From NCBI GenBank assembly GCA_026989375.1, contig JALSJJ010000081.1, positions 35,001 to 76,640 of the forward strand: a DNA stretch of 41,640 bases. Direction: 5' to 3'. The translations under genes were made by a program, and so were the position numbers. Below the pieces are notes generated by a model that saw only the letters and a list, made by a program, of their open reading frames with translations, was not told the DNA's origin and did not search any database. The stretch is from Rhodothermus sp. (GTDB lineage: Bacteria > Bacteroidota > Rhodothermia > Rhodothermales > Rhodothermaceae). Shown here in pieces: positions 1 through 41,640 of this stretch (position 1 is its first letter; every line of letters begins with the position of its first letter).

Positions 1-1
1 G

Positions 2-748
2 CGAAACCCCTTCCTGTGGAGAGGGTTGGCCGGGTTACTCATGCTGGCATTTCTGCTATATCTGCTGGTGGACCGCTGGCTCATGCCCACCTACACGCGA
101 CACGGCGTCGTGCAGTACGTACCCGACGTACGCCAGCTCCCCTTTGATCAGGCCGCCCGGATCCTTGAAGCCCAAGGACTGCAGGCGGCCCGTGTGCCTG
201 CTCGCCGCTTCCGCCCAGACCTGCCTGTCGAGATCGTACTCGACCAGACACCCCCGCCCCAAGCCGCGGTCAAACCCGGCCGACGTATTTACCTGACCGT
301 CAACGCCGGCCGCAATCCCCTGGTTACAGTCCCCTCCGTCATCGGCATGTCTCTCCGCGAAGCGGTCAATCGCCTGACCGCATTGGGGCTCCGGGCCGAC
401 GACCTGCGCCCGGACACGATCCCTTCGCCCTACGCCCGCACCGTTACCCGACAGCATCCCGCCCCGGGCGACTCGGTAGTCGAAGGCAGTCGGGTAACTC
501 TCTGGTACAGCACCGGCTTAGGGGAACGTTACGTGACGGTACCAGACGTAACGGGCCTCACCGTAGCAGAAGCACAACGCATCCTCCTGGCCCATCGGTT
601 GCGTGCTGTCGTCGTCGAACCCCGAGAATCAACCGAAACAACCAGCAACACCACACGCCTTGTCGTCCGACAGAGCCGAGCGCCCGGCTCTCAGGTCCGT
701 GAAGGATTTGAAATCCGACTCTTTGTGGCTCCGCCTGATACCTTATAA
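2..748 (+). CDS. PASTA-domain membrane protein (5' end probably outside the window)
   Basis: One TM helix followed by three PASTA-like repeats (VPDVRQL..., VPSVIGMSLREAVNRL..., VPDVTGLTVAEAQRIL...). The frame is open upstream of the TTG at 26 to the window edge. Confidence 0.8.
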   Translation, partial: RNPFLWRGLAGLLMLAFLLYLLVDRWLMPTYTRHGVVQYVPDVRQLPFDQAARILEAQGLQAARVPARRFRPDLPVEIVLDQTPPPQAAVKPGRRIYLTVNAGRNPLVTVPSVIGMSLREAVNRLTALGLRADDLRPDTIPSPYARTVTRQHPAPGDSVVEGSRVTLWYSTGLGERYVTVPDVTGLTVAEAQRILLAHRLRAVVVEPRESTETTSNTTRLVVRQSRAPGSQVREGFEIRLFVAPPDTL

Positions 749-758
749 TTAAGAAAGG

Positions 759-1280
759 CTATGTCTCCTCTACGTAGACAGCCAGCCCTTCGTCCGGAGC
801 CACTACAATCCGCTCCTGATACTTGGTCGGAACCGTCCGGCCAATATAATCAGCCCGAATTGGAAACTCACGATGTCCTCGATCAATCAACACAGCCAAT
901 TGAACGCTTCGAGGACGTCCCCAGCGCAACAAGGCATCCAGTGCTGCCCGAACCGTACGCCCGGTGAAGAGCACATCATCTACCAGCACAATGTGCTGAT
1001 CGGTAATTGTATCCACGTGCACCTGTGAACCATCTTCAACCGGAATGCCCATAGCCCGATCATCTCGATAAGGACGCACGTCCAGCGCATTTACCGGGAA
1101 CGGCCGTTGCTCAATCTGCGCCAGCCGGCTGCTCAGCGCCTCCGCTACCGCTACGCCCTTTCGTAAAATGCCAAACACAGCCAGCCCCGCGCCCCCACGA
1201 TTACGCTCCAGCACTTCGAAGGCCATACGGTCCAGCATCCGGGCTACCTGCTCCGACGTCAGGATACGAATACGCCTCAT
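759..1280 (-). CDS. pyrR: Bifunctional pyr operon regulator / uracil phosphoribosyltransferase PyrR
   Basis: PRPP-binding loop IVLVDDVLFTGRTVRAALDAL and a PyrR-like N-terminus (LTSEQVARMLDRMAFEVLERN). Confidence 0.9.
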   Translation of the reverse strand: MRRIRILTSEQVARMLDRMAFEVLERNRGGAGLAVFGILRKGVAVAEALSSRLAQIEQRPFPVNALDVRPYRDDRAMGIPVEDGSQVHVDTITDQHIVLVDDVLFTGRTVRAALDALLRWGRPRSVQLAVLIDRGHREFPIRADYIGRTVPTKYQERIVVAPDEGLAVYVEET

Positions 1281-1681
1281 CGCTGAAACATCGCCTTAAT
1301 GCTCCCCCAGGTACGCCGAACGGCTGTAGGCGTGTAATTGATGGCCTGCTCTGCCAACTGTTGCGCCGTCCCATCCAGATAGATGACCCAGAGCTGATAA
1401 GCCACCTCATCAGCCGACTGCTTATAAACCTGCCGATCTACGTAACGGTAAAGCTTGCCACTGCCCTGCGGCGCTATCTGCGCTACCAGTACGTACTGCC
1501 CTTTGCTGGCAGGCGTACGCCGCCGCAACTCGTACCGCTGCACGCCCTCCTCCCGGTTGGCCTGCCAGGTGATCACCAGATCGTTTTCTTTAACGGCTAC
1601 CTTGAAAAAATCCAGCTCAACCCCCACTAAAAGCCCCCAGCTCCCCAGCCATATCACAAGTAGCGCTCCTAACCCACCCAT
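1277..1681 (-). CDS. Hypothetical protein, signal-anchor plus fibronectin-III-like region
   Basis: 134-aa ORF overlapping the pyrR start by 4 nt; hydrophobic N-terminus; ITWQANREEGVQRYELRRR resembles an FN3 strand pattern. Confidence 0.6.
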   Translation of the reverse strand: MGGLGALLVIWLGSWGLLVGVELDFFKVAVKENDLVITWQANREEGVQRYELRRRTPASKGQYVLVAQIAPQGSGKLYRYVDRQVYKQSADEVAYQLWVIYLDGTAQQLAEQAINYTPTAVRRTWGSIKAMFQR

Positions 1682-1865
1682 AAATCGCCGACAGCTTCTA
1701 CCTCATGTTCTTGTAAAGAAACAGCATTCGCAGCGCGAAGTCAAAGGAGAAAAAGCAAACTTTACGGCTTTTTCCTGCGCCATTGCTCCCAAAATAATGC
1801 CAACGCGCATGCTGAGCGAACCGGCTTCTGCTTGAGCCTGAAACCGCGTCGGTGTGCAAGACCGT

Positions 1866-2090
1866 TCACCTAAAGCCTGCAATTGGTAACCATCGCTTTA
1901 GCATCCCTGCCTCCTGCAATCGAGCTGTTTGCGCTCCCAGCGTTGATAGCCCAACCTGCTCGGCCGCTTCCCAAAAACGAGGCCCCTAATGCACGCAGGA
2001 AACCTAATACGCCACTAAGACACGAGGCCTCCCACGATCGTCAAGGGCAATTGTGAGCGGCTGCTCGTTAATCTGCCCGCCGGGCATCAT
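1866..2090 (-). pseudogene. Possible decayed coding relic, MMPGGQINEQPLTIALDDRGRPRVLVAY*VSCVH*GPRFWEAAEQVGLSTLGAQTARLQEAGMLKRWLPIAGFR*
   Basis: Single reading frame with coding-like composition interrupted by two TAG codons, in an otherwise empty 0.45-kb gap. Confidence 0.35.
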
Positions 2091-2098
2091 ATGATGCC
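2083..2098. promoter_or_regulatory. Perfect 16-bp palindrome GGCATCATATGATGCC
   Basis: Self-complementary sequence about 95 bp upstream of the first gene of the heme-copper operon. Confidence 0.5.
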
Positions 2099-2133
2099 AA
2101 GTGTGAAAAATTGGTTTTTATGACAAATTAGGA

Positions 2134-2147
2134 TTGATTAGTATTAA
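2134..2147 (+). promoter_or_regulatory. CRP/FNR-family-like box TTGAT-TAGT-ATTAA
   Basis: 9 of 10 match to TTGATnnnnATCAA, ending 47 bp upstream of the ATG at 2194. Confidence 0.45.
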
Positions 2148-2193
2148 ATACGATTTATCTTATTCATGGCAATCATTGAAAACCGCAAGAGCC

Positions 2194-2352
2194 ATGGAGA
2201 CGCGCTCACCACAATCGACGCCCTGGCTACAGCAGCTCTACGATAATCCTTGGCTGCTGGCCGGGGCTGCCATCGTGTTTTTTGTGCTTTCCTACATCGT
2301 CTGGGGAGTGATCGATCTGCTCACTATCCCAACAGGAGGGACAACGCCATGA
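2194..2352 (+). CDS. Small single-TM subunit of B-type heme-copper oxidoreductase (subunit IIa-like)
   Basis: 52-aa protein with one TM helix (WLLAGAAIVFFVLSYIVWGVIDLL), ATGA overlap with the subunit II gene. The ATG at 2194 is preferred over the TTG at 2134. Confidence 0.7.
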   Translation: METRSPQSTPWLQQLYDNPWLLAGAAIVFFVLSYIVWGVIDLLTIPTGGTTP

Positions 2353-2888
2353 GCTCGCCGCTAAAACCCCTGGAAGGAAATTGGTGGGCCATTCCCACCA
2401 GTCGGCACGAAAAAATCTGGGTCTGGATCAGCGTGGTATGGGGCCTGATTCTTTTTGGGTGGATGGTCGGATGGAGCTTTTTCGGTGCGCAGAACCAGCA
2501 TGGCCCTACCTACCGCATTGAGCCGGCTGCCTATCGGGCCAAGCTTGCCGCTTATCGCGAAGCCAGCACGGTAACCGAACAGGGCCTGCGCCCTGCCGGT
2601 GAGGATGTATATATCGCGGCCATGCGGTACGGCTTCGACGGCCTGCCGGTGATCCTGAAGGCCGGCAAAACGTATCGGCTGCACCTGACCAGTTACGATG
2701 TGCAGCATGGGCTTTCCATTCGGCCTGAGCACGCGCTCAGTAAGCAGGTCACGTTCCAGTTGCTGCCCGGTTATGAGTGGGTGATCCCTATGCGTTTCGA
2801 TGAGCCGGGCGTCTATCACGTGGTCTGCAACGAATTCTGCGGCATCGGGCATCGCACCATGCACGGAATCTTTATCGTGGAGGAATAA
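2349..2888 (+). CDS. Heme-copper oxidoreductase subunit II (ba3-like, CuA-containing)
   Basis: N-terminal TM helix and complete CuA ligand set: DVQHGL plus CNEFCGIGHRTM. Confidence 0.9.
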   Translation: MSSPLKPLEGNWWAIPTSRHEKIWVWISVVWGLILFGWMVGWSFFGAQNQHGPTYRIEPAAYRAKLAAYREASTVTEQGLRPAGEDVYIAAMRYGFDGLPVILKAGKTYRLHLTSYDVQHGLSIRPEHALSKQVTFQLLPGYEWVIPMRFDEPGVYHVVCNEFCGIGHRTMHGIFIVEE

Positions 2889-2891
2889 GCT

Positions 2892-4604
2892 ATGGCTGGC
2901 CTGTTACTTTCGGGAACCTATGATGCTGAAGGCTTCCGGACGTGCTCGGTCACGGGCCTTCGCATTCACCGGGACGTGGAGCGCTACGTGAAGCTGTTTG
3001 CCCTAACGGCTGTCGTGGCGCTGTTGATTGGCGGCATCTCGGCCATCTTTGTGGCGCTCACGCGCTGGGAGGTGATCGGTCTGGCCGACCCACCGGCCTT
3101 TTACAAGTGGCTTAGCATCCATGCCTGGAATCTGTTGATTTTCTGGATGGTCTTCATGGAGGTGGCTATCCTGTACATTGGCGGGCCTTTGGTGCTGGGT
3201 CGGCCACTTCCAACGCCCAAGCTGGCCGGTATTGGCTACTTGCTCATGTTGGTAGCGGCGCTGATGATCAATCATGCCATTGCCACCACCGAAGCCCCCG
3301 ACAGCGCGCCGCTGCTAACCTCTTACGCCCCGCTGCCCTCACCGCCCCTGTTTTATCTCGGGGTGATTCTGTTTATCCTGGGCGTTATCATTGCGGCGCT
3401 GCCCTTTTTTATCACGATCTGGCAGGAGAAGCAGGAATATCCCCATCGGACGCTTCCGCTGGTCAGCTTCGGAGCGTTCATTACGTCAATTATCGCACTG
3501 GAAGCTCTGCTTGGTGGGTTGATCACCTATATTCCCACCTTCCTCTGGCGCATCGGGGTCGTGGAGCACATTGATGCGGCCTGGTACCGACAGATGTACT
3601 GGATTATCGGTCATGGAAGCCAGCAGATTAATCTGGCGGCCATGATCACGGTCTGGTACTTCCTGACGCACGTCGTGGGCGGCGCCGAGGTGGTCAGCGA
3701 GAAGCTATCGCGGACGGCTTTTATTCTGTATCTGTTCTTCATCAACATGGGCGCTGCTCATCATCTGCTGGCCGATCCGGGCGTCCACATGAGCTGGAAG
3801 CACTGGAACACTTCGTATGCTGTCTATGGCGCCGTACTGGCCAGCATGATTCACGCCTTTGCCATCCCGGCCGGCCTGGAAGCGGGGCGCCGCAAGCGCG
3901 GATTCGGACGTCAGGGACTCTTTGGCTGGCTCTGGTCAGCGCCCTGGGGCAATCCGGTCTTCTCCGCCACCGTGCTGGGCATCATCATGTTTGGTTTTAT
4001 CGGCGGTATTTCGGGTGTGGTCATGGGACAAACGCAGCTAAACCTGACCTGGCACAACACGCTGGGCGTGCCCGGCCATTTCCATGGAACTGTCGTGCTG
4101 GGGACCACGCTGACCTTCATGGCGCTTGTGTACTTTGCCCTGCCGGTCCTGTTTAATCGGGATCTGGCCTTCAAGCCGCTGGCCCGCATCCAGCCCTATT
4201 TCTACGCCGTCGCTATGGGGCTGGCCACGATTATGATGATCTATCTGGGCGTGCTTTATGGCGTGCCCAGGCGGCATCCGTCGGTAATGAGCTTTCCAGG
4301 AACGGACTTCAGCTTCGCTGCGGCCTCGCCCTTGTTTGCCATCTTCGGAGTGGCGGCCATCCTGGCCCTCATCGCTGGCGCCAGCTTTCTGCTGGTGGCT
4401 GTGGGATCGCTGCTTTTCGGAAAGCGGATTGACAACCCGGCCCTCGTAATGCCCCTGTTAATTTCCGGCGGAAGCGATGACCAGCCAGTTCATACGTACT
4501 CGATGCAGGGTACGCTTACGTTAACGCTCATTTTCCTGGCTGTCTTTGCCGTCATCTACATCGTCAACTGGTACCTGCTGGGTCGTCTGTGGGCTATCGG
4601 CTAA
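2892..4604 (+). CDS. B-family heme-copper oxidoreductase subunit I; probable NO reductase (eNOR-like) because the active-site Tyr is Gln
   Basis: Multi-TM protein with HH pair (AAHHLLADPG), GHFHGTVV heme ligands and ba3-like LLTSYAPLPSPPLFYLG; GHGSQQ where ba3 oxidases have GHPIVY. Confidence 0.9.
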   Translation: MAGLLLSGTYDAEGFRTCSVTGLRIHRDVERYVKLFALTAVVALLIGGISAIFVALTRWEVIGLADPPAFYKWLSIHAWNLLIFWMVFMEVAILYIGGPLVLGRPLPTPKLAGIGYLLMLVAALMINHAIATTEAPDSAPLLTSYAPLPSPPLFYLGVILFILGVIIAALPFFITIWQEKQEYPHRTLPLVSFGAFITSIIALEALLGGLITYIPTFLWRIGVVEHIDAAWYRQMYWIIGHGSQQINLAAMITVWYFLTHVVGGAEVVSEKLSRTAFILYLFFINMGAAHHLLADPGVHMSWKHWNTSYAVYGAVLASMIHAFAIPAGLEAGRRKRGFGRQGLFGWLWSAPWGNPVFSATVLGIIMFGFIGGISGVVMGQTQLNLTWHNTLGVPGHFHGTVVLGTTLTFMALVYFALPVLFNRDLAFKPLARIQPYFYAVAMGLATIMMIYLGVLYGVPRRHPSVMSFPGTDFSFAAASPLFAIFGVAAILALIAGASFLLVAVGSLLFGKRIDNPALVMPLLISGGSDDQPVHTYSMQGTLTLTLIFLAVFAVIYIVNWYLLGRLWAIG

Positions 4605-4624
4605 AAGCTTGTCGGGAGATAGGC

Positions 4625-5395
4625 ATGAAGGAGCAGACGCTGCGCGCTCACTTCCGTAACGGGGCGGCCGAGTCCTCGTCTATCCTGCCGGCAGGATGGC
4701 GGGGGCTCGGCCGGGGGCAGCGGCTCTGGCGCTTCATCAAAAGCATCTACTACGCCAGCAGTCCAGGCTGGCAATTACTCAAAAGCGGCGCCCTGTTCTT
4801 CTTTGGCTTTTTCTGCTGGGCGGTGGGGAACCTGCTGCGTTCGTATCTGCCCGGCATCTACTGGCCCAACCTGCTGATCAGCTACGGCGCGCTGCTTTTC
4901 TGGTTTGGGCCACTGACGCATCTGGTCTTTGTGCCCCGTCTGATTCCCTGGCTGCGTCGGCAGCGCCAGCATCGTCTCCTTCACTGGCTGGGCGGTCACT
5001 TTACCGTGGCGTTGTTTACCTTGTTTTTTACCGGGGTGGTGCTGCTCAGTCTGGATCCACCAGACTTTTTGGTGCTGGACGTTGAGGGACGCCTGCACCC
5101 CACGGCATCGGTTCAGGCCACTGCAGAACCTGCGGCACAACTGCCGGACCTGAATTGTCAGCGTACAGAGGGGCAGATCACCTGCATGCTGACGCACGTA
5201 CCGGACGCTGTCGTACGCATTGAGGTAACTTCGGGAACCCACCGGCTGCTGCAACTCGAACGACCGACCGTCTCCTTTACGCTTTTGGAACAAGATCTGG
5301 CCGAGGTGCTGGGGCAACGTGAGTTTCGCGTGACGCTCTATGACAGCCGGGGACGCCTACTACGCGAGTTTGTACGCACTACCGCGTTTCTCTAA
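4625..5395 (+). CDS. Conserved membrane protein of the heme-copper operon, several TM helices plus C-terminal soluble domain
   Basis: Starts 20 bp after subunit I, same strand; hydrophobic segments SGALFFFGFFCWAVGNLL, LLISYGALLFWFGPLTHLVF, FTVALFTLFFTGVVLL. Confidence 0.75.
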   Translation: MKEQTLRAHFRNGAAESSSILPAGWRGLGRGQRLWRFIKSIYYASSPGWQLLKSGALFFFGFFCWAVGNLLRSYLPGIYWPNLLISYGALLFWFGPLTHLVFVPRLIPWLRRQRQHRLLHWLGGHFTVALFTLFFTGVVLLSLDPPDFLVLDVEGRLHPTASVQATAEPAAQLPDLNCQRTEGQITCMLTHVPDAVVRIEVTSGTHRLLQLERPTVSFTLLEQDLAEVLGQREFRVTLYDSRGRLLREFVRTTAFL

Positions 5396-5414
5396 GGCGA
5401 AAGGAAGGCCCTCC

Positions 5415-5945
5415 TCAGCCCGATTTCTCACCACTGTCCTGAAAGGCCACTTTGGAGACCGGCGTGCGAACCTCTCGACTGGCAGGCGGACGGTTCGGGC
5501 AATTCTCACGTCGGCAGTGGCCATAGAAATTCAGGGAATGGTGGTGGATGTCAAACTGATAGATGTCCGCCACCATTTCCTGAATGCTCTGGATGCGTGG
5601 ATCGCAGAACTCGAATAGCTCCCCACAATCCAGACAGATAAGGTGGTCGTGTTGCCAGTAGCTGTAGGCCCGTTCGTACTTGGCCTGATTGCCGCCAAAC
5701 TGGTGCTTGACCACCAGATCGCATTCAAGAAGTAATTCCAGGGTGTTATAAACTGTAGCCCGACTTACCCGGGCTCCTTTCTGCTGGAGTCGCAGATACA
5801 GCTCGTCGGCATCCACGTGATCACTCGTTGAATAGATCTCTTCGAGCACAGCAAACCGTTCCGGTGTCTGTCGCTGTCCACGCTGCTTCAGAAACGCCCG
5901 GAAGATATTCTTGACCTCTTCGAGCTGTTGCGGAGAAACCGACAT
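5415..5945 (-). CDS. fur: Fur-family ferric uptake regulator
   Basis: RVSRATVYNTLELLLECDLV winged helix, HDHLICLDCGELFEFCD metal site, second Cys pair CRRENC. Confidence 0.88.
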   Translation of the reverse strand: MSVSPQQLEEVKNIFRAFLKQRGQRQTPERFAVLEEIYSTSDHVDADELYLRLQQKGARVSRATVYNTLELLLECDLVVKHQFGGNQAKYERAYSYWQHDHLICLDCGELFEFCDPRIQSIQEMVADIYQFDIHHHSLNFYGHCRRENCPNRPPASREVRTPVSKVAFQDSGEKSG

Positions 5946-5966
5946 GATTCGTGGTGCTTCAGATGC

Positions 5967-6623
5967 TCAATGTCTGGAAGAAGAACCGCTGCCTGAAGAG
6001 TGGGTTCCGCCGTGCTGGAGGAGTCGTTGCACATCTGTCCATATCGTTTCATGAATCGTCTCGATACGCGCCGTGGCGTCCAGCCGCAGAATGCGTTCGG
6101 GTTCTTCGGCAGCCAGGCGCGCATACGTAGCACGCACGCGCTCAAAAAAGGCAGCATCCGCTTGCTCCATACGATCCAGATTGGTGGTGCGACGACGGCG
6201 ATTCAGGGCTATCTCAAGCGGAACATCCAGCCAGTAAGTGCGATGGGGGGTGAATCCTGCCGTCACCCGCAGGTTAAAGTCCCGGAGCCAGTCCAGCTCG
6301 GCTACCTGGCGTCCACCCCCCTGGTAGGCCGTCGTAGAGTCATAGAATCGGTCGCACAGGACAATATAGCCGCCTTGCAGGGCAGGACGGATGCGTTGCA
6401 CTACCAACTGGCGACGGGCCGCGGAAAACAACAACAATTCAGCAAAAGGATCAACGTCCAATGCCGGATCAAGCAGTAACTGACGAATATGTTCGGACAG
6501 CTCTGTACCGCCTGGTTCGCGTACTAACAGCGTACGATAACCGGCAGCTTCTAACCGTTCAGCTAACAGACGCGCCTGGGTGCTTTTGCCACACCCATCA
6601 ATTCCTTCGAAGCTGATCAGCAT
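5967..6623 (-). CDS. tmk: Thymidylate kinase
   Basis: MLISFEGIDGCGKSTQARLLAERL P-loop, DRFYDSTTAYQGGGR. The internal Met at 6623 is preferred over the ORF start at 6704. Confidence 0.93.
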   Translation of the reverse strand: MLISFEGIDGCGKSTQARLLAERLEAAGYRTLLVREPGGTELSEHIRQLLLDPALDVDPFAELLLFSAARRQLVVQRIRPALQGGYIVLCDRFYDSTTAYQGGGRQVAELDWLRDFNLRVTAGFTPHRTYWLDVPLEIALNRRRRTTNLDRMEQADAAFFERVRATYARLAAEEPERILRLDATARIETIHETIWTDVQRLLQHGGTHSSGSGSSSRH

Positions 6624-6771
6624 AGGCTTAGCTTCCGCAGTTTTTCTGACGATATTAAAGACCGCAGCAGACCCGCTCGAAGTTCTTGCAAATTGTTGTG
6701 TCACCTGTTAAACTGAAGAGCAAGGCGCATGGTGCGTGAACATTTTCGGGCGGTCTGCTTTAATAGGTTGG

Positions 6772-6797
6772 CCGGGATGCTACAGAGAAGATCCCGG
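6772..6797 (+). promoter_or_regulatory. Possible 5'-UTR hairpin CCGGGAT-N12-ATCCCGG
   Basis: 7-bp perfect inverted repeat 27 bp upstream of the TPR gene ATG. Confidence 0.3.
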
Positions 6798-6824
6798 AAG
6801 ATCGACTGAAAGCCTTCGGCGCCT

Positions 6825-8222
6825 ATGAGCTTCTTCGATTTTGGTTTCGACGATGCCGATGACGCACTGGACCCCAGCCACATCGAACAACTGGTGGCAG
6901 CTTACGAAGCGCAGGGGGCCTCGGCATATTTCGATTCGGACGCGCTGGAAGAAATTGCCACGTACTATTACGAGCACGGCCGTTTTGAAGAAGCACTGGG
7001 CGTGATCGACCGTCTGCTGACGCTGCACCCTACCGCATCAGATGCCTGGATGCGTCGGGGAATCTTGCTCAGTCACCTGGGCCAGCATGAAGAGGCACTG
7101 GAAGCCTACGAGCGTGCGCTGACGCTGAATCCCACCGACTCGGAAACGCTCGTCAACCTGGGCATTACGCTGGATAATCTGGGACGCTTCGAGGAAGCGC
7201 TGAAAGCCTACGAGCGCGCGCTCCAGATCGATCCGCTGAACGACGAGATCTTTTACAACCGAGGAATCACCCTGGAGCGTATGGGCCGTCTTGAGGAGGC
7301 GGTCGAAGCGCTGGAAGAGGCTGCACGGCTCAACCCCGATCATCCCGAGGTCTGGTATGAACTGGGCTATTGTTACGATCGGTTAGGGGATGACGAACGC
7401 AGCCTGGCCTGTTACGACCGTCACCTGGAGCTGGACCCCTATTCGGCCGATGCGTGGTACAATCGAGGGATCGTGCTTAACCGCATGGGGCGTTACCGTG
7501 AGGCCGTCGAGTCATACGATTATGCCATTGCCATTCAGGATGACTTCGGGTCAGCCTACTATAACCGGGGCAATGCCTTGACGAACCTGGGCGACCTGCG
7601 GGGCGCCATTGAAAGCTATCAGCAAGTGCTGAAAATTGAGGGCGGAGACCCAGCCACCTTCTACAACATCGCCCTGGCCTACGAAGAGCTGCAGGAATAT
7701 GAAGCGGCCATCCGCTACTTCCAGCACGCACTCGAAGAAGATCCGACCTATGCTGAAGCCTGGTATGGTCTGGGGTATTGCTACGATGCCCTGGAGCGCT
7801 TCGAGGAGGCGGTTGCCTGCATGGAACGCGCTGTCGCGCTGAAGCCAGAGACCAGTGAATTTTGGTACGCTAAAGCAGACTGCGAATACAATGCCCGTCG
7901 CTTGCAGGATGCCCTCCAGTCCTACCGTCGCGTGATTGAATTGGATCCGCAAAACCGTGATGCGTGGCTGGACTATGCCGAGACGCTACTCGAGGCGGGT
8001 TATGCCGAAGAGGCGCTGGCGGCTTATCGTAAGGCGTTGACGCTTAACCCAGATGCCCGCGCCTACATCCGTCAGGCTCGGGCCCTGCTGGCCCTGGGAC
8101 GTTCCGAGGAGGGGCTCCGCTCCCTGAAAATGGCGCTCCGGTTGGATCCGTCGGCGCAGGATGAGCTTCCGGATCTATACCGGGATGCCTCCATTCGGCG
8201 GCAGCTCGGCCTGGATGGTTAA
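6825..8222 (+). CDS. Tetratricopeptide repeat protein
   Basis: About ten tandem TPR units (EALEAYERALTLNPTDSETLVNLGITLDNLGRFEEALKAYERALQIDP...). Confidence 0.95.
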   Translation: MSFFDFGFDDADDALDPSHIEQLVAAYEAQGASAYFDSDALEEIATYYYEHGRFEEALGVIDRLLTLHPTASDAWMRRGILLSHLGQHEEALEAYERALTLNPTDSETLVNLGITLDNLGRFEEALKAYERALQIDPLNDEIFYNRGITLERMGRLEEAVEALEEAARLNPDHPEVWYELGYCYDRLGDDERSLACYDRHLELDPYSADAWYNRGIVLNRMGRYREAVESYDYAIAIQDDFGSAYYNRGNALTNLGDLRGAIESYQQVLKIEGGDPATFYNIALAYEELQEYEAAIRYFQHALEEDPTYAEAWYGLGYCYDALERFEEAVACMERAVALKPETSEFWYAKADCEYNARRLQDALQSYRRVIELDPQNRDAWLDYAETLLEAGYAEEALAAYRKALTLNPDARAYIRQARALLALGRSEEGLRSLKMALRLDPSAQDELPDLYRDASIRRQLGLDG

Positions 8223-8237
8223 GTTCCGCCCGGTCGC

Positions 8238-9134
8238 ATGCGATCGTCTCCACCGACCCTTCTCCGTTCTTTTCTGGCCGGGCTGTTGATGGGCACAGCC
8301 GACGTCGTCCCCGGTGTCAGTGGTGGGACAATGGCCCTGGTGGTTGGCATCTACGAACAGCTTGTGGCGGCCATTCACCAGGTTTTTCAGGCATTCGTGC
8401 TGGCCGCTCGCGGTCGCCTGGCTGACGCCTGGCGGCACTTTCGACGTATTCCGTGGTCCTTCTTGCTGCCGCTCGGACTGGGCATTGCCACAGCCATTCT
8501 CAGCGCCGCCCGGCTGATCTTGCATCTGCTTGCTACCTATCCGATGCAGATGCGCGGTCTGTTCTTTGGCTTGATTGCCGGATCTCTCCTACTTCCCTGG
8601 TTACGTCTGCGACAACGCACGCTCCGAGAAGGCCTGCTTGTACTTGGCGGCGCCATCTTTGCCTTTCTCCTGGTGGGCATTCCCCCCCGCGTAGTGCCCG
8701 ACCCGGCCCTCTGGCAGGTCTTCGGAGCAGCGGCAATAGCTATCTGTGCTATGATCCTGCCCGGTGTCAGCGGGGCCTTCCTGTTGCTCGTACTGGGTCT
8801 CTACGAACCCACCCTGCGGGCGCTCACGGAATACCAGTTGTTTTACCTGCTGATCTTTGCCCTGGGAGCCGCAACCGGACTGGGGCTGTTTTCCCGGTTG
8901 CTGCATTATCTGATTCGGCACCACCATGACGCCACTATGGCTGTGCTGGTGGGCCTGATGGCCGGCTCGCTTCGAGCACTTTGGCCCTGGATGGACGAAA
9001 TGCGCCGCCTGCAATGGCCTGACACCTCTGATCCTGTAGGGAGTGTGTTGCTACTGGCCCTGGTGGGTCTGGGAGCGGTCGGCGTATTGACGTGGTGGGA
9101 GCGGCGCCGGACCTTTCACTCGGCCAGCCGCTGA
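8238..9134 (+). CDS. DUF368-family membrane protein (PopT-like polyprenyl-phosphate transporter family)
   Basis: GTADVVPGVSGGTMALVVGIYEQLVAAI and the internal repeat ILPGVSGAFLLLVLGLYEP are DUF368 signatures. Confidence 0.9.
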   Translation: MRSSPPTLLRSFLAGLLMGTADVVPGVSGGTMALVVGIYEQLVAAIHQVFQAFVLAARGRLADAWRHFRRIPWSFLLPLGLGIATAILSAARLILHLLATYPMQMRGLFFGLIAGSLLLPWLRLRQRTLREGLLVLGGAIFAFLLVGIPPRVVPDPALWQVFGAAAIAICAMILPGVSGAFLLLVLGLYEPTLRALTEYQLFYLLIFALGAATGLGLFSRLLHYLIRHHHDATMAVLVGLMAGSLRALWPWMDEMRRLQWPDTSDPVGSVLLLALVGLGAVGVLTWWERRRTFHSASR

Positions 9135-9136
9135 AT

Positions 9137-10780
9137 TCAGCGTATCCGTACTACCGGCTGCATGTCGGTGAACGTCTCGCCTTCAGCCTGCACCAGATAC
9201 AGGCCCGGAGCCCAGTTGCCCTGTAGGGTGAGCGGCACCGGCCGAGCCGGATCTACAAGGCCCTGGAAGACGAGCTGCACCACACGCCCCAGCAGATCCA
9301 GCAATCGCACCCGAACACGCTGCGGCCGATCTACCCGAAGCCAGAGCCGTGTCGTCGAGCGCCAGGGATGTGGCACCGGCACCGAGAGCCCCACCGGTGG
9401 TTTCTCAGGTAACGGTTCGTGATTCGTAGCGATCCCTTCTGGTCGCAGCACAAATAGCCCTTCACCGATGCTGCTGACCAGCACGATGCCGTCCGGCAGA
9501 AACGGATACACACTCCAGGCCCCGACAAATTGAACTGGATTTCCCCATGGATACGTATCGAAAAAACTGATCTCCACGGGTTGCTCCCGATTCGATATGT
9601 CCAGCACCCGAAGTCCCGCCGAATAGTTCGCCTGAAAAAGCAGGTTACCACGCACGAACAGGTTGTGATCAATGACCGACGTGCTTGCCAGGTATTCGGC
9701 CGCCAGGCGCGGTTTGTCCAGATCAGACAGGTCGAAAATCAGCGTTCGCGTGCGCGGAGGCGTCGGCTGCAAACCGTTCTGATAGGCCCGCCACCCTTGC
9801 GCTTCGTCCAGCTCATCGCCCAGATAGAAATAGCGATGCGCTTCGTCGAGCCAGCCCTGATGCGCATAGGCTACGCCTGCATAGGTGAAGGTAGCCACCT
9901 CCTGCACGTTCGTCTTGTCTGTGACATCCAGAATACCAATTCCTGTCTCATCCGCGCCGATGCAAATTTCGCGGCCCTGATAATCCGGATCAGGGCCATG
10001 ATACACCACACACTGTGCGTCGTGCGTGTAGCCTGGTCCCACACGCCCACCCAGCGGAGACTTAAAGCACCCGGCAAAGCGGGGATGCAGTGGGTCGCTC
10101 AGGTCCACTGCATGATAACCAAAGTCACAGTACGCTAGTGAATCGGGATGCTCCCCCACCCCTACCGCATAGGCAAAACCGGCCGTTTCGTTCACCACCA
10201 CGTTGTGGGCCGTGCCAAAGCCGAGATAGTGCGCCACTGGCTCCAGCAAGGCAGGGGTTCGGGTAAGCGTCCGAAGCTGTCTTAGATCAAACACCTGCAA
10301 TCCGTGCCCGGAATTATGGTCGCTTACTACCAGAGCATAGGGGCCGTAGGTTTTGATGTCGCGCCAGAGGCTTGCTTCTCCATGGGCTGTACGGTCAGGC
10401 CGTATCTTGTGCGAGTGGTCCCGCGACGGCTCAGGCAAAAACGCCACCAGACGTGGCCGCACCGGATCGGTCACCTCTACCACCGACACGCCGTTACTCA
10501 ACCCTACCAATGCATAGCGGCGGTCGGTCTCCGGATCCACCCACCCCCAGATATCGTTGGCCATGACGTCCGTTGTATCGTCCTGCGTCCAGTCGCTATC
10601 CAGCGCAGCCAGCGGCAGAAAAGCCAGCAGGGTAACCCTGTTGCAAGAAAATCCGGCCGCCTGTCCATCCACACACGCCACCGCCTGCCCTGTCACGGGT
10701 AACAGGGGACGCTGAACCGTCTGCGCCAGGGCCACGATCGGCAAAAGCCCCAAAAGTCCTATCTTTCGAGGGAGGCGCAT
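9137..10780 (-). CDS. Choice-of-anchor B-like secreted LVIVD-repeat protein with T9SS-like C-terminal sorting domain
   Basis: Signal peptide MRLPRKIGLLGLLPIVALAQ; NDIWGWVDPETDRRYALVGLSNGVSVVEVTDP; C-terminal LLDLLGRVVQLVFQG...GLYLVQAEG typical of T9SS type-A domains. Confidence 0.82.
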   Translation of the reverse strand: MRLPRKIGLLGLLPIVALAQTVQRPLLPVTGQAVACVDGQAAGFSCNRVTLLAFLPLAALDSDWTQDDTTDVMANDIWGWVDPETDRRYALVGLSNGVSVVEVTDPVRPRLVAFLPEPSRDHSHKIRPDRTAHGEASLWRDIKTYGPYALVVSDHNSGHGLQVFDLRQLRTLTRTPALLEPVAHYLGFGTAHNVVVNETAGFAYAVGVGEHPDSLAYCDFGYHAVDLSDPLHPRFAGCFKSPLGGRVGPGYTHDAQCVVYHGPDPDYQGREICIGADETGIGILDVTDKTNVQEVATFTYAGVAYAHQGWLDEAHRYFYLGDELDEAQGWRAYQNGLQPTPPRTRTLIFDLSDLDKPRLAAEYLASTSVIDHNLFVRGNLLFQANYSAGLRVLDISNREQPVEISFFDTYPWGNPVQFVGAWSVYPFLPDGIVLVSSIGEGLFVLRPEGIATNHEPLPEKPPVGLSVPVPHPWRSTTRLWLRVDRPQRVRVRLLDLLGRVVQLVFQGLVDPARPVPLTLQGNWAPGLYLVQAEGETFTDMQPVVRIR

Positions 10781-10842
10781 GCGGCAAAATACGAAATTCT
10801 CTTGCATTTTCCTGCGCGACTTCAAAAAGCCGCTAATTGCGT

Positions 10843-10868
10843 TAGCTTTGCACTTTACAAAGTGCAAA
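10843..10868 (+). promoter_or_regulatory. TAGCTTTG promoter element overlapping an inverted repeat TTTGCACTTT-AC-AAAGTGCAAA
   Basis: Exact match to the Bacteroidota -7 consensus TAnnTTTG; 10-bp perfect inverted repeat with 2-nt spacer (10847-10868), 16 bp before the SDR ATG. Confidence 0.55.
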
Positions 10869-10884
10869 AGCCATCAGAAGGTCT

Positions 10885-11670
10885 ATGGATTTACAGGATC
10901 GCGTCGTTTTCATTACAGGAGCCTCTTCCGGGATTGGATGGGCCTGTGCAGAAGCGTTTGCCCGCCTTGGCGCCCGTTTGCTGCTTTGTGCTCGGCGGTT
11001 GGAGCGGTTACAACAACTGGCCGAACACCTGCGGCGCACCTACAGGGTGGACGTTCACTGCTTCGCACTGGACGTGCGCGATGCCGCGGCGGTGCAGCAG
11101 ACTATCGAAAATCTTCCGGAAGCCTGGCAGGCCATCGAGGTACTGGTCAATAATGCCGGACTCGCACGCGCACTCGATCCGGTCTATGCCAATCAGATCG
11201 AAGACATCGACCTGATGGTCGATACCAACGTCAAGGGCTTGCTCTATGTCACGCGAGCGGTGGTTCCCGGCATGCTGGCCCGGGGCCGTGGCCACGTGAT
11301 CAACATTGGCTCGATCGCTGGCCACGAAGTCTATCCGGGTGGAACGGTCTACTGCGCTACCAAGCATGCTGTGGGCGCTATCACTCGCGGGCTGAAGATG
11401 GACCTGCACGGCACACCGATCCGCGTTTCGACAGTCGATCCGGGTATGGTTGGCGAGACGGAATTCAGCCTAGTGCGTTTTGCGGGTGATGCCGAACGTG
11501 CCGCCCGCGTCTATGAAGGCACCCGTCCCCTGACCCCAGCCGACGTGGCCGAAGCTGTGGTCTGGTGCGCTACCCGACCGCCTCATGTCAACATTGCTGA
11601 GATTATCTTAATGCCAACGGATCAATCCTCGGCCACGTTGATTGCACGACGTGCGCATGCCTCGTCATAG
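10885..11670 (+). CDS. SDR-family NAD(P)-dependent oxidoreductase
   Basis: TGASSGIGWACAEAFARLGARL, NNAG, YCATKHAVGAITRGLKMD. Confidence 0.92.
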   Translation: MDLQDRVVFITGASSGIGWACAEAFARLGARLLLCARRLERLQQLAEHLRRTYRVDVHCFALDVRDAAAVQQTIENLPEAWQAIEVLVNNAGLARALDPVYANQIEDIDLMVDTNVKGLLYVTRAVVPGMLARGRGHVINIGSIAGHEVYPGGTVYCATKHAVGAITRGLKMDLHGTPIRVSTVDPGMVGETEFSLVRFAGDAERAARVYEGTRPLTPADVAEAVVWCATRPPHVNIAEIILMPTDQSSATLIARRAHASS

Positions 11671-12292
11671 CTACAGTCTGCTGCTTGTTTACAGCCTACT
11701 GGCGGGCGGCTGCCTCACGCAACGGACGCTGATTGAGCAACAGGCAGCTCGCATTGCCCAGTTGCAGGATTCACTGGCCGTGCTGCAGGACTCCCTGGCT
11801 TTCTACGACTACATTGATTCTGGCCGCTACGATCAGGATATGCGCACGCTCCGCGAAACGCTCGACCGTCTGCGCTATGAACTGGCTGTCTGCCAGGACG
11901 GCGGGCTGCGCCTGGCCGTCGAGCTGGCCGATGATCTGTTTGCCCCGGCCAGCGCCATGCTGACCGACCGGGGACGAAAGCGGCTGGATGCGCTGGTAGA
12001 ACGACTACAGCGGTTTTCAGACCACCGGATTCGCATTGAAGGCTACACCGACAACGTGCCAATCGGTAAACGCCTGAAAGACCGCTTTCCGAGCAACTGG
12101 GAGCTGGCAGCCGCGCGAGCAGCCGCTGTAGCTCGATACTTCATCGGCACCCATGGCATCAATCCAGAACGTATTGAGGTGGTTTCCTATGGCCCCACGC
12201 GTCCAATCGGTCCTAACGACACCGCCGAAGGCCGCCGGCTCAACCGCCGGGTGGTCATTCGGGTGCTTCCGCTTCCTGATAAGACGCCGTAG
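11657..12292 (+). CDS. OmpA-family protein
   Basis: Lipoprotein-like N-terminus (SLLAGGC), coiled coil, then OmpA domain IRIEGYTDNVPIG...NWELAAARAAAVARYF...NRRVVIRVLP. Confidence 0.85.
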   Translation: MPRHSYSLLLVYSLLAGGCLTQRTLIEQQAARIAQLQDSLAVLQDSLAFYDYIDSGRYDQDMRTLRETLDRLRYELAVCQDGGLRLAVELADDLFAPASAMLTDRGRKRLDALVERLQRFSDHRIRIEGYTDNVPIGKRLKDRFPSNWELAAARAAAVARYFIGTHGINPERIEVVSYGPTRPIGPNDTAEGRRLNRRVVIRVLPLPDKTP

Positions 12293-12296
12293 CCCT

Positions 12297-13082
12297 TCAC
12301 CCACGTCGGCCGATAAATCCCAGCATACGCCCCGTCCGCCCCTGCTCGGCCCGATAGGAAAAGAACTGCGTAGTACAGGCGGCCGTGTCCTGGAGGGCCA
12401 CTTCGATATGCGCCGCCGGAATGCCTACCTGCTGCAAGCGCCGTACAATGGCCTGCTTCAGATCGACATGGGGACGGGGCCACTCCGGCCGTCGGTGCAC
12501 AACCTCCGGTTCAAACTGAGCGGCCACCTCTTCGCCTACCTCAAAGTGTGTTAGCCCGATGCAGGGGCTCACGTATGCCCAGATCGCATCCGGGCATGCT
12601 CCCAGCCCTCGCATGGCTGCCACGGTCGCTGCCACGACGCCGGCTACCGCACCCCGCCAGCCGGCATGACAGGCAGCCAGCACCCGACGCTCTGGATCGT
12701 AGAGCAGCACCACCGCACAATCAGCGGCGGTAATGCCCAGTACCAGATGGTCTGCCTTGGTCACCAAGGCATCGTAGCCTGGATATAAGCCAGGCGCTCG
12801 CACTACCCGCACTTTCGCCCCGTGCACCTGTCCGGCCAGCGTGAGCCGTTCCACTTCAAAGCCAACAGCCTCCGCCAGCCGTCGTCGGTTCTCCTGCACA
12901 TGCTCTGGCCGATCGCCCGTGCTCATGCCAAGATTCAGCGTAGCAAAGGGGGCCAAACTAACCCCACCCTGCCGCAGGCTAAATCCTGCAAGCAACTCAG
13001 GGAAATACTCGGTAAAGGCCGGCCGAAGCCAGCGGACAGTTTCTGTAGTTGGACCTTGAGCGATCGACGTAGCTTGTGACAT
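12297..13082 (-). CDS. Multicopper polyphenol oxidase / purine nucleosidase-type YfiH (PgeF) family protein
   Basis: LNLGMSTGDRPEHVQENRRRLAEAVGF, ADCAVVLLYDPERRVLAACHAGWRGAVAGVV. Confidence 0.88.
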   Translation of the reverse strand: MSQATSIAQGPTTETVRWLRPAFTEYFPELLAGFSLRQGGVSLAPFATLNLGMSTGDRPEHVQENRRRLAEAVGFEVERLTLAGQVHGAKVRVVRAPGLYPGYDALVTKADHLVLGITAADCAVVLLYDPERRVLAACHAGWRGAVAGVVAATVAAMRGLGACPDAIWAYVSPCIGLTHFEVGEEVAAQFEPEVVHRRPEWPRPHVDLKQAIVRRLQQVGIPAAHIEVALQDTAACTTQFFSYRAEQGRTGRMLGFIGRRG

Positions 13083-13174
13083 CGATGTTACCGGCTTGTT
13101 GCAGAAGCAGGACTATCCGTTCGACCTCGTCGTAGTATAAAGCGACAGCAAAAAATCAGAAATTCCCAAGACTC

Positions 13175-13885
13175 ATGTCCGCAGAAATCAAACTGCCCGA
13201 CTTTCCGCTGGCACCGCCTTCCAGCCTGTTTGCCCGCCTGCGCCAGGCTGTTGCTGAAGACTGGCTGGCTTACACGCAGCATCCTTTCGTACAACAACTG
13301 GGCACGGGCACCTTGCCCGAAGCTGCCTTTCGCCACTACCTGATTCAGGACTATCGGTTTCTGATACACTTTGCGCGAGCCTGGGCGCTGGCCCTGGTCA
13401 AGGCCGACACGCTCGAAGATATGCGCCATGCGGCTGACACGATCGCGGCCATCCTGCACGATGAAATGCGACTGCATGTGCGCACCTGTGCCCGCTGGGG
13501 ACTGAGCGAAGCCGAACTGGAAGACGCCCCCGAGGCCCGGGCCAACCTGGCTTACACACGCTACGTATTGGAGCGAGGCTTTTCAGGGGATGTGCTCGAC
13601 CTACAGGTGGCTCTGGCTCCTTGCATTGTCGGATATGCCGAAATCGGCCGTGCACTCCACACCCGGTTTGCCGAAACACTACCGCAGAATCCCTACCGCG
13701 ACTGGATCGAGACCTATGCCGGCGAAGCCTATCAGCAGGTAGCCCAACACGCCATTTTGCAATTAGATCGGCTAGCCACGCGCCGCCTGACCGAGGCACG
13801 TTTCCCCGAACTGGTGGAAACCTTCCGTCAGGCCACGCGCCTGGAAATCGCCTTCTGGGATATGAGTCTTTCACAGCAACTGTAA
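13175..13885 (+). CDS. tenA: TenA-family thiaminase II / aminopyrimidine aminohydrolase
   Basis: FRHYLIQDYRFLIHFARAWALAL, LAPCIVGYAEIG with the conserved Cys. Confidence 0.85.
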   Translation: MSAEIKLPDFPLAPPSSLFARLRQAVAEDWLAYTQHPFVQQLGTGTLPEAAFRHYLIQDYRFLIHFARAWALALVKADTLEDMRHAADTIAAILHDEMRLHVRTCARWGLSEAELEDAPEARANLAYTRYVLERGFSGDVLDLQVALAPCIVGYAEIGRALHTRFAETLPQNPYRDWIETYAGEAYQQVAQHAILQLDRLATRRLTEARFPELVETFRQATRLEIAFWDMSLSQQL

Positions 13886-13955
13886 TCATGCTTGCAAACC
13901 CGCGGACCTGGTCGTATACTCCAACGAACACCTGCCACCTAACCCCAACAATATT

Positions 13956-14156
13956 ATGGCCGGGCTCGGACAACTCCTGCGCAACTGGGTGTTTTATACC
14001 ATGATTTTTCTCATCTTCGGTGGCATAGGAGCTGGAGTGACCAACCTGCTTTTCGAAGGGATCGTCGGGCGTCCGTTCGATCCGGTGCTTTATGCGGTCA
14101 TCTTTGGGGGGACGGGATGGATCGCCTACCGCCAGGTGGCATCACGCACCTCCTGA
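13956..14156 (+). CDS. Small hypothetical membrane protein
   Basis: 66-aa ORF with two hydrophobic segments in a tight + strand gene array. Confidence 0.5.
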   Translation: MAGLGQLLRNWVFYTMIFLIFGGIGAGVTNLLFEGIVGRPFDPVLYAVIFGGTGWIAYRQVASRTS

Positions 14157-14194
14157 ATGTTTTTATTGCCTGCCCAAAACAGTCAGTACAGGCC

Positions 14195-14959
14195 ATGCGG
14201 TACCTGATCGGGCAATCTGTACTCCTGATGCTTGTGGTGTGGCCAGCTTATACCCAAACACCAGCGCTGACTACCGACCGACCAGGTATTGGCGTAGGTT
14301 CGGGCGTCGTTCCCCGGGCAACGTTGCAGCTTGAAGGTGGCTTCGGCTACGACCGGGCACCGCACTTCAATGGCTACAGCTTTGGTCAACTGCTCGTGCG
14401 CTATGGGCTAACTCCGCTGGTAGAGCTACGTGTAGGGCTCCCGTCCTACCGAATCGAGCACTATCGGCGCAATGTGGAACAGACAGGATTCGAGGATCCC
14501 CTGGTAGGCTTTAAAGTGGCGCTGCACGGTAGTACGAATCCACGAGATCCTTCCGTGGCGGTATTGCTCGAGCTGCGCCTGCCGGTGGGCAATCAGGACT
14601 TCCAAGCCCCCTCGATCCAACCTATCGCCACGCTGGCGCTTGACTGGCCGTTGCTACCTCAGCTTAGCTTCTCTTCCAACGGCACCGTTATGAGTTACTG
14701 GATCGCCGGTCGCCGCACTGACGAAGGGCTGATAACTGCGACGCTGAGTATCACGTTGTCGGAGGTGCTGCCTTCGAGCGCCTACTTCGGCTATGCTCAA
14801 CGGTTTATCCCGGGCCAGAATCAACACTATCTGGAAAGTGGACTGACGTTGCTGCTCACACCGGACCTTCAGTTCGACATAAATGGAGGCGTTGGGCTGC
14901 ACCAACGGGAGCATTATTTTATCGGGGCCGGACTGGTTCGACGTTTCTGGGTCCGATGA
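14195..14959 (+). CDS. Putative outer-membrane beta-barrel protein, MetA-pathway phenol-degradation/transporter-like
   Basis: Signal peptide (MRYLIGQSVLLMLVVWPAYTQ), TTDRPGIGVGSGVVPRATLQLEGGFGYDR, amphipathic strands, 4-nt overlap with aroE. Confidence 0.7.
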   Translation: MRYLIGQSVLLMLVVWPAYTQTPALTTDRPGIGVGSGVVPRATLQLEGGFGYDRAPHFNGYSFGQLLVRYGLTPLVELRVGLPSYRIEHYRRNVEQTGFEDPLVGFKVALHGSTNPRDPSVAVLLELRLPVGNQDFQAPSIQPIATLALDWPLLPQLSFSSNGTVMSYWIAGRRTDEGLITATLSITLSEVLPSSAYFGYAQRFIPGQNQHYLESGLTLLLTPDLQFDINGGVGLHQREHYFIGAGLVRRFWVR

Positions 14960-15849
14960 AGCCTGCTACCGAAATTGCGATTCGAGCTACCACACGCCCC
15001 GTCGTTCTGCTGGGTGATCCGGTAGCGCATTCCTTTTCGCCTCTCATTCACAATACGGGATTTCGGGTGCAGCGCCTGGACTATGTTTATCTGGCCTGCC
15101 GCGTCCCTCGTGGGGCACTACCCGACGCAGTAGCAGGGCTACGAGCGCTTGGTTTTGCGGGTGCCAATGTGACGATTCCGCACAAAGAAGCGATGCTGGC
15201 GCTGGTAGATCAGTGTACACCACATGCTCAGGCTATTGGCGCGATCAACACGGTTATCTGCCATATCGACGCGCAGGGTGCTGTAACGCTCATTGGTGAT
15301 AATACGGACGTGATAGGGTTTCTGGAGCCATTGCGTCCCCTGGCAGATTGCCTGACCGGCGCCGAAATGGTGGTACTGGGGGCCGGTGGTGCGGCCCGTG
15401 CCGTTGTGTATGCCCTGCTTACGGAGTTCCGGCCATCGCGCCTGACGATTGCAGCCCGCACCCGCGCGCGGGCCGAAGCGATGGCGACCGACTTTGCCAT
15501 CTACGACACGCGCCAGGCCTTGCAGATCGTCTCCTGGAATGAGGCAGCCCCGGCCATCCGCAGAGCCTGTCTGGTCGTCAATGCCACTCCGGTGGGCATG
15601 CATCCGCACGTCGAGGCTTCGCCCTGGCCGCACGTCGAAGATTTCTCGCCGGGACAGATCGTCTACGATCTGGTATACAATCCGGTGCAAACGCGCCTGT
15701 TGCGTGAGGCAGCCGATCGGGGTGCTACGACCATCGACGGACTGACCATGCTGATTGGCCAGGCAGCGGCTGCCTACCAACACTGGACCGGTCATACGCT
15801 TCCGCGCCAGGCGGTTCAGGCGGCGTTGCAGCCACTGCTTCAGGGCTGA
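14956..15849 (+). CDS. aroE: Shikimate dehydrogenase
   Basis: LLGDPVAHSFSPLIHNTGF, GANVTIPHKEA, VLGAGGAARAVVYAL, YDLVYNPVQTRLL. Confidence 0.95.
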   Translation: MKPATEIAIRATTRPVVLLGDPVAHSFSPLIHNTGFRVQRLDYVYLACRVPRGALPDAVAGLRALGFAGANVTIPHKEAMLALVDQCTPHAQAIGAINTVICHIDAQGAVTLIGDNTDVIGFLEPLRPLADCLTGAEMVVLGAGGAARAVVYALLTEFRPSRLTIAARTRARAEAMATDFAIYDTRQALQIVSWNEAAPAIRRACLVVNATPVGMHPHVEASPWPHVEDFSPGQIVYDLVYNPVQTRLLREAADRGATTIDGLTMLIGQAAAAYQHWTGHTLPRQAVQAALQPLLQG

Positions 15850-16523
15850 CGCCGCTGCATCTGGCTGCTTTCCCGCACCAGTGGCACAAATCGAAAGAGG
15901 TGCAGCGTCTCGGTCTCGTAGGTACCGGGGCCGGTGCAACGCACGCGCACCATGCGCTGCTGCTGCATACCGCCAACTGGGATGACCAACCGTCCTCCAG
16001 GCCGGTCCTCCTCAGGTAGGCGTAGCTGCTCACGCAGTGCCGCCGGAATTTCAGTAGCACCGGCCGTTACCACAATCCCATCGAACGGCGCGAAGGCCGG
16101 CCATCCCAGAGAGCCATCACCATAGCGGGCTACCACTCGATAGCCCAGGGCCTTTAGACGCATCACAGCCCGCTCCAGCAGCGGTCGATGTCGTTCAATT
16201 GTAAACACACGAGCACCCAACGCACACAGGATGGCGGCCTGGTAGCCACTACCGGTACCGACCTCCAACACCCGATCGCCCGGCCGCACCTCCAGCAGTT
16301 GCGTCTGATAGGCCACAGTGAAAGGCTGCGAGATGGTCTGCTTTAAACCAATGGGCAACGCCACATCGTCGTAGGCCCGTGCGCGCAGCGCGGGCTCCAC
16401 AAACAGATGACGTGGCACCCGGGCAATGGCCGCCAGCACACGTTCGTCCTGAATACCCTTCTCACGCAGCGCCTCCACCAGCCGAAGACGCCGCCGTCGG
16501 TACAGGGGATCGTCTTCCATCAT
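15840..16523 (-). CDS. pcm: Protein-L-isoaspartate O-methyltransferase
   Basis: ALPIGLKQTISQPFTVAYQTQLLEVRPGDRVLEVGTGSGYQAAIL. Confidence 0.95.
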   Translation of the reverse strand: MMEDDPLYRRRRLRLVEALREKGIQDERVLAAIARVPRHLFVEPALRARAYDDVALPIGLKQTISQPFTVAYQTQLLEVRPGDRVLEVGTGSGYQAAILCALGARVFTIERHRPLLERAVMRLKALGYRVVARYGDGSLGWPAFAPFDGIVVTAGATEIPAALREQLRLPEEDRPGGRLVIPVGGMQQQRMVRVRCTGPGTYETETLHLFRFVPLVRESSQMQRRQP

Positions 16524-17323
16524 GACGCCAGATCTACAGACGGTTCTTCTTCGACGGCCGGACGCGCCTCCAGCGCCTCAATCAACAACGTACGCAACTC
16601 AGCAGCCGTCAGATTGGAAATCAGCTCACCCTGCTGCGCCACCGAAATCGTTCCGGTCTCTTCCGAGACCACCACCACAAACGCATCCGTCTGCTCGGTC
16701 AATCCGACGGCCGCCCGATGCCGTAACCCCAGATGGGGGCTCAGTTTCATACTCGTCGATACCGGCAAAATACACCGCGCTGCGGCAACCACCTGATTTC
16801 GGATAATGACGGCCCCGTCGTGTAGCGGATTCTTATCGTAGAAAATGGTCAGCAACAACTCGCGGGAAATCCGGGCATTCAACACCGTACCGGTCTCAAT
16901 ATAATGACGCAGTCCGGTTGAGCGTTCAAAAGCAATGAGCGCCCCGATGTGTAGCCGGCTCATCTCAGCTACGGCGGCGCAGACCTCCTGGATCATTTCT
17001 TCCCGAACGGGCGCTGCCACAAAGCGTCGCAGAAAAGGCGTCTGGGCCACCATAACCAGCAACCGCCGAATCTCAGGCTGAAACAAAATGATCACAGCCA
17101 GTACAGCTACTTCGCTGAGGGCTCCGAAAAAACGGCGTAGCATGGTCATGTCAAGCGCCGTTACAATCACCTGCAACAGGTAGATCGCCATGACGCCCAG
17201 AAAAATCTGCACAGCCAGCGTGCCACGCATGAGCTGGTAGAGCTTGTAGAGCACATAGGCCACCAGGCCGATCTCCAGCAGATCAACCAGCCGTATCGGA
17301 ATAATCCAGTGAATGAGCGTCAC
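16520..17323 (-). CDS. cdaA: Diadenylate cyclase (c-di-AMP synthase, CdaA type)
   Basis: N-terminal TM helices; DAC domain motifs DGAVIIRNQVVAAARCILPVS and LRHRAAVGLTEQTDAFVVVVSEETG. Confidence 0.93.
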   Translation of the reverse strand: MTLIHWIIPIRLVDLLEIGLVAYVLYKLYQLMRGTLAVQIFLGVMAIYLLQVIVTALDMTMLRRFFGALSEVAVLAVIILFQPEIRRLLVMVAQTPFLRRFVAAPVREEMIQEVCAAVAEMSRLHIGALIAFERSTGLRHYIETGTVLNARISRELLLTIFYDKNPLHDGAVIIRNQVVAAARCILPVSTSMKLSPHLGLRHRAAVGLTEQTDAFVVVVSEETGTISVAQQGELISNLTAAELRTLLIEALEARPAVEEEPSVDLAS

Positions 17324-17338
17324 GGCATGTACAGGTCT

Positions 17339-18277
17339 TCAGAGGGTTCGTAGCGACTCCGCTCGGGGTTGGGCCAGCGTAGCCGCCAACAATCGTAGCA
17401 TCTCGACCGTAGGCTTTACATCGTGCGCCCGGACCAACGTGGCTCCTCGCAACACAGCCACCGCGGTTGCCCCCAGTGTGCCGTAGAGCCTTCCCTCTGG
17501 CGGTACGGGCTGATCAGGTGCGCCCAACACCTGACCGATCGTACTTTTGCGGGAGATACCCACCAGCACCGGGTAGCCCAGGCTCAGCAATGCATCGACA
17601 TTGTTGATCAACTGCAAATTTTCTGCCGCGGTTTTCCCGAAGCCAAATCCCGGGTCGAGCACCACCTGGCGCACGCCAGCAGCATGCGCCCGAGCCGCCG
17701 CATCGGCCAGCGCAGTGCGCACTTCGGTCACCACCTCGTTGTAGTGCAATTCGTGCGGCATCTCGCCCGGACGCCCGACCGAGTGCATGAGAATGAGGGG
17801 GGCCCCGTAACGGGCAGCCACCTCGGCCATTTCCGGATAAAGCCGCAGTCCGGTCTGGTCGTTGATCACGTGCGCGCCAGCCTCCAGCGCATCGCGTGCT
17901 ACCTCGGGTTTGTAGGTGTCAACCGAGATGATCGCCTCGGGAAACCGCTGGACGATGGCCTCGATCACGGGTAGGATACGCCGCCGCTCTTCGTCGGGAG
18001 GGACCGGTTCAGCACCACGTCCGTAGGTGCGTCCTCGCGGCCGCGTCGACTCACCGCCTACATCGATGAGGGCTGCCCCTTCTTCCAGCATGGCCTCTAC
18101 CCGACGCAGAGCAGCGTCCACCGTCTGATACCGCCCACCATCCCAGAACGAATCGGGCGTCACGTTCAAAATGCCCATCACATGCGCCCCATCGGACAGC
18201 CCAGGACGGCAGTCCAGCAACCGCCCTCGACAGTTCAGCACAAATCGATCTGGATCGAATGCTTCAGGATGCCACAT
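17339..18277 (-). CDS. folP: Dihydropteroate synthase
   Basis: MGILNVTPDSFWDGGRY, DVGGESTRP, ISVDTYKPEVARDALEAGAHVINDQTG, DPGFGFGKTAAENLQLI. Confidence 0.96.
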   Translation of the reverse strand: MWHPEAFDPDRFVLNCRGRLLDCRPGLSDGAHVMGILNVTPDSFWDGGRYQTVDAALRRVEAMLEEGAALIDVGGESTRPRGRTYGRGAEPVPPDEERRRILPVIEAIVQRFPEAIISVDTYKPEVARDALEAGAHVINDQTGLRLYPEMAEVAARYGAPLILMHSVGRPGEMPHELHYNEVVTEVRTALADAAARAHAAGVRQVVLDPGFGFGKTAAENLQLINNVDALLSLGYPVLVGISRKSTIGQVLGAPDQPVPPEGRLYGTLGATAVAVLRGATLVRAHDVKPTVEMLRLLAATLAQPRAESLRTL

Positions 18278-18339
18278 GTCAACATGGAGGTCTGGGGAAC
18301 ACGGAATATACTGCAGCGTAGCGCCGCTCGCGCGATTTT

Positions 18340-18351
18340 TTTTCGCGAAAA
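18340..18351. promoter_or_regulatory. Perfect palindrome TTTTCGCGAAAA in the divergent folP / GH3 intergenic region
   Basis: 12-bp self-complementary sequence adjoining an 8-T run. Confidence 0.3.
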
Positions 18352-18381
18352 GTCTATCGGACGTTCCGACCGGAAGTCTTT

Positions 18382-19953
18382 ATGGGTGTGGCCCGCCTGC
18401 TGCAATGGTTGCCATTGCTCCGCCGCCATCATCGCTTCATCCAGGATCCGGTGGGCACACAGGCGCGGTTGCTGCGCCGCCTGTTGCAACGCGCTGCTTC
18501 CACCGAGTGGGGCCAACGTTACGGGTTTGCCGAGCTGGCCCGTGCTCGTGACGTCGTGAAAGCCTATCAGGCCCGGGTACCGCTTCATACGTATGACGAG
18601 CTGCGCGCCGATGTGGCACGCATGCGGCGCGGAGAACCAAACATCTGCTGGCCGGGACGCATACGTCACTTTGCCATCTCCAGCGGTACAGCCTCCGAAG
18701 GCACACTCATCCCGGTCAGCTACGAAATGCTACGGGCCAATCGCCGCTTCAGTATTGAAGTAGGGCTGAACTATCTGCTGCAATCCGGCCGCTGGAGCTT
18801 TCTCAGGGGCTACCACCTGACCCTACCAGGCCGTGTCGACGAAGATCCTCGTTATCCAGGCACCTGGGCGGGTGAAATCAGCGGTCTGGTAGCCCGCTAT
18901 GCTCCCTGGTACGTGCGTCTTTGCTATCAGGCCGTTCCCACCCGACTCCTGATGCTGCCCAACTGGGAAGAGAAGCTGCACGCTATCGCCCGGCACACCG
19001 CGCAGAAAGATGTCCGTCTGGTGGTTATGGCGCCTACCTGGGGAGTGGTCTTGTTCAAAGCCCTGCTTGAAGAAGCTCGGCAGCAGCGCGGCAAAATGGT
19101 AGAGACCGTCCGCGAGGTCTGGCCTAACCTGCAGGTATTTATTTCGGGAGGGGTAGCGCTCAGCTCATATCGCACCTTGCTGGAAGAAATGATCGGGGAT
19201 CCAGCCCCGGACTTTGTCGAAACCTACGGGGCTTCGGAGGGCTTTTTCGCTTTCCAGTCCACGCTTGATGATCCGGCTATGCTACTGCATCTGGACAACG
19301 GCATCTTCTATGAATTTGTCCCTCTGGAAGCCCGTAACCATCCGAATCCGCCCCGCCACACGATTGCAACAGTTGAGCCTGGTATGCGCTATGCGCTTTA
19401 TGTAACTACCTGTAGCGGTCTCTGGAGCTATGCCATGCGCGACGTGGTGCGTTTCACGCAGACCGACCCGCCCAAGCTGGTAGTTGTTGGACGCACCGGC
19501 GAGATGCTCGACCTCTACGGCGAGGCTGTCTTTGGCGACGAAGCGCGCGCCGCTCTTGAAGAAGCCTGTCAACGTACGGGAGCCCGGGTGCGCGATTACC
19601 ACATTGCCCCCCGCCCGGCCACCCACAACCGGCTGCCCACGCATCAGTGGTTGATCGAGTTTGAGCACCCCCCCAAGCATCTGCCGACCTTTGCCGCGAT
19701 CATTGATACCTACCTGCAGCGCATCAACCGGCACTACCAGATTCGCCGCGAAGCGCGCGCGTTCGACCGGCCGGAGATTATAGTGCTGCCCACGGGCAGC
19801 TTCCTTCACTGGATGCGGCAACACCGAAAACGACTCAGCGGCCAGAGCAAAATCCCGCGCATGCGTCCGGACCGGAGCCTGGCCGATGCGCTTTTGGCGC
19901 AATGTGCGAATTTTGCATCTTCAACGGAAACCTTGCCGGATTCTTCTGCATAA
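18382..19953 (+). CDS. GH3 auxin-responsive-promoter-family acyl-adenylate/amido synthetase-like protein
   Basis: FAISSGTASEGTLIPVSYEML, ETYGASEGFFAFQS, YVTTCSGLWSYAMRDVVRF. Confidence 0.88.
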   Translation: MGVARLLQWLPLLRRHHRFIQDPVGTQARLLRRLLQRAASTEWGQRYGFAELARARDVVKAYQARVPLHTYDELRADVARMRRGEPNICWPGRIRHFAISSGTASEGTLIPVSYEMLRANRRFSIEVGLNYLLQSGRWSFLRGYHLTLPGRVDEDPRYPGTWAGEISGLVARYAPWYVRLCYQAVPTRLLMLPNWEEKLHAIARHTAQKDVRLVVMAPTWGVVLFKALLEEARQQRGKMVETVREVWPNLQVFISGGVALSSYRTLLEEMIGDPAPDFVETYGASEGFFAFQSTLDDPAMLLHLDNGIFYEFVPLEARNHPNPPRHTIATVEPGMRYALYVTTCSGLWSYAMRDVVRFTQTDPPKLVVVGRTGEMLDLYGEAVFGDEARAALEEACQRTGARVRDYHIAPRPATHNRLPTHQWLIEFEHPPKHLPTFAAIIDTYLQRINRHYQIRREARAFDRPEIIVLPTGSFLHWMRQHRKRLSGQSKIPRMRPDRSLADALLAQCANFASSTETLPDSSA

Positions 19954-20129
19954 GGATAGGCGCTTTGCTTGAGGGCAAATAACCCGATCAAATGGATTGG
20001 GAACAAGCGGTTGGTGCCTGCGTGAAGGGGCTGCTGCCGTGTGGACGGAGGAGCGCCTACCGTTATGCATACAGCCTTCCACCAACCGGCCATTCGTAGA
20101 GACCTGTCATCAAACCCAGTAGAAGCGCT

Positions 20130-20969
20130 ATGTACGTCCCGCGCCAGCAACGCATGTTGGATCAGTACCTCCAGGAGATCGGGAAAATCCCGTTATTGAC
20201 GCCCGAGGAGGAGGTCGAACTGGCACGGCGCATCAAGCAGGGTGACGAAGAAGCGTTGCACAAGCTGACCCGCGCGAATCTCCGGTTCGTCGTCTCGGTA
20301 GCCAAAAAGTACCAGGGGCAGGGTCTGAGCCTGGCCGACCTGATCAACGAGGGTAACTATGGCCTGATCAAGGCAGCCCAGCGCTTTGATGAGACACGTG
20401 GCTTCAAGTTTATCTCCTATGCCGTCTGGTGGATCCGTCAGGCGATCCTGCAGGCCCTGGCCGAACAGAGCCGTGTGGTGCGTTTGCCCCTGAACCGGAT
20501 TGGTACCATCTCCAAAATCCGCAAGGTAAGCGCCCGCCTGGCCCAGGAGCACGAACGGGCTCCCAGTGCTGAAGAGCTGGCCGAAGAGCTGAACATTGAC
20601 GTCGAAAAGATTCGCGAGGCGCTCCAGCATACGGGGCGTGCCCTTTCGATGGACGCCCCCTTCACCGATGATGATGATAACAGCCTGCTCGACGTTCTGC
20701 CCAACGAAGAGGACACCGCTCCAGATGAAGGGCTCATGGAAGAATCGCTAAAGATCGACATCGAACGAGCCCTTTCCACGTTGCATCCGCGCGAAGCCGA
20801 AATCATTCGCCTCTATTTTGGCATCGGCCGCGAACATCCGCTGACGTTAGAAGAGATCGGCCAGCGCTTCGGGTTGACGCGCGAGCGGGTACGCCAGATC
20901 AAGGAAAAAGCGCTCCGCAAACTCCGCCAGAAACACCGCCGCGAAGAACTGCAGATTCACGTTGGCTGA
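20130..20969 (+). CDS. rpoD: Primary-type RNA polymerase sigma-70 factor (short form lacking region 1.1)
   Basis: [62 protein letters not shown]; region 4 [29 protein letters not shown]. Confidence 0.93.
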
Positions 20970-21003
20970 GCTGAGCGATCCACTACCTCGGAGGTAAAAA
21001 CGG

Positions 21004-21030
21004 GCGTCTCCTGCGAGACGCTCTTTTTTA
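21004..21030. terminator. Rho-independent terminator, potentially bidirectional (GCGTCTC-CTGC-GAGACGC + T-run)
   Basis: 7-bp stem, 4-nt loop, TCTTTTTTA on the + side and CCGTTTTT on the - side, between convergent rpoD and the 969-aa gene. Confidence 0.85.
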
Positions 21031-21043
21031 TCACGAAGCCGGC

Positions 21044-23953
21044 TCAGAAGGGTACGGCAGCCCGGATGCGGTAGTACACCTCACGGCGCGCCCCCGCCAC
21101 CCCCGGACGAAGCGGGAGCGCCCAACCAAGCGCATGGGTCAACACCAAGGGCCCCAGTTGCAATGCGTTCTTCACCTCTATCCCGGTTCCCAATTGTTCA
21201 GTATCCATACCTGCCCGCACGATGGCTCCGTCCGCAAAAATGGCCAGGGCCGTTGCGCCCAATCGTACCAACCCCAGTAACCGGGTCTGTAGATCCGGAA
21301 GCAGCAACGTGCGATATTCTACCGAGCCGAACAGCACCGTACGCCCGACTGTCAGCCGTCGATACCCGCGCACACGTTCATGTGCTGCCGGCGCCAGCCC
21401 ATCAACCTCTATACCGGGCACTACCAGATGCACCGCATCAACACGGGAAAGTCCTGGATAATCCTGGGGCAAGCTTCGTCCCCGTTGCACCTGCACCCGC
21501 CCGTAAGCCAGCAGTCGATGGGATCCCACCACCGGCCAGATGCGATAGGCGGCCACATCCAGTCGTGCAAATTGTAGATTAGCCCCCAGGGCGGGAACAG
21601 CCCCTTGTAGCCGCACCTGCGCCCCTTCCCCATCAAGCGGATGCACCGCATTGTACCGATAGGGTCGCCGTCGCTCCAGGCGAACTTTAACCGTTATGTC
21701 CAACTGGCGTCCCTTTCGGGGAGGCGACAGCGTTCCCTGCAAGCGCTCCGGATGGCGTGGCCAGAGCGGCCGGCGGTCTCGATAGCGCAGATATACCTGC
21801 AACTGACGTCGACCGTACGGGCGCGCTGTAAACCTGCGGGCTACCCCCACGATCCCTCCTGTTTGCACCTCCACAAATATGCCGTTGTCATACGATACCA
21901 CAGCGCCAATCATTCGATAGATGGCACCGCCGACCGTTCCCCATCGACGCCGCGATAGATAGCCGATCCCCCCCATGCTGTAACGGAGCTGCGTGGCCGT
22001 AATCATTCCGCCGGCCACAATCGTGTGATACCCCAGGGGCTCCAGCCAGCCTGTAAAGCCACCGACGCCTGCCCCCATCGCTCCCAGATAGTAAGGCAGT
22101 GCCAGGGAAGCCACATGCGTCAGGTTGGCCCAGGGACGATATGGTCTGGGTGCCGACACCGATACCGGATGCTTCACCCCCATATCAAGCATCTGCCGCG
22201 GCGGCGCCAGATGCTGTGTCCAGGCCCGATAAGACGCGGGCACCACGACAGGCTGATCGGCTGCTCGCCGTCGGGCATCCACCAGCCGTACCATCTCACC
22301 GTACTTGGACTGCGTGACAGCGATGGCCAATCGCCCTTCGGGGAAGTCGGGCGACGGCGGCAACCAGGCCAGCACCCGCGCGCCCGCCACCAACCGTGTC
22401 ACCCGCCTTACCTGGCGCGCAATTAGATCCAGCACGAACACGTTCGGTACCCCATCGCGCAACGACGTAAATGCCAGCCACCGTCCCTCAGGATGCCATA
22501 CGGGCCCTCGATCATCATATCGACCGTCGGTCAGCACCATCAGGCTGTCCACGTCGAGCTTCCAGAGCACCAGATCGCGCCGTTCTCCCTCGACAAAGCG
22601 ATCAAAGATGAGCGCCTGGCCGTCGGGACGCCAGCGTACTGTACTGATCTGCACCGGCTCCTGAAAGGTGTTGAGTTGTCGGACGGCTCCCGTTCCCAGA
22701 TGCAGCACCTGCAGGTGCGACCTGCCGGCTGCAACGGTCACGAAGGCCAGACGCTGCCCGTCTGGGGCAAATGTGGGAGAAAAGGCCCGGCGTCCATACG
22801 TGAGTCGCCGTCGTGTACGTCCGTCGGCCGATACCAGCCACAGATCGTACACGACCCCGCCCTCTGGCCCTCGTTCTCGACGGGCAAAGGCAAGCCAGCG
22901 GCTATCAGGACTCCAGGCGACAGGCGGACGAATATCGCCTTCGGCGATACGCCGCCAGCGTCCTGGCCGGCCAACGTAGAGCGCACGAACCGGACGCGCC
23001 ATTGACGGCAATCCCAGCACCGCCCATCGCTTTGCATCAGGGCTCAGGGCCAGATCGTCCACGTAGGCAACGGGCACCGTCAGTGTATCGCCTCGGAGCG
23101 AGTCAGGCGTTTCCATCTGCCCGGCCATCGTGTTGTAGAGTACGTTGACGTGCCGCCGCCAGCGCTCATAGAACGTATGGTATGACGTGCCCGTAACCGC
23201 GCGAAACGCAGCATAAAAGTCATGGACCAGCAGTCCCAACCGACGGACGCGATGTGCCAGGATGCGCCGTAGCGTTGTATCGCCCTGTTGCCAGGCTAAC
23301 CAGCGCGTTTGCGCATGTCCCACCGCGTAAAGCAACTGACCATTCCAGCGCGAACGGCCATCTTCATACGAAAGCGCATCGTCTAACACAGCAATGCGCA
23401 GCCAGCGCTCGCCACGCTGTGCATTCCAGGTCTCCGTCGTGTACTGCGCCAACCCTTCTGTCCAGAAACGTGGAAGCGGCCGCCCCAGCAGCAAGTTCAG
23501 CCAGCCGGGCGTGCTACGCACAGCCTGATAGTGAAACAGATGCGCCAGCTCATGCGGCACCACCAATTCCAGCCAGGAAGTGGTGCCTGTCCGGACATTC
23601 GGGTTGTTGCCATATACCCAGATACAGCTATAGCCTTCCCCAAGCGGCACGACCAACCCGTTGGCAATGTCGTCCGCGTCAGAAAGATACAGCCGTGGTT
23701 TTCCCTGAAGAGGGCGGCCAAACCAGGTGGCCAGCGCCTCGTGGCTTCTCTCGGCAATAGCAGCCACACGACCCGCCGTCGTATCAAGATGAGCGGGATA
23801 GATGATGCGGAAGTGCGCTGTTTCGATCTCGTGCCAGTAGCGCCCGCCTGATCCCCCACCCAGTAGATCAAAACACTGGCCCCGGACTGATGCGGCCAGT
23901 AGGCTCAGCAACAACCCGATGCCAACATAATGGACCATGTAGCGCCTGCTCAC
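21044..23953 (-). CDS. Large secreted/outer-membrane protein: peptidase MA-like HEXXH domain, TolB-like WD40 propeller, Omp85/BamA-like beta-barrel
   Basis: Signal peptide; VVPHELAHLFHYQ...FWTEGLAQY; repeats such as PPVAWSPDSRWLAFARR and GPVWHPEGRWLAFTSLRDGVPNVFVLDL; ERVRGYRRLTVGRTVLFGSVEYR...FADGA; C-terminal Phe. Confidence 0.82.
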   Translation of the reverse strand: MSRRYMVHYVGIGLLLSLLAASVRGQCFDLLGGGSGGRYWHEIETAHFRIIYPAHLDTTAGRVAAIAERSHEALATWFGRPLQGKPRLYLSDADDIANGLVVPLGEGYSCIWVYGNNPNVRTGTTSWLELVVPHELAHLFHYQAVRSTPGWLNLLLGRPLPRFWTEGLAQYTTETWNAQRGERWLRIAVLDDALSYEDGRSRWNGQLLYAVGHAQTRWLAWQQGDTTLRRILAHRVRRLGLLVHDFYAAFRAVTGTSYHTFYERWRRHVNVLYNTMAGQMETPDSLRGDTLTVPVAYVDDLALSPDAKRWAVLGLPSMARPVRALYVGRPGRWRRIAEGDIRPPVAWSPDSRWLAFARRERGPEGGVVYDLWLVSADGRTRRRLTYGRRAFSPTFAPDGQRLAFVTVAAGRSHLQVLHLGTGAVRQLNTFQEPVQISTVRWRPDGQALIFDRFVEGERRDLVLWKLDVDSLMVLTDGRYDDRGPVWHPEGRWLAFTSLRDGVPNVFVLDLIARQVRRVTRLVAGARVLAWLPPSPDFPEGRLAIAVTQSKYGEMVRLVDARRRAADQPVVVPASYRAWTQHLAPPRQMLDMGVKHPVSVSAPRPYRPWANLTHVASLALPYYLGAMGAGVGGFTGWLEPLGYHTIVAGGMITATQLRYSMGGIGYLSRRRWGTVGGAIYRMIGAVVSYDNGIFVEVQTGGIVGVARRFTARPYGRRQLQVYLRYRDRRPLWPRHPERLQGTLSPPRKGRQLDITVKVRLERRRPYRYNAVHPLDGEGAQVRLQGAVPALGANLQFARLDVAAYRIWPVVGSHRLLAYGRVQVQRGRSLPQDYPGLSRVDAVHLVVPGIEVDGLAPAAHERVRGYRRLTVGRTVLFGSVEYRTLLLPDLQTRLLGLVRLGATALAIFADGAIVRAGMDTEQLGTGIEVKNALQLGPLVLTHALGWALPLRPGVAGARREVYYRIRAAVPF

Positions 23954-24606
23954 TTCAAACGGGCTACGCGTTCCAGGTCTTCTTCTTTACCGGCCACAAA
24001 AAGCGTATCGGTGTCGCGCAGCGGCACATCAGGATCTGGCGGAATGCGTATCTGGTCGCTGAGCACGTCGCGCACAGCAATGACGGAAAGCCCATAGCGC
24101 TGGCGCAGCTCAAGCTGACGCAGCGTCTTGCCTTCCCAGTCGTCGGGCACGGCCATCTCCTGAATGCCAAAGCCGGTTCCGATGCGGAAATAGTTCAGCA
24201 ATGCCCGTCCAGAAAGCCGGCTGGCCAGGTTCAGGGCCGACTCCCGTTCTGGAAAGATCGTTTCAGTCACACCCAGGCGGTTCATCACGCGAGCATGATC
24301 GCGCGAAATGACCTTCACGTAGATCTCTCCTACCCCCAGGTCGCGTAATACCAGCGTCGAAAGGACACTGGCCGTAATGTCGTCGCCCGTTGAAATAATG
24401 CCAACGTCCACTTCGCGGACGCCCAGACGTTCAAGCGTTTCCAGATCACGGCCGTCGCAAACAACGGCCCGCGTTACATGGGGTGCGACGCGATCGACCG
24501 CCCGCTCGTTCAGGTCGATCGCCAGCACCTCGTTGCCTTCGGCGTAGAGTGCTTCGGCCACGCTGGAGCCAAAATTACCCAGCCCGATTACAACAAAGCG
24601 TTTCAT
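23950..24606 (-). CDS. trkA: TrkA/KtrA-type potassium uptake regulatory subunit
   Basis: MKRFVVIGLGNFGSSVAEALYAEGNEVLAIDLNERAVDRV (RCK_N) plus a C-terminal RCK_C-like domain. Confidence 0.92.
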   Translation of the reverse strand: MKRFVVIGLGNFGSSVAEALYAEGNEVLAIDLNERAVDRVAPHVTRAVVCDGRDLETLERLGVREVDVGIISTGDDITASVLSTLVLRDLGVGEIYVKVISRDHARVMNRLGVTETIFPERESALNLASRLSGRALLNYFRIGTGFGIQEMAVPDDWEGKTLRQLELRQRYGLSVIAVRDVLSDQIRIPPDPDVPLRDTDTLFVAGKEEDLERVARLK

Positions 24607-26027
24607 CCGACCACTACGTCTTCGTAGGCATAGCGAAACTGCGGGGTGCGACGCCGTCGCATGGTCAACGCCGCGGCAAACGTCAGCGGTCCCACACGCC
24701 CGATAAACATCAGCAGAATGATGATCCAGCGTCCGGCTGTCGAAAGCGATGGGGTTACGCCCATCGATAACCCCACCGTGCCAAAGGCGCTGTACGCTTC
24801 AAAAAGGTATTTCAGAAAGCTACCTGGTGCTGTAACGCCGTGTTCAATCTCGGTAGCTGTCAGGACAAAGCTACCGAGCATCAGCACAGCCACCGCCACT
24901 ACAAACAATCCGACGGCCCGCTGCACTACTTCATGGGGTACCGAACGGCTCCAGCAGCTCGGAATCTCCTGCCCCCGTAGCCGAGAAATGGCCAGCAACA
25001 CCAGCAGTGCCAGCGTGGTGGTCTTGATACCCCCGGCCGTTGAACCGGGCGCCCCCCCTACGAACATGAGCAAAATGGTCAGAAAGTTCGTCTGCTCGGT
25101 AGCCTCACCATAGTCGATCGTGTTGAACCCGGCCGTTCGGGCCGTCACGCTCATAAACAGACCGTTGAGCAACCGCGCCGGGATAGGCATGCTGGCCAGC
25201 GTCGTCTTCCACTCAAAAAACACGAAAAACACCCCGCCAATAGCCAGCAGCAATCCTGTCGTGGTCAACACCAGACGAGAGTGCAGCGAAAGTCGAAAGC
25301 GCCGCCGCGCCCGAATGGAACGACGCCACAGGTACAGCTCCTCAAGTGTTAGAAATCCTAGCCCCCCGATGATGATCAGTAGCATGATGACGGGTAGCAC
25401 AATCGGATTCGTGCGGAACCCGACCAACGAGTCGGAAAATGTTGAGAAGCCCGCGTTGCAGAAAGCACTGATTGCGTGGAAAAGAGCGGGCCAGAAAGCA
25501 TCCCGCCATCCCAGTTCAGGCCAGAAGCCCAGGTAAAGCAGCAGCGCTCCGGCCGCTTCGATTAGAAAAGTGAAGCGCACTACATCGCGGGCTAATTGCC
25601 GATAATTGATGTGGGGCGCTGCCTCAACTACACCGGCTGCCAGGGCCTGTTGTCGTAGCGACAGCCGTCGTCCCAGCGCAACGATCAGTACGGTGGTAAA
25701 CGTAATGATCCCCAGGCCGCCCAGTTGAATGAGCAACAGAATAAATGCCTGTCCCCAGGGCGTAAAGTACGTCGCCGTATCGACGACAACCAATCCTGTT
25801 ACGCAGACGGCACTGGTAGCGGTAAACAGGGCATCCAGCCACGACAGAGGTGGACCGGTATACAGGCCAGGTAACGTCTTGAGTCCCAGCGTACCGAGAA
25901 GAATCAGCAGCAAAAAGGAGCCCACAAACAGCTGGGGGGGAGACAGACGACGCCAGAAGCTTTCGCGCGAAGGCTTCCACTCCAAACGCGCCGGTGCAGG
26001 TCGTCCAAACCATTTCAGGCCGATCAT
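24603..26027 (-). CDS. trkH: TrkH/KtrB-type potassium transporter
   Basis: DALFTATSAVCVTGLVVVDTATYFT, FHAISAFCNAGFSTF, GGAPGSTAGGIKTTT, FEAYSAFGTVGLSMG selectivity-loop repeats. Confidence 0.94.
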   Translation of the reverse strand: MIGLKWFGRPAPARLEWKPSRESFWRRLSPPQLFVGSFLLLILLGTLGLKTLPGLYTGPPLSWLDALFTATSAVCVTGLVVVDTATYFTPWGQAFILLLIQLGGLGIITFTTVLIVALGRRLSLRQQALAAGVVEAAPHINYRQLARDVVRFTFLIEAAGALLLYLGFWPELGWRDAFWPALFHAISAFCNAGFSTFSDSLVGFRTNPIVLPVIMLLIIIGGLGFLTLEELYLWRRSIRARRRFRLSLHSRLVLTTTGLLLAIGGVFFVFFEWKTTLASMPIPARLLNGLFMSVTARTAGFNTIDYGEATEQTNFLTILLMFVGGAPGSTAGGIKTTTLALLVLLAISRLRGQEIPSCWSRSVPHEVVQRAVGLFVVAVAVLMLGSFVLTATEIEHGVTAPGSFLKYLFEAYSAFGTVGLSMGVTPSLSTAGRWIIILLMFIGRVGPLTFAAALTMRRRRTPQFRYAYEDVVVG

Positions 26028-26105
26028 AGGCGCATCTTCAACAAAACGGGATCGCTGCCCGGGAAGGCCTGGAAAAGCTCGGAAAAGCCGGATCTGCCAT
26101 GGTCC

Positions 26106-27392
26106 TCACTCCAGAATCGTACAGGTGCCGGTCTCATAGGCTTCACGGAGCGCCTCGGTGGCATCGGCTCGAAACTGTTCCGGTGACTGATGCCGTTCCT
26201 GGAGCACGGCCACGCCGATGCTTACGCCTCCTTCAAGCCAGCCACCGGTCTCGGCCAGTTGCGCCTGCAAACGCGCTGCCCAGGCTTCGACCTCAGGCAC
26301 CGGTGCCCGATAGAATACCCCGTAGGTCAGTTCGCCAAAGCGCTCCACCCGCTGATCCGGGGCACTTTCCTGCAACGTCTGCTTCAGGGTCTGTTCGGCG
26401 GCTGCCAGCGCCACCGGGCCTTCGGCCGCAATGGCGTCAGCCCGATTCAGATGCACCAGCGCCAGTGCCAACGGTTCACGGGAGCGCCGTGCCCGTTCCA
26501 TCTCCTCCGCAATGATTTCACGGCGCGGACGATATGCCTGGACCGCTGTCTTCCTATGCGATTGCTGAAGCTCCAACACGGTAGCCAACAACCGCCCAAA
26601 CTCGACCAGCAGCGTTGAGGCCGACAGTCGATCAAATCGTCCAGGCTCCGGTGCATCGGCCAGCAAAAAGTAAAGCGCCCCCTCTCGCGTAAAAGGAATA
26701 GGCGCAAGCGCCAGCTCGGCTACGCGAGGGGGCACGTCGGTGTAATATCCAAGCGCTTCATAGAGCTCACCAGATACTTCGCGGAGCGAAACCGGCCGAT
26801 CGACCATGCTGGGAACCAGCAACGGAACCGCTGCCGAGAACGTGCCCGACTGCCGCACCCCGGCTATGGCACTGCTGCTCCCCAGTACCCGATACTCCAG
26901 CGACACGTCTTCCTGCACCAGCAGAACAACTGTCTGCGCCTCCAGCGCCGCCCGTAATGCCGCCAGACAATGCGTCAGCACGGGATCTGGCGCCTCCTCT
27001 GGAGATGGCGCTGGCTCGCCTTCCAAATGCGCGCGCGTCGCTTCAGTTGCTTCCAGGACCGTCTCTGCTACAGCCTTCTCTTCCGGAGACGCGTCTTCTG
27101 GGGATGAAGACGTCGAGGCTTTCTCGGCGGACTGCGCTTTCGACGAACGACTTTTCGGACGAGGACGAATTTCCAGAATGCCCAGCGACTGCAACTCTTC
27201 CTCTGGTGAGGCCGGCGGAGGCGGCACCGTAAACGCCGGCTTTCGACGCCGCCGATGCACCCAACCGATCAGCGCCACCACCAACAGAACCAGCAGCAAG
27301 ACGGCCCCGGCTATATAGAGCCACGGCTGAGACAGCACAAATCCCAGCAGCAACTCCACCATTGAAAGCAGCCAGAGCATCGTCTGTATCAT
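26106..27392 (-). CDS. Membrane-anchored signalling-like protein with degenerate GGDEF domain
   Basis: N-terminal TM helices; C-terminal GGDEF-like fold with RFGELTYGVF in place of RxGGDEF and retained SIGVAVL. The Met at 27392 is preferred because a promoter covers the upstream start. Confidence 0.65.
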   Translation of the reverse strand: MIQTMLWLLSMVELLLGFVLSQPWLYIAGAVLLLVLLVVALIGWVHRRRRKPAFTVPPPPASPEEELQSLGILEIRPRPKSRSSKAQSAEKASTSSSPEDASPEEKAVAETVLEATEATRAHLEGEPAPSPEEAPDPVLTHCLAALRAALEAQTVVLLVQEDVSLEYRVLGSSSAIAGVRQSGTFSAAVPLLVPSMVDRPVSLREVSGELYEALGYYTDVPPRVAELALAPIPFTREGALYFLLADAPEPGRFDRLSASTLLVEFGRLLATVLELQQSHRKTAVQAYRPRREIIAEEMERARRSREPLALALVHLNRADAIAAEGPVALAAAEQTLKQTLQESAPDQRVERFGELTYGVFYRAPVPEVEAWAARLQAQLAETGGWLEGGVSIGVAVLQERHQSPEQFRADATEALREAYETGTCTILE

Positions 27393-27422
27393 AGAAATTT
27401 GCCCTTTTAAAGGCGGCATAAA

Positions 27423-27454
27423 CAAAAATACGTTGATCTCTACAAATGTTGCAA
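27423..27454 (-). promoter_or_regulatory. Bacteroidota-type promoter TTG-N21-TATTTTTG
   Basis: Minus strand TTGCAACATTTGTAGAGATCAACGTATTTTTG; exact TAnnTTTG -7 element. Confidence 0.55.
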
Positions 27455-27476
27455 TTTATTTCTTTCACCGGGAGGA

Positions 27477-28667
27477 TTAACGTCCACCGGCATGCAACGG
27501 CTGCTCCAGTTCAATCGTCTCCACGGCCTCAGGCCAAGGAATTTCAGGGAGCCGAAACGGCAGCTTTTCGTCTGGAGGGATTGGATTGGGCTCCGCCCAG
27601 AGAACCCCCCGCGGCGTTTCAACGATCACGTAGTTACCCGCACGCCCTCGCACGTACGTACCGTCAAGCGGCACTTTCCCGTACGGCGTGTCGAGCACAT
27701 ATCTGGGAATGGCAAAACCCGTCGTACGTCCCTGAAGGGCCCGCATGATGGCCATGCCCTTTTCAATAGGCGTGCGAAAGTGTGCCGTTCCCCCGATAAG
27801 CTGGGCCTGGTACAGGTAGTAAGGACGCACCCGCATACGCACCAACCCTTCGCAGAGGGCTTTCATTGTCTCGACGTTGTCGTTGATGCCACGGAGCAGC
27901 ACGGTCTGATTTCCCACCGGAATACCAGCGCGGATCAGACGATCAATCGCCTCTGCCGCATCAGACGTAAGCTCTTTAGGATGGTTGAAGTGCGTGTTGA
28001 TCCACAGCGGATGATAGCGCTCCAGCAGACGGCACAGCTCCGGGGTAATCCGGTAGGGTAGTTTAACCGGCATCCGTGTGCCAATGCGAATGATTTCGAC
28101 GTGAGGAATCGCTCGCAGCCGATCCAGAATCCAGGCCAGGTGCGACTCGCTCAGCGTCAGCGGATCCCCTCCAGTCAGCAGCACATCCCGAATCTCTGGA
28201 TGCGCTGCAATATAATCGATCGCAGCCTGCAACTCTGCTCGGCGCATCATGAAGGCGGCGTCGCCCACCATGCGCTTGCGCAGGCAATAGCGACAATAGA
28301 TGGCACATTCGCTGGTCACGCAAAAAGCTACCCGATCCCGATAGTTATGGATCAGATTTTTAACAGGAGAATGGGCCACTTCTTCGAGGGGATCCATCAG
28401 GCCAATCAGGTCGGGCGCCAGCTCTTCCGGACGCGGCACTACCTGCCGACGAATGGGGCAGTTCGGATCTTCAGGATCCATCAGACGGGCATAGTAGGGC
28501 GTGATATTCCAGCGAAACACGCCCCGGGTTGCTTCAATCGCCTGTCGCTCTTCGTCGGTGAGTCGAATCCACCGGGCCAGTTCTTCGGCTGAGTGAATGC
28601 GATGGCGCATCTGCCACCGCCAGTCCCGCCACTGTGGATGGGTTGGATCAAAAGGAGGGCAGCCCAT
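27477..28667 (-). CDS. KamA/lysine 2,3-aminomutase-family radical SAM protein
   Basis: CAIYCRYCLRKRMVG (CxxxCxxC), LLTGGDPLTLSESHLAWIL, PLP-type C-terminal FAIPRYVLDTPYGKVPL. Confidence 0.92.
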   Translation of the reverse strand: MGCPPFDPTHPQWRDWRWQMRHRIHSAEELARWIRLTDEERQAIEATRGVFRWNITPYYARLMDPEDPNCPIRRQVVPRPEELAPDLIGLMDPLEEVAHSPVKNLIHNYRDRVAFCVTSECAIYCRYCLRKRMVGDAAFMMRRAELQAAIDYIAAHPEIRDVLLTGGDPLTLSESHLAWILDRLRAIPHVEIIRIGTRMPVKLPYRITPELCRLLERYHPLWINTHFNHPKELTSDAAEAIDRLIRAGIPVGNQTVLLRGINDNVETMKALCEGLVRMRVRPYYLYQAQLIGGTAHFRTPIEKGMAIMRALQGRTTGFAIPRYVLDTPYGKVPLDGTYVRGRAGNYVIVETPRGVLWAEPNPIPPDEKLPFRLPEIPWPEAVETIELEQPLHAGGR

Positions 28668-28700
28668 GCGCTATCGTCCCCACTTTTCCAGAACCATGCT

Positions 28701-29693
28701 TCAGCTCAGGCCCAGACGCCGAAGGCCACGCTGCAGGATCTCGGCCAGGAAGTCCACATAGGGCCGTTGCATCAATTCCGCAAGGATGGCAAACGTTCCA
28801 TCCGGCGCAAACGTTGGCAGGGGATTGATTTCCAGGAACCAGGGTTTACCTTCGGGATCCACCCGAAAATCCAGGCGAGCAAAGTCGCGGCACTGCAGCT
28901 TTTCATAGACGCGCACGGCCAACTGTTGCAGGCAACGCTCCAGCTCGTCCGTCAGCGGGACATACGGTGCTGGTTCCAGCTCGGACGTTGTTGTCATCCC
29001 CCGATGCGCCAGCGCGTGCAGTCCGATGCCTGTGGTAGCTTCAACGGCCCGCTGCAGCACCGGAAGTGGCTCAGGCGGATCGTTGCCAATGACAGCCACG
29101 GTAAACTCGCTGCCTTCAATGAAGGGCTCAACGATAACCTCCTGGCGGTAAGCCCTGGTCAGACGCGCCACCTGCTCCTGTAACGCGTCCAACGTATGCA
29201 CCTTGGAAGCAGCCGTAATGCCCTTTGAAGATCCTTCGTAACGCGGCTTTACGAACAGTGGAAAAGGTCCGGGCAGATCCCGGGCATCAATCGCTTCTGG
29301 CCCAGCATAGGTCCGATAAGGCGGTGTGGGCACACCGATAACGGCAACCAGATCTTTGGTCCAGGCCTTGTCGAGGCTGAGCGAAAGCGTCAGCGGATCA
29401 GAGCCGATATAGGGGATACCGGCCATCTCGAACAGCATGGGCGCATAGGCCTCACGGTTGCGCCCACGTGCACCTTCGGCGATGCTGATGCCGCAATCAA
29501 GGCGCAACTCCGGAAGCTCAAGCAGCAGATCGTACGCTGTGCCAATCCGTATGGGTTTGTGCCCCAACCGGCGAATGGCTGCCGCCAGTAGATCGACCGT
29601 CTCCGGGGGTTCGTTTTCAGCGTCAGCATCCGGAGGTTCACCGACCTCCCAGGGATAGTCGTCAAACAGATCGTAGACGATGCCAATTCGCAT
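28701..29693 (-). CDS. D-alanine-D-alanine ligase-family ATP-grasp enzyme
   Basis: MRIGIVYDLFDDYPW, IGSDPLTLSLSLDKAWTKDLV, FPLFVKPRYEGSSKGI, FARLDFRVDPEGKPWFLEINPLPTF. Met at 29693 preferred. Confidence 0.9.
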   Translation of the reverse strand: MRIGIVYDLFDDYPWEVGEPPDADAENEPPETVDLLAAAIRRLGHKPIRIGTAYDLLLELPELRLDCGISIAEGARGRNREAYAPMLFEMAGIPYIGSDPLTLSLSLDKAWTKDLVAVIGVPTPPYRTYAGPEAIDARDLPGPFPLFVKPRYEGSSKGITAASKVHTLDALQEQVARLTRAYRQEVIVEPFIEGSEFTVAVIGNDPPEPLPVLQRAVEATTGIGLHALAHRGMTTTSELEPAPYVPLTDELERCLQQLAVRVYEKLQCRDFARLDFRVDPEGKPWFLEINPLPTFAPDGTFAILAELMQRPYVDFLAEILQRGLRRLGLS

Positions 29694-29804
29694 CTGCCTG
29701 TTGGTATGCGTTAGCTGTGTATTCAAAGACGCCACACTACGCATCGGTTGATTTTTAGCTCCCGACCAATGAGCCTAAAATTTGCACCATTCAGCCCTTC
29801 CCTA

Positions 29805-29834
29805 TTGAATTCTTTATGGGAATTTTTATTTTTG
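29805..29834 (+). promoter_or_regulatory. Bacteroidota-type promoter TTG-N19-TATTTTTG
   Basis: ATTGAATTCTTTATGGGAATTTTTATTTTTG; exact TAnnTTTG and canonical spacing, upstream of the FadL-like gene. Confidence 0.6.
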
Positions 29835-29869
29835 GGACTAAACAAACGTTCACCTGGCTTGAGTACATC

Positions 29870-31285
29870 ATGCGCACGTCAAGAGGGCCTATGCTTCCAT
29901 GGAATCGGAAGCGTCTCCTTGCAGGAATTTGCAGCCTGCTGCTTAGCCTGCCGGTCTTCGGGCAGGGCTTTTCGCTGAATCCGCCGGGTACCTGTACACT
30001 CGGGCGTGGAGGCACCGGGGTTGCCCAACCCTGCGCAGATGGTTCGGCCATCGCTCTCAATCCAGCTGGCCTGATGCTCTTACCCCAGGGAGCCATCGCC
30101 TCTGGCGCCACCCTCTACCTGAGCCGAGGCAGCTTTACCGATGACTATACCCAGCAAGAAACGCGCCTGGATGAACAGCCGGTACTGGTGCCGCATCTGT
30201 TTGCGGGCATTCAGGCTGCTCCAAAGCTGGCCGTCGGGTTCGGGGCCTATACTCCTTATGGCCTGGAGATTCGATGGCCTCGGACGTTTGCGGGCAGCTT
30301 TGTCAGCTATCGAACCCGTGTGCAGACCACCTATCTGCAGCCAACGTTGGCCTACCAGCTCTCCCCCCGCGTAATGGTGGGAGCCGGACCGATCCTGGCG
30401 GTCAGTACCATTGGACTCTGGCAACAGCTCGACCTGGCCCAGCAGGAGGCACTGCCCGGTGTGCCTTTTGCCGCACTGGGCATTCCACTCGGCACCTCAT
30501 TCGCAAACGTGAAGATGGAAAGCAACGAGGCCTATGGGCTTGGCGGCCACGTCGGTATGCTCTTCCAGGTGACCGACCGTTTCCGCATCGGACTTCGCTA
30601 TTTGAGCGCCATCAAGCTGAATTACACCGGCACCATCCGCTTCAGTCCGCTTGCGACCGGGATCGTGATTCCCGCACAAGTTGAACTAAGTGGCCAGACG
30701 ATCCCGGCCGGCACACCCCTTGACGTGGTGCTGGCCAGTCTGGGGTTGTTTGGTCCACAGGGACCGCTGGCTGACCGTGAAGCCGAAACTGAGCTCACGA
30801 TGCCGGCGCAGTTTGCCGCAGGCTTTAGCTGGCAGGCTACCCTCGAATTGACGCTGCTCTTCGACTATCAATGGACCGGATGGAGCGCTTTCGAGCGGCT
30901 CACCATCCAACCTAAAGGGGGAAGCCCCATCGTGCGGATTCAGGACTACCGCAACACGTACACGCTTCGAACCGGCCTGCTTTTCCAGGCCAGCTCAATC
31001 CTCGAAGTGCGCCTGGGCTACATCTATGCCCAGGGAGCAGCCCCCTCGAAAACAGTGACCCCCCTGCTTCCCGAAGCTAACCGCAATCTGGTCACGCTGG
31101 GTACCGGCTGGCGGTTGGGCCACGGTGTGACGCTGGACATAGCCTATCAGTACGTGCGGCAAGACGACCGGCGCGGTCGCGTCGTCGATCCGGCACCAGG
31201 CACCGAGCCAACTCCGGCCCTCAACAGCGGCCTTTATCAGATCAGTGCCCACGTGGCCTCAGTGACCGTTAGCGTTCTGCTTTAA
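29870..31285 (+). CDS. OmpP1/FadL-family outer membrane transporter
   Basis: Signal peptide (RKRLLAGICSLLLSLPVFGQGFSLNPPGTCTLGRGGTGVA), NPAGL, KLAVGFGAYTPYGLE. Start 29870 or 29891. Confidence 0.9.
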   Translation: MRTSRGPMLPWNRKRLLAGICSLLLSLPVFGQGFSLNPPGTCTLGRGGTGVAQPCADGSAIALNPAGLMLLPQGAIASGATLYLSRGSFTDDYTQQETRLDEQPVLVPHLFAGIQAAPKLAVGFGAYTPYGLEIRWPRTFAGSFVSYRTRVQTTYLQPTLAYQLSPRVMVGAGPILAVSTIGLWQQLDLAQQEALPGVPFAALGIPLGTSFANVKMESNEAYGLGGHVGMLFQVTDRFRIGLRYLSAIKLNYTGTIRFSPLATGIVIPAQVELSGQTIPAGTPLDVVLASLGLFGPQGPLADREAETELTMPAQFAAGFSWQATLELTLLFDYQWTGWSAFERLTIQPKGGSPIVRIQDYRNTYTLRTGLLFQASSILEVRLGYIYAQGAAPSKTVTPLLPEANRNLVTLGTGWRLGHGVTLDIAYQYVRQDDRRGRVVDPAPGTEPTPALNSGLYQISAHVASVTVSVLL

Positions 31286-31313
31286 TCTCGGACCATCCTG
31301 ACAGCAATTAACC

Positions 31314-32495
31314 ATGAATCGCTATCGCTGGCATATGATGCTTCGACCGCTTCGCTGGGCACTGCTTGGCCTGCTTCTGCTGGCGCTCGGATGCCAGGAT
31401 GAAGGTCTGTTGCCCCCGGAGCCTACCGGTGGAGCGCTGTTCGCACGCTACGTGGCCATCGGCAACAGCATCACGGCCGGTTATCAATCCGGTGGCATCA
31501 ATGCTACGCTACAGCAACAGGCCTACCCTGTGTTGCTGGCCAAGGCCATGGGCACCCCCTTCAATCTGCCCCTCCTGCGCAATCCAGGCTGTCCGCCGCC
31601 GCTGGTTAACCTCCTCACCGGTGAGCGCCTGGGCGGATTGCCCGGCGACTTCTGCGCCTACCGACAGGTACCACCACCACGCATCATTAACAATGTGGCG
31701 GTGCCCGGTGCCAAGGTGATCGACGTACTCATGAACCTGGGTGAGGGCACCTCGGCCAACACGCTAACACTGCTACTCCTGGGTGGCCGTACGCAGCTGG
31801 AGGCCGCTGCCGAAGCGCATCCCACGTTTGTATCCGTCTGGATTGGCAACAACGACGTGCTCGGTGCGGCGATTGCCGGCAATACAGCGCTCATCACTCC
31901 GGTCGATGCCTTCCAGCAGCGCTACACCCAGATGTTGAACGAACTTCAGGCAATGGGCGTGCAGGGCGGCCTCCTGATCGGCGTGGCGAACGTGACGGTC
32001 ATTCCACATTTTTCGCCCGGCATTGCCTATGCGCAGGCCGAACAGGCAGGCGCTTTTCCACCAACCTTTGACGTGGCCGATAACTGTGCCACCACAGGCG
32101 CCACCACCCTGGTACCCTTCTCGTATGCCTTTGGCGAACTGCTGGCCGCCGCGATGCAGGGCCAGTCCGTTACGCTCGACTGCGAAAACGATCCCCGACT
32201 GCTTTCTCCGACAGAGACAAGTACTCTTGTCCAGACCGTCGAGCAATACAATACGTTCATCCAGCAACAAGCTGACCGGCTGGGGTGGGCCTACTTAGAC
32301 CCGAATGTGAAACTCCTGGAGCTCAAAAGTCAGGGGCAGATTCCGGTCTTCCCAGATGTAACTGCTGACGAGCCCTTTGGACCTTACTTTAGCCTCGACG
32401 GCGTGCACCCCAGCGCCGCTGCACATCGACTGGTAGCCCAGGAAGCAGCCGCCACTATCAACGCCGTTTACGGGACCAATCTGCAAGTGCAGTAA
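31314..32495 (+). CDS. SGNH/GDSL-hydrolase-family lipoprotein
   Basis: Lipobox LLLALGC; YVAIGNSITAGYQ (block I), WIGNNDV (block III), LDGVHPSAAAH (block V). Confidence 0.9.
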   Translation: MNRYRWHMMLRPLRWALLGLLLLALGCQDEGLLPPEPTGGALFARYVAIGNSITAGYQSGGINATLQQQAYPVLLAKAMGTPFNLPLLRNPGCPPPLVNLLTGERLGGLPGDFCAYRQVPPPRIINNVAVPGAKVIDVLMNLGEGTSANTLTLLLLGGRTQLEAAAEAHPTFVSVWIGNNDVLGAAIAGNTALITPVDAFQQRYTQMLNELQAMGVQGGLLIGVANVTVIPHFSPGIAYAQAEQAGAFPPTFDVADNCATTGATTLVPFSYAFGELLAAAMQGQSVTLDCENDPRLLSPTETSTLVQTVEQYNTFIQQQADRLGWAYLDPNVKLLELKSQGQIPVFPDVTADEPFGPYFSLDGVHPSAAAHRLVAQEAAATINAVYGTNLQVQ

Positions 32496-32526
32496 GTACC
32501 GGTTTCCTAAACGTGCAAATACCATC

Positions 32527-32553
32527 CCGGCCCCTTGAAGGGGCCGGTTTTTT
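32527..32553 (+). terminator. Rho-independent terminator CCGGCCCCTT-G-AAGGGGCCGG-TTTTTT
   Basis: Strong GC stem followed by a T-run directly after the SGNH gene. Confidence 0.9.
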
Positions 32554-32656
32554 GTTTCGGTAGCGGTTCTTTAACCGGACCGTTTCATTTACCACGCGCT
32601 TCTGTGCCTAATTTACCCGTAGCGTGCTTGCCGGCAAACCCACCCTGTGATCCCCC

Positions 32657-33601
32657 ATGCTGCAACGTCGCGTTGTTGGAGTGGTCGGTACCGGCCATGT
32701 TGGCGTGGCTGCTGCCTATGCGTTGTTCATCAAAGGATTGGTCAGTGAGCTGATCCTGATCGACAAAGACGTGCGCCGCGCTGAAGGCGAGGCGATGGAC
32801 CTGATGCACGGCCAGTCCCTGGTGGGTAGTATGACCGTGCGGGCAGGCACCTACCCTGATCTAAAAGAGGCGCAGCTCGTGATTATCAGTGCGGGGGTGG
32901 CGCAGCGTCCCGGCGAAAGCCGTCTGGCGCTGCTCAACCGCAACGCCCAAGTCTTTCGGGAAATTATCGGCGAGCTGGATCGCCATGCTCCCCATGCCAT
33001 TCTGATTATAGCAACGAATCCAGTAGACATCCTTACCTATGTGGCCCAGGAACTCAGCCAGCGACCGGCCGCGCACATTATTGGTACAGGCACGTTGCTC
33101 GACACCGCCCGTTTCCGAGCACTGTTGGGTCAGTACTATGGCGTGGATCCCCGCTCGGTCCATGCCTACATCCTGGGCGAGCACGGCGATTCGGAGGTCG
33201 CCATCTGGAGTCAGGTGGCCATTGGCGGCCAGCGTATTTTGAACCGTACCGTGCTTGGCCGGCCGTTCGACCGGGTACGTATGCAGCAGATCTTTGAAGA
33301 AGCCCGCCGGGCAGCCTATGAAATCATCGACCGCAAGGGCTACACAAACACAGCCATCGGCGTTGTAATCGCACGTCTGGTCGAAGCGATCCTGGACGAT
33401 GAAAAGAGCGTACTGCCGGTGAGCGTCCGCCTCACCGGCGAATATGGCATCCAGGACGTGTGCCTGAGCCTCCCCTGCGTGATCGGCCTGCAGGGCATTG
33501 AAGGCCGCGTGCTGCCCGAGCTGGCCCCGGATGAGCTGGAAGGCCTGCGTCGCTCGGCCGAAATCCTGCAGCAATCCCTCCACGCGCTTTCGCTATCGTA
33601 G
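32657..33601 (+). CDS. ldh: L-lactate dehydrogenase
   Basis: VGVVGTGHVGVAAAYAL, GEHGDSEVAIWS; AGVAQRPGESRLALL carries Gln at the LDH/MDH discriminating position. Confidence 0.9.
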   Translation: MLQRRVVGVVGTGHVGVAAAYALFIKGLVSELILIDKDVRRAEGEAMDLMHGQSLVGSMTVRAGTYPDLKEAQLVIISAGVAQRPGESRLALLNRNAQVFREIIGELDRHAPHAILIIATNPVDILTYVAQELSQRPAAHIIGTGTLLDTARFRALLGQYYGVDPRSVHAYILGEHGDSEVAIWSQVAIGGQRILNRTVLGRPFDRVRMQQIFEEARRAAYEIIDRKGYTNTAIGVVIARLVEAILDDEKSVLPVSVRLTGEYGIQDVCLSLPCVIGLQGIEGRVLPELAPDELEGLRRSAEILQQSLHALSLS

Positions 33602-33675
33602 CGCGTTGGCCTTGCCAGAACCGGGCTGCAGCACAACCGACCGGTAGCGTATCCAGCCTTTGCTTTCACAGGTTT

Positions 33676-34740
33676 TCACCAGCGGCGAGGCACCCAGTGG
33701 CCCTCGCGATAAACCTTCCGGATATGCTCCAGCATCACGCGATCAATTTTCAGCGTATCGCCGGCGGTCAGGTCCACGGCCTCGACGGCCGGGATGCGCA
33801 TGTCGTAGTTCTCCCAGCCCATAAAGTCGATCAGGATACGCTGGAAGGTGGTATCGACCACGCCGTTGATCGGACCGTCGTAGAAGCCCCGATCTCTCCA
33901 GATCTGCTGCAGCTCGCGGGCAATTTCTGGCGTTACCGGAATCAAATCTTCGGGCCTTCCAGGTGAAAAATACAGCTTATTCAGCTCGTACAAGCGGATC
34001 AGCTCGTCAATAGGGCGGGGGTGATCGTAAACAGAGAGGTCAATGTAGTTATCGAGACCATCGTAGCCGGCTCCTTCGCGCACGACCAGCAACGCGGCAC
34101 TTTGCTGGCCGCGCCGGTCGCCTCCGGCTTCCTGGCCAGCCTTGAGGGCAGCCAGCAGGCGCTCGGCCAGCGGGCCTTCGGTCTCTTCGAAAGCCCGCGC
34201 CATCGCCTCCACGGTTTCTTCTGAAACCAGAATGTTGCCCTGTGCCGTGTAGCCGTACCCTGTAACCACGTGGCCGGGCATGGCGGCCACAGCTTCCCCT
34301 GCGCGCTGGCCGACGCGTCCGCCTGCCCACGGGAAACATGCGGTGCCCGTCCAACTGACCGCATTTCCATGGGCATCCACCATCCCCACCTGCCGGAGCT
34401 GGCGCCCTTCATCTTCGCGGAGCACGATGCGCAAGGCTTCCTCGGCGGTGGCCCCGTTGGCCATCAGCTCCAGCCCTTTCAGCGCATAGTCCAACTCGGC
34501 AAAACTCTGCGTGGCCACGGCCCCAACACCTGCCCGGGCCCACGGAACGATCGGCCGCACATTGGGAAATTTTGACTGCACCGCCACTCCCAACTCACCA
34601 GTTTCCGGATCATACCCCACAATCGAAAACGTCGCCACCAGCGGCGTTCGGTCACTCGCCGGCTGCATGGGTACCAGTATGAAGGCAAGAGTGCTCAGCA
34701 ATATCCCTGATAGCCGTAGCCCGTTGCGCGCACGCATCAT
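33676..34740 (-). CDS. DUF1028-family protein with C-terminal peptidoglycan-binding-like domain
   Basis: FSIVGYDPETGELGVAVQSKFPNVRPIVPWARAGVGAVATQSF; C-terminal LQQIWRDRGFYDGPINGVVDTTFQRIL. Confidence 0.85.
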   Translation of the reverse strand: MMRARNGLRLSGILLSTLAFILVPMQPASDRTPLVATFSIVGYDPETGELGVAVQSKFPNVRPIVPWARAGVGAVATQSFAELDYALKGLELMANGATAEEALRIVLREDEGRQLRQVGMVDAHGNAVSWTGTACFPWAGGRVGQRAGEAVAAMPGHVVTGYGYTAQGNILVSEETVEAMARAFEETEGPLAERLLAALKAGQEAGGDRRGQQSAALLVVREGAGYDGLDNYIDLSVYDHPRPIDELIRLYELNKLYFSPGRPEDLIPVTPEIARELQQIWRDRGFYDGPINGVVDTTFQRILIDFMGWENYDMRIPAVEAVDLTAGDTLKIDRVMLEHIRKVYREGHWVPRRW

Positions 34741-34876
34741 GGCGTCATTTTTGCTTTAAAAACAAACGGTTAGTCTCTCCAATGCAAAAGATCGAGGTTC
34801 GCTCATAAAAAGTCCAGCGTCAAACTTTGGCAACACCGCTGCGTTGGTACTCTGAACGTAAACCCTGATTGCTGTC

Positions 34877-35554
34877 ATGCAACGTGCGCTACTGCTGCTG
34901 GGACTCACGCTTGGGCTGGCGTCTTCCCTTCGGGCGCAGGAAGACTATACGTTTCGCATTGCGGCGGTCAAGTACGGAGGTGGCGGCGATTGGTATCAGG
35001 CCATATCGCCCCTGCCTAATCTCCTAAGTTACGTGCGTGCGCACACCAATATCGACGTAGCCCCTCAAGCCGATGTGGTCGAATTGAGCAGTGATCGAAT
35101 CTTCAACTATCCTTTTCTATTTCTGACCGGACATGGCAACATCGTGCTTACCGACGATGAAGCCCGCCGACTCCGTCGCTATCTGGAAAATGGCGGCTTT
35201 CTCTACATTGACGACGATTACGGACTCGATCCGTACATCCGCCGCGAGATGAAAAAAGTCTTCCCGGAGCAGGAGTTTGTCGAACTGCCCTTCAGCCATC
35301 CGATCTATCACATTCACTTCGACTTTCCCAATGGACTGCCCAAGATCCACGAACACGACGGCAAGCCCCCTCAGGGGTTTGGCCTGTTTCACAACGGTCA
35401 ACTGGTGGTCTTCTACACTTACGAAACCAACATCAGCGACGGCTGGGAAGCCCCCTCGGTGCACGGCGATCCTCCAGAGAAGCGGGAGGCGGCGCTGCGC
35501 ATGGGGACGAACATTCTCGTCTATGCCCTGACCCGACTGCAACCACCAACCTGA
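34877..35554 (+). CDS. DUF4159-family secreted protein
   Basis: FRIAAVKYGGGGDWYQAISPLPNLLSYVRAHTNI, YPFLFLTGHGNIVLTDDEARRLRRYLENGGFLYIDDDYG. Confidence 0.85.
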   Translation: MQRALLLLGLTLGLASSLRAQEDYTFRIAAVKYGGGGDWYQAISPLPNLLSYVRAHTNIDVAPQADVVELSSDRIFNYPFLFLTGHGNIVLTDDEARRLRRYLENGGFLYIDDDYGLDPYIRREMKKVFPEQEFVELPFSHPIYHIHFDFPNGLPKIHEHDGKPPQGFGLFHNGQLVVFYTYETNISDGWEAPSVHGDPPEKREAALRMGTNILVYALTRLQPPT

Positions 35555-35561
35555 GGAGGCT

Positions 35562-35888
35562 ATGCGGATTGGACTGGTGTTGTTGCTGATGGTCGCCGGT
35601 GTGCTGTACCTGTACAATCCGAAGCCTCAGGCCTTTCAGGAATACGTGCAAAATCAAGTAGCTGCACACTTACAACAAGAGCTGGAAGGTTCAGTCATCG
35701 GTTATGCCTTTGCCGGAACCGAAGCTGAACTGGCGGCCGTGCTGGCCCGAAAGGCTGCGCGTCGTGACAACTACTACTTCTGGAGCATCTATACGGTCGA
35801 TCCCGACGGCGAAGACGGCGAGCGGGACTACTGGCGCTTTCTGGGCATTGGCGGACAGTTCTTCCTGATTGAGCGTCCCAAACGCTGA
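35562..35888 (+). CDS. Hypothetical DUF4359-like protein
   Basis: N-terminal anchor, [29 protein letters not shown]...[11 protein letters not shown]. Confidence 0.65.
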
Positions 35889-35974
35889 GGCAACTTTTCG
35901 CACAAGCTGCCCCAACCGGCCCGGTATTTTTCGTATTTTGCCAGCGGGCCCCTGGACCATCACCGAGACGAACC

Positions 35975-37282
35975 ATGTCGGTACTGGAAACGCAGGATCC
36001 GGAAGTATTTCAGGCGATCCAGAAAGAAGTCGAGCGCCAAAACAACGGGTTGGAGTTGATCGCTTCAGAGAACTTTGTCTCGCGGGCCGTGCTGGAAGCC
36101 ATGGGCTCGCCGCTGACGAACAAGTATGCGGAGGGCCTGCCCGGCAAACGCTACTACGGCGGTTGTGAGTACGTAGACCTTGTGGAAGAGCTGGCCCGGG
36201 AGCGTGCCCGTAAGCTCTTTCGCTGCGAGTGGGTCAACGTCCAACCCCATTCAGGCGCCCAGGCCAACGCGGCCGTGTATCTGGCCACGCTTAAACCCGG
36301 CGACACATTTCTGGGGCTGGATCTGGCCCACGGCGGCCACCTGACGCACGGCAGCCCGGTCAACTTCTCTGGCATCCTTTACCACGCTGAGTATTACGGC
36401 GTCGAGAAAGACGGCCCCCGAGCCGGTTGGATCGATATGGACAAGGTGCGGGACAAAGCCCGCAAGATCCGGCCGAAGCTCATCTCTATTGGCGCCAGTG
36501 CTTATCCGCGTGATTTCGACTACAAAACCTTCCGAGAGATCGCCGACGAGGTCGGTGCCCTGCTGTGGATGGACATGGCCCACACGGCTGGCCTGATTGC
36601 GGCCGGAGTGCTGAACGATCCGATGCCCTATGCCCACATCGTCACCACTACCACGCACAAGACGCTTCGCGGGCCACGGGGGGGCATGATTCTGATCGGC
36701 CGCGATTTCGACAATCCCTTCGGGATTACCGCGCCCAAGAGTGGCCGCATCAAGAAAATGAGCGAACTGCTCGACTCGGCAGTCTTTCCCGGCACGCAGG
36801 GGGGGCCCCTGATGCATGTGATTGCGGCGAAGGCTGTAGCCTTCGGCGAGGCGCTCAAGCCCGAGTTTAAAGCCTATGCCGAACAGATCGTGCGCAATGC
36901 CAAGGCCATGGCCGAGGCTTTCCTGGAACGCGGCTACCATCTGGTTTCGGGAGGGACCGATAATCACCTGGTCCTGATTGACCTCCGTAACAAAGGGTTG
37001 ACCGGCAAAGAAGCAGAAACATTACTGGGCGAGGCGGGCATCACCGTCAACAAAAATATGGTGCCCTATGACGACAAAAGCCCCTTTGTTACCAGCGGCA
37101 TTCGCATCGGAACGCCAGCCATGACGACCCGGGGGTTCAAAGAAGAAGAATTTCGCCAGGTCGTGGACTGGATCGATCAGGTGCTCATGCACCCGAGCGA
37201 TGAAGCGCTGCGGCGTCGGATCCGGCAGGAGGTAGAGGCGCTATGCCGACAATTCCCCCTGTACGACTTTGTGGTCGCCTGA
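35975..37282 (+). CDS. glyA: Serine hydroxymethyltransferase
   Basis: [60 protein letters not shown]-lysine motif. Confidence 0.98.
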
Positions 37283-37372
37283 AGCGGAACGCACTGGGCT
37301 GTTCGGGGTTTTTCAGAGCGGCAAAGTCTTTGAAGACAGGCCCCTGAGGGCCAGAATTGCTACAAGGCGGCA

Positions 37373-37981
37373 ATGGCAGAGCGTACCCTGAGTCCGTCGG
37401 TTTATGCCGACCTGGTTGATCTCGGGCGTCGGTTATATGCCCGCGCGCTGGTGCGCCGCGAGCAGGAACCTATCACCGATCCGCGAGGCCAGCCCATCGG
37501 CTGGCTGCTGGACACCCGGATTCCGATGCTGGAAGGAAATACCTTCCGCGAAGTTGGCTGTGTGCTGGCCGAGCGGATACGTGCCCACGGGCTACGGCAG
37601 ATCGCTGGCTTTGGGTTCGGGGCCTACGCCCTGGTTTGTGCTGTTCTCTCGGCCCCACCGCCCCCCGGGGCCCCGGAGCTGCGCGGTGGATTCGTCCGCG
37701 AACAGCGCAAGCCTTACGGCCGCCATCGGCTGGTTGAGGGGCCCCTGAGCCGCGAAGAGCCCGTAGTGCTGGTAGACGACATCCTCAACAGTGGTCGAAG
37801 TGCGGCCCGTGCTATAGCGCTGCTACGAAGCGACGGCTTTCAGGTAGAGGGCGTATTGACGTTGTTCAATTTTACCTGGAGTAACGGCCGCGCACGCCTG
37901 GAAGCCGAAGGACTCTGGGTCGATTCCCTGTTGGATCTGAATTTGCGGGATGGACCTCGAAGTGCATCGGACTCTCTGTAG
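37373..37981 (+). CDS. Orotate-phosphoribosyltransferase-like type I PRTase
   Basis: PRPP motif EEPVVLVDDILNSGRSAARAIALL. Confidence 0.75.
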   Translation: MAERTLSPSVYADLVDLGRRLYARALVRREQEPITDPRGQPIGWLLDTRIPMLEGNTFREVGCVLAERIRAHGLRQIAGFGFGAYALVCAVLSAPPPPGAPELRGGFVREQRKPYGRHRLVEGPLSREEPVVLVDDILNSGRSAARAIALLRSDGFQVEGVLTLFNFTWSNGRARLEAEGLWVDSLLDLNLRDGPRSASDSL

Positions 37982-38011
37982 GTTCGATGCGCGTCTGTGC
38001 TGGAGACCACC

Positions 38012-38887
38012 ATGAAACTGTTTGGAGCACGTAGTTCATCGCCGGCCACCACGTCTCCGCTCCCCCCTGCGCAAGGAGACGGCGCGCCCGCACCATCGGC
38101 AGCGGAGACGGATATGGCCGAAATGTCGTTTCTGGATCATCTGGAAGAGCTGCGCTGGCGCTTAATTAAAGGGCTGGCCGGCGTACTGGCAGCCACAATC
38201 CTCAGCAGCTTTTTCAGCAAGTGGATCATTGACCATATCCTGCTGGGCCCTACACGTCCCAGCTTTATCATGTACCGAATCTTTGGCCTGGACGCCAAGC
38301 CCCTGGAGTTGCTCAATCGCACCATCACCGGACAGTTCTTTGCTCATATTGGCACGATCCTATTCGTGGGCATCATTATCGGCTCGCCGGTGCTTATCTA
38401 CCAGATCTGGAAGTTTATCGAGCCCGGCCTGTATCCCCACGAAAAGCAGGGCATGCGCTTTGCCGCCGTCTTCGCCACAGGCTTCTTTATCCTCGGTGTA
38501 CTTTTTGGCTACCTGGTGATCACCCCGCTGGCCCTGCAGTTTTTTGCCAACTATACTATCTCTGAGCAAATCCTTAACCAGTTTGATATCACAAAGTACT
38601 TCAACATGATCACCATGTGGGCCTTCGGGGTGGGTCTGCTCTTCGAGCTTCCCGTGGTGGTGTACTTTCTGGCCAAGATGGGCCTGATCACAGGCGACAC
38701 GTTGCGGAAAGGACGCCGATATGCGCTGGTCATTGCCCTGATACTGGGGGCTCTGTTCACTCCGCCTGACCCGATTTCGCAGGTGCTGGTGGGGGTTCCC
38801 CTTTTATTACTCTATGAATTGTCGATACATATAGCAGCTTTTGTGAGTCGGCGGCGCGAAGAGGAGCTACGCCGTGCACTCTACTAA
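38012..38887 (+). CDS. tatC: Sec-independent protein translocase TatC
   Basis: MSFLDHLEELRWRLIK, PVLIYQIWKFIEPGLYPHEKQGM, FGVGLLFELPVVVYFLAKMGLI. Confidence 0.95.
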   Translation: MKLFGARSSSPATTSPLPPAQGDGAPAPSAAETDMAEMSFLDHLEELRWRLIKGLAGVLAATILSSFFSKWIIDHILLGPTRPSFIMYRIFGLDAKPLELLNRTITGQFFAHIGTILFVGIIIGSPVLIYQIWKFIEPGLYPHEKQGMRFAAVFATGFFILGVLFGYLVITPLALQFFANYTISEQILNQFDITKYFNMITMWAFGVGLLFELPVVVYFLAKMGLITGDTLRKGRRYALVIALILGALFTPPDPISQVLVGVPLLLLYELSIHIAAFVSRRREEELRRALY

Positions 38888-38900
38888 CTGCCTACCAGAG

Positions 38901-40562
38901 ATGGCTACATCTAAACGTCGGAAGCTCCGTCTGTTACTTGTCCTGGTGGCGGGGCTGAGCATTGGCCTTGTCCTCCCGAATAACGACACCTTCTTTGCCC
39001 TTCAGAAGCATTTCCGCATCTTTGGTGCGCTGTACGAAACGCTGGTTACCGATTACATTGATCCCATTGATCCGGGCCAGCTCATGCGGACGGGGATCGA
39101 TGCCATGCTGGCTGAGCTGGACCCATACACCACGTTTTTTGATGAGGCGGACCGCGGTGAGATTGAACTGCTGACGCGCGGACGTTATGGAGGCGTCGGA
39201 CTGAATGTGGGCATTCGCAACGGCAGACTCACGGTGCTGGCTCCTATCGAAGGCGCCGCCGGCTATCGCCAGGGTATTCGAACGGGTGACATCATCACGC
39301 ACATCGATGGGCAGCCCACCGATGGTCTCTCGCTGAAAACGGTGCGTCAGATGCTGCGTGGCCAACCAGGCACCACGGTAACCCTGACCATCGAACGCGA
39401 AGGGGAGCCGTTGCCGCTGCAGTTTGTACTGACGCGGGAAGAGGTGCAGCTCAAAAACGTCACCTACGCTGGCTTCCTGAACGACGACACAACCGAAGGA
39501 CTGGGCTACATCCGACTGGAACGCTTCGCCCTGGGCGCTGGCGAAGAAGTACGCCGCGCTATTGAGCAGCTCAAGGCAGCCGGCCCGCTCCGGGGCCTGG
39601 TGCTCGATCTTCGGAACAATCCCGGTGGCCTGCTGGAAGCCGCCGTCGAAGTAGCCGGGCTGTTTGTGCCGCAGAGCGCACCGATCGTCTCAACGCGGGG
39701 CCGCACACCGGACCGCACGCGGGTTTACCGCAACGAGGCCGCTCCCCTGTATCCGGATCTGCCGCTGGTCGTACTCGTCAACGAACTCAGCGCCTCGGCC
39801 AGCGAGATTGTGGCCGGGGCCATTCAGGACCTGGACCGTGGCCTGATTGTGGGAACGAATACCTATGGCAAAGGACTCGTGCAGATCATCCGTCCGCTTC
39901 CGTACAATACAGCGCTCAAACTGACTACCGCCGCCTACTATACGCCCAGTGGACGGAGCATTCAGGCCATCGACTATAGCCGGCACGACGGGCAGGGCCG
40001 GCTTGTACCCGACTCGCTGCGGAACATCTTCTACACGCGCAACGGGCGCATTGTGCGCGACGGTCACGGCATCGAACCCGATGTAACGGTGACGCTTCCG
40101 GAACCCGGTCCTTTAGAGGCCGCTCTCCGCCGCCAGGCTGCCTTTTTCTTCTTTGCAAACCATTACGTCGCCCAGCATCCAGAGCCGCCCACCCCGGACG
40201 TCCAAGTCGACGACCGCATCCTGCAGGAATTCCGGGCATGGCTGGAAGCCCGCCATTTTGACTACCAGATCGCGGCCGAGCACACCCTGGCCACACTGCA
40301 GACGCAACTGGAGGCAGCCCGCTACACGCAGGCGCTGGAGGCCCTACAGACGGTTCGCTCCGCGCTGGAACGCGCGAAAAAGGCAGCTTTTGAGCGCGAA
40401 GCCGAAGCGCTCCGCCGCCAGATCCGGCAGGAATTGTTGGCCCGCTACCTGCCCCCGGAAGCGCGTATGCGGTATCTGCTGGCCGACGACCCGGTCGTGC
40501 AACGGGCCGCTGCCCTGCTTCGCGACGCGCAGACCTACGCCGCCCTGCTCTCTCCGAACTGA
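38901..40562 (+). CDS. S41-family C-terminal processing peptidase with PDZ domain
   Basis: Signal anchor; YGGVGLNVGIRNGRLTVLAPIEGAAGYRQGIRTGDIITHIDG (PDZ); VNELSASASEIVAGAIQDLDRGLIVGTNTYGKGLVQ (Ser/Lys dyad). Confidence 0.95.
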   Translation: MATSKRRKLRLLLVLVAGLSIGLVLPNNDTFFALQKHFRIFGALYETLVTDYIDPIDPGQLMRTGIDAMLAELDPYTTFFDEADRGEIELLTRGRYGGVGLNVGIRNGRLTVLAPIEGAAGYRQGIRTGDIITHIDGQPTDGLSLKTVRQMLRGQPGTTVTLTIEREGEPLPLQFVLTREEVQLKNVTYAGFLNDDTTEGLGYIRLERFALGAGEEVRRAIEQLKAAGPLRGLVLDLRNNPGGLLEAAVEVAGLFVPQSAPIVSTRGRTPDRTRVYRNEAAPLYPDLPLVVLVNELSASASEIVAGAIQDLDRGLIVGTNTYGKGLVQIIRPLPYNTALKLTTAAYYTPSGRSIQAIDYSRHDGQGRLVPDSLRNIFYTRNGRIVRDGHGIEPDVTVTLPEPGPLEAALRRQAAFFFFANHYVAQHPEPPTPDVQVDDRILQEFRAWLEARHFDYQIAAEHTLATLQTQLEAARYTQALEALQTVRSALERAKKAAFEREAEALRRQIRQELLARYLPPEARMRYLLADDPVVQRAAALLRDAQTYAALLSPN

Positions 40563-41392
40563 TGCACCTCACCCATCTGTTGCTGCTCCTGGGCATTGGT
40601 CTGCTGGGGGGGTTCCTGGCAGGCCTCGTCGGTATTGGAGGCGGAATTGTCTTTGCCCCGGTGCTCTTTTTTTACTTTCAGGCCGTCGGAGTACCTGCTT
40701 CCGTCGTCACTCCCCTGACGCTGGGAACCAGCCTGTTCTGCACGCTGCTGGCCTCACTGAGCAGCGCCTGGTTTCAATATCGGCGGCAGGCCGTTGTGCC
40801 GGCCGTTGCTCTGGGGGCCGGTCTGTTCAGCGCCCTGGCCATCACACTCACCACTCGCTACGTCACCACGCAACCCTGGTACGATGGCACAGCCTTTCGC
40901 CTGGTTTTCGGACTTGTGCTGCTGTGGGTGGCCCTGCGCATGCTCCGCAGTAAGGAACGCAATCCTGGCGTCGCTGCTACCTTTCACCTGCGGTGGCCCG
41001 TGCTGGCCGGCGCTGGCACGGCGGCTGGCATGGTGGCGGCCGCCGCTGGCGTAGGTGGCGGCATCATCCTGGTCCCCCTTTACCACCGGCTGCTGGGGCT
41101 GCCCATGCACCGGGCGGTCGGAACTTCCAGCGCCACGATCGTGCTCATCTCGCTGATGGGCATTCTGAGCTATGCCCTGTCAGCACCTGCTACCTCGCCC
41201 GGTATCCCCACGCTGGGACATGTGGACGTGCTGCACGGGCTGCTTCTGGCCGTGCCCGCCACCCTCAGCGCCCGCTTTGGCGTGCAGACCGCCCACCGAC
41301 TTCGCACCACCGGCCTGCGCCGCGCTTTTGCCCTGCTGGCCCTCTTTATCGCCGGCCGCCTGCTCCTGCAGGCGCTTCAGACCTTCCTCTGA
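40562..41392 (+). CDS. Sulfite exporter TauE/SafE-family permease
   Basis: LLGGFLAGLVGIGGGIVFAPVLFFYF and repeat GMVAAAAGVGGGIILVPLYHRLLGLPMHRAVGTSSATI. Confidence 0.9.
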   Translation: MHLTHLLLLLGIGLLGGFLAGLVGIGGGIVFAPVLFFYFQAVGVPASVVTPLTLGTSLFCTLLASLSSAWFQYRRQAVVPAVALGAGLFSALAITLTTRYVTTQPWYDGTAFRLVFGLVLLWVALRMLRSKERNPGVAATFHLRWPVLAGAGTAAGMVAAAAGVGGGIILVPLYHRLLGLPMHRAVGTSSATIVLISLMGILSYALSAPATSPGIPTLGHVDVLHGLLLAVPATLSARFGVQTAHRLRTTGLRRAFALLALFIAGRLLLQALQTFL

Positions 41393-41640
41393 TGCGCCTC
41401 CATCACCAGCACAGCCGCTCCCTGCAGCTGCCCTTCACGAAGCCGACGCAGCGCCTCGTTGGCGGCCTCCAGTGGAAAGCACGTGACCTCCGTACGCACC
41501 GGAATGGTAGGCGCGAGCTTCAAGAATTCCTCCCCGTCCTGGCGTGTCAGGTTGGCCACCGAGCGAATGACGCGTTCTTCCCAGAGCAGCCGATAGGGAA
41601 ACGACGGAATATCGCTCATGTGGATGCCGCCACACACCAC
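41377..41640 (-). CDS. Zinc-type alcohol dehydrogenase, C-terminal part (continues beyond window)
   Basis: GGIHMSDIPSFPYRLLWEERVIRSVANLTRQDGEEFLKLA...FPLEAANEALRRLREGQLQGAAVLVM. Confidence 0.8.
   Translation of the reverse strand: MVCGGIHMSDIPSFPYRLLWEERVIRSVANLTRQDGEEFLKLAPTIPVRTEVTCFPLEAANEALRRLREGQLQGAAVLVMEAHQRKV

Follow-up and report, generated by a model that had tools for sequence, protein, structure and literature searches.

A four-gene operon of Rhodothermus sp. very probably (about 93%) encodes an eNOR, a nitric oxide reductase derived from the B family of heme-copper oxidases. This assignment, made at the sequence level, is based on the phylogeny of the catalytic subunit, a diagnostic Gln, the lack of a Tyr at the position used in cbb3 enzymes, the gene being the sole HCO-type NOR detected in a genome with nirK, nirS and nosZ, and the linkage of eNOR to nirK and nirS in relatives. 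The operon is located in a 41,640-nucleotide stretch of contig JALSJJ010000081.1 (the window) and encodes a 52-residue protein (2194-2352), subunit II, subunit I and a membrane protein designated P0002 (4625-5395). The initial annotation had described subunit I as a probable NO reductase and not an oxygen reductase, which the phylogeny, the diagnostic Gln, the gene set and the nirK/nirS linkage support.

Active site of subunit I

The gene at 2892-4604 (+) translates to an intact protein of 570 amino acids, which was classified as an eNOR-type catalytic heme-copper subunit by its PF00115 match, its position in the tree and its AF2 model. Residues 240-245, encoded by nucleotides 3609-3626 (+), read GHGSQQ, as the initial annotation had it for both residues and nucleotides. 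This motif could be aligned without gaps to GHPIVY of Thermus thermophilus ba3 oxidase, and ba3 Tyr237 (ba3 residues carry their standard numbers) therefore corresponds to Gln245. Thus the CuB ligand His241 is followed by a Gln where the cross-linked Tyr would stand. The six His residues that bind the hemes and CuB are all retained (His77, His241, His290, His291, His396 and His398), which agrees with what had been noted from the sequence earlier. Chance, a sequencing error or a pseudogene can be dismissed as the origin of the Gln since it is found in 39/39 members of the clade, Tyr occurs in 21/21 B-type oxidases, and the dN/dS of the gene relative to its congeners is 0.02-0.04, indicating strong purifying selection.

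The AF2 model of subunit I had a pLDDT of 83 and was most similar to ba3 oxidases, with a TM score of 0.77. Apart from the fold, the T. thermophilus ba3 oxidase shares with the window's enzyme the metal ligands, a CuA subunit II and a small helix subunit. It differs in carrying Tyr237 instead of Gln, in belonging to a separate clade, and in its K-path, in which Thr302, Tyr244 and Thr312 are replaced by Ala, Ile/Val and His, respectively, in the Gln-bearing clade. The K-path residues Tyr256 and Ser318 are still present in that clade, and Asn247, Tyr309, Tyr312 and His321 are clade-specific gains. eNORs are predicted to have a single proton channel. Glu90 on helix II (3159-3161) is invariant in the Gln-bearing clade and absent from the Tyr-bearing B-type oxidases; from this pattern it is a possible proton-path residue.

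A different explanation would be that the protein is an oxygen reductase in which the catalytic Tyr has moved to another helix, in a cbb3-like manner, with Tyr309 or Tyr312 of helix VIII as candidates. The cbb3 Tyr is located on helix VII, six residues before the HH pair in CcoN. The corresponding position is Ile284 in 38 of the 39 Gln-bearing sequences and Leu in the other one, which excludes a cbb3-type (C-family) oxygen reductase with a relocated helix VII Tyr. On helix VIII, Tyr309 is present in all 39 sequences and Tyr312 in 38 (His in Thermus), and neither occurs at those positions in B-type oxidases. Both residues adjoin the aligned position of ba3 Thr302, which we count against the eNOR assignment, and alignment with B-type oxidases shows that helix VIII is remodelled by a one-residue insertion at 313. 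The initial annotation had raised the possibility of a Tyr reaching the CuB site from another helix; this is discarded for helix VII and partly closed for Tyr309 and Tyr312 of helix VIII. Against a displaced Tyr in either helix, the genome already encodes two Tyr-bearing oxidases and the linkage to nirK and nirS points to NO as the substrate, and we consider an oxygen reductase of this kind very improbable.

Family placement

A maximum-likelihood tree was calculated for 62 subunits I, including 39 Gln-bearing and 21 Tyr-bearing B-type sequences. The Gln-bearing sequences, those of Natronomonas included, formed one group with a support of 99/97, and the Tyr-bearing oxidases formed a separate group (100/100). 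The window's protein thus does not fall inside the canonical oxygen reductases, a placement that the initial annotation had named as evidence against its reading. Natronomonas, in which an eNOR was first described, falls inside the same eNOR subclade as the window's protein. In one scan of public genomes 48 loci were found that encode relatives with 58-94% identity, mainly from haloarchaea and Rhodothermota, and all 48 carry GHG[ST]QQ.

A second eNOR group, whose unity is less well supported in the same tree (82/41), comprises sequences from Balneola-like genomes, from Thermus and Thermomicrobium plasmids, and from Defluviimonas. These proteins are similar to the window's subclade in having GHxxQQ, a CuA subunit II and a small upstream ORF, and in Thermus plasmid pTF24b nirS is nearby. 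They differ in being only about 41-45% identical and in that no P0002 was found with them; their neighbourhoods contain genes for heme o synthase, SCO or Rrf2 instead. Upstream of two eNOR loci of this second subclade a 489-residue protein with a COX1 fold is encoded (L123:1842-3308 and L124:7583-9049). It has GHILQFVN in helix VI and AHYH; as it has no HH pair, two CuB ligands seem to be lost.

The residue at the Tyr position is diagnostic for these enzymes: Tyr in oxygen reductases, Glu in cNOR and qNOR, Asn in sNOR and Gln in eNOR (PMC8756737). The suggestion in the initial annotation that the Gln marks an eNOR-type NO reductase is therefore upheld by a published criterion and by its conservation throughout the clade. 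The window's enzyme combines this Gln with all His ligands, a CuA subunit II encoded just upstream of subunit I and grouping with Natronomonas, as expected for an eNOR. The features of a ba3 B-family oxygen reductase were not found: there is no helix VI cross-linked Tyr and the protein is not among the Tyr-bearing enzymes in the tree. Assignment to cNOR or qNOR was rejected because Gln245 replaces the active-site Glu and subunit II is a CuA protein rather than a cytochrome c or quinol domain; sNOR was rejected because Gln245 is not Asn. More generally, the operon might encode another Tyr-less NOR of B-family descent, since sNOR, gNOR, nNOR and bNOR are likewise related to B-family oxidases (PMC11388526) and a cupredoxin subunit II is common to sNOR, gNOR and eNOR (PMC8756737). 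However, the same classification lists Gln for eNOR and Asn for sNOR, and with subunit I grouping with Natronomonas, membership in one of these families is extremely improbable.

The eNOR of Rhodothermus is already known, as the initial annotation had suspected. Hemp and Gennis reportedly dealt with the eNOR family in 2008, and Murali et al. are said to have purified the R. marinus enzyme and found that it reduces NO (PNAS, 2024). A passage in PMC11388526 lists eNOR as biochemically characterised, citing Murali 2024, and Rhodothermus profundi is a listed eNOR member (PMC8756737), so that our main finding is not new. The core of the window's operon shows no differences from the described family.

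Operon genes and P0002

The first gene of the operon (2194-2352, +) encodes a single-helix protein of 52 residues and its stop codon overlaps the start of the subunit II gene (ATGA). The protein is likely the counterpart of ba3 subunit IIa. A tblastn search located it in the corresponding position in the two eNOR subclades, and in Thermus, Thermomicrobium and Defluviimonas a hypothetical protein of 49-60 residues is annotated before subunit II. Subunit II (2349-2888, +; 179 residues; PF00116) consists of an N-terminal membrane anchor and a CuA cupredoxin domain. Its CuA ligands are complete (H120, C160, C164, H168 and M171), confirming the full CuA site recognized earlier, and the motif CNEFCGxGHxxM is conserved among eNOR loci.

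Upstream of the operon an FNR-like palindrome, TTGATTAGTATTAA, is located at 2134-2147 (+), 47-60 nucleotides before the first start codon. The pattern TTGATNNNNATYAA has this single match in the window, with 0.06 expected, and the palindrome is identical in locus L082. It is a possible regulatory site, but no Crp-type HTH (PF00325) to which it could be assigned was detected in the window's genome. The regions upstream of nosZ, nirS and nirK yielded no FNR-like box.

The last gene (4625-5395, +) encodes P0002, a protein of 256 residues. Its model shows three transmembrane helices followed by an FnIII/Ig-like domain at the C-terminus, in which two cysteines, Cys178 and Cys187, are invariant. 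Searches of Pfam, NCBIfam and PHROG assigned the protein to no family, the PDB contained no sequence match, and a PDB fold search with the model gave matches limited to the FnIII/Ig-like domain. In 45 of the 46 assessable loci of the window's subclade the P0002 gene comes after that of subunit I, either immediately or separated from it by ~1 kb; L043 is the locus that has no P0002, and L024 and L025, which end too early, were left out of the count. Among 149 genomes of the class it occurs in 7 of the 8 that carry a subclade-1 eNOR and elsewhere only as a relic, a co-occurrence with a Fisher p of about 2e-10, in which relatedness is not removed. The relic is present in G002, a single-contig Rhodothermus genome that carries no eNOR, where the last 115 residues (142-256) are retained at about 9315-9656 of locus L142 (G002:C1:155000-172000); it is what remains of a lost operon. 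The dN/dS of P0002 is 0.10-0.20, indicating that the protein is maintained. P0002 is thus a probable operon partner of the window's eNOR subclade, and the sole part of the operon for which no description was found in the literature searched. More tentatively, and at somewhat less than even odds, it may be an undescribed fourth component of the haloarchaeal and Rhodothermota eNOR that would act in enzyme assembly or electron-donor docking. If P0002 is part of the enzyme, it would be a usable marker gene for an eNOR subclade that spans bacteria and archaea.

Denitrification genes and proposed function

The genome from which the window was taken is 96% complete and encodes three COX1 proteins: a caa3 oxidase, a Tyr-bearing ba3 oxidase (FTGHAIVY) and the window's subunit I. 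Searches with PF00115 and PF22085 revealed no other HCO-type NOR (cNOR or qNOR) in this genome, and no qNOR N-terminal domain. NirS, NirK (above the equivalog cut-off) and NosZ are encoded, and matches to NarG were weak, with none above the cut-off. In this genome nosZ is directly preceded by genes for an NsrR-like regulator of the Rrf2 family and for a cytochrome c (L121:1793-2260). For R. marinus, nirK, nirS and nosZ were reported together with the absence of a nor gene (Graf 2014, PMC4250227), a gap that we attribute to eNOR not being recognized. An eNOR also fits as the one missing step in the denitrification gene set of the window's genome. It is carried by 6 of 7 Rhodothermus genomes, the seventh being G002, in which no NirS was found.

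In 19 of the 48 loci no more than about 6 kb separates nirK from eNOR, where chance would give about 0.25 loci (12 kb flank, 3.5 Mb genome), a rough estimate as many of the loci are related. On Thermus thermophilus plasmid pTF24b (L125, 6796-13668) nirS is 3.6 kb from eNOR, followed by an Rrf2-family regulator. The window's own operon has no adjoining nir gene, which we count against the eNOR assignment.

From these data we infer the substrate, electron path and physiological role of the enzyme. Electrons would enter at CuA of subunit II and move on to subunit I, first to the low-spin heme and then to the high-spin heme/CuB pair. At this pair two NO molecules would be joined and reduced to N2O. 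When oxygen reductases split O2, the cross-linked Tyr contributes a proton as well as the fourth electron; with Gln245 in its place the site would therefore be suited to the two-electron reaction with NO. In the cell the eNOR would consume NO formed by NirS and NirK and pass N2O on to NosZ.

The enzyme could also reduce both O2 and NO and serve chiefly as a protective NO scavenger under microaerobic conditions instead of in respiration. Some NO reductase activity is generally known for B-type oxidases, the genome has no NarG above the cut-off, and eNOR reduces NO in microoxic conditions (PMC11388526). Without the Tyr, however, O2 splitting should be severely impaired, and the presence of NirS, NirK and NosZ fits respiration, which makes a mainly protective role rather unlikely.

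The eNOR of the window is a clear case of a denitrification step concealed by the automated label cytochrome c oxidase. The initial annotation anticipated this label, and the eNOR of Thermus plasmid pTF24b is indeed annotated as a b(o/a)3-type cytochrome-c oxidase; the same mislabeling as cytochrome c oxidase affects the Thermus, Thermomicrobium and Defluviimonas plasmids. The eNOR family is thus published yet routinely mislabelled, and the gene in the window is an intact member of it.
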